NCBI RefSeq assembly: GCF_012027615.1
Contig: NZ_SNUT01000005.1
Span: 62,001 to 126,000 of the forward strand
DNA: 64,000 nucleotides
From: Thermococcus sp. 21S7
Lineage (GTDB): Archaea > Methanobacteriota_B > Thermococci > Thermococcales > Thermococcaceae
Direction: 5' to 3'
This document shows, piece by piece, positions 1 through 64,000 of the stretch; within the stretch, counting starts at the first letter, position 1, and every line of letters begins with the position of its first letter. The translations under genes and the position numbers were made by a program. The notes under the pieces are model-generated. The model had not been told where the DNA came from, did no database searches, and saw only the letters and a list, made by a program, of their open reading frames with translations.

Positions 1-443
1 CCCCTCTTAACACGAACCCTGTACCTTATCTCCCTTTCCTCGCCGGGCTTAAGCGACAGAACGTGCTCTTTCTGTCCTTCCACGAGCTCCAGACCGGGCG
101 GGAGGTCCTCCGTGACCTTCAGGGTGGGTATCCTTTCGTGTGATTTGATTCTAAGGACTATCTCCAGCTCGGTCCCCTCAAGGAAGCGGTTGTGGGGGAG
201 TACACGCTCTATCTCAACGTTCAGTGACGGTTTGAAGAAGAACACCGCCACGAAGAGGAGCCATATTATCGGAAGCGTCAGGTACACGAGTTCCCACCGC
301 AGGAGGAGGAAGGCCATCATGATGATCAGCCAGAGGGCCAGGAGTATCTCCTCTGCCCTCTCCGTCGGGTGCATTTTTCCCGCAGGTTCTTCCTTCTCCC
401 CAACCGGAACGGAGTGACCGTAGAGCGGGGGTTGGGCCTGCAC
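1..443 (-). CDS. DUF58 domain protein, N-terminal part (runs off left edge)
   Basis: The first ~147 residues of a membrane protein are visible. After a short cytoplasmic segment come two hydrophobic helices (about residues 31-68), then a beta-rich region of the type that precedes the vWA-like DUF58 domain. DUF58 proteins are typically encoded beside MoxR AAA+ ATPases, as here, where the gene follows moxR by 9 nt. The start is taken as GTG at 443 because GAGGTGA lies just upstream; an in-frame ATG at 374 is the alternative. The C-terminal domain is outside the window, so the family call rests on the neighbourhood and the N-terminal layout. Its role is probably cell-envelope related, but the substrate is unknown. 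Confidence 0.75.
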   Translation of the reverse strand, partial: MQAQPPLYGHSVPVGEKEEPAGKMHPTERAEEILLALWLIIMMAFLLLRWELVYLTLPIIWLLFVAVFFFKPSLNVEIERVLPHNRFLEGTELEIVLRIKSHERIPTLKVTEDLPPGLELVEGQKEHVLSLKPGEEREIRYRVRVKR

Positions 444-452
444 CTTTTCACC

Positions 453-1406
453 TCACTCAAACTTGGGAACCGGGACGCGTTCAAGGAGTTTCGCCATTAT
501 ACTCTCCTGGCTGACCTTCGTGTACCAGAGTTCCCTCTTGAGGATGAGCCTGTGGCTCAGCGCCGGAACGGCGACCGCTTTAACGTCGTCAGGGATGACG
601 TAGTCCCTGCCTTCCAGGGCGGCATAGGCTCTGGAGAGCTTGAGAAGGGCGAGGCTTCCCCTGGGCGAGGCCCCAACCTCTATCTCCTTCCGGTCCTCCC
701 TCGTCGCCAGGACTATATCGGTTATGTACTCCAGGATCGCGTCGCTGACGTAGACGTCCTCCACAGCCTTTTGCATCTCAACAACCTCGTCAGGGGTCAG
801 AATTGGCGTTATGTCAACCTCCTCCCTCTTCCGGGCCATCCTCCTGCGGAGTATCTCTATCTCCTCGCCCCTGCTCGGGTAACCGACGCGAAGCCTGACG
901 AGGAACCTGTCCAGCTGGGCCTCGGGAAGGGGGTAGGTGCCCTCCTGCTCTATCGGGTTCTGGGTGGCAAAGACTATGAACGGCTTCTCAAGTTCGTACG
1001 TGTTGCCCTCGATGGTGACCTGCCTCTCCTGCATGGCCTCCAGGAGAGCGCTCTGGGTCTTGGGTGGGGCGCGGTTTATCTCGTCCGCAAGGAGGATGTT
1101 CGTGAAGACGGGGCCCTTTTTGAACTCAAACTCAAGCGTTTTCTGATTGAAGATGCTGACGCCGAGTATGTCGCTGGGGAGAAGGTCCGGCGTGAACTGA
1201 ACGCGCTTAAACCTCACACCCATGGCCGTGGCGAAGCTCTTCGCCATGAGCGTCTTGGCCAGTCCAGGCAGGTCTTCCAGGAGCACGTGGCCGTCCGCCA
1301 AAATCGTTGTCAGTATGAGCCTCAGCACCTCGTCCTTTCCGACTATCGCCTTCTTGACCTCCCCAAGAACGGCGTTACCCTTGGAGCTTACCTCCTCTAT
1401 CTTCAT
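453..1406 (-). CDS. MoxR family AAA+ ATPase
   Basis: A 317-residue cytoplasmic ATPase. The P-loop GLAKT is at about 48-52, in the variant form common in MoxR proteins, and the Walker B ADEI is at about 107-110. The later sequence [21 protein letters not shown] is the usual MoxR sensor-1 and arginine-finger region. MoxR proteins act as chaperone-like ATPases that assemble or activate partner proteins, often vWA-domain or DUF58 partners, which matches the next gene. ATG 1406 is preceded by GGAGGAGG inside the upstream gene, and the two genes overlap by 32 nt, which implies translational coupling. The client is not known. Confidence 0.93.
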
Positions 1407-1824
1407 TCAGATCCTCCTCCACGATTTTTAATGCCCTCTCAAGGTTATCGAGAAAGTCCCCCTCCGAACGGAGGGCCCTGAGGGCCTCGTTGGGCTCGGA
1501 AATGAGCGCGTGAAACGTTCGAGTGTAATCCTCGGAGAGGGTGGCGTATATCTCCGCTATCTTCTCCTCAAGGAGGGAGCGGGCGACCTTCCCACCCTTG
1601 GCGCGCTCTATGAGCGTTGCAACCCTCTCAACGTCGGTTTTCCGCTCGACCCGTTCCGGCTTCTCCCTTCCGGGAAGGGGCACGCGTATCTCGAATCCGA
1701 AGAGGAAAAAGGCCAGAAGGCCGCCCAGCGCCAGAACCGCGAGCCACCTGATCATGTACGAGCCGGCGATTACGGCGATGAGCAGCGGAACCGCGGCTAT
1801 CGCAAGGGCGTAATTAAGCCTCAT
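1375..1824 (-). CDS. Small membrane protein of the MoxR operon
   Basis: A 149-residue protein with two N-terminal transmembrane helices (about 4-45) and a charged, mainly helical cytoplasmic tail rich in Glu, Arg and Lys. It overlaps the DUF4129 gene upstream by 11 nt and moxR downstream by 32 nt, so it belongs to the same transcript. GAGGGGTG precedes ATG 1824. I do not recognise the family; its conserved position in a MoxR-DUF58-DUF4129 set suggests a structural membrane component. No enzymatic motif is visible. Confidence 0.8.
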
Positions 1825-2659
1825 TCACACCCCTCCTCATCTCGCGGTAAACCTCAAGGGCCCTCCTGGCGTCGTCCCACGTTATTTTCTCGGGGGCGTA
1901 TTTGGCCTTTTCGAAGAGCCGCGTCAGCTCGACGAAGGCATCGTGCATGTATTTAACGTGCCCCGCATGCTCCCAGTGCGTCCAGCTCTCCTGGTACGGC
2001 ATCCCGAGGTACTCAAGCCAGAGGACGGCGTTCTTGTATATACCCACGATGGCCTCCCTCGGGTTCTCGAACATCTCAAGGCCGAGTTCGTCGAGTTTCC
2101 TGTCAAAGAGCTCGGCCCGGAGCCTCATTTCCCTGCGTTCCTTCTTCCGCAGATACGTCCGGTACTGAATCGCGGCGAGGTACCCAAAAACAGCTATGGC
2201 AACCAGGAGAAGGGCATAGAGAAGGTACTGCGAGGGCAGGGGCTGCCTGGTCGGACTCAGCGGGGTGCCGTTGTGATAGGAGGGGGACGGAACGGGCGCG
2301 GAGCCGTTCACGGAGGCGTTTAAGGCGGTGCTGTTGTTGGAGGGGATTTTTACAGCGGCATTCTCCCGAATCAGATACCACACGAGGGTGAAGCCGGACA
2401 GCCCCACGGCCAGCATAAGAGATCGGACGAAAAGGGTGAGACCGTCCGAATCAAGTCTCCGAAACGGGTCTCTCCATCCCAGAAATATACCGACGATAAC
2501 GAACAGACCGACTATCGCGAGAATCATCAAGAGAACGCCCGCCCACTGGGCCTGACTGGCCCTTGAACTCTCCGAGGTGGCCGCGCTGTAGTTAATCATC
2601 AGCGCCATCAGTGAAAACAGCAGTCCAGAGAGGGCCAATAATTTTACCCTGGTGGACAT
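1814..2659 (-). CDS. DUF4129 domain membrane protein
   Basis: A 281-residue protein with three or four predicted transmembrane helices: an N-terminal signal-like helix, two between about 40 and 100, and one near 147-165. An exposed Ser/Asn/Pro-rich loop carries several N-glycosylation sequons (NNST, NASVN). The C-terminal cytoplasmic domain, about 185-281, contains the NPREAIVGIYKNAVLWLEYLG segment typical of DUF4129. DUF4129 is commonly found with transglutaminase-like, MoxR and DUF58 proteins. It is the first gene of the operon. A TATA-like tract at about 2685-2697 leaves a leader of only a few bases before ATG 2659. Function unknown. Confidence 0.85.
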   Translation of the reverse strand: MSTRVKLLALSGLLFSLMALMINYSAATSESSRASQAQWAGVLLMILAIVGLFVIVGIFLGWRDPFRRLDSDGLTLFVRSLMLAVGLSGFTLVWYLIRENAAVKIPSNNSTALNASVNGSAPVPSPSYHNGTPLSPTRQPLPSQYLLYALLLVAIAVFGYLAAIQYRTYLRKKERREMRLRAELFDRKLDELGLEMFENPREAIVGIYKNAVLWLEYLGMPYQESWTHWEHAGHVKYMHDAFVELTRLFEKAKYAPEKITWDDARRALEVYREMRRGVNEA

Positions 2660-2684
2660 CTTTATCAGTGGTTTTAGAGAGGGC

Positions 2685-2698
2685 AGGTTTAAAAACTT
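2685..2698. promoter_or_regulatory. Bidirectional TATA-like tract between divergent genes
   Basis: The A/T tract GTTTAAAAACTTTTA lies between the divergent DUF4129 gene and the DUF2118 gene. Read either way it resembles an archaeal TATA box 25-35 nt from each start codon. This implies very short leaders on both transcripts. Confidence 0.5.
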
Positions 2699-2721
2699 TT
2701 ACCCCAAGGTAAAGGTGGGTG

Positions 2722-3222
2722 ATGGAAGTGGAGAGGGTTCCGAAGCTTTACGTTGAGGCTCCCCCCGGGGAGTGCCTTGAGGGAAGAAAGGTCACAAAAG
2801 ACTGCCTGGTCATGGGCGGGAACGTTGAGGTTTGGTTGAGGAAAGGCGAGACCGTACCGGACTTCATCGACATTGAAGAGGCCAAATTCCTGGCGAAGGA
2901 AGTCTACGACCGCTTTTACCTCTACGTCGACCGGATGGAGGGCAAAATGCTTGCGGATGCGGTTCTCGTCCTCCCGGATGGACGGACGAGGATATACCTG
3001 AGGAAGGACGACGAACTGCTCGTTCTCCCCGTCGAGGGATACACGAAAACTCTGATAGCCAACGTTGGAAACAGGGTGCGGACCGGCGATGCCTTTGCGG
3101 CGATAACGACCAGGAAGGGGGAAGTTCACTACCTCAAACCGCCGAAAACCGGAACGGTCGTGTTCATAGACGAGGTGACCAACAGGCCGCACTACGTTTA
3201 CTACATACTCCCCGAGGAATGA
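2722..3222 (+). CDS. DUF2118 family protein (biotinyl/lipoyl-like fold)
   Basis: A 166-residue soluble protein. Its C-terminal half (about 95-166) has the beta-rich layout of a biotinyl/lipoyl-carrier-like domain, with GNRVRTGDAFAAITTRKGEV and PKTGTVVFIDE. No conserved biotinylated Met-Lys-Met is evident, so it is probably not a carrier. It is a short conserved archaeal family of unknown function. ATG 2722 is preferred to the adjacent GTG 2719 because GGTG at 2714-2717 is then suitably spaced. It is monocistronic and divergent from the MoxR operon. Confidence 0.75.
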   Translation: MEVERVPKLYVEAPPGECLEGRKVTKDCLVMGGNVEVWLRKGETVPDFIDIEEAKFLAKEVYDRFYLYVDRMEGKMLADAVLVLPDGRTRIYLRKDDELLVLPVEGYTKTLIANVGNRVRTGDAFAAITTRKGEVHYLKPPKTGTVVFIDEVTNRPHYVYYILPEE

Positions 3223-3245
3223 GCATCCCTTCCCTTTGTACAAAC

Positions 3246-3255
3246 CTTTATAAAC
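3246..3255 (+). promoter_or_regulatory. TATA box of the FKBP gene
   Basis: CTTTATAAAC is a strong archaeal TATA element. Transcription would start about 25 nt downstream, near 3275, which favours ATG 3299 over the upstream in-frame TTG 3284 as the translation start. Confidence 0.65.
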
Positions 3256-3298
3256 CGGCGGGCCAACTCCCCCTGAAGCAATTTTGGAGTTGACGGAA

Positions 3299-3796
3299 AT
3301 GAAGATTGAAGCTGGAGATTTTGTGGCATTTCACTACGTTGGAAGATTCGAGAACGGCGAAGTTTTCGATACAAGTTACGAGGACATTGCCAAGGAGAAC
3401 GGGATATACGTGGAAGAGAGGGAGTACGGCCCCCTTGGCGTCAACGTTGGTGTTGGTGAGATTATCCCGGGCCTCGACGAGGCTCTGATTGGCATGGAGC
3501 TTGGAGAGAAGAAGACGGTCACGATACCGCCGGAAAAGGCCTACGGCATGCCCAACCCGGAGCTCGTCATCGACGTGGCAAAGACGGAGTTCTCAAACGT
3601 CGGCATAGAGCCCATTGAAGGTATGTACATCATGACCGACTCGGGAATCGCCAAGATAGCCAAAGTCGGCGAGGAGAAAGTTACCCTCGACTTCAACCAC
3701 CCGCTGGCCGGAAAGACCCTGGTCTTCGAGGTAGAGATAGTGGAGATTCAAAAGGAAAAATCAGAGGCCGAATCCGCCCTGGATGTTCAGGGTTGA
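3299..3796 (+). CDS. FKBP-type peptidyl-prolyl cis-trans isomerase (short archaeal type)
   Basis: A 165-residue cytosolic protein of the short archaeal FKBP type, which couples a prolyl-isomerase domain to an inserted chaperone (IF) domain. The N-terminal FKBP core is visible as GDFVAFHYVGRFENGEVFDTS, GVGEIIPGLDEAL and GMELGEKKTVTIPPEKAYG. The IF region follows, and the closing FKBP strand is LVFEVEIVEI. It helps refold proteins by catalysing proline isomerisation. The 3' end overlaps the convergent tadC-like gene by 36 nt. ATG 3299 is chosen from the promoter position. Confidence 0.92.
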   Translation: MKIEAGDFVAFHYVGRFENGEVFDTSYEDIAKENGIYVEEREYGPLGVNVGVGEIIPGLDEALIGMELGEKKTVTIPPEKAYGMPNPELVIDVAKTEFSNVGIEPIEGMYIMTDSGIAKIAKVGEEKVTLDFNHPLAGKTLVFEVEIVEIQKEKSEAESALDVQG

Positions 3797-4672
3797 GACC
3801 GTCTGGAATATCCCAACGCCCATCACGACAAGGAGCAGGCTGTACTTGAGGCCTGCGGAGTATTTTCCTTCTCTTATAACTCCTATTCCGAGACCCGAGA
3901 TAAGGGCCTGGATGGAAACAAAGGCAAGGAGTATAAGCCGTATCGTGTCCACGGGGAGGACTATAAAGCCGGAGCCAACGCTCTCCATCACCTGACACAC
4001 CACCCCAAGGATCAGTGGGCCGATGAAGCCGCTGGTTATAATGAAGAACATCATCTGCATTCCAGTGGAGGCCTTCCTTTCCTGTTTGATTCTGAGTATC
4101 TCCCTGACGTCGTTTCCAACGTAGACCAGAACGTCGCTCATCGGGGCGCCCCTCTCAAGGGCCTCGATGATGATCATCATCGAGCGATAGATGACAGAGG
4201 ATCTCTTGTTTCTTATCGCAAAGGCCTTGAGCGCATCCACCGTTGGCCTGCCCTTCTTTATTTCGGCGACTGTCTTCTTGAACTCGTCGGTCAGCGCCCC
4301 AAACTTCGCGGTGGTGAGTTCCTCCAGAGCCTCGGAGAAAGATATACCCGCACGGAGGGAGCTGGCAAGGTAAAAGAAGGCATCGGGAAGCATTTTTTCC
4401 ATCTCATCGATGCGCTTGCTGACCCTCCAGTAGGGGTAGCCAAGGGCCATTCCGAGGAATACGGCGAGGAAGACGACCAGAGCGTAGAGGGCCTGACTCA
4501 CAAACTCGACGAGGAGGGCAGATATGAGGCCCATCAAGAAGGATACGACCAGATACTCTGCCGCGAGGAAGTTGATGCCGGAAGCGTAAATGAAGAGCTC
4601 GTATCGTTTCATCCATCTTGCTGGGAGGAGTCTTTGAACGAGATTAACCATCCCGGATGATATTCCCGCCAT
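3761..4672 (-). CDS. Type II secretion F-family membrane protein (TadC-like)
   Basis: A 303-residue polytopic protein with helices near 38-85 and a C-terminal helix cluster from about 205 to 295. The cytoplasmic segment MLPDAFFYLASSLRAGISFSEALEEL is the signature of the GspF/TadB/TadC platform family. These proteins anchor the assembly ATPase of type IV pilus-like machines in the membrane. It lies 6 nt after the TadB-like gene and has GGTGATAATAA before ATG. It is the last gene of the KlbA operon. No pilin with a class III signal peptide is seen next to it. Confidence 0.9.
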   Translation of the reverse strand: MAGISSGMVNLVQRLLPARWMKRYELFIYASGINFLAAEYLVVSFLMGLISALLVEFVSQALYALVVFLAVFLGMALGYPYWRVSKRIDEMEKMLPDAFFYLASSLRAGISFSEALEELTTAKFGALTDEFKKTVAEIKKGRPTVDALKAFAIRNKRSSVIYRSMMIIIEALERGAPMSDVLVYVGNDVREILRIKQERKASTGMQMMFFIITSGFIGPLILGVVCQVMESVGSGFIVLPVDTIRLILLAFVSIQALISGLGIGVIREGKYSAGLKYSLLLVVMGVGIFQTVSTLNIQGGFGL

Positions 4673-4678
4673 TTATTA

Positions 4679-5743
4679 TCACCTGGGCTCTCCCTTCTTT
4701 ATCATGTTTATGATTATGAACGATACCCCCGGAAACGCGAACAGAAGTATCACAGCCAGAGCCTCGGGCTGCATCACCAGCCTCTGGTTCATTATGGATC
4801 CGGCGAGGATTCCCACGACGAACATGGTGGGCATGACTATCGTGAGGAACATGTATATGAAAGAGATTCCGTTGACCTTCTGAACATACTCCACGAGCTT
4901 CATTCTGTACTCGAAGGAAAAATCCTCCGCCATCTTATAGAGGATTTCCGAGAGGTTACCACCGAATTTGACGGCACGCAGTATCTGTTTAACGACCCTG
5001 CTAACGCTCTCCGAGGCCATCTTCTGCTCGAACTTGGTGAGGGCATCTTCAAAGGACGAGCCCGTTCTCATGTCCCTGAGAATGAGTTCAAATTCCTCCG
5101 AAATCGGCCCGTAGTCCGCCCTAGAGACTGATAGCATGGCCTCAGCTATGCCGACACCGGCGCTTATCAAGGACGCCATGTGTCTGAGTGCGTAGGGGAG
5201 CGCCCTCTCAACCTCAGTAACCCTGCGCTTCCAGACCATCTTAGGGTAATACCGCATGTACAGGAACCCACCCATGAATCCAAGTAACCCGGTCAGGATT
5301 ACTATATCGGAAGGAAGATATATCAGATACGAGAACAACATCAGAAAAATGGCCGAAAATATCGACACAATGAGCATCGTCGCCACGTACTTCTCCTTCG
5401 AAATCATCATGTTCGCTCGGTACAGATCCTTATCCAGCCCCTTCAGAGAGTTCGTAATGGCCAGCACAGGCCCTTTAAAGTAGTGGAGTATGACCTCCGC
5501 AATTCTATCCGAGAATGAAGCCTGAATCTCCCGCTTTCTCCATTCTATTATCTCCTCCAGCTCCTGTTCGTGCTTCTCTTCCTTCTCCCGCTCAATTTCC
5601 ATTTGAATCTCCTTAAGGGCCTTGAGCCTTTCTTGAACGCTCTTTCCGCTGGGGATTTTCTTGGCAGGTCTCTCCACAACCTCAACAGTTTTCCCACCGA
5701 GCCTCTCCAGAAAATGAATGATGCTGCCGACTACGTCCACCAT
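4679..5743 (-). CDS. Type II secretion F-family membrane protein (TadB-like)
   Basis: A 354-residue paralogous platform protein. An N-terminal charged coiled-coil segment (about 38-75, Glu/Lys-rich) is followed by two helices near 118-165, a cytoplasmic F-domain (RALPYALRHMASLISAGVGIAEAM) and C-terminal helices at 290-350. With the TadC-like protein it probably forms the heteromeric membrane platform for the ATPase KlbA encoded just upstream (gap 9 nt). GAGGTGG precedes ATG 5743. Confidence 0.9.
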   Translation of the reverse strand: MVDVVGSIIHFLERLGGKTVEVVERPAKKIPSGKSVQERLKALKEIQMEIEREKEEKHEQELEEIIEWRKREIQASFSDRIAEVILHYFKGPVLAITNSLKGLDKDLYRANMMISKEKYVATMLIVSIFSAIFLMLFSYLIYLPSDIVILTGLLGFMGGFLYMRYYPKMVWKRRVTEVERALPYALRHMASLISAGVGIAEAMLSVSRADYGPISEEFELILRDMRTGSSFEDALTKFEQKMASESVSRVVKQILRAVKFGGNLSEILYKMAEDFSFEYRMKLVEYVQKVNGISFIYMFLTIVMPTMFVVGILAGSIMNQRLVMQPEALAVILLFAFPGVSFIIINMIKKGEPR

Positions 5744-5752
5744 CGTACCACC

Positions 5753-8700
5753 TCAAAGGATCATCCTAACCTGCTTACTTACCTCCGTGCTCCCCTCGGT
5801 CTCTATCCGTTTCAGCAGACTCTCCTCGTCAATGTAGAACTGTCTGATATAGTACCCAACCTTTTCGATGCTCCTGATTCCCTTCTCTATCATCCAGTCA
5901 AGGATTATCTTCCTCTTCTCCTTCTCCAGTTCGAGTTCGGATACGCTCATGCCAGTGTGGTGGGCCAAGGTGTTCAGCGTCCTGCTGGGAACGCCAGTTG
6001 GAATCAGCTCATCCTTGGCGGGGTCGTATTTGTAGAGCTTGTTGAGCTGAACGCTCTCGGCTTCGATACCCGAAACCTCCGCGATCTCGGTGATGCGTCT
6101 TATGGTTCCCTTCTTCCTGCTGTGGAACCTGACCTGCATTATAATGATGTCCAGCGCGGGTATCATTATCCTCGGAACGCTCATCGGCGGACTCTCAAGC
6201 CTGACTATCGTCTCGCGGGCACTGTTTGAATGGATGGTGCCCATGCAGTTCGACACTAGGATTCCATTGGCCACGTAGTTGTGGTCCTCCTCCACCGTAA
6301 GGTCGTAGAGGTACTCTATGCCAAGCTCCCCCGGCTCGACTTCCTCAACGCTCACAACCTCGTCCCAGTAGACGTCTCCATCGGCTATGAGCTCAAGCCT
6401 CTTAGCCTGAACCCAAGCATCACCATCGTTTAGGTCGTTCGCGACCCGCTGGAGGGCGAGCGCTATTCCTCCAAGCGCGGAGCGCCTGATTTCCTTCATC
6501 CTGCCCTTCTCAACGTGCCTTATGAGGCTCTCCGAGACCTTCTCACCTGCGTAGCTTGAGGCGAGCTTTGAAAGCTCGGAAACCGTGAGGTTAAGCCGTC
6601 TCCTGAGCGGTTCGAGCATCGCGGGTGAAATCGGCACGCGGTCGGTTCTCTTTCCGCGGTGAGGTTTGTATTTGCGTATCAGCTCCTCAAGCTTCTCCTT
6701 TTTCTTTGAGTGTCTGAGCGGTATGGAGCGGTGGAATCTAATAAGGTCATCAACTCCCCTCACGGTGACCCTGAAGATTATACCCTCCTTGCAACCCCTG
6801 TTCTTCACGCGGGAGACCGTGCTTATTATCCCAAGCCTCTGGAGGGCGTACCAGACCTTTCTCGCGAGGTTCTCGCTCCTGGTTGTTAGAACAACCGCCG
6901 GACCGTTCTCGTCTATGTAGGCATCTGCATCGAAGAGGCCCGCTATGAAGTGCCTCAGCAGATCATCGTTTGACAGAACTAAATCGGGAACGTCAATGCG
7001 CTCCTTGCGTCCCTTGGGTATTCCAAAGGCCCTGTGGAGGAACTCAGCGAAGGGCTTTGAGCCGTAGGTTACCACTGTGTAGGCAGATTCGCGCTTGACC
7101 TGCGGCTCGCTCTCAGGGAGGAACTCCGCCATTGCTGAAGTAAAGGCGTTCATGTAGGATTCATCGTCGAAGGTGGCGGAGAGGTAGTAGCCGTCCGAGG
7201 AGATGTAACCGTCTCCAAGGAGAACTCCAACGGCGTAGGAGAGGCTTTCGTTCACCTCGCGGACAATCCTGACGGGCTTAGAGTTGAGGGAGAGGAAATA
7301 TTGGGCCATCTCCGGCGGAATGCCGTCGTTCGGGACCTTCACGAGGCCGTTTCCGTTGGGAACGAGGTAGTAGTCGCTTATTCCAGCGTAAACTTTGGGG
7401 TCTACGATGGCCTTCCTCTGCGGCGGCCTGGGCGGTTTTCTCATTACCGCCACCCTGTCGCCGGGCTTGAGCTTCTCGGCCTCTTTCCTAACCACGTCCC
7501 CGTCGGAGAAGACGAAGAACGGGTGGGTCTTCGTGAGTATCACCTCGTTGCCCGTCCTCGTCCTCACGCGGATGAGCTTCTCGCCCGGCCTCACCTTCCT
7601 CCTCCAGACCCTTGAAACGACGTGCTTCCCTGCCTTGAGGTCAGGGCCTACGCTCACGACCTCAAACCTGTCCCCTTCGTCGAGGACTACGTACTCCAAA
7701 TCCCTGTACGTCTCGATTCTCTCGGAGTACTTCTTGAAGAGCTCCTCAAGCAGGTCGCCTATGAGGACGAAGCGCCCGTCAGAGAGCTGGATAACCGAGA
7801 AGTCGTAGAGGGCCCCATTATGGCCCGTGTTCATTGCAGTGAACATCGTTCTCGCTTCTGGGCCACGAACCTCACCGACGATGATTCTGTCGGGACGCAT
7901 ACGGAGGGTGTTCTTGACGAGGTCGTCCATCGTGATTTCACCCTTGCCCTCGACGTTGGGCGGCCTGGTCTCAAGCCTCACCCAGTGCTCCACGGGCAGT
8001 TGAAGCTCCGCCGTGTCCTCTATGCTTATGACGCGCTCGCTCGGCGGGATGAACATGGCGAGGGAGTTCAGAGTGGTGGTCTTGCCGGAACCGGTTCCGC
8101 CGGCGACCAGGATGTTGGCGGGTTTAACCCCCAGACCGTCCACGAATATCCAGAGGAGGGCCGCTATCTCCGTGTTCATGGTTCCGTACTTGATGAGGTC
8201 GATTATCGTGAGCGGGTCCTTCTTGAACTTACGTATGGTTATGGTGGGGCCGTCGAGGCTGATGGGCGGAATGGTCGCGTTGACACGGCTTCCATCGGGC
8301 AAACGGGCGTCCAGGAGCGGACTCTGCTGGTCTATCCTCCTACCCACTTCCCTGGCTATGCGCTCGATGATGTTCAGTATCTCCTTCTCCTCCGGAAAGA
8401 TTATGTTGGTCTTGCACATGTTGAAGCGCCTGTGCCAGACGTAGACGGGCCTATTCGTCCCGATGACCATAATCTCCTCAAGGTTGTCGTCGCGGACGAG
8501 CGGATCGAGCTTGCCGTAGCCTATCATCCCCTGCACGATGATGTCCGCCAGAACCTCGATCCTGCCTTCCGAGAAGTTTGGAGCCTCCTCACGTATCATC
8601 TTCTTGACCGCGTTCATGAAGACGCGCCTGCGCTCCTCGGGATTGGCAAACAGGGTAGGATCAAGCTGGAGTTCAGTGATGGCCTTTTCCCGAATGCGGG

Positions 8701-9250
8701 AAAGAAGGGCCGCCTCCTCCTTGCTCAGCTTTGGAAAGCGTATTTCGTACAAAGGAACGGGTTCACCTTTTACCCTCAAAATTCTGACAGACCCGTAAGC
8801 GTCGAGAACCTCTGCCTTACCAGCATACTCGGCCTCTTCCTGCCGAGAGGCAGAGCCAAGAATATCCTGAAGGGCCGAAACCTGCTTGGGACGCTCTCTC
8901 CTCGGGGGAACATCTCCAACGGACTCCGCGGTAGAGGATTTGGAGAATATGTCCCCCAAAAGATCCGCACCGGTAGGGCGCTGTTTGACAACCTCCTCTG
9001 GGGTTGTTGGTTTGTTTAATATCTCCTGCAGATCCACCCCGCCCCCGCTAAAGAGGGGGAGCTCCTCCGAGGTTTTTTCAGTCCCTCCACGGGGTTTATT
9101 CCGGGCCGGAGCGCGGGGCTCCTCAGTGTGTGTTTTATCCACATCCTCGGACCCTTTTAGAAAGCTTCCAAGGGTGTCCTCTTCCCCGCTCAGTATCTCA
9201 TCTATCCATGACAGCTCCTTCTTTTTCTTTTTCTCTCCCCTGTCGACCAA
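5753..9250 (-). CDS. klbA: KlbA-type secretion/pilus ATPase containing an intein
   Basis: A 1165-residue precursor; splicing out 522 residues leaves a 643-residue ATPase of the VirB11/GspE/FlaI superfamily. Residues 1-150 are charged and disordered (KKKKK run, Pro/Glu-rich). The extein then carries the helical N-domain, the Walker [11 protein letters not shown] at about 382-391, the Walker B-type [12 protein letters not shown], and the His box split by the intein (GHNG then [10 protein letters not shown]). It would power a pilus- or Tad-like machine with the two F-family proteins downstream. The start codon is TTG 9250, preceded by GGGGAGA; no better start is in frame. KlbA homologues in Methanocaldococcus and Pyrococcus carry inteins at the same site. 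Confidence 0.93.
6248..7813 (-). mobile_element. KlbA intein, Ala1 (class 2) type with LAGLIDADG endonuclease
   Basis: Comparing the exteins with the family His box (GHNG/CMGTIH) puts the intein at residues 480-1001, 522 residues. Its first residue is Ala instead of Cys or Ser ([10 protein letters not shown]). It ends ...NGILVSN before a Cys at +1, with Ser rather than His as the penultimate residue. These are the hallmarks of KlbA inteins, which skip the N-terminal acyl shift and use direct attack by Cys+1. LAGLIDADG motifs occur as LLGDGYIS (about 675) and [10 protein letters not shown] (about 767), so a homing endonuclease is probably present. A helix-turn-helix-like segment ([11 protein letters not shown]...[11 protein letters not shown]) lies between the endonuclease and the C-terminal splicing blocks. 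Confidence 0.93.
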
Positions 9251-9253
9251 GTT

Positions 9254-10114
9254 CTATCTCCCCCCGCGCCACTCTACCCGGTATTCAATTTCTACCCCGC
9301 TGGACGTCATCACAAACCATACTGGAAGATCCTCATAGCCCTCGACCTTGGGAACATGAACCTGCGGCTGAGAAGTTTTAACCCCCGTGAGGAGAGTGTC
9401 GCTCAGCTGGAACATGTTGTTCTCGGCTGGCGTCACCTGTCCCCGATTCCCAGCACGTAACGAAGATGAAGAACCCACGTATTCATGGAGACTCCGCTTG
9501 TACTCTTCATACGTCATCGTGTAGTTGGGCCTGATGTTGTACATCTTCCCATCCACGAAAACCACCGGAACCGTTAGGGCAAAGTACTTGATGGAGTTAT
9601 CCGGCGGTGAGGAAACAACGAATCTAACGGCACCTTCGTAGGAGAGCACCTTGATGTGATCATCCATGATTGGGAACATGCTCTTGGCGGAGAGCTGGGA
9701 CGGAGAGTTGATAAGCTGAGGAACCACGACCCCACAGGCAAGGTGCGTTCCATCTCCCCCCGTACACGACACCTGGGGGAGCCCGTAGGATTCTGTCTTT
9801 GTTATGTTGAAGTTTATGACCACCGTCTCGTAGGGCATCAGCCATATCCCGGGGTTATAATTAAGCTGGGTTTTGGAGCCAGCAACGAAACCCGTGGAAG
9901 TTTCGTTGCCGCCAAGTCTGTACACCCTGAAGTCATAATTTGGATTCAGGACTAGGAATTTTGGAAACGGGGCGGTGTTAACAACGGTCACGTTAACATC
10001 AATCATCACGATGCCGTTCAAGCTTCCGCCGGAGGCAGGACTCACGGAAGGAACACTGAACAGGGAACAGGCTAGGACTACCACAATTAAAATAATGGGG
10101 TAAATCCTCCCCAT
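9254..10114 (-). CDS. Secreted or membrane-anchored protein of the KlbA operon
   Basis: A 286-residue protein with a clear signal peptide (MGRIYPIILIVVVLACSLFSV). The extracellular part is beta-rich, with several N-glycosylation sequons and Cys residues near 118-126 (VSCTGGDGTHLACG). No C-terminal anchor is obvious. The gene lies 3 nt upstream of klbA and 9 nt after the coiled-coil protein gene. I do not recognise the family; the context suggests an exported component or substrate of the KlbA machine. Confidence 0.75.
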   Translation of the reverse strand: MGRIYPIILIVVVLACSLFSVPSVSPASGGSLNGIVMIDVNVTVVNTAPFPKFLVLNPNYDFRVYRLGGNETSTGFVAGSKTQLNYNPGIWLMPYETVVINFNITKTESYGLPQVSCTGGDGTHLACGVVVPQLINSPSQLSAKSMFPIMDDHIKVLSYEGAVRFVVSSPPDNSIKYFALTVPVVFVDGKMYNIRPNYTMTYEEYKRSLHEYVGSSSSLRAGNRGQVTPAENNMFQLSDTLLTGVKTSQPQVHVPKVEGYEDLPVWFVMTSSGVEIEYRVEWRGGR

Positions 10115-10123
10115 GTTACCACC

Positions 10124-11578
10124 TCATGTTGAGACCCTTGTTATGTAAAGGGCCTTTTGGTTGTCCAGGATATCAGGAACGAATATGGAGGGGACTTTGA
10201 CTATCACTAGGAGCTGGGTGTTGTGGTCTATGGCCTCCAGGGAGGTGCCCTTCTCAAGGTCGAGGACCTTCCAGCCGTAAGCTGTTAGCTGCTTCTTGAC
10301 CTCCTCGCTGGCCTGTATCTTGCCCGCCGCTATGGCCTTCAGGATCTCGGCGAGATTGACGTTGTAGGAATAGCTCGCGGATGAACTCTGGCTCGATGAC
10401 TGTGCGTTGGAGTAGGAATCACTCGCAGAGGAGCTGTCGGAAATTGACGCGCCGCCGGGTGATGCGGAGGATGAATGGCTCTCGGAATACGAGGTTGAGG
10501 AAGACGTTGAAGACGAGCTGGACTGACTCTGAGATTCACTGACGGAGATTGAGCCGCCCTGAGTCGGAAGGAGCACCAGCTCAAAGTAACCATCAAAGGC
10601 CGTGTCGTTCTTGCCCTGGATGAAAATCTTAATCCTGTCCCCGGGCAGGATGAAAGCGCCGTTTATGTTCTTCTTTGGAAGAACGAGGGAAAGCTCCACC
10701 CACTCAACCTTAAGCACCTTGTATTTCATTAGCTCGCGATAGTCCATTATTCCCCCCAGTATCGCCTTGGCCTCAGATGCAGAGACCATCCTCTTGGATC
10801 CTGAGTATTCGAGTATGACGTCCTTGTATCCCTGCTCCGTCAGATAATTAATGCGCCAGTAATAGTAATCTCTCCAGAGTTCAAGAAGGTACGGGTCGGC
10901 CTTTATCGAATTAACCTCCCCAACACTTCCCGCAGCCTTAATCCTGCCTTCAATATCGTTCATATAACTGACGGCTTTGTTCTTTATTTCATCGGGAAGA
11001 GGCATTGAGAGCAGGGACTGGAACTCCAGCTCGACTGCCTTTATTCTCTGCTCCTTCGCAATGTTCAGTTGCTTCTCCATTTCCTTCTGTTTAATCTCCT
11101 GCACACATTCGTTGTACTTCTGGAGGGCCAAGTCGTATCTGCCCTTCACATCTATCGCGTTTAGCTCGTCGACGCTTTTGGCGTGGGTAATCTGATTGAC
11201 AAGCTGAGCCTTGATGGAGTTTACGTCTCCCGTACAGTTTGTATTGTTGAAGAACTCCGGCTTAAAGTACATGTTAACCTCTGCAAGCTTTTTGGTACGG
11301 GCGTTTATTAGAGCTTTTTCAGCCCTGTTCTGAAAGTACATGTACGCACCAATCGAGGCCAGGAGTATGATAATAATCACTATTGACGCCCCAATCATCA
11401 CGCGTTTCCTGCGTTCTTTCGCCCGGATGCTGCCTATCGTGCGGGGCCTTTTAGCGGGTTTTTTTGAAGGGGTTGGTTTCGAGACGGGGGCCGGCTCGCT
11501 CTCCATGCCCGCCTTCCCCAGCTCTCGAAGACGGCGGATTTTCGCCTCAATATCCTCGGACACGTTGAGCACCACCAT
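10124..11578 (-). CDS. Membrane-anchored coiled-coil protein with Ser-rich segment (possibly DUF515)
   Basis: A 484-residue protein. A charged cytoplasmic N-terminus (about 1-65) is followed by one transmembrane helix (MIGASIVIIIILLASIGAYM). A helical, coiled-coil-prone region spans about 80-290, and a domain with VLPKKNINGAFILPGDRIKI resembles the SAF/CpaB-like folds of Tad pilus proteins. Between about 350 and 420 is a low-complexity stretch almost entirely of Ser with Ala, Gly, Tyr and Glu. It is the first gene of the secretion operon. Thermococcales and methanococcal KlbA loci often carry a DUF515 protein of this size; that name is a suggestion from memory. The start is ATG 11578; TTG 11581 is directly upstream. 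Confidence 0.72.
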   Translation of the reverse strand: MVVLNVSEDIEAKIRRLRELGKAGMESEPAPVSKPTPSKKPAKRPRTIGSIRAKERRKRVMIGASIVIIIILLASIGAYMYFQNRAEKALINARTKKLAEVNMYFKPEFFNNTNCTGDVNSIKAQLVNQITHAKSVDELNAIDVKGRYDLALQKYNECVQEIKQKEMEKQLNIAKEQRIKAVELEFQSLLSMPLPDEIKNKAVSYMNDIEGRIKAAGSVGEVNSIKADPYLLELWRDYYYWRINYLTEQGYKDVILEYSGSKRMVSASEAKAILGGIMDYRELMKYKVLKVEWVELSLVLPKKNINGAFILPGDRIKIFIQGKNDTAFDGYFELVLLPTQGGSISVSESQSQSSSSSTSSSTSYSESHSSSASPGGASISDSSSASDSYSNAQSSSQSSSASYSYNVNLAEILKAIAAGKIQASEEVKKQLTAYGWKVLDLEKGTSLEAIDHNTQLLVIVKVPSIFVPDILDNQKALYITRVST

Positions 11579-11625
11579 CAATCGTTATCATAACCAGCTT
11601 CTTATGTCGAATAGTTTTTTGAACT

Positions 11626-11639
11626 TCAATCTTTATTTA
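11626..11639 (-). promoter_or_regulatory. TATA-like element upstream of the KlbA operon
   Basis: On the minus strand CCTAAATAAAG lies about 50 nt before ATG 11578, a plausible TATA box for the whole secretion operon. Confidence 0.4.
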
Positions 11640-11655
11640 GGTTTCGGTGAGAAGT

Positions 11656-11745
11656 ATGGAGCGGTTAGAGATTGCCGTAATAGAAATCCGGGGAAAATGT
11701 CCCGTTTTTAGCCCGGGGGACAGAATCGTGATAGAGGGGGCCAGC
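11656..11745 (+). pseudogene. TIGR04076 family gene, 5' part, interrupted by a TnpB element
   Basis: ATG 11656 opens a frame reading MERLEIAVIEIRGKCPVF then SPGDRIVIEGAS, which is the N-terminus of the small TIGR04076 family (IRGKCPV...GDRIVIEG). The frame breaks off into transposon sequence at 11746. Joining 11745 directly to 13217 restores one open frame of 110 codons (…IEGAS-VKLDETDAICTHAF…), so this was one gene before the insertion. The family has no assigned function. Confidence 0.85.
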
Positions 11746-11900
11746 CTGACCTCCTCCCCGTCCTGAAGGGCGGGGGTTCCAGCGAGTTAACCCCTCACCA
11801 ACGGCAGGGAAGTTTGAGGGGTTCTCATCAGGGTAACCCTGGAAAAGGGTTCTTCGAACCCCTCTGGGACGGTCTTGCCCCGGTTACCCCTCCCTTGGGC
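11746..11900 (-). ncRNA. Predicted omega/re-RNA of the TnpB element (boundaries approximate)
   Basis: TnpB nucleases use an RNA that runs through the 3' end of tnpB into the right end of the element and takes its guide from the flanking host DNA. The hairpin at 11756-11775 downstream of the tnpB stop fits the scaffold. The guide would then read GCTGGCCCCCTCTATCAC on the minus strand (11745 downwards). The 5' limit near 11900 is a guess from the general arrangement, not from a visible signal. Confidence 0.4.
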
Positions 11901-13103
11901 ATACAAACCGCCCAAGTTCGGGGTTATGGTTTTCACCACCTTCTTTAAAATATTAAACGCTCCAACAAGGTCAGCATTCATAACAACGCCCTCCCTGTGG
12001 CACTTGAATAAACCCCTAAAGATTCTTCCATTAGAATGGCATTGGCCACAGAGAGGGCAAGTTTGAGAAGTGAAAGCCTCATTCACGACTTCAACGACAA
12101 TACCATACTCTTCCGCAACCTCAGTCAAGCGTTTGATAACGTAATTAAACCGCCACACGTGGGAGAGGAGGAAATTTTGTTTTGCTCCTCTCTCGGAGTT
12201 TCTGGCGATTCCCTTTGGGTAACCAACGACTATTCTTGAGACGCCTAAATCGTAAAGCCTCCTGACAGTCTGCCTTACGGCAGTATTAATGTAGTGCTTT
12301 GCTTGGAGTTTGGCCTTTTCGTGCATTCTTTTGAGTTTCCTACTTGCCTTAGCACCAGATTTATTGAGTTTTGACTGATAGTCTGCAATTTTCCGCCTCC
12401 AGTAGAAATCAATGCTCTTCAATGGCCTCCCATTGACCAGAAAACTCTCCCCATTCTCCACGTAAACGGCCATCAGATTGTTCACTCCCAAATCAATTCC
12501 TGCCGAAAGGCTTCCCCTTGGAGTTCTTGGAAGTTTAATCCAATTCTCACCCTCAAGTTTTTCCTCAACGGTGAAACTCAAGTGAGCATACCATTTTCGC
12601 TTTACTTCGTCGTAAGTGATTTCTAACCTCCCTTGCTTGCCCTTCAGGTGTATTTTCCCCTTGAACTGGAGTTTGAGTTTTCCGAACTTACCGAGTCGTC
12701 TCAATTCGATAACGTTTCCATTAATCCGATACTGGTCGTTCCTGAGGAGGATTATGAAGAGTTTTCTACCGTTCTTTTCCCTAATGAATTTCGGTGGTCT
12801 TGGCTTGAACCACTCGGGAAGTTCACCATTCTTTTTCTTTCTGTTGAGGGTGAAGAAAGAACGCCACGCTTCGGCGTTCTTTCGAGCTAATTGTTGGACT
12901 GTTGAGCCGCCAATCCAGTTTTTGAACTCGTGGTAGGCCTCTTTTTCAGTTGTTGAGAAGTCGATTTTGCCGAATTCTTTGAATTGTTTGAGTCTCTCGT
13001 AGTTAAGTTTGTTCCAGATTACTGCTGTAGCGTAGGCTAACTCGAAGAGGATTTTCTCCTGTTCTCTTGATGGTTGAAGTTTAACCGTTACTGTCCGCTT
13101 CAT
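11787..13103 (-). CDS. tnpB: TnpB (OrfB) RNA-guided nuclease
   Basis: A 438-residue full-length protein with no internal stops. It has the N-terminal OrfB helix-turn-helix region, the RuvC-I block GIDLGVNNLMAVY, the zinc-binding region CPLCGQCHSNG...FKCHREG, and the RuvC-III Asp in MNADLVGAFNIL. The RuvC-II position, usually an acidic residue, reads VVGYPKG, and a Glu occurs later in VVNEAFTSQ; this may be a rearranged active site. It cuts DNA at sites matching its guide next to a short motif and helps the element persist. The C-terminal ~45 residues probably also encode the RNA scaffold. Confidence 0.93.
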   Translation of the reverse strand: MKRTVTVKLQPSREQEKILFELAYATAVIWNKLNYERLKQFKEFGKIDFSTTEKEAYHEFKNWIGGSTVQQLARKNAEAWRSFFTLNRKKKNGELPEWFKPRPPKFIREKNGRKLFIILLRNDQYRINGNVIELRRLGKFGKLKLQFKGKIHLKGKQGRLEITYDEVKRKWYAHLSFTVEEKLEGENWIKLPRTPRGSLSAGIDLGVNNLMAVYVENGESFLVNGRPLKSIDFYWRRKIADYQSKLNKSGAKASRKLKRMHEKAKLQAKHYINTAVRQTVRRLYDLGVSRIVVGYPKGIARNSERGAKQNFLLSHVWRFNYVIKRLTEVAEEYGIVVEVVNEAFTSQTCPLCGQCHSNGRIFRGLFKCHREGVVMNADLVGAFNILKKVVKTITPNLGGLYAQGRGNRGKTVPEGFEEPFSRVTLMRTPQTSLPLVRG

Positions 13104-13216
13104 TTCAAAGTATGGTACGGTTTTTGGGCTTTAAAAAAGATTGCTTTCCCGTTTAACGGCTAATTTACAGAATACTCTACCCCGCCCTAAAGGGCGAGGC
13201 TTGTGAAAAGAAAAAT

Positions 13217-13459
13217 GTCAAACTCGATGAGACCGATGCGATTTGCACCCACGCCTTTGCATCCCTGCTACCATACATAGTCGCCCTGCGAAAGGGTATT
13301 AAGCCAAGCGAACTAGGCCTTGGCAGGGGAGAAAAAGCGTACGTTCAGTGCCTCGACCCCGGCCCGCCGTACACAAACGGTGGAACCGTAATCTTCGAGA
13401 TAACGGTGGTGAGAGATGAAGCAGAGGAAGGCGTGGAGGATAGTGAGGGAGGTAGTTGA
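13217..13459 (+). pseudogene. TIGR04076 family gene, 3' part
   Basis: This open stretch of 80 codons continues the frame broken at 11745. It holds the family's conserved core DETDAICTHAFASLLPYI, VALRKGIKPSELGLG and YVQCLDPGPPYTNGGTVIFEI. It has no start of its own after the insertion. Its last 44 nt overlap the start of the downstream GTPase gene at 13416, so the two were probably translationally coupled. Confidence 0.85.
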
Positions 13460-14489
13460 GGAGGCCGACCTCATCGTCGAGGTAGTTGACGCGAGGGACC
13501 CAATCGGAACGAGGAACAGAAAGCTTGAGAGACTCGTTCGGGAGGAGGGCAAACCGCTCCTCATAGTGATGAACAAGGCGGATTTGGTGCCGAAGGAGTG
13601 GGCCGAGGAGTACAAGAGGAGGAGCGACCTTCCTGTCGTCTTCATAAGCGCGAGAGAGCGGAAAGGGACTGGAATCCTGCGGAGGGAAATAAGAAAGCTC
13701 GCAAAACCCCTGCTGGACGAGAGTGAGAGGGTTAAGGTCGCACTCATAGGCTACCCCAACGTCGGCAAGAGCACGATAATCAACACGCTGAAGGGCAAAA
13801 AGGCCGTTGGCACCGCCCCCATCCCGGGCTACACGAAGGGGAAGCAGCTTATAAGACTCAGCAAGAAGATATGGCTCCTGGATTCGCCGGGCGTTGTTCC
13901 GATAGACGATTTCGACGAGCTGGTTATCAAAGGAGGCTTCCCGGCAGACAAGATAGACGAACCCGTCAAGCCCGCGTTAAAGCTCATAGGCAGAATTCTG
14001 GAGACCAGAAAGGAAGCCCTCACCGAGAAGTTCGGGATAGATGAATTCGAGAGCGAGGAAGAGATTCTAAGAAGGATAGGCGAGAGGAGGGGGCTGATAA
14101 AGGCGGGCGGAGAGGTCGACATCGAGGAGACGGCAAGATGGTTCCTGAGAGAGTGGCAGACGGGTCGCTTTACGCTCTTTGGAAAAGAGGAACGGGGAGA
14201 GGAGGAATTTATCCGGGACTTCGAGGAAATCCTCGATGGAGTTGAGAGGGACCTCCTCCTCGACCCGAGAAGAATCCTCTGGAAGTACGGGGACGAACTA
14301 AGGGAGAGGCTCGACAACAGGAAGCGCGTCGGAATACGTGAGATAGAGGGCTTCACGGTGGGAATAGCGACGGGCTTCAAGAAGTGCGACGGGGGAATAA
14401 AGCTCCTCGAAAAGCTCACCGGCAAGCACGTCCTGGCGAGCGAGTGCTTCGGAAAAAAGTGGAAGGGAGTGGTTGCGATACTGGAGTAG
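13416..14489 (+). CDS. Circularly permuted GTPase (YlqF/YawG family)
   Basis: A 357-residue cytosolic GTPase. The motif order is permuted: G4 NKADL (about 51), G5 SAR (about 77), then G1 GYPNVGKST (about 113-121), G2 and G3 DSPG (about 151). Proteins of this family (YlqF/RbgA, Nog2-like) act in late assembly of the large ribosomal subunit. The C-terminal ~150 residues are a charged helical domain. GGTGAGAG precedes ATG 13416. Its original promoter was probably shared with the TIGR04076 gene, so the transposon may have altered its expression. Confidence 0.9.
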   Translation: MKQRKAWRIVREVVEEADLIVEVVDARDPIGTRNRKLERLVREEGKPLLIVMNKADLVPKEWAEEYKRRSDLPVVFISARERKGTGILRREIRKLAKPLLDESERVKVALIGYPNVGKSTIINTLKGKKAVGTAPIPGYTKGKQLIRLSKKIWLLDSPGVVPIDDFDELVIKGGFPADKIDEPVKPALKLIGRILETRKEALTEKFGIDEFESEEEILRRIGERRGLIKAGGEVDIEETARWFLREWQTGRFTLFGKEERGEEEFIRDFEEILDGVERDLLLDPRRILWKYGDELRERLDNRKRVGIREIEGFTVGIATGFKKCDGGIKLLEKLTGKHVLASECFGKKWKGVVAILE

Positions 14490-15740
14490 CTAACCGGAGC
14501 CAGAGGATACAAAGGCCAGACCGGCGCTCAGAACCGCCATGGCGAGGCCTGGAGCCACTATCCACCACCAGTAGCCCCCGTAGAGCGCCCCCTGGTTCAT
14601 GGCCTCTATCATGAACGACCCCCAGTTGGTGCCCGGAATCAGGCCGAAGAACCCAAAAACCGAAACCAGCGCCACTATCCTGGCCAGGAGTATGGTGGAG
14701 TACCTGAGGGAGAACTCCCCGACCGGCGGGAGTATGTGCCTCCTCAGGACCCAGAGCGTGCCGGCGCCCATGCTCACCGCGGCTTTGACGTACTCGTTCA
14801 CCTTCTCCCTTATCGCCATCATTCTAACCGTCTTGGCGAACTTCCCGAGGGTGAGGAGGGCAACGAGGAACATGAAGAGGACGGGGTTTATCCTGACCTG
14901 CTGGCCGTAGCCCTGGGTGGAGAAGAGCCAGACGAGGACGACGAGGATTGGGAGCATCGGCAAAGCGACGAGAACCTCCAGGAGGAACGTTATGAACTCC
15001 CCTAGGGCACCGCCAACGTAGCCCGAAATGAGACCTATTAGAACCCCCAGGGCCACTATTATGACGGTGGTGAAGAAGGCCAGGTAGAGGGTGTTGTTCA
15101 TTCCCTTGACGAAGCCCACCCACATGTCCCTGCCGTAGGAGTCCGTGCCGAGGAGACCGTAGCAGGTTCCGAGGATTTCAACCGAGGGTGTGGCATTTCC
15201 CGCTAAGCGAACCTCAAAGACGTACTCTCCGTTGAGGGTTTCCATACTCCCGTCGCGGGAGAACAACATTTGGGTAGCCGTGAGGAGGACGTACCCCGCT
15301 TCACTCAGGTTAAGAACGTTGGAAAGCGATGAGATGACGCCAGCGCGCATGTTCGTGTTGAGGCTGAGGTTGCTCGACGTCGCGATGCCTCTGTAAAGGG
15401 GCACTCTAATCCCGTCCGGCCTCAGAACGCTTATCTCAACCTCCTCACCGTAGGGGAGGCCGTAGAACCTAACGTCGCTCGGTTTGTCGTGGTAGGCATG
15501 TTCGTAGGAAAACCTGTAAACCGAGGAACCGTTCTCCTCAACGAGCGACGGTTCCAGGAAGACCGTGGGAGTTCTGTCGCCGAATAGGGAGAACCACGAG
15601 GGGTAGGCCATTCGCGGATTGTCCTTCCAGTAGTTCAGGTTCTCCCAGTTGGCCATGTCCTCGTCGCTCACACTGGTGTTGGAGAAGACCACGAAGAGCG
15701 CGAAGATTACGAGTATCGCCACTCCAGCTTTCCGTCCCAT
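14490..15740 (-). CDS. ABC transporter permease, DppC-like, with large external domain
   Basis: A 416-residue membrane permease. One N-terminal helix (about 6-22) is followed by an unusual extracytoplasmic segment of roughly 185 residues. The five-helix BPD_transp_1 domain follows, with the EAA loop EYVKAAVSMGAGTLWVLRRH and nearby ILPP, which contacts the ATPase. DppC-type permeases import di- or oligopeptides, or oligosaccharides in archaea. It is one base after the dppB-like gene. No ATPase or binding-protein gene adjoins; the next gene is convergent. The substrate cannot be inferred. Confidence 0.88.
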   Translation of the reverse strand: MGRKAGVAILVIFALFVVFSNTSVSDEDMANWENLNYWKDNPRMAYPSWFSLFGDRTPTVFLEPSLVEENGSSVYRFSYEHAYHDKPSDVRFYGLPYGEEVEISVLRPDGIRVPLYRGIATSSNLSLNTNMRAGVISSLSNVLNLSEAGYVLLTATQMLFSRDGSMETLNGEYVFEVRLAGNATPSVEILGTCYGLLGTDSYGRDMWVGFVKGMNNTLYLAFFTTVIIVALGVLIGLISGYVGGALGEFITFLLEVLVALPMLPILVVLVWLFSTQGYGQQVRINPVLFMFLVALLTLGKFAKTVRMMAIREKVNEYVKAAVSMGAGTLWVLRRHILPPVGEFSLRYSTILLARIVALVSVFGFFGLIPGTNWGSFMIEAMNQGALYGGYWWWIVAPGLAMAVLSAGLAFVSSGSG

Positions 15741-15741
15741 T

Positions 15742-17989
<2,248 letters not shown>

Positions 17990-18011
17990 CCAGGGAAGAA
18001 AAGAAAGGGGC

Positions 18012-18524
18012 TCAGACCTTCAGCGCCTTGACCGCGCTGAGGGTCTCCTTGAGGTCGTCGTAGCCGTAGCGGAGGTATCTCCTTCCCTCGTTCTCATAGC
18101 CGTCCGCGAAGGCGCTCCAGGCCCTGTTGAGGGCCCTCTCGCCCCTGCTGAAGACGCTCATGATGGTTCCGTAGGTCATGAGGCCCTCTATCCTGAGGGG
18201 CTGCGCCTTCTCGGCGAACTCATTGAGTTCCTCCAGGATTCCGGTGAGCTCCTCAACGGCTTTCTCGCGCGGGGCGTCCATTATCTTCTCAATCCTGCCG
18301 ATGGCATCGGAGAGGAGCCTCTCAAGCTCCTTAACGCCGCCGGTTCCGCTCTGGGCCGCCCTGTGGAGCTCCTCCTTCGCACCCTGACGCCTGAGGAAGA
18401 TGCCCGCCCCCATGACGGCCAGGGAAGCGGCTAAACCACTCCACATGGGCGGTATCCTGGCGGCGGTTATCGCGCCGGCAACGAGGCCTACCGTGAGCAG
18501 GACGTTTCCAACGAGCTTCTTCAT
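18012..18524 (-). CDS. Small membrane-anchored helical protein next to OPT transporter
   Basis: A 170-residue protein with two N-terminal hydrophobic helices (about 5-45), then a soluble, charged helical domain (EELHRAAQ...VKELERLLSDAIGRIEKIM). I do not recognise the family. It begins a few bases after the OPT transporter stop, so it is in the same operon and may be an accessory subunit. ATG 18524 is chosen because GAGGTGAT is correctly spaced; ATG 18530 would sit on the ribosome binding site. Confidence 0.75.
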   Translation of the reverse strand: MKKLVGNVLLTVGLVAGAITAARIPPMWSGLAASLAVMGAGIFLRRQGAKEELHRAAQSGTGGVKELERLLSDAIGRIEKIMDAPREKAVEELTGILEELNEFAEKAQPLRIEGLMTYGTIMSVFSRGERALNRAWSAFADGYENEGRRYLRYGYDDLKETLSAVKALKV

Positions 18525-18534
18525 TTCCATCACC

Positions 18535-20286
18535 TCACGGGTGGAGCACTCCCATGACGGTCAGGACCGCGAAGAGGAGCGTCATCGCCGCCTCTCCGAC
18601 CATCAGTCCGGCCGCGACCGGGAGCACCTTCTCGGTTATGAACTCGTTGCCCTTCTTCCTCTTGGCTATCTCGTGGACGATACAGCCGAGTCCGTAGGGC
18701 AGGATGTAGAGCATTGGCAGGTACATCGACAGGCCGACTAGGACGCCAAGTCCCGGTATTCCGCTCATGGAGAGGGCGAAGCCGAGGATTCCTCCCGCGA
18801 TGAACTTGTCCACCGGGACGTTGCCGCCGAGGATCGCATCGACCATGGACTTGAGGGCCATGGCCTGCGGCGCCGGGACCATCTCGTTTCCGATGCCGTA
18901 GGCCTTCCAGATGAGGCCGACGACGGTGAGGGCTATTATCGGGCCTATCCAGGCGGTGAGGAGTTCAACCTTCTGCTGCCTGGAGGGAATACCACCGACG
19001 AGGTGGCCGGTCTTGAGGTCCTGCATCATGTCGGCGGCGCCGGAGATGGCGACACCGACGGTGGCTCCGAGGAGTATGGTGAGCGGAACCTGCTTGCCGG
19101 TGAGGTAGAGGAGTATCATGACCGACACGAGGGAGAGACCGGAAACTGGGCTCCAGTCGGTCATTCCGGTGGACATGGCGACGAGCAGGGCCGCCACGAA
19201 TATCCAGGCGACGCCGACGAGGGCCGTGAGCAGGCTCCTGCCGATGCCGAGGTTACCCAGCTTGTAGGTGGTTATCAGCAGGAGGAGGAACGCGAGGGTT
19301 ATTCCGGCGTAGAGGTACTTTATCGGGAGCTCCTCGTTCCTGCCGGTTCCGAGCTTGCTCGCGTTGGCTATGCTCTTGAGGGCGACTATGATGACGGGCA
19401 TCGAGAGTATGAGGCCCGCTATCGAGCCGCCGAGGAGCATTCCGATACCGAGCGGCCTGGTCATGTTGGAGTAGACGAAGCCGCTGATCGCTCCGCCGGT
19501 GACGTCGCTCGGGAGCCAGCCGAGGGCCTTAACTATGGGCGTGATGATGTAGTAGGAGAGTATTCCACCGGCGAGGACTATGAGGCCGTTCCTTCCGGTG
19601 ATGAGGCCCATTCCGAAGACCATCAGCGAGAGGGCCATGGCAAGGCTGACCCACTCGGGGAGGTGGAGTATGGCACCGAGGTCGATGTACTCGGGGATTA
19701 TCTCAGGGAGGCCGAGCACCGGGAACTGCTGGACGAGGTAGACGATAGCGCTGACAGCCATGCCGAGGAAGAGCAGCCTAGCCTTCTCGATTCCGCTTCC
19801 CGGGGTCTTGAGGACGGTAGCAACGGCAGTTCCGGTCGGGAAGCGGAGGCGGTCTATCTCAATCATCTGCTTCCTCAGCGGGATTATGAAGGTGATTCCC
19901 AGTATCGCTCCGGCCGCAGTGGCGAGGAAGAAGTAGGTCGTGCTTATCTCCTGGTGCAGACCCATGATGTAGAGCGCAGGGATGGTGAAGATGACTCCCG
20001 AAACGGAGATGTTGACTGCAGAGGCTATGGTCTGGACGATGTTGTTCTCGACGACGGTTCCCTTCTTGAGGATTCCCCTGAGGACTCCCCAGCCGACGAT
20101 GGCAGCTATCGCCGAACCGCCGGAGGTGAAGCCCATTATCATTCCCGCGTAGGTGAAGCTGGCCGCCATGAAGGCGCCCCAGATGACACCCAGTATTATA
20201 GCGGCGGGCGTCACTTCGCGGTATGTATCGTCCGAATCCTTACGCTTCCAGCTCGCTTCTCCAACCTTCCAGTTGGCGTCCGCCAT
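18535..20286 (-). CDS. OPT family oligopeptide transporter
   Basis: A 583-residue polytopic carrier with some 14 hydrophobic segments. Family features include AAIILGVIWGAFMAASFTYAG at the N-terminus, repeated Gly-rich helices and the NPG-free archaeal OPT pattern (PTGTAVATVLKT). OPT proteins import small peptides or metal chelates with protons. The start is ATG 20286 (MADANWK), which has GGAGGT seven bases upstream. The frame stays open for 13 more codons upstream (to 20325, MDMNAHSC...), discussed separately. Confidence 0.9.
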   Translation of the reverse strand: MADANWKVGEASWKRKDSDDTYREVTPAAIILGVIWGAFMAASFTYAGMIMGFTSGGSAIAAIVGWGVLRGILKKGTVVENNIVQTIASAVNISVSGVIFTIPALYIMGLHQEISTTYFFLATAAGAILGITFIIPLRKQMIEIDRLRFPTGTAVATVLKTPGSGIEKARLLFLGMAVSAIVYLVQQFPVLGLPEIIPEYIDLGAILHLPEWVSLAMALSLMVFGMGLITGRNGLIVLAGGILSYYIITPIVKALGWLPSDVTGGAISGFVYSNMTRPLGIGMLLGGSIAGLILSMPVIIVALKSIANASKLGTGRNEELPIKYLYAGITLAFLLLLITTYKLGNLGIGRSLLTALVGVAWIFVAALLVAMSTGMTDWSPVSGLSLVSVMILLYLTGKQVPLTILLGATVGVAISGAADMMQDLKTGHLVGGIPSRQQKVELLTAWIGPIIALTVVGLIWKAYGIGNEMVPAPQAMALKSMVDAILGGNVPVDKFIAGGILGFALSMSGIPGLGVLVGLSMYLPMLYILPYGLGCIVHEIAKRKKGNEFITEKVLPVAAGLMVGEAAMTLLFAVLTVMGVLHP

Positions 20287-20627
20287 CTCCCAACCTCCTG
20301 TACAGCTATGAGCATTCATGTCCACACCAAGTGGGGATGCGCATTCCTGGGAGATTAGTTTATTCCAGAATATAAAGTTTTTCAGCCCCGTAAATGCCAG
20401 GAAAGCAAATTTAAAACCAGAAACGGGTTAAAACAGGCGTTTATGCCGTTTTCAGTCTCAGCATGAATAAGAATTCATCAAGGAGATGAACAAATGGACA
20501 CTAACGCACATTACGACATTAGAGGCCTCGAAGGGTGCTAATGGCCCGTTTAATTCACCGAACGATGATTAGTTGAAATCTAAAAAGGCCGAAACGATTT
20601 AGGCGCGGTGGAGAGAAAAACGAAGGC
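20287..20627. other. Intergenic region upstream of OPT gene, with two short MD-NAH reading frames
   Basis: No long gene is seen. On the minus strand, ATG 20325 would give MDMNAHSCTGGWE in frame with the transporter. On the plus strand ATG 20494, with AAGGAGATGA upstream, gives a 15-residue frame MDTNAHYDIRGLEGC ending at 20541. The two share the pattern MD-x-NAH. The rest is A/T-rich promoter-like sequence (e.g. AATATAAAG near 20371 for the transporter). Confidence 0.35.
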
Positions 20628-20963
20628 TCACGTCTTCAGGGTCACGTTGATGACCGCGGTTTCGTTGCCGGGGTTCCTCACCACGACCTTCCACCTGCCC
20701 TCAGGGAGCTCAACGACCGCGTTTACTTCCCCAACGGTTCCGAAATCCTTCAAAATCCCCCCGTCAGCCGAGACCACCCTCACCTCTACAGGAACGCTTG
20801 AGGTCACCTTTACGGTCAGATTGGCAGGGCCCCTGAAGGGCCACTCCCTGGCTTCACCCGCTGGAACGCTCTTTCCCTTGACATAAACGAAGTTGTTGTC
20901 CAGGCAGCCGGCCACCGCAACCGAGATGGCGAGGAGGATGATGACAGGACGTATCCAGCGCAT
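20628..20963 (-). CDS. Small putative lipoprotein
   Basis: A 111-residue exported protein. The signal peptide ends in a lipobox-like VAGC (about residues 18-21), followed by a beta-rich domain (NLTVKVTSSVPVEVRVVSADGG... WKVVVRNPGNETAVINVTL) that resembles a small Ig-like or bacterial DUF fold. ATG 20963 follows GGTGGTG. It is probably tethered to the outer face of the membrane. The gene is monocistronic, convergent with nothing and of unknown role. Confidence 0.7.
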   Translation of the reverse strand: MRWIRPVIILLAISVAVAGCLDNNFVYVKGKSVPAGEAREWPFRGPANLTVKVTSSVPVEVRVVSADGGILKDFGTVGEVNAVVELPEGRWKVVVRNPGNETAVINVTLKT

Positions 20964-21009
20964 GGCACCACCAGGTATAGTCAAACAGGGAAAACCTAAA
21001 AAAGTTTTC

Positions 21010-21687
21010 TCAGCAGAGTATCGAACCCTCGGCCAGAACGTCTTCCTCCAGCGTCCCTATTCCTTCGATCCACGCCTCAACCCTGTCCCCGTGCCGCAGG
21101 GGGCCGACTCCCGCAGGGGTTCCCGTGGCTATCATATCGCCCGGTTCGAGGGTCATTACGCCTGAAACGTACTCGATTATCTCCGGGATTTTGAATATCA
21201 TCTCGCTCGTCCTTGCGAGCTGCCTTATTTCGCCGTTAACCTTCAGACCTATCTCCAGGTCATCCACCGCCAGCTCGCGTTTGTCAACCACCCTAGGGCC
21301 AACGGGGGCGAAGGTGTCGAAGCCCTTGGCAACGGTCCACGGAAGGCCCTTCCGCATAGCCTCTCTCTGCAGGTCTCTCGCCGTTATGTCCAGCAGAACC
21401 GTGTAGCCGAGGACGTAGTCCATGGCCTTTTCCCTTGGAATCCTCCTCCCGCGTTTGCCCATTATCACCGCCAGCTCGACCTCGTGGTGGACCTCTCCGC
21501 TCCCCCTTGGAAGAATTATTGCCTGTTTTGGACCTACTAGAGAGCTTGGAGGTTTAAGGAAAATTACCGGCTCCTTCGGAACCTCATTGCCGAGTTCCCT
21601 TGCATGCTCCGCGTAGTTTCTGCCGAGGCAGATTATCTTGCTCGGCCTCAGATTATAAAAGCCGTCGCGAAATGGAAGGCGAACCAT
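21010..21687 (-). CDS. Fumarylacetoacetate hydrolase (FAH) family enzyme
   Basis: A 225-residue soluble enzyme of the FAH/2-hydroxyhepta-2,4-diene-1,7-dioate isomerase family. Conserved blocks are LGRNYAEHARELG, the metal-ligand region EVHHEVELAV, LGYTVLLDITARD, and MIATGTPAGVG near the C-terminus. Such proteins cleave or isomerise acylpyruvates or oxaloacetate-like substrates with Mg/Mn. The start is ATG 21687: a TATA box (GTTTATAACC near 21718-21727) lies about 35 nt upstream, and upstream in-frame sequence is not family-like. Confidence 0.88.
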   Translation of the reverse strand: MVRLPFRDGFYNLRPSKIICLGRNYAEHARELGNEVPKEPVIFLKPPSSLVGPKQAIILPRGSGEVHHEVELAVIMGKRGRRIPREKAMDYVLGYTVLLDITARDLQREAMRKGLPWTVAKGFDTFAPVGPRVVDKRELAVDDLEIGLKVNGEIRQLARTSEMIFKIPEIIEYVSGVMTLEPGDMIATGTPAGVGPLRHGDRVEAWIEGIGTLEEDVLAEGSILC

Positions 21688-21781
21688 CTTGGACACCCAA
21701 GAATAGTATCGGGATTCGGTTATAAACCGCTCGCGGGAAGGATAATAAACCACTTCACCCAAATCCTCACTGGTGAAACCC

Positions 21782-22744
21782 ATGAAGCTCGTCGTCCTCA
21801 AGGAGAGGGGAAGCACACTCGTCTTCGTTTTCCTGGTGGTCTTCATAGTGCTCTTCACTCTGCCGCTGGTATACATGCTCATCAACGTTCCAGAGGGGAG
21901 GCTGTTCATACTGGGCTTCTTCATCTTCTTCCTGCTGATGATGTCCCTCGGTGCCTACTCCCTGTTCAGAAGGCGTAGGGAATACCGGCGCGCCGAGAAC
22001 TTCGCGAGCCTGGTGGGCTTCTCCGACTCGGGGGTAACGTTTCCGGAGGAGCTTGAATTCGAGACCGGAACGCTTGAGATGAGGGGCTACTGGGTCGGGA
22101 GCGGAAAGAACCGGAGCTATCACGTGGAGAGAAAGTTTATCCCAGGGGAGAAAAAGAGGGCCTCACGGGTTCCCTTCACGGACTCACCGTTCAAGGTGGC
22201 CGTTTCTTCAGACGGAACGGGCTTCGTAAAAGCTCCTGCTGTTAGGATAACCGATGAACTATACAAAAACATCGTGGTGCTCTTCTTCACCGATGACGGG
22301 GACGTTAGAGGGAGTGGCACTGTAACCGTTGCCACTGAAAGCGATTCCGCCCAAATAAACTTCAGAGGAGACGGGAAGTTTATCATGGGGACTGTTTACT
22401 CGACCCTCACCAAGGCTAGGACCGTTAAGGTCGCCATAAGCGCCGAAGGATTCGAGTACGAAAAGATCGTCGGCAAGGGTCGGAGCTTCGAGTTCAGGGA
22501 GAGGATGCTCCCAGGGGAGAGGGTCATCATGGTCGGCTCCTACGGCACGATAACGCCGAAGATGGTGGCGGAGTCCCTCGGCGGCGGAACCGTCATCCTC
22601 GGGCACGGTGAGTTCATAATCCGGGGCGTTCTGGACATAAGGCTGAGGCCGGACGTGCGAGCTGAGGAGACCTTCAGGGTCGAGTTGAAGGGGGAAGAAA
22701 TCGAGAAAGGAAGGGAGTTCGAGGAGGAGTGGGGGTTCACCTGA
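21782..22744 (+). CDS. Two-helix membrane protein of unknown function
   Basis: A 320-residue protein. Two transmembrane helices (about 10-33 and 42-62) are followed by an Arg-rich stop-transfer segment (RRRREYRR) and a ~250-residue beta-rich cytoplasmic domain. The distribution of strands suggests a repeated beta-sandwich (KVAVSSDGTGFVK; KVAISAEGFEYEK). I do not recognise the family. GGTGAAA at 21772-21778 sets ATG 21782. It is divergent from the FAH gene, and its stop overlaps the convergent peptidase gene by a few bases. Confidence 0.7.
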   Translation: MKLVVLKERGSTLVFVFLVVFIVLFTLPLVYMLINVPEGRLFILGFFIFFLLMMSLGAYSLFRRRREYRRAENFASLVGFSDSGVTFPEELEFETGTLEMRGYWVGSGKNRSYHVERKFIPGEKKRASRVPFTDSPFKVAVSSDGTGFVKAPAVRITDELYKNIVVLFFTDDGDVRGSGTVTVATESDSAQINFRGDGKFIMGTVYSTLTKARTVKVAISAEGFEYEKIVGKGRSFEFRERMLPGERVIMVGSYGTITPKMVAESLGGGTVILGHGEFIIRGVLDIRLRPDVRAEETFRVELKGEEIEKGREFEEEWGFT

Positions 22745-24092
22745 AGGCTGCGGATACCCTCTGAAACGCCCTATACGTGCCCAGAAGGAGGCCCAATAGG
22801 AACAAAGATGTCAGGAGAGACACAAAGAGCGTGAAGGCCCAGTATGATAAGGTTGCATAGCCAGCCAAGAGTGCCAGGGAGACAACCAACGAGGGCGGCA
22901 GAAACAGAAAGAGAAACCCCCGCTTCAGGTTGAGACGTGAGAGGAGCAGAGCCACGGCCCACGTCAAGAGCACAAGCAGCGACGCGCCTACCGAGGGGTA
23001 TCCCCAGAGAATGCCGAGGAACAGGAGGAGTATCACTGAAGACGCAACCGCCCAGAAGGCTTCCTCCCGGGCGGGTTTTTTCTGCCGTAAGAGCAAGACA
23101 GCCCCCAATATGGGGATGATGGGGCCCACTCCCCCAAGCGTCACGAGGCTCTTCCAGAGGTCCAGGGGGTTAAATATATGCCCGTAGGCCCTGAACAGAG
23201 AAACGGGCAAAGAACCGCCGGGCATGTAAACATCCCCGTTCACTGGAGGGAACATCATGGCATAAATACCCGATGCCGGCTTTTTGGAAACAGAGTACTC
23301 GGGAGAGCTCACCGGAAGGAGTGCCGGGTCTCCAAAGAGAACGGCCTTGGGGTGTATTCCAACCTTCCGGAAGTATGAGTTGCTGATCTGGACGAGCTTT
23401 CCCAACGGATAACCTGAGGCCCAGAACCCGCTGGAGAGATAGGAAACGCCACCCATCTCCACCGATGCTACAACGGCCGGCGAGCCCCTCCGGAGAAGGG
23501 CAAGGACGAGGGAGGCATTGGACTTCCACACCTCCCCAACATCGCATGACTCAAAGACAAACGCCTTTCCAGCAGGATTGCCCATGTGCTCCTCGTCGAA
23601 CCTCCACAGTACCATATCCACTCCCGAAGGGCTTCCGTGGCCCCCAACCCACACAAGGGAGGCGTTTTCAGCGGCCCCCACGTAGTCCCCGTATTCAATG
23701 CGTCCTGCCTCCACGAAGAGCGCTTTCCCGGGCCTAAAACTCCTAAGAGCTTTTGTCCAATAGATAAAATCCCCTTCCCTCTCAACGGGATAAAATCCAA
23801 CTACCGGGTCGTAAATGCCATCTCCATTGCGGTCGAGCCGGCGATAGATGGAATACACAAAATCCCTGTCGAACCGGGAGGAGTTCACGACAAAAAGAAC
23901 GTAATCATCCGGTCCGAGAAAGCCGAAATCCGAGAAGTTGGAAACAACCACCGTCCCGTTGTGGAGAGTTGCCACCTCACTGGCATAGGGGTACAGCCCT
24001 GCGAGCCTTTCATCGAGAACAACGTAGTAACGGGCCGAAACGGCAGGGACAAAGAGAATAAGGAGGAAAAGGAACACGAGAGCCCGCTTCAA
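22737..24092 (-). CDS. Membrane-anchored caspase-fold (C25-like) protein
   Basis: A 451-residue protein with a signal peptide ending about residue 20, an extracellular domain to ~310 and five C-terminal transmembrane helices. The extracellular domain has the clan CD signature: His152 in VWVGGHGSPSG at the end of one strand and Cys183 in AFVFESCDVGE at the end of the next. This is the order of the His/Cys dyad in gingipain (C25), CHAT and caspase-like peptidases. It is therefore a candidate surface cysteine peptidase; the family assignment is inferred from these motifs alone. ATG overlaps the upstream metallopeptidase stop by 4 nt. Confidence 0.7.
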   Translation of the reverse strand: MKRALVFLFLLILFVPAVSARYYVVLDERLAGLYPYASEVATLHNGTVVVSNFSDFGFLGPDDYVLFVVNSSRFDRDFVYSIYRRLDRNGDGIYDPVVGFYPVEREGDFIYWTKALRSFRPGKALFVEAGRIEYGDYVGAAENASLVWVGGHGSPSGVDMVLWRFDEEHMGNPAGKAFVFESCDVGEVWKSNASLVLALLRRGSPAVVASVEMGGVSYLSSGFWASGYPLGKLVQISNSYFRKVGIHPKAVLFGDPALLPVSSPEYSVSKKPASGIYAMMFPPVNGDVYMPGGSLPVSLFRAYGHIFNPLDLWKSLVTLGGVGPIIPILGAVLLLRQKKPAREEAFWAVASSVILLLFLGILWGYPSVGASLLVLLTWAVALLLSRLNLKRGFLFLFLPPSLVVSLALLAGYATLSYWAFTLFVSLLTSLFLLGLLLGTYRAFQRVSAAFR

Positions 24093-25837
24093 TTCACATC
24101 CACCTCCATCCCCTCAACCTCGAACTTCCGGTTTATGTTCGCCATCCATTCGCCGGGATCAATCACTATCATCGTCGGCTTCGCCTCCAGGGTCATGTTA
24201 ACGCTCCCAAGGCCGTTCTCCACCCGAACTGTCCCATCGACGAATCTGGCATTCTCCGTGACAACCCTAACCTGAACGGGCATTGTGAAGTTGCTCCCGT
24301 CAACGAGTGTAAAGACAAGCCTGTACGAACCGCTCTCGTTGGTCACGGTAAGGTTCTCGACGGTGTAGTCCGGCAGCAGCGTTGAGTTGAACCACTCGCC
24401 GAAGAACCAGTCGAGGTCCTCCCCCGAAACGTCCTCAAAAATCCCCTCAATGTCGGCCAAGCCGCACTCCGCCCCGTGACACCGTACCAAGGCCTCGTGG
24501 AGTCCCCTGTAGAACGTTTCGTCTCCGAGGACGAACTGAAGGGAACGGAGGGTGAATGCCCCCTTAGTGTACAGCACAGTGGATACGTTGAGCTTCCTCA
24601 GGTCCAGCAGGTTCTCCGACATGGCATCGTGAATCGAGATCGACCTCCCGTATTCGACGATGGACTTTTCATTCAGCTCCAGGTAGGCATTAAAGCGAGC
24701 TGGTACGATACGCTTCAGGGCGAGGGACTGCAGGCAGGTGGCAAAACCTTCGTTGAAATACTTGAAATCCGCGTAGCCGGCAAACCAGATGTGGGCGAGC
24801 TCGTGCGGTATGGAGCCGGTTCTCCTGCGGACGATGAGCTCGATGCCACGCCTTTCACCTATGACGGCCGAGTTGGTGCCGTCGATCATAAAGGAGCCCG
24901 TGAAGTCGGGGTTAACCGCCAGATGTATGTCGTTAAAGGGCCTGAGCCCGGTGGTATTGACGTAGGTTTCAACGGATAATTTCACGATCCGCTCCAAGTC
25001 CGCCCAGTAGAGCGGATCGTATTGCTTCCGAGGGATATAAACCGTCACGTTGATGCCCGCCGCGGGGACGTTCTTAACGACCACCGGACCGTCGTTTATG
25101 AAGGATTCCAAGAGAAGTGGAAGGAGCTTTTCACCGTTCAGCGTCCCGGAACCGTTGAAAGCCCCAAAGCCGGGCACCACGAGGGTGTAGCCCTCGGGCA
25201 GGGAGTAGGTCATGTTGAGGCCCACCGGCTCGGCCCCCATCTCCCACCATGTGAGGGGCGATCCCGCGTACTGTTCGGGCATGTCGAGGAAGACCGGGTA
25301 TTTCAGAGAGTACGTTATCTCCCCACGGAGGTTTTTCCTCGATGAGTTGAAGCGTATCTCATAAACCGTCAGATAGCTCCGCGTTATAGGGCGGCCAAGA
25401 GCCTCTTCAAAGAGAATCCTGCCCCCGCTGAGGCGGGAGAGGTCAACGGGAACGCCCTCAATCGTCAGGTTGAGCCTCAGAACATCGGGGTCGTCGGGAA
25501 CGCCGGTGAGGGCGAGATAGATGACGTTCTCCGAGACGTTTGAGAGAAGGAAGTCGTAGCGGCCCTTGATCCTGCTTCCGTCGTACTCGATGGTGAGGTT
25601 CCCCCATTGGACCGCGGTGGGAGAGTAAAAGTTCTCCAGGAGCGGGCCGCTTTCATCCACGCTCAGGTTTTCTATGACCGGGTTTTCGGGGTAGAGGATA
25701 GAGAAATCCCGGAATTTCATTGGAGTTTCTGTCGTTGATGGATTCGGGGATGACGTGCTCGTCTGGGAGGTGCCACCGAGGCAGCCGCTCATCAAAATCA
25801 CGAGGGCAAGCAGGGCGGCGAGAAGTGCATTCCTCAC
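24089..25837 (-). CDS. Lipoprotein metallopeptidase related to M1 aminopeptidases
   Basis: A 582-residue exported protein. The signal peptide has the lipobox LMSGC followed by a Ser/Thr-rich linker. The M1-like gluzincin domain has HELAH (about 344) and NEGFAT, where the Glu is the third zinc ligand. Only 13 residues separate the two motifs instead of the usual 18 in M1. Expected role: degrading peptides outside the cell. Start is GTG 25837 because the TATA box (TTTTTTATAC near 25872-25880) lies too close to the upstream ATG 25864, and GGTGGG precedes the GTG. It is in an operon with the C25-like gene. Confidence 0.82.
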   Translation of the reverse strand: MRNALLAALLALVILMSGCLGGTSQTSTSSPNPSTTETPMKFRDFSILYPENPVIENLSVDESGPLLENFYSPTAVQWGNLTIEYDGSRIKGRYDFLLSNVSENVIYLALTGVPDDPDVLRLNLTIEGVPVDLSRLSGGRILFEEALGRPITRSYLTVYEIRFNSSRKNLRGEITYSLKYPVFLDMPEQYAGSPLTWWEMGAEPVGLNMTYSLPEGYTLVVPGFGAFNGSGTLNGEKLLPLLLESFINDGPVVVKNVPAAGINVTVYIPRKQYDPLYWADLERIVKLSVETYVNTTGLRPFNDIHLAVNPDFTGSFMIDGTNSAVIGERRGIELIVRRRTGSIPHELAHIWFAGYADFKYFNEGFATCLQSLALKRIVPARFNAYLELNEKSIVEYGRSISIHDAMSENLLDLRKLNVSTVLYTKGAFTLRSLQFVLGDETFYRGLHEALVRCHGAECGLADIEGIFEDVSGEDLDWFFGEWFNSTLLPDYTVENLTVTNESGSYRLVFTLVDGSNFTMPVQVRVVTENARFVDGTVRVENGLGSVNMTLEAKPTMIVIDPGEWMANINRKFEVEGMEVDVN

Positions 25838-25909
25838 CTTTAACCCACCGGTAAAAGTTAACATCTGGAAGTATAAAAAAGTTTTGAGGGAACGAACTAA
25901 AAATCCAGC

Positions 25910-27067
25910 TCAGCCCCTCAGCGGCTCCGGAATGGACTTATCCCACTGCTCCATCGCCAGCTCGCCGGTGTACTTGAACTTCTCGACCTTCTTCTCCGCC
26001 TCCTTGCGCTTCTTCTGGTGCTCCTTCAGGAAGGCCTGAACGCGCTCGATCAGCTCGCGCTTGCACTGGCCGCAGAGCAGCTCGCCGCTCTTGCATGCGT
26101 GGTAGCGCTCCATGAGCTTCTTGTCGTCCGGCTCGAAGAATATCTCGAACCACTTGAAGACGACGCACTTCTCCGGTTCGCCGCCCTTCTCGCGCTGCTC
26201 CTTCGCGGTGGCCCTTCCGCCGGTAAGGGCGTACTTCCATATCTTCTTGCCGGCCTCCTCCGGGTCGTCAGTTAGGTAGACGGCCGTCTCCGGCTTGCTC
26301 GCGCTCATCTTGCCCTCAAGGCCCATCAGACCGGGCACGAACTTGGAGTGAATCGCCGCCGTCTTGTAGTAGCCGAGACTCTCGGCGAAGTCCCTCTGGA
26401 GCCTCCAGTAGGGGTCCTGATCAATTGCCGCTGGGATTAAACAGCGCTTCCTCTCGAAGAATGTCGGGGCTGCCTGAATCGCCGGGTAGAAGATCATTCC
26501 AATCTTGCTCTGCTCGGTGAAGCCGAAAACCGCCTTTGCCATCGAGAAGTTTATCTTCTTCGCTATCGGTATCGCCATCTCGTAAATCTTGGTGAACTCG
26601 CTGTCCTGGAAGATGAAGGTCTTGTCCGGGTCGAAGCCGACCGCTATGATGTCGAGGATGTTGTCGTAGGCCCATCTCTTCGTGTCGTCGAAGGTGAGCT
26701 TCTCCTTGAAGAGGAACTTCTCGTCGTCGGTTATCTGGACGTAGAGGTTGACGCCGAACTTCTCCTGGAGCCATTTGGTCGCGTAGAACGGAATTATGTG
26801 GCCTATGTGCATCGGGCCGCTCGGACCCCTTCCCGTGTAGAGGAAGAAGCCCCTCCCGCTCTCGTAGTCGGCCAGGACTTTATCGTAGTCCCTGTGGGAG
26901 AAGAAGAACCTCCTCCTGAAGAATATTGGCAGCTCGCTCTTCGTGAGCCTTGCAGTTTTTTCAAGAAGTTCGTCCGTCAGCGGGCTGGTTCCGAACTCCT
27001 CTATCAGCTTCGCGTAGTCCACCATTCCCTCGACGTCCCATGGGGTGACCTTAAACTCATCGTCCAT
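25910..27067 (-). CDS. trpS: Tryptophanyl-tRNA synthetase
   Basis: A 385-residue class I aminoacyl-tRNA synthetase that charges tRNA-Trp. The HIGH motif reads GPSGPMHIGHIIPFY (about 84-98), and the second signature KMSAS lies in LEGKMSASKPETAVYL. The Cys pair LLCGQCKREL lies near the C-terminus. The N-terminus MDDEFKVTPWDVEG is typical of the archaeal/eukaryotic TrpS branch. An excellent ORB-like motif lies 15-40 bases upstream of the start codon (27082-27106). Confidence 0.96.
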   Translation of the reverse strand: MDDEFKVTPWDVEGMVDYAKLIEEFGTSPLTDELLEKTARLTKSELPIFFRRRFFFSHRDYDKVLADYESGRGFFLYTGRGPSGPMHIGHIIPFYATKWLQEKFGVNLYVQITDDEKFLFKEKLTFDDTKRWAYDNILDIIAVGFDPDKTFIFQDSEFTKIYEMAIPIAKKINFSMAKAVFGFTEQSKIGMIFYPAIQAAPTFFERKRCLIPAAIDQDPYWRLQRDFAESLGYYKTAAIHSKFVPGLMGLEGKMSASKPETAVYLTDDPEEAGKKIWKYALTGGRATAKEQREKGGEPEKCVVFKWFEIFFEPDDKKLMERYHACKSGELLCGQCKRELIERVQAFLKEHQKKRKEAEKKVEKFKYTGELAMEQWDKSIPEPLRG

Positions 27068-27081
27068 TCAAAACACCTCCA

Positions 27082-27106
27082 TTTCCAGTGGAAACGAAAC
27101 TCAAGG
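27082..27106 (+). promoter_or_regulatory. ORB-like site upstream of trpS
   Basis: TTTCCAGTGGAAACGAAAC followed by TCAAGG matches the archaeal origin recognition box core (dyad TTCCAGTGGAA plus GAAAC arm), but lacks the terminal G-run. It is about 27 kb from the origin, directly upstream of trpS. Confidence 0.7.
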
Positions 27107-27248
27107 CTAAGCCGGGGCAGAAGAGGGGGGCTTCACCAAGGCCAAAAGCAATCACCGGGCATGGGAAGAGAAAGGGAGGAAGAGGATTTAAAGTTTTTGG
27201 AGAAGAAAAGGTCAAAGCAATCTATGAAAAAGTTAAACTGGTGAGAGC

Positions 27249-27440
27249 ATGGAGGTCATAGTTGAGGCCGTTTATGAAAACGGCGTCCTGAAGCCGAAGA
27301 AGAGGCTCAAGGTTCCGGAGGGGAGCGAGGTTACCCTCAAGATACTGCCCCAGAGGATATCGGATAGAACCTTCGGGGTAGTGAGAATGGAAAAGGAAAA
27401 GATTGACGCAATAATTGAGGAGATCGAAGATGAGTGGTAA
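27249..27440 (+). CDS. AF2212-like (DUF104) antitoxin
   Basis: A 63-residue protein of the AF2212-like/DUF104 antitoxin family. The N-terminal strands EVIVEAVYENGVLKPKKRL and EGSEVTLKI are characteristic, and a Glu-rich C-terminal helix would wrap around the toxin. It overlaps the start of the PIN-domain gene by 11 nt, the usual antitoxin-first order. GGTGAG precedes ATG 27249. Confidence 0.88.
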   Translation: MEVIVEAVYENGVLKPKKRLKVPEGSEVTLKILPQRISDRTFGVVRMEKEKIDAIIEEIEDEW

Positions 27441-27795
27441 AGAGAACGTTTTCTTCGACTCGAACGTTCTCATATACCACCTCGGCGGCATAGCAAAGGC
27501 CAAGCCCCTCATCGAAAGTGTGGAAACCGGCGAGATTAAGGGATTTATTAATCCAATAGTTGCTTCGGAGGTCATGTTCTTCTATATAAAAGCCAAAACC
27601 GGCATGAAATCCTATGAAATTAAAAGAAACCCAGCAGCTTTGGCCAACATCGATTTAGAGCCAATATTTGAACTCTTCTCGCTCTTCAACATGCTGGAGA
27701 TATCGACCTGCGAATTTTACGGGATAGATAAAATAGCGACCTTCGATGACGACTTTAAACGAGTAAAAACTATGAAAATTGTGGAAAAAGTCTGA
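27430..27795 (+). CDS. PIN-domain VapC-like toxin, probably internally deleted
   Basis: A 121-residue protein. The PIN signature starts FFDSNVLIYHL (Asp10), followed by Glu47 in VASEVMFF and the late acidic cluster ATFDDDF (106-108). VapC toxins cleave RNA using four acidic residues. The third, normally in a segment like NDALIAAT before the YGI..IATFD block, is missing: sequence runs directly from LFSLFNMLEI to STCEFYGIDKIATFD. An in-frame deletion of some 25 residues is the simplest explanation, so the toxin is probably inactive. ATG 27430 lies inside the antitoxin gene. Confidence 0.82.
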   Translation: MSGKENVFFDSNVLIYHLGGIAKAKPLIESVETGEIKGFINPIVASEVMFFYIKAKTGMKSYEIKRNPAALANIDLEPIFELFSLFNMLEISTCEFYGIDKIATFDDDFKRVKTMKIVEKV

Positions 27796-27803
27796 AAAGC
27801 CCG

Positions 27804-29213
27804 TCAGAGCTTCCCGTTCTCCCTCAGCCACTCGCCGTACTTGACGAGGGCATAGACCGCATCGACGCCGTCCTCGACGGTCTCGTAGACGGGAACGCCC
27901 TTGAGCTCGATGTTCCTGGCCATCTTGTGCGGGTAGTCTCCACCGGGGGCCACGAAAACTATCGGCTTGCCGTACTCCCGCATCCTGGCCATCGCCTCGA
28001 CGATTCCCTCATCGAGGGCCGGGCTCTGGAAGAGGGCTATGACGACGAGGACGTCAACGTTCTCATCCTCCAGCGCGTAGCGCATCGCTATCTCATAGCG
28101 GCTCGACGGGGCGTCGCCGATAATGTCGATGGGGTTCTTGTAGCTCATGTGCTCCGGAAGCTCACCCCTCTTTATGGCCTCCCTGAACTTCCTGTTGGTC
28201 TCATCGCTCAGCTCGGCGAGCTTCATTCCCTTCTCAAGCAGGCCGTCGCTCATCATGACTCCGGCACCGCCGCCGTTGGTGACTATTGCCACGCGGTTCC
28301 CCTTCGCAGGCTTCTGCATTGCGAGAACCTTCGCGTAGTTGAAGAGCTGGCGCATGCTCTTGGCGCTCAGAACGCCGGTCTGCTCAAAGGCGGCCTCGTA
28401 TATCTTGAATGAACCTGCGAGCGAACCGGTGTGGCTTGCGGCGGCCTTGGCGCCGGCCTCGGTTCTACCGCTCTTGAGTATGACGACGGGCTTCTTGAGC
28501 GTGACCTCCTTGGCTGTATTGAAGAACTTCCTTCCGTCCTTGACGCCCTCGATGTAGCCGGTGATGACCCCGGTCTTCGGGTCGTCGCCGAGGTAAGCCA
28601 TGAAGTCGCTCTCATCGAGGTCGGCCATGTTTCCGAGACTGATGAACTTGCTCATCCCTATTCTCTCCCTGGCCGCCCAGTCGAGGATAGCCGCTCCAAA
28701 GGCACCGCTCTGGCTCATGAAGGCGACCTTTCCGAAGGGCGGCCTGGCCTGCCTCTCCGGCGGGTTGAAGTTGCAGTCGAAGCCGTTTTCGAGGTTGGTG
28801 ACGCCGAGACAGTTCGGACCAACGAGCCTTATTCCCCACTTTCTGGCGCGCTTAACAAGCTCCTCCTCAAGCTCGGCCCTTCCGGCCTCCTTGAAACCGG
28901 CGGAGATGACAACGGCGCTCTTAACCCCCTTCTCGCCGCACTCGTCTATGACATCGGGGACGAACTTCGCGGGAACCGCTATGACGGCGACGTCGACATC
29001 ATCGGGTATCTCCTTAATGCTCCTGTAAACCTGGAACTTCTTTCCGTTGACTTCAACCTCTCCGCCCTTGACGTTGACGGCGTAGACTTTTCCATCGAAA
29101 TTGAGCGTTATGGAGCGCATTATCGAGTTCCCTATCTTCCCAGGGACGTTTGACGCCCCGATGACCGCGACGCTCTTTGGATAAAACAGGAAATCGAGCC
29201 TTGGAGCCTCCAT
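27804..29213 (-). CDS. ADP-forming acyl/acetyl-CoA synthetase, alpha subunit
   Basis: A 469-residue protein. The N-terminal CoA-binding domain (YPKSVAVIGASNVPGKIG) is followed by two succinyl-CoA-ligase-like domains with the phosphohistidine site SHTGSLAG. Thermococcales use such enzymes to convert acyl-CoA plus ADP and phosphate to acid plus ATP at the end of sugar and amino acid fermentation. The beta subunit is encoded elsewhere, which is normal for this group. Several alpha isoforms exist and I cannot tell which this is. ATG 29213 has GGAGGTG upstream. Confidence 0.92.
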   Translation of the reverse strand: MEAPRLDFLFYPKSVAVIGASNVPGKIGNSIMRSITLNFDGKVYAVNVKGGEVEVNGKKFQVYRSIKEIPDDVDVAVIAVPAKFVPDVIDECGEKGVKSAVVISAGFKEAGRAELEEELVKRARKWGIRLVGPNCLGVTNLENGFDCNFNPPERQARPPFGKVAFMSQSGAFGAAILDWAARERIGMSKFISLGNMADLDESDFMAYLGDDPKTGVITGYIEGVKDGRKFFNTAKEVTLKKPVVILKSGRTEAGAKAAASHTGSLAGSFKIYEAAFEQTGVLSAKSMRQLFNYAKVLAMQKPAKGNRVAIVTNGGGAGVMMSDGLLEKGMKLAELSDETNRKFREAIKRGELPEHMSYKNPIDIIGDAPSSRYEIAMRYALEDENVDVLVVIALFQSPALDEGIVEAMARMREYGKPIVFVAPGGDYPHKMARNIELKGVPVYETVEDGVDAVYALVKYGEWLRENGKL

Positions 29214-29360
29214 CTTGTCCACCTCCGAAGGTTTTTCGGGAGCCCATATTTAAGCCTTCCTCCCCAGATGGGTACATCCGGGGAGCTGGATATTTTGTCC
29301 AGCTGCAGCCCTAATGAACCATAACCTTTACATATATAAAGCTACCGGGGAAAGCAAAAG

Positions 29361-29404
29361 GGTTATATGCCATAACGTTAAAAGAAGCATTAGAACGTTT
29401 AAAT
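29361..29404 (+). promoter_or_regulatory. Promoter and possible operator of the ArsR-DUF211 operon
   Basis: GGTTATATGCC (29361-29371) is a TATA candidate. Downstream, AACGTTAAAA (29374) and AACGTTTAAA (29394) form a direct repeat 20 bp apart, i.e. two helical turns, just ahead of a regulator gene. Autoregulation is an inference. Confidence 0.4.
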
Positions 29405-29416
29405 TGGGTGGTGGAA

Positions 29417-29992
29417 ATGGCAAAAGTGAAGGTCATAACGGACCCGGAAGTTATAAAGCTGATGCTTGAGGACACGAGGAGAAAGATCCTCGGACTGCTC
29501 CGCAACAAGGAGATGACCATCTCCCAGCTGAGCGAGATACTGGGGAAGACGCCGCAGACGATATACCACCACATCGAGAAGCTCAAGGAAGCCGGCTTAG
29601 TCGAGGTCAAGAGGACCGAGATGAAGGGCAACCTGGTGGAGAAGTACTACGGAAGAACGGCCGATGCGTTCTATATCAACATGTACCTCGGAGACGAGGA
29701 GCTCCGCTACTTCGCCCGCTCAAGGCTCAAGATAAAGCTGGAGATATTCAAAGCCCTTGGCTATGAGTTCGACGAGGATGAACTCCTGAACACTATGGAC
29801 GAACTCCTCAAGAAGGAGCACGAGTACAAGATGGAGATATCGAAGGAGATCGAGGCCAACGAAGAGGCCCTCAAGGACTTCTCCAACGAGGACATAATCC
29901 ACGCCATCGAGTGGCTGGCCATGGCCAGGATGGGCCGCGACGAGGAGACCCTGGCACTCCTGAAAACGCTGGGGGAAATACTTAAAAAATGA
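29417..29992 (+). CDS. ArsR-type winged-helix regulator
   Basis: A 191-residue DNA-binding protein. The winged helix (about 8-80) contains TRRKILGLLRNKEMTISQLSEILGKTPQTIYHHIEKLKEAGLVEV, the usual archaeal ArsR/HTH_20 pattern, followed by a long helical C-terminal domain, probably for dimerisation or sensing. It resembles the second regulator two genes downstream, so the two may heterodimerise or be duplicates. ATG 29417 is preceded by GGTGGTGG. The ligand is unknown. Confidence 0.88.
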   Translation: MAKVKVITDPEVIKLMLEDTRRKILGLLRNKEMTISQLSEILGKTPQTIYHHIEKLKEAGLVEVKRTEMKGNLVEKYYGRTADAFYINMYLGDEELRYFARSRLKIKLEIFKALGYEFDEDELLNTMDELLKKEHEYKMEISKEIEANEEALKDFSNEDIIHAIEWLAMARMGRDEETLALLKTLGEILKK

Positions 29993-30016
29993 CGCCGAAA
30001 GGAGAAGCGATGGGAT

Positions 30017-30322
30017 ATGGCGAAGGGAATAAGGTTACTGGTTCTGGACGTGCTTAAGCCGCACCAGCCGATGGTGACGGAGCTGGCGCTTGGACTCAGC
30101 GAGCTGGAAGGCGTTGACGGCGTCAACATAACGCTGGTGGAGATAGACAAGGAAACGGAGAACGTCAAGATAACGATGGTCGGCGACAACCTCGACTACG
30201 ACGAGATAGTCAGGACGATAGAGGAGTTCGGCGGCGTGGTGCACAGCATAGACATGGTCGCGGCCGGCAAGAAGATCGTCGAAGAGGGGGAGACTCCTCA
30301 AGACAAGCTGGAGGAGTACTGA
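30017..30322 (+). CDS. DUF211 family protein
   Basis: A 101-residue ferredoxin-like protein of the DUF211 family: GIRLLVLDVLKPHQP at the N-terminus and VEIDKETENVKITMVGDNLDYDEI in the middle. Family members form oligomeric ACT-like barrels; the ligand is not settled. It sits between two ArsR-type regulators, and the next gene starts immediately after its stop, so the three are one operon. Confidence 0.92.
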   Translation: MAKGIRLLVLDVLKPHQPMVTELALGLSELEGVDGVNITLVEIDKETENVKITMVGDNLDYDEIVRTIEEFGGVVHSIDMVAAGKKIVEEGETPQDKLEEY

Positions 30323-30880
30323 GTGAGGGAAGTCCTCATAATAACCGATCCTGAAAGGGTAAGGGTGCTCTCTGATGAAACCCGCTTTAAAATTCTTCAA
30401 CTGCTCAGGGAGCACCCTATGACCATCAACGAGCTCAGCGACGCCATAGGGAAGGAGAGGACGACGATATACAGGCACGTAAAAATTTTAGAGAGCGCCG
30501 GACTCGTGGAGGAGCTCGAAGTCAGGGGAAACGAGCGGGTTTACGCAAGAAGCGCCAGACTGTTCCTCATAAAGGCCGACCCCGACGAGAGCGTCGAGGA
30601 ATTCAGGCAGGCCTACCTCCAGGTCGAAGCCGAGAGACTCGTGGGAATCCTTGAAAAGGCGGGAATAGAGATAAAAGACAGAGAAAAGCTGAAAGAACTC
30701 GTGAAGGAGGTTCTGAACGAGATTGAGATCAACTCCCAATCCGTAATAAAGAGGATATCGCAGGCGGAAGTTGACCTGACGGAGATAGAACTGTTCCACG
30801 TCCTCAACATGCTGGTTTTCATGCAGAGCTGTGAGCTGTGCGAGAAGGCAAAAAAGATAAAGAAACTGGTCGGATTCTAG
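30323..30880 (+). CDS. ArsR-type winged-helix regulator
   Basis: A 185-residue regulator. The winged helix (about 8-75) has DETRFKILQLLREHPMTINELSDAIGKERTTIYRHVKILESAGLVEEL; the C-terminal helical domain ends in CELCEKAKKIKK, a CxxC that might bind a metal or respond to redox state (inference). The start is GTG 30323, directly after the DUF211 stop. It is paralogous in layout to the first regulator of this operon. Confidence 0.88.
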   Translation: MREVLIITDPERVRVLSDETRFKILQLLREHPMTINELSDAIGKERTTIYRHVKILESAGLVEELEVRGNERVYARSARLFLIKADPDESVEEFRQAYLQVEAERLVGILEKAGIEIKDREKLKELVKEVLNEIEINSQSVIKRISQAEVDLTEIELFHVLNMLVFMQSCELCEKAKKIKKLVGF

Positions 30881-30969
30881 GCGGTCATCCCTACATATGA
30901 AACATGATGTCCCGTTTCTGGCCCGCCATGGTGGACAATCACGCTCCCCAATGCACATTAAAGACAAAA

Positions 30970-30994
30970 CTTAAATATTTCACCATCGGTGATA
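30970..30994 (+). promoter_or_regulatory. Alpha-amylase promoter with a Thermococcales glycolytic motif (TGM)
   Basis: CTTAAATAT (30970-30978) is the TATA box. Overlapping its end, TTTCAC-N5-GTGATA (30978-30994) matches the TGM operator TATCAC-N5-GTGATA at all but one base. The regulator TrmBL1/Tgr binds TGM; sites downstream of the TATA box are repressor sites, released by maltodextrins. The amylase is therefore expected to be induced by starch breakdown products. Confidence 0.75.
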
Positions 30995-31021
30995 TATTCT
31001 GACCATCCGGTGGTGACTGCC

Positions 31022-32395
31022 ATGGCCAGAAAGGTGTTGGTTGCACTTCTCGTATTTCTAGTAGTTCTCAGCGTCTCGGCAGTTCCTGCGAAGGCGGAAA
31101 CCCTTGAGAACGGCGGCGTCATAATGCAGGCCTTCTACTGGGACGTCCCAGGTGGAGGAATCTGGTGGGACACCATAGCCCAGAAGATACCCGACTGGGC
31201 GAGCGCCGGGATTTCGGCAATATGGATTCCTCCCGCGAGCAAGGGCATGAGCGGCGGCTATTCGATGGGCTACGACCCCTACGACTACTTCGACCTCGGC
31301 GAGTACTACCAGAAAGGAACCGTCGAGACCCGCTTCGGCTCAAAGCAGGAACTCATAAACATGATAAACACCGCCCACGCTCACAACATGAAGGTCATAG
31401 CGGACATAGTCATCAACCACCGCGCCGGCGGCGACCTGGAGTGGAATCCTTTCACCAACAGCTACACCTGGACCGATTTCTCGAAGGTCGCGTCGGGCAA
31501 GTACACGGCCAACTACCTCGACTTCCACCCGAACGAGCTTCACGCGGGCGATTCCGGAACATTTGGAGGCTATCCCGACATATGCCACGACAAGAGCTGG
31601 GACCAGCACTGGCTCTGGGCCAGCAACGAAAGCTACGCCGCCTACCTCCGGAGCATCGGCATCGACGCCTGGCGCTTCGACTACGTCAAGGGCTACGCTC
31701 CCTGGGTCGTTAAGGACTGGCTGAACCGGTGGGGCGGCTGGGCGGTTGGAGAGTACTGGGACACCAACGTCGATGCACTCCTGAGCTGGGCCTACGACAG
31801 CGGTGCTAAAGTCTTCGACTTCCCGCTCTACTACAAGATGGACGAGGCCTTCGATAACAACAACATCCCCGCCCTCGTGGACGCCCTCAAGAACGGAGGC
31901 ACGGTCGTCAGCCGCGACCCGTTCAAAGCCGTGACCTTCGTTGCCAACCACGATACCAACATAATCTGGAACAAGTATCCGGCCTACGCCTTCATCCTCA
32001 CCTATGAGGGACAGCCGGCAATATTCTACCGCGACTACGAGGAGTGGCTCAACAAGGACAGGCTCAGGAACCTCATCTGGATACACGACCACCTCGCGGG
32101 AGGAAGCACAGACATCATCTACTACGACAGCGACGAGCTTATCTTCGTGAGAAACGGCTACGGGGACAAGCCGGGACTGATAACCTACATCAACCTCGGC
32201 TCAAGCAAAGCCGGAAGGTGGGTCTACGTTCCGAAGTTCGCAGGCTCGTGCATACACGAGTACACTGGCAACCTCGGCGGTTGGATTGACAAGTGGGTTG
32301 ACTCAAGCGGTCGGGTCTACCTTGAGGCCCCCGCCTACGACCCGGCCAACGGCCAGTACGGCTACTCCGTTTGGAGCTACTGCGGGGTGGGCTGA
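31022..32395 (+). CDS. Secreted GH13 alpha-amylase
   Basis: A 457-residue extracellular enzyme with a signal peptide (cleavage after about AKA, residues 24-26), close in layout to the thermostable alpha-amylases of Pyrococcus and Thermococcus (GH13). Catalytic regions are [11 protein letters not shown], the nucleophile Asp in [12 protein letters not shown] (about 220), the acid/base Glu in VGEYWD (about 244) and the third Asp in VANHDTN (about 310). It hydrolyses internal alpha-1,4 bonds of starch. ATG 31022 follows GGTGGTGA. It has its own TGM-regulated promoter. Confidence 0.96.
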
Positions 32396-32445
32396 AGTCT
32401 CCACTCCAGTTGTTTTCATTCATTTTCATTCTTCTTGTTTTCTGT

Positions 32446-32820
32446 TTACGACGACACTTGATTGGCTCCCCGTCTCGCGAATCCGGGCCAGAGGAACTCA
32501 AAAATCCCACTGAGAAGCCAGGCCGTGAGGAACATCGCCATCTCCTTCGAGATGCCGTAAACAGTCCCCTCAAGGAGCAGGTACTCCGCCCCACAGAGAA
32601 CCACCAAAGCAGCATACAGAAGGACGTTCCGGAGTAAAAAGGCCCCCTCCAGTTTCCCGTTCCGGAACTCCCAGGCGCGGGGGAGGAGGACACCCGCAAC
32701 CCAGAGAAGGACCAGAACGAGCATTGTCTCAGGAGAAAACCCTCTAACCGCGAGGACAGCGACTGCAAGGATAACGGCTGGAACCGACATGAGCACCCGA
32801 ACCGCGTTTTCGGAGGCCAT
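32446..32820 (-). CDS. Small polytopic membrane protein
   Basis: A 124-residue protein with four predicted transmembrane helices and no recognised motif. It starts 44 nt after the stop of the MKLYG-family gene of cassette C, on the same strand, and could be the last gene of that cassette. ATG 32820 has GGTGATG upstream; ATG 32826 is the alternative. It is convergent with the amylase gene. Confidence 0.65.
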   Translation of the reverse strand: MASENAVRVLMSVPAVILAVAVLAVRGFSPETMLVLVLLWVAGVLLPRAWEFRNGKLEGAFLLRNVLLYAALVVLCGAEYLLLEGTVYGISKEMAMFLTAWLLSGIFEFLWPGFARRGANQVSS

Positions 32821-32863
32821 TTTCATCACCCGTTGTTTTGTTTTTTAGTATTCGTGACCCGTC

Positions 32864-33250
32864 CTATCTATTGTCCACAAGGCCAAGCGTTTTTTCAGCC
32901 CCCAACGCTAGCCCAACCCTGAACAGCAGGAGCGTCCAGAGGAGCGAGATTACCGCAGTGGAGTATGGGTAAAACTCGAAAACCCACACGAAGATGTTAG
33001 AGGCAGGAACCACAGCAGAGAACACGAAACCCATCCTGCCCTCCAGCGAGCAATACTCAGAATCCCGGTAGGCGGAGCATACGAGCCATGCCAGAGCCGA
33101 AAAGGCCAACCAGAAGAAACCAGTAATAAGAAGGGACTCGGGATGAAACCCATTGCTTCCGAAGTAACCACCTAGGAGTGCCAAGACCAGCTCTGCGATC
33201 CACCAGCGTAAAAATAAGATGAAAGGAACCTCAGTTCCGTAAAGCTTCAT
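32864..33250 (-). CDS. MKLYG-family membrane protein (cassette C)
   Basis: A 128-residue protein with about four transmembrane helices. It belongs to a local family of three (also 34312-34698 and 37329-37721) that begins MKLYGTEVP and shares FLRWWIAEL, ALLGGYFGSNGF and CSAYRDSEYC. The conserved Cys, Arg and Asp in the loop between helices are notable. The start overlaps the end of the cassette C secreted gene by 20 nt. The function is unknown; its constant place at the end of each cassette suggests a partner or immunity-like role. Confidence 0.78.
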   Translation of the reverse strand: MKLYGTEVPFILFLRWWIAELVLALLGGYFGSNGFHPESLLITGFFWLAFSALAWLVCSAYRDSEYCSLEGRMGFVFSAVVPASNIFVWVFEFYPYSTAVISLLWTLLLFRVGLALGAEKTLGLVDNR

Positions 33251-34120
33251 TATCTTCACCCCATGAGGTAGGACAGACTCCGTTCTTACACGGTGGAAAC
33301 GGTGGATAGTAGCGCTTGTAAGGATACGCACTGTAAGAGAGCTTTACCAGTGGGTTGGTATATTTAGGTTCTCTCCATGCACCAATGCCCCATCCACGAC
33401 TTTCAAGGAAGTCATGGAAAAGTTCGCTGATGCCCCAACTCACTGTTCCGGAAAGTATTCCCCAACCTATACCTGGAGGAGTATGGATCACTACACTAAC
33501 CGCTATACTCACGCCCAAGGAAATCAATCCCCACTGGTTCCAAGTATGGAGGTAAAACATTGGCATGTTGAACTCTGAACCCAACCACCTATCATTGGGC
33601 TGCACTCCCACGTAGACTATTCCGTACCCAATGTCGTCATCCACATCAACTCTAATAACTTTGTAGTGGATTTTAACTTTTTCTACGTGACCATCAGGGA
33701 ATCTAAAGTTCACCCACTTCTCCAGCCACTCCGCGCGTTTTATTTCAACGTCTGTCTTTGGATTGTAGTAGAACTCATTGACTTTCACATAAACCCAAGG
33801 ATCGCTCTTAAATATGCGCTCAGTTGTACCATCCTGATACTCAATTATCCAGGGTATCGCAATCCTTATCGGATCTTTGGTGCCATCACCTGCCTCTGTA
33901 TATCCCCTCCAGCTCCAGACGAACGCCAACCAGATTCTGCCACCGTAGACATACGAATCGTATTTTGAGAAGTATATGCTCAGCTGATCTTTATCTCCGA
34001 AGTTCTGGGGAGTTATTGGGGCCGAGTTGTCACTTGAAACTGTGACGCGCTTGCGCTCCCTGCCGTCACTCCAAGCAGGAGCAGTCCAAGGAGGACTGCC
34101 ATCAACGGACGCCACTTCAA
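33231..34120 (-). pseudogene. Secreted protein gene of cassette C, frameshifted after the signal peptide
   Basis: TTG 34120 with GGAGGTGA upstream opens a perfect signal peptide, MKWRPLMAVLLGLLLLGVTA then GSASAS, nearly identical to those of cassettes A and B, but the frame stops at 34013-34015. The mature domain (about 260 residues, ending 33231) lies in another frame that stays open upstream across the same DNA. A one-base shift between about 34016 and 34110 therefore separates export signal and product. The mature part is Trp/Tyr-rich and contains a Gly-rich hydrophobic stretch (SLGVSIAVSVVIHTPPGIGW). It is either a pseudogene, a phase-variable gene or a sequencing error. Confidence 0.75.
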
Positions 34121-34311
34121 GAGGTTCACCTCCAAGGGTTTTCAATTGACATAAAATCTAAGTCCTTAAAAGTTTTTCTCTTCAAATAGTAATTTACAAC
34201 AAACATGAAAAAAGGACTTCAACCACCACAAAACGACTTCATTTGACGAAAGAGGATTGAGTAAGAAAGAACCCAAATGCGTCCTCAGCTTAACCCGCAC
34301 CACTTATCCAC

Positions 34312-34698
34312 TTATCCACAATCCACAAGGCCGAGTGTTTTTCCAGCCCCCAACGCCAGCCCAACCCTGAACAGCAGGAGCGTCCAGAGGAGCGAGATTA
34401 CCGCAGTGGAGTATGGGTAAAACCCGAAAACCCACACGAAGATGTTAGAGGCAGGGACAACGGCAGAGAACACGAACCATGCCCTGCTCTCCAGCGAGCA
34501 GTACTCCGAATCCCTGTAGGCGGAGCACATGAGCCATTCTAAAGTTGAAGAAGCCAACCAGAAGAAACCAGTGATAAGAAGGGCCTCCGGATAAAACCCA
34601 TTGCTTCCGAAGTATCCGCCGAGAAGTGCCAGGGCCAGCTCGGCAATCCACCAGCGTAAAAATAAGATGGAAGGAACCTCAGTTCCGTAGAGCTTCAT
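34312..34698 (-). CDS. MKLYG-family membrane protein (cassette B)
   Basis: A 128-residue protein with about four transmembrane helices, close to identical over most of its length to the cassette C copy, including the C-terminal GAGKTLGLVD. GGTGGTGAAA precedes ATG 34698, which overlaps the end of the frameshifted upstream gene by 20 nt. It ends cassette B. The function is unknown. Confidence 0.78.
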   Translation of the reverse strand: MKLYGTEVPSILFLRWWIAELALALLGGYFGSNGFYPEALLITGFFWLASSTLEWLMCSAYRDSEYCSLESRAWFVFSAVVPASNIFVWVFGFYPYSTAVISLLWTLLLFRVGLALGAGKTLGLVDCG

Positions 34699-35145
34699 TT
34701 TCACCACCGTTAGCACTGTTAGCTAGATTCACCTTGAATATCCTCTCTTTTTCCTCTTTACTGAGGGGATAATCGGCATCGGTGAGGAGCTTTGCCGCCA
34801 GCAGTGCAAAGAGAAAGCCTGCCGAGCCAAGGAGTATGAGGTTTCCATCGAACCATCTTCCCAGTATTGCGGCGGTTATTGGTATGAACCCTATCATATA
34901 GCGCGCCGTCAGGAGATTGTTGGCTATTCTGTCGGCATCTCTTGGAGGATACACCCTCGACAGCGTTTGCCACTCGTCACGGTAAAGATATAAAATGATA
35001 GGGTCATCGCAAGCAACCATAAGATGCCATACTTAACACCGGCCTCTGGGGCATACTTTCCAAAGAGCACCATCAATACCTCCGCCGCAACCAACCGTGT
35101 AAGAAAATTACGGACGAACTTTCTGTTGTGAATGTACTCCCTCAT
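34679..35145 (-). pseudogene. Small membrane protein gene of cassette B, frameshifted
   Basis: ATG 35145, preceded by GGGGGAGC, starts MREYIHNRKFVRNFLTRLVA and continues through two helices (…GILWLLAMTLSFYIF). The expected continuation YRDEWQTLSRVYPPRDADRI and two more helices lies in a different frame ending at 34679. The span is 467 nt, not a multiple of three, and one base change near 34985-35005 (around a TTTT run) would join them into a ~155-residue four-helix protein. The layout resembles the neighbouring 167-residue protein. Confidence 0.65.
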
Positions 35146-35168
35146 GATGCTCCCCCGAATCTGAAGTT

Positions 35169-35672
35169 TTATCTAGAAGTTTTACCTTTTAAATCACGAA
35201 CATATCGTGAAATGCGTTTTGATATTCTCCACGGTTCTCTCGGAATGTCGACGGGTGTTATGAACTTTGCGTGAAGGTAAGCCAAGATTGCTGCGCTCAG
35301 AAGGATAAGGAGGACTGCAATTGATACGCTGAATTCAGAAAAGAACCGCGCTCCAAGGATAGAGGCCATGAGGAACAGAAAGAGCACCACAACAGCCGCC
35401 CTGCCGGCGTAGGCATCGGCCTCTCTAGTCACAACCTCAGAAGTTTTGCCCTCTTCCCTGAGCCCTTTGCCGATCACCGAACGGTAAAGTGCGAAGTAAA
35501 TTAGCACCGAGAGAAGTGGAAAAAGAACCAAGACGAACTTAACCACCCTCCAGAAGGAGCCTGCGACTGCGAACGCACCAAAGAGAAAGCTAAGACCCAC
35601 AGATGCCACAAATCCCCTAACCCAATTGTCCACGAATAGGATCCCCATAAAGTTCGATTCGTTCACTTTCAT
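35169..35672 (-). CDS. Four-helix membrane protein (cassette B)
   Basis: A 167-residue protein with two pairs of transmembrane helices separated by a charged loop (GLREEGKTSEVVTREAD) and a basic C-terminus. I do not recognise it. ATG 35672 follows GGAGGCTTCAGG. An A/T tract (GAAATAAATC near 35715) could be its own promoter. It has no counterpart in cassette A. Confidence 0.65.
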   Translation of the reverse strand: MKVNESNFMGILFVDNWVRGFVASVGLSFLFGAFAVAGSFWRVVKFVLVLFPLLSVLIYFALYRSVIGKGLREEGKTSEVVTREADAYAGRAAVVVLFLFLMASILGARFFSEFSVSIAVLLILLSAAILAYLHAKFITPVDIPREPWRISKRISRYVRDLKGKTSR

Positions 35673-35734
35673 CCTGAAGCCTCCATACCCGGTTAACATC
35701 ATGTACCTTGAATGATTTATTTCATTACATAAAA

Positions 35735-36229
35735 TCAAACCGGTGGAAAGACAAAATAAACGAGTAGTCCAATACCAAATACTATTGCATACTTCTTTGT
35801 TATCGTAGAAGGGTCCAACGATATTTCTTTTCCAAGTAGATAGAGTGACAAAAACCACCCTGCAGTCATAGAAATGCTTTCTAGGATACTTCTTAACGGA
35901 ACGAAATACACATTGATCAGAACAAAATACCCGATAAATCTCATAATAGTACAGAAAACTCCAGCCGCGAGTAATGGAACAAATGCAGATTTAACTTCAC
36001 CAGCCCCAATCCTATATCCAAGCGTCACCCATATAAAGAGTCCAATTATCGAAACTTGCAACAGAAATCTAATTCCCACTCCAATCACAGCAACCCATAT
36101 TTTCCAAATGGAAGCACCCATGATTTGGAGCATAGCATAAAAACCCAGAATTTGATTAGAGTACGCGATTACTCCATAGAGCAATACTATTGATATAAAA
36201 TCCAAAACAGCAAGCTTGTGTAGTCTCAT
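35735..36229 (-). CDS. Five- or six-helix membrane protein (cassette B, paralogue of 37747-38229)
   Basis: A 164-residue, very hydrophobic protein. It aligns by eye with the cassette A protein at 37747-38229: both have VVYSYQIVGFY/IAYSNQILGFY, IWLAV/IWVAV, LRF, and a C-terminal LLGK followed by a final helix. ATG 36229 overlaps the stop of the 104-residue gene (ATGA), so they are translationally coupled. The family is not recognised. Confidence 0.72.
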   Translation of the reverse strand: MRLHKLAVLDFISIVLLYGVIAYSNQILGFYAMLQIMGASIWKIWVAVIGVGIRFLLQVSIIGLFIWVTLGYRIGAGEVKSAFVPLLAAGVFCTIMRFIGYFVLINVYFVPLRSILESISMTAGWFLSLYLLGKEISLDPSTITKKYAIVFGIGLLVYFVFPPV

Positions 36230-36540
36230 GTTACGTTCCCCCCATGATCCATGCGAAAAGCCCAAGCCAAAATAATGGATAGTACTAGGATAACCAGCGT
36301 GCCCCCCACAAACCCCCACAGCCCATGTTCTTGATATCCCCACTTAAGTTGCTCAAAAATCCATGAGTTTCCCCACACGAATATTCCAGCTATAGTTCCC
36401 GCTAAAAATCCCACAAGTGAATATACAAGCTTGGACTTAGTATCGATTTTAACGAACAATATGCCAAGTAGTATGGCCAGTATCCCTGTGAATGGACTAA
36501 AAGCCAGTAAAAACCCAAAAAGAAAATAAAGGAGAGACAA
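36226..36540 (-). CDS. Three-helix membrane protein (cassette B, paralogue of 38226-38537)
   Basis: A 104-residue protein with three predicted helices. It matches the cassette A protein at 38226-38537 in length, order and the WGNSW/YGNSYFEQ segment between helices. It starts with TTG 36540 behind GGAGGTGTGAAAG, 3 nt after the secreted protein gene. This tight pairing suggests it works with the secreted product. Confidence 0.72.
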   Translation of the reverse strand: MSLLYFLFGFLLAFSPFTGILAILLGILFVKIDTKSKLVYSLVGFLAGTIAGIFVWGNSWIFEQLKWGYQEHGLWGFVGGTLVILVLSIILAWAFRMDHGGNVT

Positions 36541-36543
36541 CTT

Positions 36544-37236
36544 TCACACCTCCGTAAAATACACTGCGTCTATATTTATTCCCGAGGCAAAGAGCATGAT
36601 CGCTGACAGTGCATCTGCTAACGAGGATAGACTGCCCTTGGATACAAAATCAATGATCTTATCGGCCCACTTCCCCGCCCCCAGTTTACCCAAGAACGCT
36701 ATAATAAAGTTGTCGAGGTTGCTCATTCCAAAGGTGACGATGCCATGCCTGCCGTATCCAGCATCAAACTTCAGGCCTATCTCCCACCATCCTCCAGCAC
36801 TGAGCCATGATGAGTAGCTTGTTTCTATCGTCTTAAATCTAATCCCTGTGCCGGGAACTCTGTGGCTCTTAATGGACTTCAACTTGAAGTTCTTGCCACC
36901 GAATGTATCTTTGTATATTGTCATGTCAGGTAGTATTGTATAAGTACTATAGCCAAATAGGGGAACGTACTTAAACACTGATATACTCAGCCGCCCCCTC
37001 TTTCCATGTCTCACTTTGTAATGCCACACATATCCAAGTCTGCCATGATACTCCCTGTTTTTTGAGATTATAGCGTTGTCATAGCTCACGAGCCAAGACA
37101 TGAGGACGCTTCCTAGGCCAATGTTGTGTCGGGGTTTTATGGGTTCCTTCTGGATTGGCATTGCTATTGCACTCCCGGCTGTCACTCCAACCATCAGCAG
37201 TCCCAGGAGGACTGCCATCAATGGTTTCCACTTCAC
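36544..37236 (-). CDS. Secreted protein of cassette B
   Basis: A 230-residue exported protein with a signal peptide (MKWKPLMAVLLGLLMVGVTA, cleavage near AIA). The mature part is basic and Gly/Tyr-rich and shares with cassette A: GLGSV, YKV.H, FGYS/GGYI followed by TILPDMT, NFKL.S.KS, GGWW, KFDAGYG.HGI.T.GM and a hydrophobic C-terminus ending in (F)EV. The start is GTG 37236, with TATA GCTTATAAAGG (about 37285-37295). No enzymatic motif is visible. Family unknown; possibly a secreted effector. Confidence 0.75.
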   Translation of the reverse strand: MKWKPLMAVLLGLLMVGVTAGSAIAMPIQKEPIKPRHNIGLGSVLMSWLVSYDNAIISKNREYHGRLGYVWHYKVRHGKRGRLSISVFKYVPLFGYSTYTILPDMTIYKDTFGGKNFKLKSIKSHRVPGTGIRFKTIETSYSSWLSAGGWWEIGLKFDAGYGRHGIVTFGMSNLDNFIIAFLGKLGAGKWADKIIDFVSKGSLSSLADALSAIMLFASGINIDAVYFTEV

Positions 37237-37328
37237 TCAGTTCACTTCCCCCAAGTTTTTGGATTACCATCTGAACAACTTGCCTTTATAAGCTTTTCCT
37301 TCTCGCAGTCGTCATCTGCTTTTTTGGT

Positions 37329-37721
37329 TTACATTCCATTGTCATGCTTAGGACATTCATTCACAAAAACGTTGCATGGAGAGGAAACTCTGAACAACAA
37401 CAGCGCCCATAGGAGCGAGATTACGATGGTGGAATATGGGTAAAACTTGAAAATCCATGTAAAAACATTCGACGCCGGAACTACAGCCGAGTAGACGAAC
37501 CACAGTTTACCCTCCCTCATGCAGTACTCTGAATCCCTGTAGGCCGAGCATACGAGCCACATCAGAGCCGAAAAAATTAGCCAGAAAGAACCAGTGATAA
37601 GAAGGGCCACGGGATGAAACCCATTGCTCCCGAAGTAACCACCTAGGAGTGCCAAGACCAGCTCTGCGATCCACCAGCGTAAAAATAAAATAGAGGGAAC
37701 TTCAGTTCCGTAGAGCTTCAT
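37329..37721 (-). CDS. MKLYG-family membrane protein with altered C-terminus (cassette A)
   Basis: A 130-residue member of the MKLYGTEVP family. It matches the other two up to the last helix (LLWALLLFRV), then diverges to SSPCNVFVNECPKHDNGM instead of GLALGA.KTLGLVD. This suggests a frameshift or recombination at the 3' end near 37385. ATG 37721 has GGTGGTGAAA upstream. It ends cassette A, just upstream of the cassette B promoter. Confidence 0.75.
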   Translation of the reverse strand: MKLYGTEVPSILFLRWWIAELVLALLGGYFGSNGFHPVALLITGSFWLIFSALMWLVCSAYRDSEYCMREGKLWFVYSAVVPASNVFTWIFKFYPYSTIVISLLWALLLFRVSSPCNVFVNECPKHDNGM

Positions 37722-37746
37722 TTTCACCACCGTCTAATTTGTAGGG

Positions 37747-38229
37747 TCAAAGGGGTATAGGGATAAGGATCAAAAACACCAAAAACCCAACCAGAGTACA
37801 GGACAAACTGGACAATATATAGGATTTTCTCTCGGCGCCAATTCGTTTGCCCAGCAGTAGCATAGCAAGGATTAACCCCAACATTAGAGCTATCTGCTCC
37901 ACGATTATCCTAAAAGGCAACCAACCATTGTAGAAAAACCTTAATATTGACCCAGTCATGCCGGCTAATGCAAGGGGTACTGTTGATTTCAAGTAGGTTT
38001 CCAAGCCAGGTAGAGCCTTCAGGATTAGTCTAAGTATCCCCAAAAGGAGCGCAGATTGAATAACAAACCTTAATCCCGCCACCAACACAGCCAACCATAT
38101 TCGCGAAAGCTCACCATTCAGGACAACAATCATCCAATAAAATCCCACAATCTGATAAGAGTAAACAACGATACCCCACAGAAACAGAGATATGAACCAG
38201 AGTAATAATAGACGGGGACTTTTCATCAA
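37747..38229 (-). CDS. Five- or six-helix membrane protein (cassette A)
   Basis: A 160-residue hydrophobic protein, paralogous to 35735-36229 in cassette B. ATG 38229 overlaps the previous stop (ATGA). It contains only a few charged residues, near 100-110 and 125-135. No family is recognised. Its strict coupling to the secreted gene in both cassettes suggests a shared task such as export, anchoring or self-protection. Confidence 0.72.
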   Translation of the reverse strand: MMKSPRLLLLWFISLFLWGIVVYSYQIVGFYWMIVVLNGELSRIWLAVLVAGLRFVIQSALLLGILRLILKALPGLETYLKSTVPLALAGMTGSILRFFYNGWLPFRIIVEQIALMLGLILAMLLLGKRIGAERKSYILSSLSCTLVGFLVFLILIPIPL

Positions 38230-38537
38230 GCTCCCTCCGAAGATTTTTTGTAATTCCTAGAAAATGTTCTCACGGCATTAACCAAAAATGCAACGAATAA
38301 GAACACTGGAACCCACCACATGGTATGCCACTGTTCAAAGTAAGAATTACCATAAATGAACAACCATAATCCCGCACCAAATAATTCCCCCACCAAGAAA
38401 AGCATATTTCCGCGGAATGTAGAGAACACATGGTATCTCAAATCTACAAGTTTTATAAGGAATATACCCACTAATGCTGTTAGCAATGTCGCCGAGACTA
38501 AAACACCACATAAAAAAGAAAGAAGGAACGCAATCAT
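38226..38537 (-). CDS. Three-helix membrane protein (cassette A)
   Basis: A 103-residue protein with three predicted helices and a short basic tail (RTFSRNYKKSSEGA), paralogous to 36226-36540. ATG 38537 follows GGAGGTGTAAAA and lies 2 nt after the secreted protein gene. The region is strikingly A/T-rich compared with the chromosome. Confidence 0.72.
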   Translation of the reverse strand: MIAFLLSFLCGVLVSATLLTALVGIFLIKLVDLRYHVFSTFRGNMLFLVGELFGAGLWLFIYGNSYFEQWHTMWWVPVFLFVAFLVNAVRTFSRNYKKSSEGA

Positions 38538-38539
38538 TT

Positions 38540-39220
38540 TTACACCTCCTTGAATATTGCAACATCTACATTATAACCACTTAAAAGCAAATTGATTGTA
38601 TCAACTAACGCATTAGTACTACCTTTAGTAACGAATTCAAGCAGCTTCTTACCTTTGTTTGTAAGTTTGCCTTTAATTCCCAATTTTTCCAGTATGGTGT
38701 CTAAGATTGGCCACTCTGTCATTCCAAGGGTTATAATCCCATGAGTTCCATACCCGGCATCAAATTTTACATCCATTGTCCACCATCCACCCAAACTAAC
38801 CCAACTATCATAATTTGCAACAACCACTTTATACCTGTAATTACCAACTCCAAACGACTTCATTGAGTATAGTTTAAAGTTGTGCCCATTGAAGGAGTAT
38901 GTAGTCATGTCGGGCATTATTGTTATTGTGATGTATCCCCCAAGAGGCACCCATTTAGATACAGAGACATCAACATAGCCTCTACCGTTGTGCTTGACTT
39001 TGTAATACCATGCGTAACCAGCTCCTGTCCCGATGTACTGGCGGTGCTTCTCCAAGATAGCACCACTCGCACTGTCAAGACGGGTCATTACAACGCTTCC
39101 AAGTCCAACTTGGTTTTGTGGACGGGGCTGATTGTGTACTGGCGCCGCCATCGCACTCCCTGCCGTCACTCCAACCATAGGCAGTCCAATAAGGACTGCC
39201 ACCAAAGGACGCCACTTCAA
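38540..39220 (-). CDS. Secreted protein of cassette A
   Basis: A 226-residue exported protein. The start is taken as TTG 39220 (MKWRPLVAVLIGLPMVGVTA, signal cleavage near AMA) since GGAGTGA is well spaced and the same TTG/GTG-AAG-TGG start occurs in cassettes B and C; GTG 39244 is in frame upstream. The mature domain shares KFDAGYG.HGI, GGWW and PDMT with cassette B and ends in an amphipathic to hydrophobic region (ALVDTINLLLSGYNVDVAIF). Family unknown. The promoter is probably the TTTTAAAGG tract near 39263-39272. Confidence 0.75.
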   Translation of the reverse strand: MKWRPLVAVLIGLPMVGVTAGSAMAAPVHNQPRPQNQVGLGSVVMTRLDSASGAILEKHRQYIGTGAGYAWYYKVKHNGRGYVDVSVSKWVPLGGYITITIMPDMTTYSFNGHNFKLYSMKSFGVGNYRYKVVVANYDSWVSLGGWWTMDVKFDAGYGTHGIITLGMTEWPILDTILEKLGIKGKLTNKGKKLLEFVTKGSTNALVDTINLLLSGYNVDVAIFKEV

Positions 39221-39439
39221 GCAGTTCACTCCAAGAGTTTTCACTTGGATATAATCATTCGACCTTTAAAACTTTTTCTCTATAGTTGTAAATTAAAAAC
39301 TAAGAAAAAAAATTTTAACTGCTTGCTTTTGAATCCGATTGACGAAAAGGAGCAAGAGTAAAAGAGCGTTCATTACAATCCTTCGGACATTACCACTAAA
39401 AAACTAAAGAAATCAATAAACATAACCGGACCAAATTCT

Positions 39440-40882
39440 TCAAAACTCTAAAACCCACCTAACCGCGTGCGGCACCTTCTTCGCAACCTCCAAAGCGGTG
39501 AAGTTTTCGCCGAGTTCCTCCTTCACCATGTCCCCGGCGAGGCCGTTGAGGAACGCCCCGGCGGAAGCGGCCCTCAGCGGTTCGTTGCCGAGCGCGAGCA
39601 GGGCTCCAACGAGACCGGCCAAAACGTCCCCGGTACCACCGGTGGTCATGCCCCTGTTCCCGGTTCTGTTGTACTTCCAGGCTTTTCCGTCGCTGATGAC
39701 GTCGTAGGCCCCCTTGAGCAGGACAACGCCGCCGACCTCGCCGGCCTTCTCCCTCACCACCCCGGCCCTCTCCACGAGCGAACCCTCGGGCTTCACGCCG
39801 AAGAGAACCGCGAACTCGCCGGCATGGGGGGTTAAGACAAAGGTCTTCCCATTGAGAACGCTCAAATCCTCGGCCACCGCCTTGAGACCGTCGGCGTCTA
39901 TGACCATCGGCTTTTCGCAGCGCTTTACAAATTCCCTCACGAATTCCTTCGTCTCCTCAGTGAGTCCGATTCCCGGGCCGATGACGACGGCGTCGGCCTT
40001 TTCAGCCATACCCATGAGTTCATGGACATGCTCAGGCGAGAAGTTCCTTCCCCCAATAGTCCTGAGGATTAAATCGGGGTCGCTTATCCTCATTGCCGGT
40101 TCGGAGGGCATCGCCAGGTAAACGAGGTCAACGAGATAGCTCGCGGCCTTGGAGGCAAGGTAGGGGGCGCCGTAGTAGTCTCCGCTGCCGCCGATAACGA
40201 GCAGTCTGCCGTTCTGACCCTTGTGCTCGCCCTTCTTCCTGAGCGCGAACTTTGCATCGCCGGGTCCAACGAGGTGGTATAGCTCCTTCGGATAGCCGAT
40301 TTTGACTATCACCCTCTCAAAGCCGTCGTACTCTTCCTTGTCCCACTGGAAGGTCACCGCGAAGTCCGCTTTAACGCGGACGTCGCTCGGATAGCCGCTC
40401 GGCAGGTCGACGCTGACGATTTTTGCCTTTCCGGCATACTCGTTGATTTTCTCGACGGCCGAGCGTATCGGTTCGCGCGGCTCGCCCCTTGTGCCGGCCC
40501 CGAGAAGGGCATCGACGATGACGTCGTAGCCGCTCAGGTCGAGGAACCTTATGTAGGCGGAATCCTTGAGAACCTTGATTTTCACGAAGTCGAGGCCCTT
40601 GAGTATCTCCCAGTTGTGCCTGGCTTCCTCGCTCCTTATCTTCGCCTCATCCCCCACGAGGAAGAGCGTGACATCGTTCTCGAAGCTGAGGTGTCTGGCA
40701 GCGACGAAGCCATCGCCGCCGTTGTTTCCTGTGCCGGAGAAGACGGCTATCCTGAGGCCCTTTCCAAAGCGCTCCTCGATGGTTCTCGCAACCCCTGCGC
40801 CGGCGTTCTCCATGAGCTGGTAAGGGGTTATGCCGAGCCACTTAGCGTTTATGTCCCAGATGTAAACGTCCTCGATGCGCAT
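39440..40882 (-). CDS. nnr: Bifunctional NAD(P)HX epimerase/dehydratase
   Basis: A 480-residue cytosolic repair enzyme. The N-terminal YjeF_N epimerase domain (about 1-210) has SGTGNNGGDGFVAARHL and VDLPSG; the C-terminal ribokinase-like dehydratase has GRLLVIGGSGDYYGAP, IGPGIG and TGGTGDVLAGLVGALL. It reconverts hydrated, damaged NADH/NADPH to the normal coenzyme, using ADP or ATP. This is useful at high temperature, where hydration is fast. ATG 40882 is preferred to GTG 40891 because GGTGAT is then correctly spaced. Confidence 0.95.
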   Translation of the reverse strand: MRIEDVYIWDINAKWLGITPYQLMENAGAGVARTIEERFGKGLRIAVFSGTGNNGGDGFVAARHLSFENDVTLFLVGDEAKIRSEEARHNWEILKGLDFVKIKVLKDSAYIRFLDLSGYDVIVDALLGAGTRGEPREPIRSAVEKINEYAGKAKIVSVDLPSGYPSDVRVKADFAVTFQWDKEEYDGFERVIVKIGYPKELYHLVGPGDAKFALRKKGEHKGQNGRLLVIGGSGDYYGAPYLASKAASYLVDLVYLAMPSEPAMRISDPDLILRTIGGRNFSPEHVHELMGMAEKADAVVIGPGIGLTEETKEFVREFVKRCEKPMVIDADGLKAVAEDLSVLNGKTFVLTPHAGEFAVLFGVKPEGSLVERAGVVREKAGEVGGVVLLKGAYDVISDGKAWKYNRTGNRGMTTGGTGDVLAGLVGALLALGNEPLRAASAGAFLNGLAGDMVKEELGENFTALEVAKKVPHAVRWVLEF

Positions 40883-40906
40883 GGGGATCACCGTTGATTG
40901 TTGGGC

Positions 40907-41290
40907 CTAATGTATTAAATTGTTTTCAGGTTGTTGTTTAATCAAGAAAAGGCTCAGAATCAGGAGGGAGCCATACCAAAAGATGACCCAGGGCAGAAAA
41001 ACGAGCACTGTATCAAAGTAAGCACCATCAAATAGAACAGTTGGAAGCTCCAGGGGAAGCGCTAGAACAAAATAGGCAACTAAAAGGGACTTTAGGGGTA
41101 AACGGTCACCAGCAATGCCCATCAGAAGCTCCCACACGGCCATAACAACTACGTAGCCCACCCAAGCAAAGCCAGGCAATTTTCCAAAAATCCAGAAGTT
41201 GTACATGACCGTTAGAAAGAGCGGGTAAGCAAATGCAAAGGACCTCATAAAGAGCCTCAAAAAGAGGAGAAGACGAAGATGTTGTTCCAA
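40907..41290 (-). CDS. Small polytopic membrane protein, paralogue of 46528-46893
   Basis: A 127-residue protein with four predicted helices. It shares with the protein at 46528-46893: FLRLF.R.FAF.YPLFLTVMYNFWIF, the loop LPLK.L and VFLPWV..WYGSLL. TTG 41290 behind GGTGG is chosen; GTG 41299 is in frame upstream. Here it follows a macrodomain gene rather than a secreted-protein gene, so it may be an orphan copy. The function is unknown. Confidence 0.7.
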   Translation of the reverse strand: MEQHLRLLLFLRLFMRSFAFAYPLFLTVMYNFWIFGKLPGFAWVGYVVVMAVWELLMGIAGDRLPLKSLLVAYFVLALPLELPTVLFDGAYFDTVLVFLPWVIFWYGSLLILSLFLIKQQPENNLIH

Positions 41291-41308
41291 GTTTTCCACC
41301 CTGACTAC

Positions 41309-41851
41309 TTAAAGAACATCTAGCGCTCGCCTGTATGCATCCTCCGAGTAAAGCACGAGGTAAACCCTCTCCACGCTCCTTGCTTCGCGTGAGAACTCCT
41401 CAACCGTCTCCTTGAACGTTCTCACTACCTCCTCAAGCTGACAGCCATAGATGCCCGCGCTTACCGCCGGGAAGGCTATGGTTTTGACGCCCAGCTCGTC
41501 CGCCTTCCTCAGCGCGCCGAGAATTGCCCGTCTGAGCTTCTCCTTCTTATCTTCATCCCATTTTCCACCACAATAAGGCCCAACCGTGTGGATGACGTAC
41601 CTGATTCCGTGCCTTTTGAGCCTCATCGCAGGAGTCACAACAACCTCCCCGTGCTCTATCTGGCCCTTCCCGAGCTGCTCCCTCATCGCCTCCTTGCTTA
41701 TCCTGATGTACTCGCGGGCGTTTCCAGCGGCGGCCTTCGCTATGGCGTAGGCGACGCCACCGCCGTGTTCAAGGTATCTATTGGCGGCGTTCACAATCGC
41801 CTCGGCCGGAAAGCGGGTTATGTCCCCACGGACAATCTCAAATGAGACCAT
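41309..41851 (-). CDS. Macrodomain protein (ADP-ribose binding)
   Basis: A 180-residue single macrodomain. The motifs are EIVRGDITRFPAEAIVNAANRYLEHGGGVAYAIA, VIHTVGP and the C-terminal AFPAVSAGIYGC loop that cradles the diphosphate. Relatives hydrolyse ADP-ribose from proteins or O-acetyl-ADP-ribose, or simply bind ADP-ribose. ATG 41851 follows GGTGAG; GTG 41860 lies upstream. The downstream gene encodes a small membrane protein, with no evident functional link. Confidence 0.92.
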   Translation of the reverse strand: MVSFEIVRGDITRFPAEAIVNAANRYLEHGGGVAYAIAKAAAGNAREYIRISKEAMREQLGKGQIEHGEVVVTPAMRLKRHGIRYVIHTVGPYCGGKWDEDKKEKLRRAILGALRKADELGVKTIAFPAVSAGIYGCQLEEVVRTFKETVEEFSREARSVERVYLVLYSEDAYRRALDVL

Positions 41852-41905
41852 CGGACTCACCGCTCATCCAATCACCTTCAGAACTTAAGAGATTTGCCCG
41901 ACAGG

Positions 41906-42862
41906 CTAATCGAGGAGCTTGCGGAGTATCTTCCTCCCCCGCTCATCCAGAAATGAATCGTCCCCCATTATAACGATGGTCGCATTGTGGAGCAGAGCGT
42001 AATCGCGCATGGTTGCGAGGAACTTGATAACCGATGAAAAACCGTTCTCAAGTACCAGATATTCAAGGCCGTCGATAACGATAACCGCGTGCTTTCCACG
42101 CTCGCTGGCTTTTTTCATGAACTTAACGGTAATGTCGAGTATCTTGGGGAGGTTCGTCGGAGATATGCCCTCGTCTGACACCTTGGTCACCCAGAACCAG
42201 TTGGGGAGGTCTCTTTTCTGTCTTGAGAACACCAGCGCACCCTCAAGAACCTCCGGGGGAACGGAACCCATCATCCGCAGCCCGGACTTCAGCTCGGTCT
42301 TTACATCCATCACCTCAAACTCGCCGATGAAAGAGCTGTCGAGGAACGTCTTTATTGAAACGTAGGCCAGGAGAAAGGCCAGGAGAGCCTCAACCAGCGC
42401 AATGTACTGGCTGGAAAAGTAGTAGCCCCTGAGGAACGAAGTGACGGCGAAGATACCCTCAAGAAGTCCCATAAGTCTGAGGTCACGGTTTCCAGTAGAT
42501 ACCAGGTAAACCCCTGAGAACATGATGCTCGCCGAGAGCACCGCAAACGAAGCGGTAAGGTTCTCGGGGAAGAGAAATATCAGACCCGCGAGTGGCACGG
42601 CGGAAAAGTATCTGAGCTCACGGGAGTACTTGGTGGCGCACAGAAGCTCCTCGGAGGCCCGTATGTTTCCGAGCCATATCAAAAAGGCAAAAAAAGCGAG
42701 GCCAACCGCGTATATAGACTTTCTTGGAATGAAGAAGTGTATCGAGAGACTGAACCATGCCAGTGCGTAGTAAACGAGCGCCTTCCTCCCCGTAAGGTGA
42801 TAGTTGTAGAAAAGCAGGACGTACGAGATAAGGAAGGCAGACCCGAAAATCAGCTCCATCAT
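41906..42862 (-). CDS. Membrane protein with DUF835 domain
   Basis: A 318-residue protein. The N-terminal ~190 residues contain seven or so transmembrane helices. The cytoplasmic C-terminal domain (about 200-318) carries FSRQKRDLPNWFWVTKVSDEG, VIVIDGLEYLVLENGF and ATIVIMGDDSFLDERGRKILRKLL, the pattern of DUF835, an archaeal domain related to ATPase or signalling folds but lacking an obvious P-loop. It is probably a signalling or regulatory membrane protein. GGTGA precedes the start. Function unknown. Confidence 0.85.
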   Translation of the reverse strand: MMELIFGSAFLISYVLLFYNYHLTGRKALVYYALAWFSLSIHFFIPRKSIYAVGLAFFAFLIWLGNIRASEELLCATKYSRELRYFSAVPLAGLIFLFPENLTASFAVLSASIMFSGVYLVSTGNRDLRLMGLLEGIFAVTSFLRGYYFSSQYIALVEALLAFLLAYVSIKTFLDSSFIGEFEVMDVKTELKSGLRMMGSVPPEVLEGALVFSRQKRDLPNWFWVTKVSDEGISPTNLPKILDITVKFMKKASERGKHAVIVIDGLEYLVLENGFSSVIKFLATMRDYALLHNATIVIMGDDSFLDERGRKILRKLLD

Positions 42863-42970
42863 TTCAGCTCACCGTCGATGTTTTCCCCGCCCGTTAAGGT
42901 CAATATCTCGCCGGGCATTAAAACCTTTCCGCCGGGTTGAACTTGTTGGAAAAAGCACGACCACCGGACT

Positions 42971-44245
42971 TCAGGCCAGTTCCCCCCTAACAGCTTCCAC
43001 CCGGTCGAGGATTTTCTCCTCATCGAGCGTGAGAACCTCGCGGTCGAGCATGAGGATTTTTCCATCGACTATCGTCGTCTCGACGTCGTTTCCGTTGGCC
43101 GAGTAGACGAGGTGGCTTATCACGTTGTTCAACGGCCGGAGGTGGGGCCTGTTGAAGTCAACGACGACAATATCCGCCAGGTAGCCCTCCTTTATAACGC
43201 CTGCGTTGAGACCCAAAGCTCTGGCACCGTTGACCGTCGCCATCCTGAAGACCGTTCCAGCGTCCGCCACCGTCGGGTCGAGGTTGTGAACCTTGTGGAG
43301 GAGTGCCGCCAGCTTCATCTCCTCGACCATGTCGAGGTTGTTGTTGCTGGCAGAGCCGTCGGTGCCGAGGCCTATGTTTACACCGGCGTTGATGAGCCTC
43401 TGAAGGGGCATCACCCCGCTCGCGAGCTTCATGTTGCTCCCGGGGTTGTGCGCTACCGTAACGCCGTTCCTCGCGAGAATCGCTATGTCCCTGCTGTCGA
43501 GCCAGACGCCGTGGGCTATGATGACGTCCCTCCCCAGGAAGCCAATCTCGTCGAGCAGAAGCACGGGACTCTTTCCATACCTCTCCTGAATCTTTCCGAG
43601 CTCGGCCATCGTCTCGGCCACATGAATAGTTATGAGCTTCCCGTGCTCGTCCGCGAGCTTTCTAACTTCTTTCAGCAGAGCCAAAGAGCAGGTGTAGGGT
43701 GCATGGGGGCCGAAGACGAAGTGAACCCTGTCGGAGTTTAGCTTTTCTATCGCCTCCATCTCGCGAATGGCTTCGTTGAGCTCCTTCTCGGTCCGCTCGG
43801 GGTCGCCGAGGTCTATCATGCCATAGGAAAGGTAGCCCCTGAGGCCGGACTCCTCGACAACCTCCGCAACGGCGTCCATGTGGAAGTACATGTCGAGAAA
43901 GGCCGTCGTCCCGGTCTTTATCATCTCCAGCGCACCGAGGTAGGCGCCGACCTTGATGTACTCCCTCGTGAGCTTCGCTTCCCTCGGCCAGATGTGCTTT
44001 TCAAGCCACTCCATCAGCGGCAGATCGTCGGCGAGACCGCGAAGAAGGCCCATCGGCGAGTGGGTGTGCAGGTTGACGAAACCCGGAGAAACGACCTTTC
44101 CTGTTGCATCTATGACGGTATCCGCGGCCTCGGTAATGTTTTTGGCCACATTAACGATGCGGTTTTCTTCGATGAGAACGTCGGCCTCGACGACCTCAAA
44201 GTTCTCGCCGTAGATAACGCGCCCGTTTTTGATGAGAATGCTCAT
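42971..44245 (-). CDS. mtaD: 5'-methylthioadenosine/S-adenosylhomocysteine deaminase
   Basis: A 424-residue amidohydrolase. Metal and substrate residues are visible in GFVNLHTHSPMGLLRG, FGPHAPYTCS, TIHVAETMAE, AHGVWLD and GLGTDGSASNNNLDM. The enzyme converts methylthioadenosine or S-adenosylhomocysteine to the inosine forms, a salvage route used by many archaea. The window also has MTA phosphorylase (45667-46440), so two routes for the same metabolite lie 1.4 kb apart. ATG 44245 has GGTGATG upstream. An ORB-like sequence (44271-44285) lies just upstream of it. Confidence 0.92.
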   Translation of the reverse strand: MSILIKNGRVIYGENFEVVEADVLIEENRIVNVAKNITEAADTVIDATGKVVSPGFVNLHTHSPMGLLRGLADDLPLMEWLEKHIWPREAKLTREYIKVGAYLGALEMIKTGTTAFLDMYFHMDAVAEVVEESGLRGYLSYGMIDLGDPERTEKELNEAIREMEAIEKLNSDRVHFVFGPHAPYTCSLALLKEVRKLADEHGKLITIHVAETMAELGKIQERYGKSPVLLLDEIGFLGRDVIIAHGVWLDSRDIAILARNGVTVAHNPGSNMKLASGVMPLQRLINAGVNIGLGTDGSASNNNLDMVEEMKLAALLHKVHNLDPTVADAGTVFRMATVNGARALGLNAGVIKEGYLADIVVVDFNRPHLRPLNNVISHLVYSANGNDVETTIVDGKILMLDREVLTLDEEKILDRVEAVRGELA

Positions 44246-44270
44246 GAGCATCACCTTTTAAGAAGGTGTG

Positions 44271-44285
44271 TTTCCGGTGGAAGTT
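44271..44285 (+). promoter_or_regulatory. ORB-like motif upstream of mtaD (degenerate)
   Basis: TTTCCGGTGGAAGTT differs from the TTTCCAGTGGAA core at one base. It lies about 25 nt before the mtaD start codon. Confidence 0.45.
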
Positions 44286-44331
44286 AAAAAGGTGTCGGAG
44301 AACAGAATTTAAAACAACCAAACCCTTAGGA

Positions 44332-45528
44332 TTACCCACCTTTCTGAGCAGACCTAAGCAGGAAGAGAAGCCCGATTCCGATTGGCGTTAGCAGTGCCGG
44401 CACTATGAAGGCCGCCCCCGGACCGATGCCCCAGAGAAAGGTTCCCACAACCGGTCCCGGAACCGCGGAGAGCTTTGCCAGCGATGACTTAAAGCCGAGA
44501 ATAAGGCCCCTGTGCTCCCTCTTGGTGTTCTCGACCACGTATCTGTTGGAGGCGACGTTGAGCTGCTCGATGAAGGCGAGAACTGCCAGGGACAGGAAGG
44601 CGCCCGAAAACGGGGCGAGCGCGAAGAGAACCAGCAGGGGAATGGAAAGGGAGTCCTTCAGCATTAGGGAGTTCAAACTGCCGATTCTGTCTACAACGTA
44701 GCCGGCGATAAACGCCCCCATGAGGGTTGCGAAGCCTATGGCGGAGTAAAGCCAAGAAATCTGGGAAACGCTGAGTGAGTAAACTTTCTGAAGGAACACC
44801 GGAACAAAGGGAGACGCTATCGAACTGACGAACAGCTCAAAGCAGAGGTAGGCCATAAAAAGTTTCAATGGGGGCTCTTTAAGCAGGGTTACTCCTTCAA
44901 GGGCTTCCCTAAACCTCTCAAAGGTTCTGCCAGCTCTTCTTTCCACAGTTTCAGAAACGCGGAGGTAGAAAAGAATGGAAATCAGAACAAACAGGGCCGA
45001 GAGGGCGAAAAGGTGGGGGTTGCTAATCCTTCCAATCATGGAGCCAAAGACGATGTAGCTCAGGATTCCGGAAGCACTGCTCGCCATGAGGAGAAGCGAC
45101 ATGCCCTTTCCCATGCCGTCTTGTGGTACGGACTCGCCCATAAGGGAGAACAGCGCCGGGGAGGAGGCTGTAAAAGAGGCGCTGAGCATTACCGCCGGCA
45201 GGACGATTAATCTACCTCCAGAGCCTGACACAAGGGCGAGGGAAAGTAACGCCAGCACCTCAAAAACAGCAGACGCGAGAATCACATACCTTCTCCCGTG
45301 TGAATCGGCGAAGGCGCCGGCAACGAGGGGCAGGAAGCCGGCGAAGACGTTGCTGACTGTCGCGAAGAGTCCCACGAGAGCCGGGCCGCCGATTGAAGCA
45401 AGAGTTATGTTCAGGTAGTAGCCAATGAGATAAGACACCGCGAAAATGTTTAGAGAGTAAGCTGGGAGTAAGGCCTTAACGTTGCCGTTCTTCAGCAGTG
45501 CCCTGTAGCCCAGACTTTGAAGACTCAA
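44332..45528 (-). CDS. Major facilitator superfamily transporter
   Basis: A 398-residue protein with 12 predicted helices. The MFS loop motif between helices 2 and 3 is recognisable as GAFADSHGRRYVILAS, and a second-half equivalent is AGYVVDRIGSLNSLML. The substrate cannot be told; it may be an efflux protein. TTG 45528 (MSLQSLGY) is preferred because GGGGGT lies six bases upstream, while the frame is open further to 45543. TATA-like CTTAAATATG lies about 50 nt upstream. Confidence 0.85.
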   Translation of the reverse strand: MSLQSLGYRALLKNGNVKALLPAYSLNIFAVSYLIGYYLNITLASIGGPALVGLFATVSNVFAGFLPLVAGAFADSHGRRYVILASAVFEVLALLSLALVSGSGGRLIVLPAVMLSASFTASSPALFSLMGESVPQDGMGKGMSLLLMASSASGILSYIVFGSMIGRISNPHLFALSALFVLISILFYLRVSETVERRAGRTFERFREALEGVTLLKEPPLKLFMAYLCFELFVSSIASPFVPVFLQKVYSLSVSQISWLYSAIGFATLMGAFIAGYVVDRIGSLNSLMLKDSLSIPLLVLFALAPFSGAFLSLAVLAFIEQLNVASNRYVVENTKREHRGLILGFKSSLAKLSAVPGPVVGTFLWGIGPGAAFIVPALLTPIGIGLLFLLRSAQKGG

Positions 45529-45666
45529 GGGCAACCCCCACAAGGTTCAAGCTGGACAGCGTGCTATGTTATAGAGGCAAGTTCATATTTAAGAGTTATT
45601 CCTTGCAAGAGTACTACCAAACTTCTAAACTAAATAAAGAAGCCAAGGGAAGCAAAAACACCAAAT

Positions 45667-46440
45667 TCACACGAACATCGTCTTCAGCACATCGGCGCAA
45701 CCGCACTTCCTCTCCACCGGAATGCGGGGGATGGCCTTTTTGAGAAGCTCCTGGACCTTGTGGTTGTTCTCGGCCATGACCTTGAGCACCTCCTGCGCGT
45801 CAACCGGCTTGTCCGCCCAGACGTCGTAGTCGGTAACCGTTGCGATGTTGGCATAGCACATTCCAAGCTCGCGCGCGAGGTTTATCTCCGGAACTAGGGT
45901 CATGCCGATTATGTGGGCATACTGACGGAACATGAAGCTCTCAGCGCGAGTTGAGAACCTCGGGCCTTCGATGCAGACATAGGTGCCCTTCTCGTGGACC
46001 GGGAAGCCGAGCTCTTTGGCAGTCTCGTAGAATACCTTCCTCATCTCCGGGCAGAACGGGTCGGCCATGGAAACGTGGGCCACGCGCGGCCCGTTGTAGA
46101 AGGTGTAGTCGCGCTTCTTCGTGAAGTCTATGAACTGGTCGGTTATGACTATGTCGCCGGGCTTGTACTCCTCGCGGAGCGAGCCGACGGCGGTAACGCC
46201 TATGACCCTCTCGACACCAAGCTCCCTGAGCGCCCAGATGTTCGCGCGGTATGGAACCTCGTGCGGCGGGAACTCGTGGTGCTTGCCGTGCCTCGGTATG
46301 AAGGCGACCTCAATGCCCTCGATTTCGCCTATTTCCACTGGGGCCGAAGGCCTGCCGTAGGGAGTGTGAACCTTGACGCTCTCCTTAGGCTCAAAAACGC
46401 CGTAAACGCCCGAACCACCTATGATACCTATCCTCGGCAT
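45667..46440 (-). CDS. mtnP: S-methyl-5'-thioadenosine phosphorylase
   Basis: A 257-residue purine nucleoside phosphorylase-family enzyme, the usual length of the archaeal enzyme. It begins [13 protein letters not shown] and has [53 protein letters not shown] and TVTDYDVWA. It phosphorolyses methylthioadenosine to adenine and methylthioribose-1-phosphate. The C-terminal KCGCADVLK contains a CxC, which stabilises some hyperthermophilic homologues through disulfides. ATG 46440 follows GGTGATG. A TATA box (CCTTATATGA) and an ORB-like site lie upstream. Confidence 0.94.
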
Positions 46441-46486
46441 GGTCATCACCGCCTTAAATGCTCGCTCCACTCATATAAGGATTGCC

Positions 46487-46510
46487 TTTCCAGTGGAAAT
46501 GAAACTCCCC
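46487..46510 (+). promoter_or_regulatory. ORB-like site in the mtnP promoter region
   Basis: TTTCCAGTGGAAATGAAAC followed by TCCCC matches the dyad and GAAAC arm of origin recognition boxes. It lies directly upstream of the mtnP TATA box, so Orc1/Cdc6 binding here could affect mtnP transcription. Confidence 0.65.
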
Positions 46511-46527
46511 ACGATGATTAGCTCCTT

Positions 46528-46893
46528 TTATCCCTGACATGTCTTGGGGAAATTAAGAGCAATCAACAGCAGTAGAGACCCGTACCAAAGGGCGACCCAG
46601 GGAAGGAAGACAAGTGCCGTGTGAATGTAAACACCACCCAAGAAAACGCTTGGGAGTTCCAAGGGGGCGGCAATGACCATGTAGGCCGTTAGGAGAGGTT
46701 TTAGGGGCAATCGGCCACTGGCAATGATGATTTCCAAGATAGCCATGAGAGCTATGTAACCCCACCACGCAACGGTTGGCAATTTTTCAAAAATCCAAAA
46801 GTTGTACATAACCGTTAGAAATAGCGGGTAAGAGAAGGCAAAAACCCTTAGAAAAAGCCTCAAAAAGAGGAGAAAGCGAAGGGAGTACCTCAT
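46528..46893 (-). CDS. Small polytopic membrane protein paired with a secreted protein
   Basis: A 121-residue protein with four predicted helices, paralogous to 40907-41290 (YPLFLTVMYNFWIF, LPLKPLL, FLPWVALWYGSLLLL). It starts 6 nt after the stop of the secreted protein gene upstream, so the two are co-transcribed. The layout mirrors the secreted/membrane cassettes of the 32-39 kb island, although the sequences differ. The function is unknown. Confidence 0.75.
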   Translation of the reverse strand: MRYSLRFLLFLRLFLRVFAFSYPLFLTVMYNFWIFEKLPTVAWWGYIALMAILEIIIASGRLPLKPLLTAYMVIAAPLELPSVFLGGVYIHTALVFLPWVALWYGSLLLLIALNFPKTCQG

Positions 46894-46899
46894 ATTCCA

Positions 46900-47859
46900 C
46901 TACCTCCATGAATAATAGTGCCAGACCTTAGCCATATCAGGATTAGTATCTACTGTGTCCATGAGATGGTTCCATGTGTTGCTAACATAAACTTTAATGG
47001 AAGGGGAATACGACCGAATTCCATAACCATGAGTAGGTGCTGGCGTTGCATATGTCTGGCTCACTTCGTGACAAATCAAATATCCACATTCTGTGTAGGT
47101 ACTAAAAGTTGTTGGGAATATTATAGAGTCATCTTTGACTTCGATGCTTTCAATGTCTTCACAGCCATAGCGGCTATCCCTTCCGGGATACCGTTTACAG
47201 CGAATCTTGTCGTACACGGCATCAAGTGAAGGGTCCGGGTGATCCTCATCGTAGAAATGAAGCTCGTACTTTACACTCGTTGAGTCATAGTAAACAACTA
47301 TTTTAAAAAGGTCATTGTGGCCATCTACGTCATAGTGGTGTCCACTGCTGTCAGTTCCAGTTCCTCCGTCAATATCAACTCTAACTTGCACCCACCAGTG
47401 GATTGGATAGGGAATCGATGAGCTCATCGGAGCGTAGTAGTAATCGTAGATTTTCCCTTCTTTTGCTATTGAGGCAACTTTAATGGGCCTCACCACGAGA
47501 GTTTTTGCATTCTTGGGATAAAAGCTCTTCTGGTAGAGATAGGATATGTAGTCGCTGAGGAGAAGGTACTTCAACTGCTTCCTCTGCTCTGGAGTTAGGT
47601 TTCCAGCGTAGGGTGCAATCTCAGCGTCAAGCTCCTTGTCAAACCTCTGAAGAACGAGGTTCGTAAGCCTGTCCACAAAGTACGGGTCTTCTGAGATTCC
47701 CTTGGCCTTGTTCATGTCAATCCGGTAGCGGACGAACATGTCAATCGCTATCCATCCGCTTACATCTGCTTGGGGCTTGGCACTAACAAAGCCCGAAAAA
47801 ACAAAAACAAACACCAGCACTCCTGCCAGGAGTCTTGCCCATTTCAAGGACATCGCCAT
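46900..47859 (-). CDS. Secreted protein of unknown function
   Basis: A 319-residue exported protein. The signal peptide MAMSLKWARLLAGVLVFVFV ends near FVSA|KP. The mature part has an N-terminal helical section (about 30-125, Asp/Lys/Tyr-rich) and a C-terminal beta-rich section with two likely disulfide pairs (IRCKRYPG...YGCEDIE; ECGYLICHEV). No catalytic motif is recognised. TATA CTATATATAGG (47877-47887) sits about 25 nt from the start, so the mRNA is probably leaderless; ATG 47853 is the alternative start. It pairs with the membrane protein gene downstream. Confidence 0.78.
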   Translation of the reverse strand: MAMSLKWARLLAGVLVFVFVFSGFVSAKPQADVSGWIAIDMFVRYRIDMNKAKGISEDPYFVDRLTNLVLQRFDKELDAEIAPYAGNLTPEQRKQLKYLLLSDYISYLYQKSFYPKNAKTLVVRPIKVASIAKEGKIYDYYYAPMSSSIPYPIHWWVQVRVDIDGGTGTDSSGHHYDVDGHNDLFKIVVYYDSTSVKYELHFYDEDHPDPSLDAVYDKIRCKRYPGRDSRYGCEDIESIEVKDDSIIFPTTFSTYTECGYLICHEVSQTYATPAPTHGYGIRSYSPSIKVYVSNTWNHLMDTVDTNPDMAKVWHYYSWR

Positions 47860-48171
47860 GGCATTTAGGCATTAGACCTATATATAGTTTTCTACGGATA
47901 GTTGTTAGAAACACAAAATTGGAAATAAAAATATGAACATTTTAAGGGATTTCAAATGTCCCGTCGTAATATTTCTTCCGCTGGTACCGGACAAATCAGC
48001 CCAACTGTGCATCCTGTCCAAACCCAGTTACTCCACATTGAATCCCCTTGAAGGATCTAATAGCCTTCCGAAGCAGGTAACATCGACTCTAGTTCCAATA
48101 ATCTCCCCGGAAATGAAAGAATCCGAAAATTTAATAACCTTTTGAAACTAAATTTCTCCGGGGGTGGTACA
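47860..48171. other. Intergenic region with divergent promoters
   Basis: Contains the TATA box of the secreted protein gene (47877-47887, minus) and a TATA-like TTTAATAACC (48130-48139, plus) for the PAC2 gene. A 70-codon open frame at 47933-48145 has no ribosome binding site and no recognisable protein pattern, and is not called. Confidence 0.5.
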
Positions 48172-48900
48172 GTGGAAAACGGGAGTCCCGTCAAGATAGT
48201 GCTCCCGGAGATAAGGAACCCAATACTGATAGAGGGCTATCCCGGGATAGGCCTGGTCGGCCACATAGCGGCCAACTTCCTGGCCAGGGAGCTTGGAATG
48301 GAGATGATAGGCTACGTGGAGAGCCCGTTCATCCCGCCCATGGCGCTGATCCTCGACGGAAAGCCCAACCCCCCGCTCAGGTTCTACGGGAAGGACAACA
48401 TAATACTGGCGATAGCCGACATCTACGTCCCGCCCACCCTGGTGAGCGAGATAGCCCGGGAGCTCGTGAGGTACCTCAATGACATGGGGGCGGAGAAAAT
48501 CATATCCCTCGGCGGCATAGGCATAGGCCTCTTCAAGGAGAAGATGGACGTCTGGGGGGTTGGGGCCAAGGAAGAGCTGAACAGGGAGCTTGAGAATCTG
48601 GGCGTGAAAATCCTTCAGTACGGTTCGATAATGGGAATGAGCGGGAAGCTCCTCTGGGAGGCGAGCAAGGAAAAACTCGACGCCTACGTGCTGTTGGGAG
48701 AGACCTTCGGGGACAGACCCGATCCGAGGGCCGCTGCGAACGTCATAGAGGTTCTGAAGAAGCTGACGCCGGTAGAGGTCTCAACGGAGCCCCTGCTCAA
48801 GGAGGCGGAGATTATAGAGTCCCAGCTGAGGAAGATGCACGAGCAGATGGAGCAGGCTAGGAGAAAGGCCGAAAAGCAGTATGAAAGTATATACCTGTGA
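48172..48900 (+). CDS. PAC2 family protein (proteasome assembly chaperone-like)
   Basis: A 242-residue protein of the PAC2/DUF75 family: NPILIEGYPGIGLVGHIAANFLARELGME at the N-terminus, IADIYVPPTLVSEIARELV and GGIGIGLF in the middle, and a C-terminal Gln/Glu-rich coiled coil (about 205-242). Eukaryotic relatives chaperone proteasome assembly; the archaeal role is not established. Start GTG 48172 follows GGTGGT and fits the TATA box. It is probably in an operon with the next gene, 9 nt downstream. Confidence 0.88.
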   Translation: MENGSPVKIVLPEIRNPILIEGYPGIGLVGHIAANFLARELGMEMIGYVESPFIPPMALILDGKPNPPLRFYGKDNIILAIADIYVPPTLVSEIARELVRYLNDMGAEKIISLGGIGIGLFKEKMDVWGVGAKEELNRELENLGVKILQYGSIMGMSGKLLWEASKEKLDAYVLLGETFGDRPDPRAAANVIEVLKKLTPVEVSTEPLLKEAEIIESQLRKMHEQMEQARRKAEKQYESIYL

Positions 48901-48909
48901 GGTGGGAGC

Positions 48910-49290
48910 ATGGAGGCAGTCCTCCTTGCGGGGATAGCGAGACGCGTCCTGGATGAGCTGATGAGGGGCCCGTACAAGACCCTGGAGATAAGGGGCGCGA
49001 GGAACGTTATTGCACTCGAAAAAGCTCAAGAGCTCGGGAGGCTCTTCCTCACCTACGAGACTTTCCAGGATGTCACGGTGGGCACGGAGGGGCTTCTCGC
49101 GGAGATACTCCGCCTGGAGAGCATGGAGCAGAGGATTCCATGGGAGGAGAGCGACGAGAGGGAAGTGACCGTGTGCAGGGCGCAGGTAAGGCTCCTCGGC
49201 CTCGGCAGAATAGTCGAGGTGAGGAAGAGGAACACGGTGCTGGTGGTCAGGGTTCGCGAGATGTTGCCGCAGGAGATGGACATAGGCTAA
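48910..49290 (+). CDS. Small conserved protein of unknown function
   Basis: A 126-residue soluble protein with an alpha/beta pattern and no recognisable motif (IRGARNVIALEKAQELGRLFL; VCRAQVRLLGLGRIVEVRKRNTVLVVRV). GAGGTGGGAGC precedes ATG 48910. It follows the PAC2 gene closely and is convergent with nucS, with which it overlaps by 4 nt. Confidence 0.75.
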   Translation: MEAVLLAGIARRVLDELMRGPYKTLEIRGARNVIALEKAQELGRLFLTYETFQDVTVGTEGLLAEILRLESMEQRIPWEESDEREVTVCRAQVRLLGLGRIVEVRKRNTVLVVRVREMLPQEMDIG

Positions 49291-50039
49291 AACAGGGTTT
49301 TCTGCCTGCCTTTTCCGAGCTTTTCCCTCTTCGGCGGCTGAACCTTTCTGAACTCAAGGCCTTCCTTTTCGAGGAGTCTCTTTGCGCCGGATGTCAGGGA
49401 CGGTGCGACCAGTATTCCCCTAACATTCTCGTGCTCCCTGCTCAGGCCTTCAACGTAGCGCTTAAGCTGGCTGACGGCATGCAGGTCGGCCTTCCTGCGC
49501 TTCAGCTCAAGGACGACGAGGTTGCCGTCCCTATCGCGCCCGAGGATGTCCACTATGCCGTGGCCAATCTGCTTTTCCCGGAAGAGAGGTTTAAAGCCAG
49601 GCTCGATGAGTTCGGGATTCTGGAATATCATCTCCGCCATCTCGGCCTCGCTGCCGGTCAAAGCAAGCTCCTCGTAGTCCTCGGCCTTGAACAGGGAGAC
49701 CAGATAGACCTCCTCAAGCTCGACCTCTAGTATCTCCTTTGGCTTCCTCCTCACGGAGCGGAGGATAATTACGCCACCGCGCTCCTCAACCGTCACGAAG
49801 CTCCCGGGCGGCTGCCAGTTAACGGGTTCCCTCTTCTTGCTCTGGTGGATGAGAAAAGCACCATCCGGTTTGATTATTATCACCCTGTCGCCGGAGCCGA
49901 GCTCGCTCTTGGCCCTTCCATCGTAGTGCACCCTGCAGCGGGCAAATATTGTCAGCATTGCCTCGGAGGACAGGGCGGAATCAACTATCCTCATGAGTTC
50001 ATCGCGGGAGGGGTTCTGAACTGCCTCAACTTTTGACAT
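49287..50039 (-). CDS. nucS: Mismatch-specific endonuclease NucS/EndoMS
   Basis: A 250-residue RecB-like nuclease that cuts both strands at mismatched bases. The active-site residues are Asp164 (GIVDIL), Glu178 and Lys180 (VVLELKRRK), one off the numbering of the T. kodakarensis enzyme. The N-terminal domain binds DNA. The C-terminal GRQKTLF is a PIP box for binding PCNA. It follows radA on the same strand with a 35-nt gap, so mismatch cleavage and recombination are genetically linked, as in other Thermococcales. Confidence 0.96.
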   Translation of the reverse strand: MSKVEAVQNPSRDELMRIVDSALSSEAMLTIFARCRVHYDGRAKSELGSGDRVIIIKPDGAFLIHQSKKREPVNWQPPGSFVTVEERGGVIILRSVRRKPKEILEVELEEVYLVSLFKAEDYEELALTGSEAEMAEMIFQNPELIEPGFKPLFREKQIGHGIVDILGRDRDGNLVVLELKRRKADLHAVSQLKRYVEGLSREHENVRGILVAPSLTSGAKRLLEKEGLEFRKVQPPKREKLGKGRQKTLF

Positions 50040-50074
50040 GAAATGGGGTAAAGAAGAGGGGTTAAAAAGCTAAC

Positions 50075-52585
50075 TCAGTCCTCAACGCCCTTGTCGGTTA
50101 TCCTGAAGATTGCCTCACCCTCGGGGAGATGGGGGCTGTCTATGAGCCTGGCTACGCGCTTGCCGGCCTTGCCCTTCCGCAGGTAGATTCTCAGGGTCGC
50201 GCTGTGTGCCAGTATGTGGCCGCCCACCGGCCTCGTCGGGTCGCCGAAGAAGGCATCGGGCTTGGCCTGCACCTGGTTGGTTACGAAGACCGCTATGTCG
50301 TAGAGGTCCGCTATCCTGTGGAGGTCGGCGAGGTGCTTGGCCAGCTTCTGCTGCCTCTCCGCCAGGGTTCCCCTGCCGACGTACTCGCTCCTGAAGTGGG
50401 CCATGAGTGAATCGACGACGAGCAGCTTAACCGGCCTGTCGGTCTCGGCCTTCTCCTTGATTATCTCCTCGGCCCTCTCGACCAGAAGCATCTGATGGTT
50501 GCTGTTGAAGGCGCGCGCGACGTAGATGTTCTTGAGCGTCTCGTCGGGGTCAAGGCCGCGGTTCTCGGCGATCTGCCTTATTCTCTCCGGCCTGAAGGTG
50601 TTCTCGGTGTCTATCCAGACCACAGAGCCGTGGAGGCCTCCTTCCTCCTCCGGGAGCTGAACCATGACGGCGAGGGTGTGGGCAAGCTGGGTGTTATGAA
50701 GGACGAGGCCGTTCGGCGCTATGAAGTTGTGGGTCTCTGGAACAACGAGGTCGTAGACCCAGTCGTTGTAGTCGATGAGCTCAACGGACTTTACCTCGTA
50801 AAACTCCAGTTGTTTAACAAGTTCAATGAATTCGAGGGCTTTTCTGGCAATCTTCTCGTGCTCTTCAATCTCACGCAGGAGAGCCAAGACTACTCTGCTC
50901 CTAACGGGTTCGCGCTTTGGAAGTCCCCTCGTGCGATAGTTCGAAATCTGCCTATCGGCAAAGCCGTACTCCCTGAGAACCGTCCACGGGAACGGAAGCT
51001 CTGGTTTCTCCCCGCTTTCAATTGCCCTCTTTGCGAGTTCCAGTCTTGTGAGGACATCCCTGAAGTAGTCCGAGATTCTTTCGAGGGTCCTCTCGGTGAA
51101 CCAGACGTTCTTACTGCGTGTCAGGATGTGATAGGCAGTTTCACCGTCCCTCTTTGGCAACCTGAATTCAGCGTAAAGGGCGGAGAGATACCTGGCAACG
51201 GCAGGAGGATACCGACCAACGCCGCCTTCGGGTAGCTCCGAGTTCTTGAGGAGGGAAACCTCAAGGACTGAGCTGAAGGAAGCCCTGTCCTCTCCTGTTA
51301 TGAAAATCCTATAATATGTTTCTCCGTTTATGGCCTTCTCGGAGACTGTTGGAGACATGCCAATACGCTTCAGCAGGAAGACTAGGCCGTCTGCAAGGTT
51401 CCTGCTCTTCGTAACGAATTCCACATGAGACTCGGCAACGTGGCCGTCACCGTCGAGGTAGCCCGCAAGGAAGCTAATTATGGTTTTCTCATCTCCGTTA
51501 AGGATTTCATCCGGAACAGCCTTGCTCCCGGCGGTTGATTCTGAAAGAGCTCCCATCCACTCTGAAGTTTTCTTACGGAGGAGTATCCTATAAAGACCCC
51601 TCCGGATTTCAACAGCCGGCTCGTATCCATCGTGCTCCCGTATGAACCCGACGATGAAGTCCTTAAGCTCCTTTGAGGACGTCGTTATTGAGAACGGGTT
51701 GGAAGTCCCCTCGGCAACGAAGAGACCAAGGAAATAAGCCCGGTTGTCGGGCACGCGTGTAGAATTTGCGGGAACTTTGCGAACACCAATGATTATGTCG
51801 CCTTCCCTGAGCTCCCCTGCACGAACCCATTTGAGACCGTTTCTAAAGACAAGGACAGGATGAACTGCGGTTATCCTGAGCTTCCGTCCCCTAGAGAGGT
51901 TAAGCTGGAGTATCTTCCTGACCCGCTCGCGGTACAGATAAGAGGCCTTAGTGCGCTTTATTTCCCCTGTCGCAGGGTCAAAGGTGTAGACGCTAACGGT
52001 TTCCAGTGGAACCGCAAAGCCAGTGTCGAAGGGAACTTCCCCGCTCAAAGCCCTGTACTTTTCGTACATTTCCTCAATGGTCTCAAAGTGAACGAGAGTA
52101 TCGTTCTCGTAGTAAACTTTTGTATCTTTGGCAAAACACTTACCGCTTCCGAACTCACCGAAGACCTCGGTTATCGCCTGCGTCTCGACTCCGCCGCCAA
52201 CGAGCTTGTCGAGGCTCTTGCTTCCAGTGGAAATCCTGCCTATGGTTCTGCGCTTCTCCATGTACTCGTCGGCGCGCATGAAGGTTCCTATGTTGGCGGC
52301 CTCTCTGGCGGCCTGGATTATCTTTAGTGCAGCCCCCTCGCTGATTCCCGCTATCTCCTTGAGCTCCATTGGAGAGGCAACGGCTATGGCCTCGATGCTG
52401 TCGTAGCCGGCCTCGCGAAGCTTCTCAGCGGTTGCCGGACCGACACCGGGGAGGTCTTCAAGGGTCTTTATCTCCTTTTCCTTCTTTTTCTTGGTTGAGC
52501 TTGACGGGGACTCCTCAACGACATCGAGCTCCTCAAACTCTTCGAGCTCTTTTATTTCATCGTCAGCCTTTTTCTTCCTCGGCAT
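50075..52585 (-). CDS. radA: DNA repair and recombination protein RadA, with intein
   Basis: An 836-residue precursor giving a 354-residue RadA after loss of a 482-residue intein. RadA is the archaeal RecA/Rad51 recombinase. A Lys/Glu-rich N-terminus leads to a helix-hairpin-helix domain ([20 protein letters not shown]), then the ATPase core with GEFGSGK-TQLAHTL (P-loop, split by the intein), [22 protein letters not shown] and [24 protein letters not shown] 52585 is preferred to GTG 52594 by ribosome-binding-site spacing (GGTGAG). TATA AGTATATAACC lies near 52634-52645, with an ORB-like site just beyond. Confidence 0.96.
50693..52138 (-). mobile_element. RadA intein in the P-loop, with LAGLIDADG endonuclease
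   Basis: The intein covers precursor residues 150-631 (482 aa) and interrupts the Walker A motif between Lys and Thr. It starts with Cys ([13 protein letters not shown]), contains the block B-like TAVHPVLVF, and ends with VLHN followed by Thr at +1, all canonical class 1 features. LAGLIDADG motifs read FLGLFVAEG (about 280) and AGYLDGDGH (about 368), so it is probably a homing-competent, full-size intein. RadA inteins occur at this site in Pyrococcus. Confidence 0.94.
52221..52234 (+). promoter_or_regulatory. ORB-like motif inside radA
   Basis: CTTCCAGTGGAAAT matches the ORB dyad core and lies in the radA coding region about 1.6 kb from the origin core. Confidence 0.4.
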
Positions 52586-52647
52586 CTCACTCACCCACTA
52601 CACCTACCTTTCATAGGGGTAAAAAGCCGAAGGGTTATATACTTTTC

Positions 52648-52664
52648 TTTCCAGTGGAGCGGAA
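52648..52664 (+). promoter_or_regulatory. ORB-like motif upstream of radA
   Basis: TTTCCAGTGGAGCGGAA matches the ORB dyad in 10 of 11 bases and adjoins the radA TATA box. Confidence 0.5.
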
Positions 52665-52772
52665 GATAAAAATGCCCAGTATCAGCAGATATCGCGAATT
52701 CGCGCCCTCCCCCTACTGTTTTAGCGAAAGTCGAATGCATCTCCAGACCGCCAGCGGAGTAAGGTAGCGTCA

Positions 52773-53789
52773 TTACCTTTTTCCACTGGAAGAGCCGGGC
52801 TTTATGACGATCAGTTTGGACCCTTCTGGAATCTTCTCGTCCAGTGCAGGGTTGAGGACGGGCTTTTCCCTGTAATAACCGAGGAGGAAGTAGCCCTCAT
52901 CGTGGAGGCGCTTCATGGCATCGACGTAGGGGACGCCCCACAGGTCCCTCCGCTCCAGAACGGAGATGTCGTAGCCGCCTGAGGCAGTGGTGAGGTCGTC
53001 TATGACGTCCACAACCTCCGGCTCGAAAACGGAGCTTGCGAGAAGTCTTCCCGCGAGGCTCCTGCTGAGTATCACCCTGTCGGCCCCGGCCCCCTTGAGG
53101 AGCTCCAGGCTCTCCCCGCGGAGGGCCTCAACGAAGACCTTCGCTTTGGACATGCGCTTCACCATGAGGGTCGTGAAGACGGACTTCGAGTCGTCCTCAA
53201 GGGCGAGGATGACGTAGGATGCCTCCCTCACGTGGGCGCGTTCAAGGGTCTCTGGATTCGTGGGGTCGCCTATGAGGACCTCCACTTCCTCTGGAAGCTC
53301 AACCTTCTTCCGCTCGCCCTCGTCGGGAAAGACCACCACTATGGGCCGCATCTCTATCTCTCCACTGGAAATCGCGGACATCAGCTCACCCACGCAGCTG
53401 GGTATGCTGCTCCCGCGGCCGATTATCACGTAGTGTCCGGAATATCTAACGCTGTGCATGCCCATCATCCTCCTCAGAGACGATGAAATGAAGTATTCGG
53501 CCAGAATTGAAACGAGGGCCGTAAAAGTCGAGATTCCGGCAACGGCAGCCACCATCGCCACGGCGCGGCCGGCCTCGGTCTGGGGCGTTATATCCCCATA
53601 GCCGATTGTGGCCATCGTTATAACTGCCCAGTAAAAAGCCATGTAGAAATCCACGTTCTCGAAATACATGAACAGGAACGCGAAGATAACCGCAAGCAGA
53701 AGTACAAGCGCCGCTATCTGGAGGAGTCTGTTCCTGCTGACCTTGACCTTCATCCTGAGAAGTCTTCGCACGAGCGGTACCGGTATCAT
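52773..53789 (-). CDS. Potassium channel with RCK (TrkA) domains
   Basis: A 338-residue two-helix channel. Transmembrane helices at about 23-42 and 70-95 flank the pore helix and the selectivity filter TIGYGD (61-66). The cytoplasmic TrkA-N/RCK domain (HYVIIGRGSS, VVVFPDEGE, VLIGDPTNPE) and a TrkA-C domain follow. It is an MthK-like potassium channel gated through the RCK ring. A TTTTTAAAACC TATA-like tract at about 53812-53820 lies 25 nt before ATG 53789, so the mRNA is probably leaderless. An ORB-like motif sits near its 3' end and another within it. Confidence 0.93.
   Translation of the reverse strand: MIPVPLVRRLLRMKVKVSRNRLLQIAALVLLLAVIFAFLFMYFENVDFYMAFYWAVITMATIGYGDITPQTEAGRAVAMVAAVAGISTFTALVSILAEYFISSSLRRMMGMHSVRYSGHYVIIGRGSSIPSCVGELMSAISSGEIEMRPIVVVFPDEGERKKVELPEEVEVLIGDPTNPETLERAHVREASYVILALEDDSKSVFTTLMVKRMSKAKVFVEALRGESLELLKGAGADRVILSRSLAGRLLASSVFEPEVVDVIDDLTTASGGYDISVLERRDLWGVPYVDAMKRLHDEGYFLLGYYREKPVLNPALDEKIPEGSKLIVIKPGSSSGKR
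52778..52792 (-). promoter_or_regulatory. ORB-like motif at the 3' end of the K+ channel gene
   Basis: CTTCCAGTGGAAAAA on the minus strand: an exact dyad core, within the last codons of the channel gene. Confidence 0.45.
53358..53372 (-). promoter_or_regulatory. ORB-like motif inside the K+ channel gene
   Basis: ATTTCCAGTGGAGAG on the minus strand, one mismatch to the dyad core. It is 0.5 kb from the origin region. Confidence 0.35.
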
Positions 53790-53861
53790 GGTATAAGCTA
53801 AAGGGGGGAGGTTTTAAAAAGCTATCATCACTGCCCTTGGAAGTCCATAGATGGAGCATTT

Positions 53862-53880
53862 TTTCCAGTGGAAACAGAGG
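53862..53880 (+). promoter_or_regulatory. Mini-ORB at oriC
   Basis: TTTCCAGTGGAAACAGAGG has the full dyad and the start of the GAAAC arm, but no G-run. It lies 26 bp from the minus-strand full ORB. Confidence 0.65.
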
Positions 53881-53905
53881 TCTTTTTCGATGGCCATCTG
53901 AAAGA

Positions 53906-53935
53906 CCCCCCAGAGTTTCATTTCCACTGGAACCC
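53906..53935 (-). promoter_or_regulatory. Full origin recognition box (ORB), left side
   Basis: On the minus strand the box reads GGGTTCCAGTGGAAATGAAA, then CTCTGGGGGG: the dyad, the GAAAC arm and the terminal G6 run of the archaeal ORB consensus. Orc1/Cdc6 is expected to bind it in a defined orientation. Confidence 0.82.
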
Positions 53936-54080
53936 AGTTTTGGAGATGGACGGTTTTCCCGGCCGGAATTACGAAAAGATGAGCTTATAAACCACATTAC
54001 AAATGTGAGATCATCATGTTTTAAACCAATTGGGAGTTGATATGGATTTATGTTCATTACTACCCAAGATTCTCGGATTT

Positions 54081-54099
54081 TTATGAACATTGTTCATAA
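54081..54099. repeat. 19-bp palindrome in the A/T-rich origin core
   Basis: TTATGAACA-T-TGTTCATAA is a perfect inverted repeat. Single copies of the half-site TGTTCAT occur nearby at about 54050 and 54308. It may bind a protein or promote unwinding. Confidence 0.6.
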
Positions 54100-54181
54100 G
54101 AATCTATAAATACCAGAAATTGAAAAAAAAGCGGGAGAGTTTTCACCTTTTCAGAAGAAAAAACTGGGAGTAGCCAAAACC

Positions 54182-54213
54182 GGGTTCCACAGGAAATGAA
54201 ACTCCCTGGGGGG
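54182..54213 (+). promoter_or_regulatory. Full origin recognition box (ORB), right side
   Basis: GGGTTCCACAGGAAATGAAA followed by CTCCCTGGGGGG: an ORB with one variant base in the dyad (CACAGG for CAGTGG), the GAAAC arm and the G-run. Its orientation is opposite to the left ORB, with the A/T-rich core between them. Confidence 0.8.
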
Positions 54214-54318
54214 TGATTTTCGTTAACTTTTTCCCCAAATGTTAACACTAGTGTTTTCCTAAGATGTCCGTCCTTGGACTGTGGTGTATATCTTTTGATG
54301 TCCATTTTTGTTCATTCT

Positions 54319-54340
54319 CCTTTCAGTGGAAGTGAACGAA
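54319..54340 (+). promoter_or_regulatory. Mini-ORB at oriC
   Basis: CTTTCAGTGGAAGTGAACGAA resembles the ORB dyad and arm with a few mismatches. Confidence 0.45.
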
Positions 54341-54406
54341 TGGATTCATTTGTTCGTTTACAAATGGAAACTTTTTATGTACATAACTGTGCTGAAAACC
54401 CCTTCG

Positions 54407-54423
54407 CTTCCTGTGGAAATCCG
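54407..54423 (+). promoter_or_regulatory. Mini-ORB at oriC, adjoining the TnpB remnant
   Basis: CTTCCTGTGGAAATCCG has a one-base variant of the dyad. It ends 9 bases before the decayed transposon begins. Confidence 0.4.
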
Positions 54424-54431
54424 TTTCGTGT

Positions 54432-54893
54432 CTGACTTCTTCTCCACATTAGTCAGGTTCCAACTGGTTAACCCTCACCAACGGCAGGGAGGTTTGAGGG
54501 GTCCTCGTTATGGAATCCTTTAGAACGGGTTCTTCGCTGTGCCCTTGGGATAACCACGATAATCCTCGAAACACCCCAAATCGTAAAGCTTCCTGATCGT
54601 TTGTCTCATCACAGTGTTAATGAAGTGTTTCACCTGAAGTTTAGCCCCCTCATGCAGTCCCCCGAGTTTTCTGCTCGTTTCGATTGCCCTCAGGTGTGTT
54701 CTTTCCTTGGACTAACTAGAAGGCGTTTTTCTTGAGTTTTTGAGTGCTGGAGTTTTAGTGCTACCGTTCGCTTCATTTTAAAAGTAGGATATGGTTCTTG
54801 GGCTTTAAAATATAGTTCGCTTTCCTGGGTGATTGCTCGCTGGGTTGTTCACTGCACCCCCGCCGCGAACGGCGAGGCTTCCAAAAGAAAAAT
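54432..54893 (-). mobile_element. Decayed TnpB-only element in the origin region
   Basis: This 462-bp remnant keeps both ends of the element at 11746-13216 (CTGAC…CCCTCACCAACGGCAGGGA on the left; GGCGAGGCTT…AAAAGAAAAAT on the right). It also keeps pieces of tnpB, for example the stretch around ATCGTAAAGC..CCTGA near 54590. Roughly two thirds of tnpB is deleted and the rest carries stops, so no protein is made. The flank at the left end on its own strand is CATTAC, comparable to TTTGAC at the intact copy. Confidence 0.85.
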
Positions 54894-54938
54894 GTAATGT
54901 TATTAACCCCTTTGTCCAAAGTTCTATTGGTGGTTTAC

Positions 54939-55562
54939 ATGAGGGATATTGAAACCCGGGTTCTTGAATGGCTTAAAACCGGCAACGATAAGGCCGAGGA
55001 TATAGTTGACCTCCCGTGGTCTATCCGAAAGGTGGGGCTCGACATATACGTGGCGGAACACCCAAGAATGCCGTTCTCATTGCTGGTGACATTTTCAGAG
55101 GAGTTCATTCATCTGCTCGTCCCGCTGGGCCTTGAAACGTTTTCCATGGCGAAGGACGAGAAACTCAAAGTGTACCACACCCTCCTTCGCCTCAACGACC
55201 AGGTGAACCTCATGAAGTTCACGCTCTCTGGAATGGACGACGACGTTTACCTCCGAGTCGATTTGGACAAAAAGACCCTAGGTAAGGATGAGTTCAACGA
55301 TGCATTGGCGGCACTGCTCGTGGGTTTGATGTCTGCTGTTTCGGCCTTGGGCTTGGAGGAGGCTTTTGCAAAGGAGATATTCGACCGCATCGTGGGAATG
55401 GTCTTGGAGCGGGTCGAACGCGGTGCCAGCAGGGATGAGCTCATGAGGTTCCTTACCGTTAAGGTCGGCATGAGCGTTGAGGACGCCAAGAACCTGCTCA
55501 ACGAGGTGTTCGCAGCTAAGAAAGAAATAGACGAGCAGGGAAAGGATGTTGGATATTTCTGA
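54939..55562 (+). CDS. Conserved protein of unknown function near oriC
   Basis: A 207-residue soluble alpha/beta protein. The N-terminal part (KVGLDIYVAEHPRMPFSLLVTFSEEFIHLLVPL...LRLNDQVNLMKFTLSGMDDDVYLRVDL) resembles the YbjN/secretion-chaperone-like fold. The C-terminal half is helical (VERGASRDELMRFLTVKVGMSVEDAKNLL). The name is not certain. ATG 54939 has GGTGGT five bases upstream; TTATTAACC at about 54899-54907 may be its TATA box and lies directly after the TnpB remnant. Confidence 0.75.
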   Translation: MRDIETRVLEWLKTGNDKAEDIVDLPWSIRKVGLDIYVAEHPRMPFSLLVTFSEEFIHLLVPLGLETFSMAKDEKLKVYHTLLRLNDQVNLMKFTLSGMDDDVYLRVDLDKKTLGKDEFNDALAALLVGLMSAVSALGLEEAFAKEIFDRIVGMVLERVERGASRDELMRFLTVKVGMSVEDAKNLLNEVFAAKKEIDEQGKDVGYF

Positions 55563-55891
55563 TCCTCCATTTTTGGTTTTCATGGGGGCAGGTTCGAAGG
55601 TGGGGGAGAGTAATTTCGCTTTCTTCCTTTGATTATTGCTCCTATCTTCCGCTTGGCTTTTTACATCCTCCTGTTCAACAAGGCATATAAACCCCTCGGC
55701 TCGATTATCTATGCTTTCCTCTGCATCCGGTGCTTCCTCTGGAGCACATGTTTGATGTTCAATATCTCTTTAATAGAGTTGATTGGCTGGTGATTATGGG
55801 GCCTAAAATTGTCATATATCCAACAAAATAGCAAATTCCATGAATAAAAATCAGCAACCGGGCTGGATTTCCAGTGGAATGGGTGGTTCCT
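55563..55891. other. Intergenic region upstream of orc1/cdc6
   Basis: No gene is supported. TATA-like sequences are GGCATATAAACC (55682), GTCATATATCC (55810) and GAATAAAAATC (55843). The last two could serve orc1/cdc6. An ORB-like site ends 9 bases before its start codon. Confidence 0.5.
55867..55883 (+). promoter_or_regulatory. ORB-like site at the orc1/cdc6 start
   Basis: ATTTCCAGTGGAATGGG matches the dyad core exactly. It overlaps the leader of the orc1/cdc6 gene, suggesting autoregulation by Orc1/Cdc6. Confidence 0.6.
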
Positions 55892-57139
55892 ATGGACGAC
55901 AATTACCTCGATTCAATCTTTGAGAAGTACCTTCACGCCAAAAAGATATTCAAGAATAAGGAGGTCCTCAGGCACAGCTACACGCCCAAGGAGCTCCCTC
56001 ACAGGCGTGAGCAGATTGAGAACCTCGCCCATATCTTGGTTCCAGTTCTTCGCGGCGAGACCCCCTCCAACGTCTTTGTCTATGGGAAGACTGGGACTGG
56101 TAAGACCGTTACGATAAAGTTCGTCACTGAAGAGCTCAAGAGGATATCCCGGAAGTACAACGTCCCCGTCGATGTCATCTACGTTAACTGTGAGATAGTT
56201 GATACTCAGTACCGTGTTCTGGCCAATATTGTGAACTACTTCAAGCTTGAGAGCGGCGTTGAGGTTCCTCTCGTTGGATGGCCGACTGATGAGGTCTACG
56301 CCAAGCTCAAGGAAGTTATAGACGCCAAGGAACGCTTCGTCATAATAGTTCTGGACGAGATAGACAAGCTCATCAAGAAGAGCGGCGACGATATCCTGTA
56401 TTCCCTCACGAGGATAAACACGGAGCTTCACCTTGCCAAGGTGAGCATAATAGGCATCTCCAACGACCTTAAGTTCAAGGAGTACCTCGATGCGCGCGTT
56501 CTCTCAAGTCTGAGCGAGGAAGAGGTCGTTTTCCCGCCATACGACGCCAATCAGCTCAGGGACATACTCATGCAGCGTGCAGAGAACGCGTTCAATGAAG
56601 GCGTTCTGGACGATGGAGTCGTTCCCCTCTGTGCCGCCCTTGCCGCGAGGGAGCACGGCGATGCGAGGCGCGCCCTTGACCTTCTCCGCGTCGCTGGAGA
56701 AATAGCCGAGCGCGAGGGGGCGAGCAAGGTCACCGAGAGGCACGTCTGGAAGGCGCAGGAGAAGATAGAGCAGGACACCATGGAAGAGGTTATAAAGACC
56801 CTTCCGCTCCACTCGAAGGTTCTCCTCTACGCCATCGTTCTCCTCGACGAGAACGGCGAGCTTCCGGCCAACACCGGCGACGTTTACTCTGTGTACAAGT
56901 CCCTCTGCGACCACATCGACCTCGAACCCCTCACCCAGAGGCGCGTGAGCGACCTTATAAACGAGCTTGACATGCTCGGCATCATCAACGCCAAGGTCGT
57001 CAGCAAGGGCAGGTACGGAAGAACCAAGGAGATTCGCCTGAACGTAACCCCTTATAAGGTCAAGAACATATACCGCCATGACCACCAGCTTCAGACCGTG
57101 CTCACGGTGAGCATGTCCCGCCAGAGGAGGCTGCTCTGA
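55892..57139 (+). CDS. cdc6: Origin recognition protein Orc1/Cdc6
   Basis: A 415-residue AAA+ initiator that binds ORBs and loads the MCM helicase. Walker A is VYGKTGTGKTVTIKF (about 66-80), Walker B VLDEIDKL (about 153), sensor 1 IGISNDLKF and sensor 2 EHGDARRALDLLR. The C-terminal winged helix spans about 305-400 (LLYAIVLL...RRVSDLINELDMLGIINAKVVSKGRYGRTKEI). ATG 55892 follows GGTGGT; the frame extends 6 codons further but crosses the ORB-like site. Its stop overlaps the DP1 start (TGATG), so the replication genes are co-translated. Confidence 0.97.
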   Translation: MDDNYLDSIFEKYLHAKKIFKNKEVLRHSYTPKELPHRREQIENLAHILVPVLRGETPSNVFVYGKTGTGKTVTIKFVTEELKRISRKYNVPVDVIYVNCEIVDTQYRVLANIVNYFKLESGVEVPLVGWPTDEVYAKLKEVIDAKERFVIIVLDEIDKLIKKSGDDILYSLTRINTELHLAKVSIIGISNDLKFKEYLDARVLSSLSEEEVVFPPYDANQLRDILMQRAENAFNEGVLDDGVVPLCAALAAREHGDARRALDLLRVAGEIAEREGASKVTERHVWKAQEKIEQDTMEEVIKTLPLHSKVLLYAIVLLDENGELPANTGDVYSVYKSLCDHIDLEPLTQRRVSDLINELDMLGIINAKVVSKGRYGRTKEIRLNVTPYKVKNIYRHDHQLQTVLTVSMSRQRRLL

Positions 57140-59241
57140 TGGGTTTGATCGAGGATTTGATGTCCAATAACTATCTAATCACCCCTTCGGCTTACTACCT
57201 TCTCGTTGACGCATATAAGAGAGACTTCACGCTCGCGGAGCTCATAAAGTTTGCAAAGTCCAGGGGAACATTCGTGATAGACTCCGCACTGGCGAAGGAT
57301 TTCCTGTCGCGGAAGGGTGCTCCAATGGAAAGCCCCGCCGATCCCTCTGCCGTGGAATCGTCCATCGTTGAAGAATCACTCTCTGCGGGGGCCTCCCCTG
57401 ATGATGAAATCTCTTCAGAAATGCCTGTTTCAGGTGAATCCAGCGCTTTAATTGCCTCAACGACCCAAACTGCTGAAGTGGTTCCTTCTCTGGACGATGC
57501 TTCCCGTACGTCTATTTCCACTGGAATCCCTGCTGAAAGCGGCGAGGAAACATCTGAAATCGTGGCATTGGGGGGAGAAGAGGGCAGTTTTTCTGGGGGG
57601 GAGAGTTCTGTTTCCACTGGAGATGCGGAGACCCCCACCGCCGTCGGGGGCTTTGAATCTGAAACCGCGGTTGATGGAGCCGCTTCCTCCGAGGCTTCGG
57701 ATGGAGTCCTCCCCGTGGAAAGCGGGGCCACCGTTGAAGAAACGGCTGAAAACGGCAACGGCTACGATAACGGCTACGTGGACGGGGAAGAGAACGGAAA
57801 CGGAGTCAAGCCTAAGATAGTGTACGGCGATTACGGTGTTCCCATAGCGTACGTGGGCGAAGAAGTCCCCGAAGAGGGGAAGAGCTACTCCGTTTACGCC
57901 GATTTCAAGCTCTCCCCCAGGGAGGGCTTCCACTACCGGGCAAAGGAGATTCCCGACGACTACGAGGTAACGTTCGATGTGAAGAACGTTAAGTTTGCCC
58001 TTCCCAAGGCCAAGAACGCCGCCGGCAAAGAGGGCGACGTCATAATCAAGGTCTACTCCGACTACTTCAGGAGCAGGCTCAGGAAGATGCGCAGAATCCT
58101 CCGCGAGAACCCCGAGATTGGCGGTGTGATAGACATAGCCAAGCTGGGCTACGTGCGGGACGAGGACGAGGTGACCATCATCGGCCTCGTGAACAGCAAG
58201 CGCGAGACCGCGAAGGGCTACATGTTCGAGGTGGAGGACAACACGGGCGTCATCAAGGTCTTCATAAACCGCAACAACGAGGAGAGCAAGAAGTTCTTCC
58301 AGATAATGCCCGACGCGGTTATAGCCTTCCGCGGACGCTACTCCGGCAGGGGCATATTCTTCGCCAACAAGATTTTCCTTCCCGATGTTCCCAAGTTCAA
58401 GCGCGAGAAACCGCCCCTTGAGGAGAAGGTCTACGCAGTTCTTCTCAGCGACATTCACGTCGGCTCAAACAAGTTCTGCGAGGAGGCATTCATGCGCTTC
58501 CTTGAGTGGCTCAACGGCGATGTCAACAACAGGGCCGAGGAGGAGTTCGTGAGCAGGATAAAGTACATGATAATCGCCGGCGACGTGGTCGACGGCATAG
58601 GCATCTATCCCGGCCAATACAACGAGCTGGAGATTCCGGACATCTTCGACCAGTACGAGGCGCTCGCGAACCTGCTGAGCAACGTGCCGGATCACATAAC
58701 CATGTTCATCGGTCCCGGCAACCACGATGCCGCCAGAACCGCCATTCCCCAGCCGGGCTTCTACGAGGAGTACGCCCGGCCGCTCCTCAAGCTCAAGAAC
58801 GCGGTTATAATAAGCAACCCTGCCGTTGTGAGGCTTCACGGCAGGGATTTCCTCATCGCCCACGGGCGCGGTATCGAGGACGTCGTCAACTTCATCCCGA
58901 ACAGGAGTCACCACAGGCCGGCCGAGGCGATGCTCGACCTGCTGAAGCTGAGGCACCTCGCACCGACGTTCGGTGAGAAGGTCCCAATCGCCCCGGACTC
59001 TGAGGATACCCTTGTCATAGAGTCCGTTCCCGACCTCTTCCAGGCGGGCCACGTCCACGTTATGGAGTACAAGATGTACAACGGCGTTTTCCTGATAAAC
59101 ACCGGCACCTGGCAGGCCCAGACTGAGTTCCAGAAGATGGTGAACATAGTCCCGACTCCGGCGAGGGTTCCGATAATAGATGTTGAAACGGCCCGGCTGA
59201 GGGCGGTCATAAGGTTCGACCAGTACTGTGAGGGTGTCTGA
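57139..59241 (+). CDS. polB: DNA polymerase D small subunit DP1 (3'-5' exonuclease)
   Basis: A 700-residue protein, the proofreading subunit of the archaeal replicative polymerase PolD. The N-terminal helical domain (1-60) and a long Ser/Glu/Thr-rich disordered linker (about 65-225) precede an OB-fold (about 330-420). The calcineurin-like nuclease follows, with LSDIHVGSN (about 437), AGDVVDG (479), GPGNHDA (526), AHGRG (574) and GHVHV (636). It overlaps orc1/cdc6 by one base and is followed at once by DP2. Two ORB-like motifs lie within the linker. Confidence 0.97.
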   Translation: MGLIEDLMSNNYLITPSAYYLLVDAYKRDFTLAELIKFAKSRGTFVIDSALAKDFLSRKGAPMESPADPSAVESSIVEESLSAGASPDDEISSEMPVSGESSALIASTTQTAEVVPSLDDASRTSISTGIPAESGEETSEIVALGGEEGSFSGGESSVSTGDAETPTAVGGFESETAVDGAASSEASDGVLPVESGATVEETAENGNGYDNGYVDGEENGNGVKPKIVYGDYGVPIAYVGEEVPEEGKSYSVYADFKLSPREGFHYRAKEIPDDYEVTFDVKNVKFALPKAKNAAGKEGDVIIKVYSDYFRSRLRKMRRILRENPEIGGVIDIAKLGYVRDEDEVTIIGLVNSKRETAKGYMFEVEDNTGVIKVFINRNNEESKKFFQIMPDAVIAFRGRYSGRGIFFANKIFLPDVPKFKREKPPLEEKVYAVLLSDIHVGSNKFCEEAFMRFLEWLNGDVNNRAEEEFVSRIKYMIIAGDVVDGIGIYPGQYNELEIPDIFDQYEALANLLSNVPDHITMFIGPGNHDAARTAIPQPGFYEEYARPLLKLKNAVIISNPAVVRLHGRDFLIAHGRGIEDVVNFIPNRSHHRPAEAMLDLLKLRHLAPTFGEKVPIAPDSEDTLVIESVPDLFQAGHVHVMEYKMYNGVFLINTGTWQAQTEFQKMVNIVPTPARVPIIDVETARLRAVIRFDQYCEGV
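57515..57527 (-). promoter_or_regulatory. ORB-like motif in the DP1 linker
   Basis: TTTCCACTGGAAT (plus strand) is an exact dyad core and encodes Ser-Thr-Gly in the disordered linker of DP1. Confidence 0.4.
57611..57623 (-). promoter_or_regulatory. ORB-like motif in the DP1 linker
   Basis: TTTCCACTGGAGA (plus strand) matches all but one base of the dyad core and again encodes Ser-Thr-Gly. Confidence 0.35.
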
Positions 59242-59242
59242 G

Positions 59243-62200
59243 ATGGGCGAGATATATTCCCCCGAAATGAAGGCTTACTTTGAATCCCTCCAGCGCGAGA
59301 TAGACAGGGCCTACGAGATAGCGAGAAAGGCCCGCGAACAGGGAAAGGACCCCAGTTTGGAGGTCGAAGTTCCTCAAGCGACAGACATGGCCGGCCGTGT
59401 TGAGAGCCTCGTCGGTCCGAAGGGCGTCGCTGAGAGGATACGTGTCCTCGTCAAGGAGTATGGCAAAGAGCTGGCCGCCCTAAAGGTCGTTGATGAGATT
59501 ATAGACGGGAAGTTTGGCGACCTTGGGAGCAAGGAGCGCTACGCGGAGCAGGCCGTTAGAACCGCCCTTGCCATCCTCACCGAGGGCATCGTCTCCGCCC
59601 CCCTGGAGGGAATAGCCGACGTTAAAATAAAACGAAACGAGTGGTCTGACAACAGCGAATACCTCGCCCTCTACTACGCCGGCCCGATAAGGAGTTCGGG
59701 TGGAACCGCACAGGCATTGAGCGTCCTCGTTGGAGATTACGTTCGCAAAAAGCTCGGCCTCGACCGCTTCAAGCCGAGCGAGAAGCACATAGAAAGAATG
59801 GTCGAGGAGATAGACCTCTACCACCGCGCCGTCACGCGCCTGCAGTACCACCCTGAGGCGGATGAGGTAAGGCTCGCCATGAAGAACATCCCCATCGAGA
59901 TCACCGGTGAAGAAACGGATAAAGTCGAGGTTTCCCACCGCGACGTTCCCGGCGTTGAGACCAACCACCTGCGCGGCGGTGCGATTCTGGTTTTGGCTGA
60001 GGGTGTCCTCCAGAAGGCGAAGAAGCTCGTCAAGTACATAGACAAGATGGGAGTTGACGGCTGGGACTGGATAAAGGAGTTCGTCGATGCCAAAGAGAAG
60101 GGCAAGAAGGCGGATGATTCCAAATCTTCCGAATCCAAAGCCGAGGATTCCGGCGCCAGAGAGGAAGTTGCCGAAAAAGTTGAGAAAGGCTTCTACTACG
60201 AGCTCTACGAGCGCTTTAAGGCCAACATCGCCCCCAACAAGAAGTACACGAAGGAGATAATCGGTGGAAGGCCGCTTTTCGCCGAGCCTTCCGAGAACGG
60301 CGGTTTCCGTCTGCGCTACGGCCGCTCCCGCGTCAGCGGTTTCGCGACCTGGAGCGTCAATCCCGCCACCATGCTCCTCCTCGACGAGTTCATAGCGATT
60401 GGGACCCAGATGAAGACTGAGCGGCCCGGCAAGGGCTGTATCGTGACGCCGGCAACGACGGTCGAGGGGCCGATAGTCAAGCTCAAGGACGGGAGCGTCA
60501 TACGCGTGGACGACTACGAGACCGCCCTCAGAATCAGGGATAAAATTGAGGAGATACTCTACGTTGGAGACGCGCTGGTGAACTTCGGCGATTTCGTTGA
60601 GAACAACCAGACGCTTTTGCCTGCCAACTACGTCGAGGAGTGGTGGATTCAGGAGCTGGTGGCGGCTGTAGCCGAGACTTATGAGGTCGAGCTTAAGCCG
60701 TTCTCCGACAACCCGCGCGAGGCCATCGAGGAGGCGGCCGAGTACATCGAACTCGACCCGGACTTTCTCGAAGACCTGCTGAAAGACCCCCTCCGCGTGA
60801 GGCCGAACGTTGAGGTTGCGGTACACCTGTCCAAGGTTCTGGATATACCTTTCCATCCGTACTACACCCTCTACTGGAACACGCTCAAACCCGAGGAAGT
60901 CGAGGAGCTCCAGAGGGCTTTGCTGGGTGCTCAAATCGAGTGGGACGAGCACATGAAGAACAAGTTCGCGAGGAAGGTGGTTCTGGAGAACGACCCCAAA
61001 ATCAAGCGCTACCTTGAACTCCTCGGCCTCCCGCACAGGCTTGAGAGGACGGAGGATCGGAAAAAGGTCATAGTAATCGATTACCCCTGGAGCGCCGCGC
61101 TCCTTACGCCCCTCGGGAACCTGGAATGGGAGTTCAGGGCTAAGCCCTTCTTCACAGTCATAGACATCATCAACGAGAAGGACCGGATAAAGCTCAGGGA
61201 TAGGGGAATAAGCTGGATTGGAGCCAGAATGGGCAGGCCCGAGAAGGCCAAGGAGCGGAAGATGAAGCCGCCGGTGCAGGTTCTCTTCCCCATCGGCCTC
61301 GCCGGTGGCTCCAGCAGGGACATCAAGAAGGCCGCCGAGGAAGGAAAGGTAACGAGCGTGGAGATAGCCTTCTTCAAGTGCCCTGAGTGCGGCCACACCG
61401 GGCCGGAACACATCTGCCCGCGCTGTGGAACGAGGAAGGAACTCCTCTGGCACTGCGCCAAGTGCAACGTTGATTACTCGCAGAGCGAGGCAGAGAACTT
61501 CGACTTCCGCTGTCCCAAGTGCGGCGTGGAGCTGAAGCCCTACGCGAGGAGAACCATAAAGCCATCTGAGCTTCTCCGCGCCGCCATGGAGAACGTCAAG
61601 GTCTACGGCATCGACAAGCTCAAGGGCGTCCAGGGTATGACCTCGGGCTACAAGATGGCCGAACCGCTTGAGAAGGGCCTTCTGAGGGCTAAAAACGACG
61701 TCTACGTCTTTAAAGACGGCACCATTCGTTTCGATGCCACCGACGCCCCGATAACCCACTTCAAGCCAAAAGAAATAGGCACGAGCGTTGAAAAGCTCCG
61801 CGAACTCGGCTACACCCACGACTTCGAGGGCAAGCCCCTGGAGCGGGACGACCAGATACTCGAACTCCGCGTTCAGGACGTCATACTGCCCTACGAGGCC
61901 GGAAGGTACCTCCTCAAGGTGGCTCGCTTCATAGACGACCTCCTGGAGAAGTTCTACGGCCTGCCGAGGTTCTACAACGCCGAGAAGATGGAGGACCTCG
62001 TCGGGCACCTCGTCATAGGCTTGGCCCCACACACTTCGGCTGGAATCATAGGCAGGATAATAGGCTTCTCCGACGTCCTCGTGGGCTATGCACATCCGTA
62101 TTATCATGCTGCGAAGAGGAGGAACTGCTTCCCTGGAGACACGAGAATTTTAGTCCAGATTGATGGCAAACCAGCAAGGATTACTCTCCGTGAGCTTTAC

Positions 62201-64000
62201 GAGCTGTTTGAAGGGGAAAGCTACGAGAACATGGTTTACGTAAGGAAGAGGCCAAAGAGAGACATCAAGGTGTACTCTTTTGATTCAGAAAGTGGCAAGG
62301 TAGTCCTCACGAACATCGAGGACGTGATAAAGGCCCCGAGCACCGACCACCTGATTCGCTTTGAGCTTGAACTTGGAAGGGGCTTCGAAACGACCGTGGA
62401 CCATCCAGTGTTGGTATATGAGGACGGAAAGTTCGTGGAAAAGAGGGCCTTTGATGTAAAGGAGGGTGACAGAATACTCGTTCCCAAGCTTGAGTTTGAA
62501 GAGGTTGATATTGAACACTTTGACTTGCTCAAGGCCTTTTCAGATAAGCGGTTTGAGGATATGTGGGATATCATAATGGTTCGTGGGCTCTCCGAGTGGC
62601 TGTCCTCTCTTGGAGTGAAAGTTAATGGAGATTACCTCCGCAGAGACTCCCTGCCGCTGAGGGAGCTTTTGAGAATCATGGACGATAATGGACTTTCGTT
62701 CGAAGACGTTCCTGACTGCTGGCTGGCTTTCAAGCGAGACAAGGTCAAGATACAGAGATTCGCTCCTATAAAACCGCTGATGCGCGTCCTTGGCTATTAC
62801 CTCTCTGAAGGCTACGCGAGGAAGAGCGACAGCGTTTATCAGATAAGCTTCTCGATAGCCGATGAAGAAGTACGCGGGGACCTCAAGAGAGCACTGAGAG
62901 AGGCCTTTGGCGATGGCTTTGGAATCTACGAGCGCGGAGAAAAGGTGACCGTTGGTTCTCGCGTTCTCTATCTGCTCTTTACTGAGGTTCTCGGCGCAGG
63001 GAAGAACGCCCACACAAAGCGCGTTCCCCATCTGGTTTACACACTGCCGAAAGACGTCGTTGCTGAGATGATTAGAGCGTACTTTGAGGGCGATGGAAGT
63101 GCACTCAGTACAGTCCCGAGGGTGGTGGCCTACAGCGTTAACAAGGCTCTCCTTGAGGATATTGAAACACTACTGCTCTCAAAGTTCGGAATCAGAGGTT
63201 ACTACACCGTCGATAAGAACGCCAACAGAGGGAACGCTCGCGGCAGGCTCTATCACGTCGAACGTGGAAACGAAGCTCCTGTCTCCACGGTCTATGCGTT
63301 GAACATTGCAGGTGAGCACTACCACGCGTTCTTTAGAGAAATAGGATTCATCAGTAAGCGCAAGAATTCTATCTATCCGCTTCATTCGGTCAAAACTAAC
63401 AACAGGGACAGGTACTCACACGAGATGGGCTGGATTGTCAAAGTTAAGCGCGTCGAATATCTCAAGCCCAATGATGACTTTGTGTTCTCATTAAACGCCA
63501 AAAACTACCATAACGTTTTGATAAATGAAAATATCGTGACACACCAATGCGACGGCGACGAAGACGCTGTGATGCTCCTCCTCGACGCCCTGCTCAACTT
63601 CAGCAAGTACTACCTCCCCGAGAAGCGCGGCGGCAAGATGGACGCTCCGCTGGTCGTTACGACAAGGCTTGACCCCCGTGAGGTTGACAGCGAGGTCCAC
63701 AACATGGACGTCGTTAGGTATTATCCCCTGGAATTCTACGGCGCCACCTACGAGATGAAGTCCCCGAAGGAGATTAAGTTCATTGAGCGCGTCGAGGACA
63801 GGCTTGGCAAGCCCGAGATGTACGAGGGCCTTAAGTTCACCCACGATACAGATGACATCGGCCTCGGCCCGAAGATGAGTCTGTACAAACAGCTCGGCGA
63901 TATGGTCGAGAAGGTCGAAAGACAGCTCGCCCTTGCGGAGCGCATCCGCGCGGTTGACGAGCACCACGTGGCCGAGACGATAATCAACTCCCACCTCGTT
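59243..64000 (+). CDS. polC: DNA polymerase D large subunit DP2 (runs off right edge), with intein
   Basis: 1586 codons are visible without a stop. DP2 is the catalytic subunit of PolD. ATG 59243 immediately follows the DP1 stop. Conserved parts are LYYAGPIRSSGGTAQALSVLVGDYVR near the N-terminus, NHLRGGAILVLAEGV, the zinc-binding array CPECG...CPRCG...CAKC...CPKCG (about 713-760), and HPYYHAAKRRN, where the intein is inserted. The catalytic aspartates lie right after it in CDGDED (about 1436-1441). A Lys/Glu/Ser-rich linker lies at about 285-315. The remaining C-terminus is outside the window. Confidence 0.97.
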   Translation, partial: MGEIYSPEMKAYFESLQREIDRAYEIARKAREQGKDPSLEVEVPQATDMAGRVESLVGPKGVAERIRVLVKEYGKELAALKVVDEIIDGKFGDLGSKERYAEQAVRTALAILTEGIVSAPLEGIADVKIKRNEWSDNSEYLALYYAGPIRSSGGTAQALSVLVGDYVRKKLGLDRFKPSEKHIERMVEEIDLYHRAVTRLQYHPEADEVRLAMKNIPIEITGEETDKVEVSHRDVPGVETNHLRGGAILVLAEGVLQKAKKLVKYIDKMGVDGWDWIKEFVDAKEKGKKADDSKSSESKAEDSGAREEVAEKVEKGFYYELYERFKANIAPNKKYTKEIIGGRPLFAEPSENGGFRLRYGRSRVSGFATWSVNPATMLLLDEFIAIGTQMKTERPGKGCIVTPATTVEGPIVKLKDGSVIRVDDYETALRIRDKIEEILYVGDALVNFGDFVENNQTLLPANYVEEWWIQELVAAVAETYEVELKPFSDNPREAIEEAAEYIELDPDFLEDLLKDPLRVRPNVEVAVHLSKVLDIPFHPYYTLYWNTLKPEEVEELQRALLGAQIEWDEHMKNKFARKVVLENDPKIKRYLELLGLPHRLERTEDRKKVIVIDYPWSAALLTPLGNLEWEFRAKPFFTVIDIINEKDRIKLRDRGISWIGARMGRPEKAKERKMKPPVQVLFPIGLAGGSSRDIKKAAEEGKVTSVEIAFFKCPECGHTGPEHICPRCGTRKELLWHCAKCNVDYSQSEAENFDFRCPKCGVELKPYARRTIKPSELLRAAMENVKVYGIDKLKGVQGMTSGYKMAEPLEKGLLRAKNDVYVFKDGTIRFDATDAPITHFKPKEIGTSVEKLRELGYTHDFEGKPLERDDQILELRVQDVILPYEAGRYLLKVARFIDDLLEKFYGLPRFYNAEKMEDLVGHLVIGLAPHTSAGIIGRIIGFSDVLVGYAHPYYHAAKRRNCFPGDTRILVQIDGKPARITLRELYELFEGESYENMVYVRKRPKRDIKVYSFDSESGKVVLTNIEDVIKAPSTDHLIRFELELGRGFETTVDHPVLVYEDGKFVEKRAFDVKEGDRILVPKLEFEEVDIEHFDLLKAFSDKRFEDMWDIIMVRGLSEWLSSLGVKVNGDYLRRDSLPLRELLRIMDDNGLSFEDVPDCWLAFKRDKVKIQRFAPIKPLMRVLGYYLSEGYARKSDSVYQISFSIADEEVRGDLKRALREAFGDGFGIYERGEKVTVGSRVLYLLFTEVLGAGKNAHTKRVPHLVYTLPKDVVAEMIRAYFEGDGSALSTVPRVVAYSVNKALLEDIETLLLSKFGIRGYYTVDKNANRGNARGRLYHVERGNEAPVSTVYALNIAGEHYHAFFREIGFISKRKNSIYPLHSVKTNNRDRYSHEMGWIVKVKRVEYLKPNDDFVFSLNAKNYHNVLINENIVTHQCDGDEDAVMLLLDALLNFSKYYLPEKRGGKMDAPLVVTTRLDPREVDSEVHNMDVVRYYPLEFYGATYEMKSPKEIKFIERVEDRLGKPEMYEGLKFTHDTDDIGLGPKMSLYKQLGDMVEKVERQLALAERIRAVDEHHVAETIINSHLV
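62126..63547 (+). mobile_element. DP2 (Pol-II) intein ending in Gln, with LAGLIDADG endonuclease
   Basis: The intein covers precursor residues 962-1435 (474 aa). It starts with Cys (CFPGDTRILVQ), includes the block B TTVDHPVLVYEDG and ends NIVTHQ before Cys+1. The last residue is thus Gln instead of Asn, a known trait of Pyrococcus DP2 inteins, which splice by glutaminimide formation. LAGLIDADG motifs read VLGYYLSEGYA and AYFEGDGSA. It sits exactly between Asn and the catalytic CDGDED of the polymerase, so unspliced DP2 should be inactive. Confidence 0.94.

What the first reader, a model, noticed from the sequence alone, without database searches (positions are those of the whole stretch)
11656..13459. 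Precise TnpB-element insertion into a TIGR04076 gene, with predicted guide and target motif
Deleting 11746-13216 restores an uninterrupted 110-codon TIGR04076 gene with no duplication, so both element ends can be set to the base. The implied target motif on the tnpB strand is TTTGAC (TTGAC), and the guide next to the right end would be GCTGGCCCCCTCTATCAC. TnpB should therefore recognise and cut empty alleles of this very gene.
Basis: partly seen in the sequence, partly recalled or inferred. Interest (0 to 1): 0.65.

Follow-up and report, generated by a model that had tools for sequence, protein, structure and literature searches.

The report
RNA-guided jumping gene interrupting archaeal gene
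A Thermococcus chromosome carries an ordinary kind of RNA-guided jumping gene that landed to the base inside a small gene, a close relative still has the uninterrupted site, and the element's family shows how such elements change their target motif.

Summary
Removing 11746-13216 rejoins a 110-codon TIGR04076 gene (71 bits). The nearest genome in the genus carries the empty site: 95.8% identity over 333 bp, no gap, no duplication, and the same AGC|GTCAAACTC junction. The right end (GGAGGAGGTCAG|) stops at the same base in nearly all element copies examined across the genus.

The element is a tnpB-only (IS1341-type) IS200/IS605 element. Two corrections:
(1) The target motif is TGAC, not TTTGAC. 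The next base out is free (T8 G6 C6 A3). TGAC elements carry CAAG before the left hairpin and TTAC elements carry AAAG, as IS608's DNA-DNA target pairing predicts. This foot switched once, together with the TnpB clade.
(2) The genome has no detectable TnpA, so the element was moved by a helper that is missing now.

The guide is supported by a conserved, covarying right-end RNA that matches Rfam HgcC and ends in the flank. TnpB's catalytic site is intact but rearranged (Ealt). No cleavage was shown. No empty allele exists in this genome, and the nearest relative's allele differs from the guide at positions 6 and 15.

New member of a known kind.

The parts
11656..11745 (+). 5' part (codons 1-30) of the interrupted TIGR04076 gene
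13217..13459 (+). 3' part (codons 31-110 and stop) of the TIGR04076 gene
11746..13216 (-). whole element, 1471 bp, tnpB-only IS200/IS605 (IS1341-type); its removal gives the join whose counterpart is the empty site in L168
11787..13103 (-). tnpB, 438 aa; NF040570 171 bits; D204, G294 at the canonical RuvC-II position, E342 (Ealt), D378
13217..13220 (-). target motif TGAC, retained in the left flank (TAM / IS608-type CL)
13200..13203 (-). left foot CAAG (IS608-type GL), covaries with the target motif
   Evidence: rule from PMC5934647
13180..13199 (-). left-end hairpin
   Evidence: sequence; arm
11776..11779 (-). right foot GAAC (IS608-type GR)
   Evidence: sequence; conserved in alignment A1
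11756..11775 (-). right-end hairpin
11746..11749 (-). right cleavage motif TCAG (IS608-type CR)
11746..11929 (-). predicted omegaRNA scaffold, overlapping the 3' end of tnpB (HgcC match 11733-11864, sot0042 match 11755-11929, both below Rfam gathering score)
11730..11745 (-). predicted 16-nt guide GCTGGCCCCCTCTATC
   Evidence: position; length by analogy to ISDra2

Best explanation
This is a tnpB-only IS200/IS605 element of a Thermococcus family. A Y1 TnpA, not detectable in the genome now, inserted it as single-stranded DNA immediately 3' of a TGAC on the antisense strand of a TIGR04076 gene (inferred from the family's ends), with no target duplication (shown by comparison with an empty site). 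The target was chosen by pairing between TGAC and the CAAG foot of the left hairpin (inferred from covariation). The right end encodes an omegaRNA whose last ~16 nt come from the flank (inferred). With TnpB it should cut DNA carrying TGAC followed by GCTGGCCCCCTCTATC, that is, empty copies of this gene in the same population, so that repair copies the element in (inferred). Its own right junction is spared because TCAG, not TGAC, precedes the guide sequence there.
For: An empty site with the identical junction exists in G019. Right ends are identical across the family. TTAC goes with AAAG and TGAC with CAAG (about 20 and 20 against 3; Fisher p about 5e-9), and the foot changes once on the TnpB tree. 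The right foot and cleavage motif GAAC/TCAG also fit the IS608 pattern (GAAT/TCAA). The right-end RNA covaries: 80 two-sided cells against 32 expected, 96% of cells paired; fold z-score -3.8. HgcC and sot0042 match there, and HgcC RNAs are transcribed from transposase genes in T. kodakarensis (PMC4247193). The D, Ealt and D residues are invariant in 34 of 34, and the model matches TnpB and Cas12f structures. In this genome the closest match to motif plus guide is the element's own right junction, which reads TCAG.
Against: No Y1 TnpA in this genome, so transposition today is doubtful unless the 48-contig assembly missed one. Rfam scores at this copy are below the gathering threshold. Cleavage, RNA ends and the TAM of this TnpB are untested; the insertion motif is set by TnpA and need not equal the TnpB TAM. 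The fourth zinc-binding Cys is missing in the whole family.
Confidence: 0.85

Rival explanations
1. A dead fossil: insertion occurred as described, but with no TnpA in the genome the element and its TnpB now do nothing and will decay.
For: No Y1 TnpA in the genome; several paralogues in the genome are truncated or carry stops.
Against: This tnpB is open and full length with invariant catalytic residues, and its 3' end still folds as the family RNA. 15 of 61 genus genomes carry a TnpA that could come back.
Confidence: 0.25
2. TnpB here is a regulator, not a nuclease: the canonical RuvC-II glutamate is lost (G294), so it binds but does not cut.
For: G at the canonical position in 34 of 34 family members.
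Against: An invariant E342, in the exact ExxxxxxCxxC register of the alternative glutamate described for Fanzors and a D-hydrophobic-G clade of TnpBs (PMC10711439).
Confidence: 0.08
3. The flanks were joined by chance or the sequence is an assembly chimera; there was no insertion event.
For: Assembly is in 48 contigs.
Against: The joined gene is 95.8% identical, ungapped, to a natural orthologue; the other full-length copies in the same genome end at the same base.
Confidence: 0.01

Closest known systems
IS608 (IS200/IS605, Y1 TnpA; CL TTAC, GL AAAG, CR TCAA, GR GAAT)
   Same: Insertion 3' of a tetranucleotide, no duplication, subterminal hairpins, foot tetranucleotides that fit the same pairing scheme.
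   Different: No tnpA in the element or genome; this clade uses TGAC with CAAG, and TCAG with GAAC.
ISDra2 TnpB / reRNA
   Same: TnpB fold, right-end RNA with the guide taken from the flank, motif 5' of the target.
   Different: Rearranged Ealt catalytic site and a different motif (ISDra2 inserts at TTGAT).
D-hydrophobic-G / Ealt TnpB clade and Fanzors (PMC10711439)
   Same: Glutamate six residues before the first zinc CxxC.
   Different: RuvC-I is DLG, not the DPG of Fanzors; element ends are of IS200/IS605 type, not IS607.
HgcC RNA, RF00062 (T. kodakarensis HgcC1-3, PMC4247193)
   Same: The model contains the same GGGGAGGAGGUCAG followed by unconserved bases; transcribed from transposase genes.
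   Different: This copy scores 34 bits, below the gathering score of 50; the papers read here give HgcC no guide function.
IS1341-type sot RNAs of Halobacterium (RF02656)
   Same: Sense RNA overlapping the 3' end of tnpB; weak match 24.7 bits.
   Different: Far below the gathering score of 88.

Membership tests
IS200/IS605 superfamily | Insertion 3' of a fixed short motif without duplication | tested here: met
   Empty site in L168; TGAC/TTAC in the family
IS200/IS605 superfamily | Subterminal hairpins with foot tetranucleotides matching the cleavage motifs | tested here: met
   Foot/motif association, Fisher p about 5e-9
IS200/IS605 superfamily | Y1 TnpA in the element or available in trans | tested here: not met
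   0 PF01797 matches in this genome; 15 of 61 genus genomes have one. Hence filed as the tnpB-only IS1341 group, which lacks tnpA by definition
RNA-guided TnpB | Curated TnpB family score and fold | tested here: met
   NF040570 171 bits, cut-off 100; Foldseek to TnpB 8h1j E 8e-18
RNA-guided TnpB | Complete D-E-D catalytic triad | tested here: met
   D204, E342 (alternative position), D378 invariant in 34 of 34; canonical position is G294
RNA-guided TnpB | Structured right-end RNA ending in a flank-derived guide | tested here: inconclusive
   Scaffold covariation shown; HgcC model extends into the flank; 3' end of this RNA not measured
RNA-guided TnpB | Motif-dependent guided DNA cleavage | not testable with these tools
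   needs biochemistry
HgcC RNA (RF00062) | Score at or above gathering 50 bits | tested here: not met
   34 bits at this copy, 52.5 at paralogue L059
Fanzor / pro-Fanzor | DPG at RuvC-I together with Ealt | tested here: not met
   DLG in all 34 members

The most novel reading that the evidence does not exclude
In Thermococcus, one base change in the left foot (AAAG to CAAG), a new target (TTAC to TGAC) and a new TnpB clade arose together, so these elements would be a natural record of a transposon and its nuclease being retargeted in step. In addition, ~413-bp elements without tnpB, with dozens of copies across the genus, keep an omegaRNA and guide and would borrow TnpB in trans; together with the tnpB elements they would account for the HgcC RNAs of Thermococcus.
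Probability: 0.45. Interest if true: 0.62.

Novelty: new member of a known kind. Interest (0 to 1): 0.42.

Why it matters
It is a clean test case: base-exact ends, a natural empty allele, a predicted guide and a predicted motif, all in a genus that has genetic tools. The family gives a paired series of TGAC and TTAC elements in which TnpA target choice (DNA foot) and the TnpB motif can be compared directly, which bears on how a transposase and its RNA-guided nuclease stay matched.

Tried and rejected
Searched the genus for a second target of the guide: none with an intact TGAC and fewer than two mismatches. Considered an inactive TnpB because of G294: set aside after finding invariant E342. 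Considered that the G011 interruption of the same gene was a relative of this element: it is not, it is a different TnpB-like protein (TIGR01765). Rfam at gathering threshold gave no HgcC on eight further loci, so HgcC identity rests on one above-threshold paralogue and on the shared 3' sequence. A paper search for HgcC alone returned mostly unrelated cell-line papers. One alignment call failed on coordinates and was redone.

Full report
THE OBSERVATION. The window lies in a Thermococcus-type genome (G000, 2.37 Mb, 48 contigs; orthologue records named Thermococcus). Joining 11745 to 13217 puts ...GGGGGCCAGC next to GTCAAACTC... and gives 110 codons from 11656 to 13459, scoring 71.2 bits to TIGR04076 (cut-off 33). 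Against 30 orthologues fetched from the genus the join aligns mostly ungapped, but the codon at the junction varies, so those alone do not set the ends to the base. The decisive comparison is G019: its gene is 95.8% identical over all 333 bp with no gap, and reads GGGGCCCAGC|GTCAAACTCGATGAGACC, identical at the junction. There is no target duplication.

THE ENDS. The element has full-length paralogues in the same genome (84, 76, 76 and 75% identity) whose alignments begin at exactly 11746. Across the genus 49 of 61 genomes hold matches to it, and most full-length ones stop at the same base; their right ends read GGAGGAGGTCAG| followed by unrelated flanks.

THE MOTIF. Sorting left ends gives two classes, TGAC and TTAC. 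In 23 TGAC-class sites the preceding base is T8, G6, C6, A3 (hand count), so TTTGAC is not the motif. The four bases before the left hairpin are CAAG in TGAC elements and AAAG in TTAC elements, with about three exceptions (Fisher p about 5e-9; the 2x2 table 20,1,2,20 was tallied by hand). Related copies are not independent, so the p value overstates; on the TnpB tree the foot needs one change and the motif three. IS608 has TTAC with AAAG and TCAA with GAAT, and A+16 pairs with T-3 (PMC5934647); a T-to-G change at -3 with A-to-C in the foot is what that pairing predicts. The right side here is TCAG with GAAC, which fits the same way.

THE GUIDE. Rfam HgcC matches the minus strand at 11733-11864 (34 bits, below its gathering score of 50), and its consensus holds GGGGAGGAGGUCAG followed by unconserved bases. 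A paralogue reaches 52.5 bits. Twenty-nine right ends share a structure with 96% of cells paired and 80 two-sided changes against 32 in shuffles; this window's RNA folds at z = -3.8. T. kodakarensis HgcC1-3 are transcribed in sense from inside transposase genes (PMC4247193). By analogy with ISDra2 (about 16 nt of flank) the guide is GCTGGCCCCCTCTATC. A genus-wide search for motif plus guide with up to 3 mismatches finds no intact target in this genome. The element's own right junction matches but reads TCAG where the motif should be. Among the best matches in relatives (two mismatches) is the G019 orthologue itself, with mismatches at guide positions 6 and 15. So the predicted prey is narrow: empty alleles of the same or a very close population.

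THE NUCLEASE. TnpB is 438 aa (NF040570, 171 bits). The AlphaFold2 model (mean pLDDT 78) matches Cas12f and TnpB structures. The canonical RuvC-II glutamate is G294 in all 34 family proteins, while E342 is invariant and sits in the ExxxxxxCxxC register of the alternative glutamate. PMC10711439 describes an Ealt clade with a D-hydrophobic-G motif; this protein fits that, not the DPG Fanzors. The fourth zinc Cys is absent in the whole family. Catalysis is inferred, not shown.

MOVEMENT. No Y1 TnpA is found in this genome, while 15 of 61 genus genomes have one, some immediately upstream of a related tnpB with TTAC/AAAG ends (L099, L100). The simplest accounts are mobilisation in trans by a TnpA since lost, arrival already inserted by DNA transfer, or a TnpA missed by the assembly. 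TnpB's usual role of restoring the element after excision is then idle; acting on incoming or sister empty alleles remains possible. A drive of this type has been reported for IS200/IS605 on plasmids (PMC11870625).

VERDICT. The element is a new member of a known kind; the family around it is the more interesting material.

Noticed in passing
L066:1029-1442, L069:679-1091, L079:610-1027, L070; L201-L220: A ~413-bp non-coding element family with the same ends. Matches (including end-only ones) occur in 46 of 61 genus genomes. Its last ~150-200 nt align with the tnpB elements' right-end RNA, so it seems to carry an omegaRNA and guide but no tnpB; the upstream ~140 nt is also conserved and predicted to fold.
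   Followed up: partly
L067, L072-L078, L081-L083; 33 of 61 genus genomes: ~47-bp mini-elements with a left tail, one hairpin and a right tail (TTAC or TGAC | ATTTTTCTTTTGAAAGCC..GGGGAGGAGGTCAG |). 10 in this genome at up to 3 mismatches, none for the reversed control. Mobile like REP sequences, or left/right recombination scars: not decided.
   Followed up: partly
L127:1750-3194 (G011): The same TIGR04076 gene is independently interrupted near codon 49 in another species by a different TnpB-like element (TIGR01765, 360 aa).
   Followed up: partly
L128 (G017), L129 (G044): TIGR04076 orthologues read in more than one frame, i.e. look frameshifted, and some genomes have no match: the gene seems dispensable.
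   Followed up: no
window 54456-54895 (-): Decayed, internally deleted copy of a related element, ends TTAC/GAAG and TCAG.
   Followed up: partly
L084, L085, L086, L089: A second TnpB lineage in the same genome with a canonical RuvC-II glutamate (ALEDLT).
   Followed up: no
L139, L153: Two elements break the foot/motif rule (TTAC with CAAG, TGAC with AAAG).
   Followed up: no
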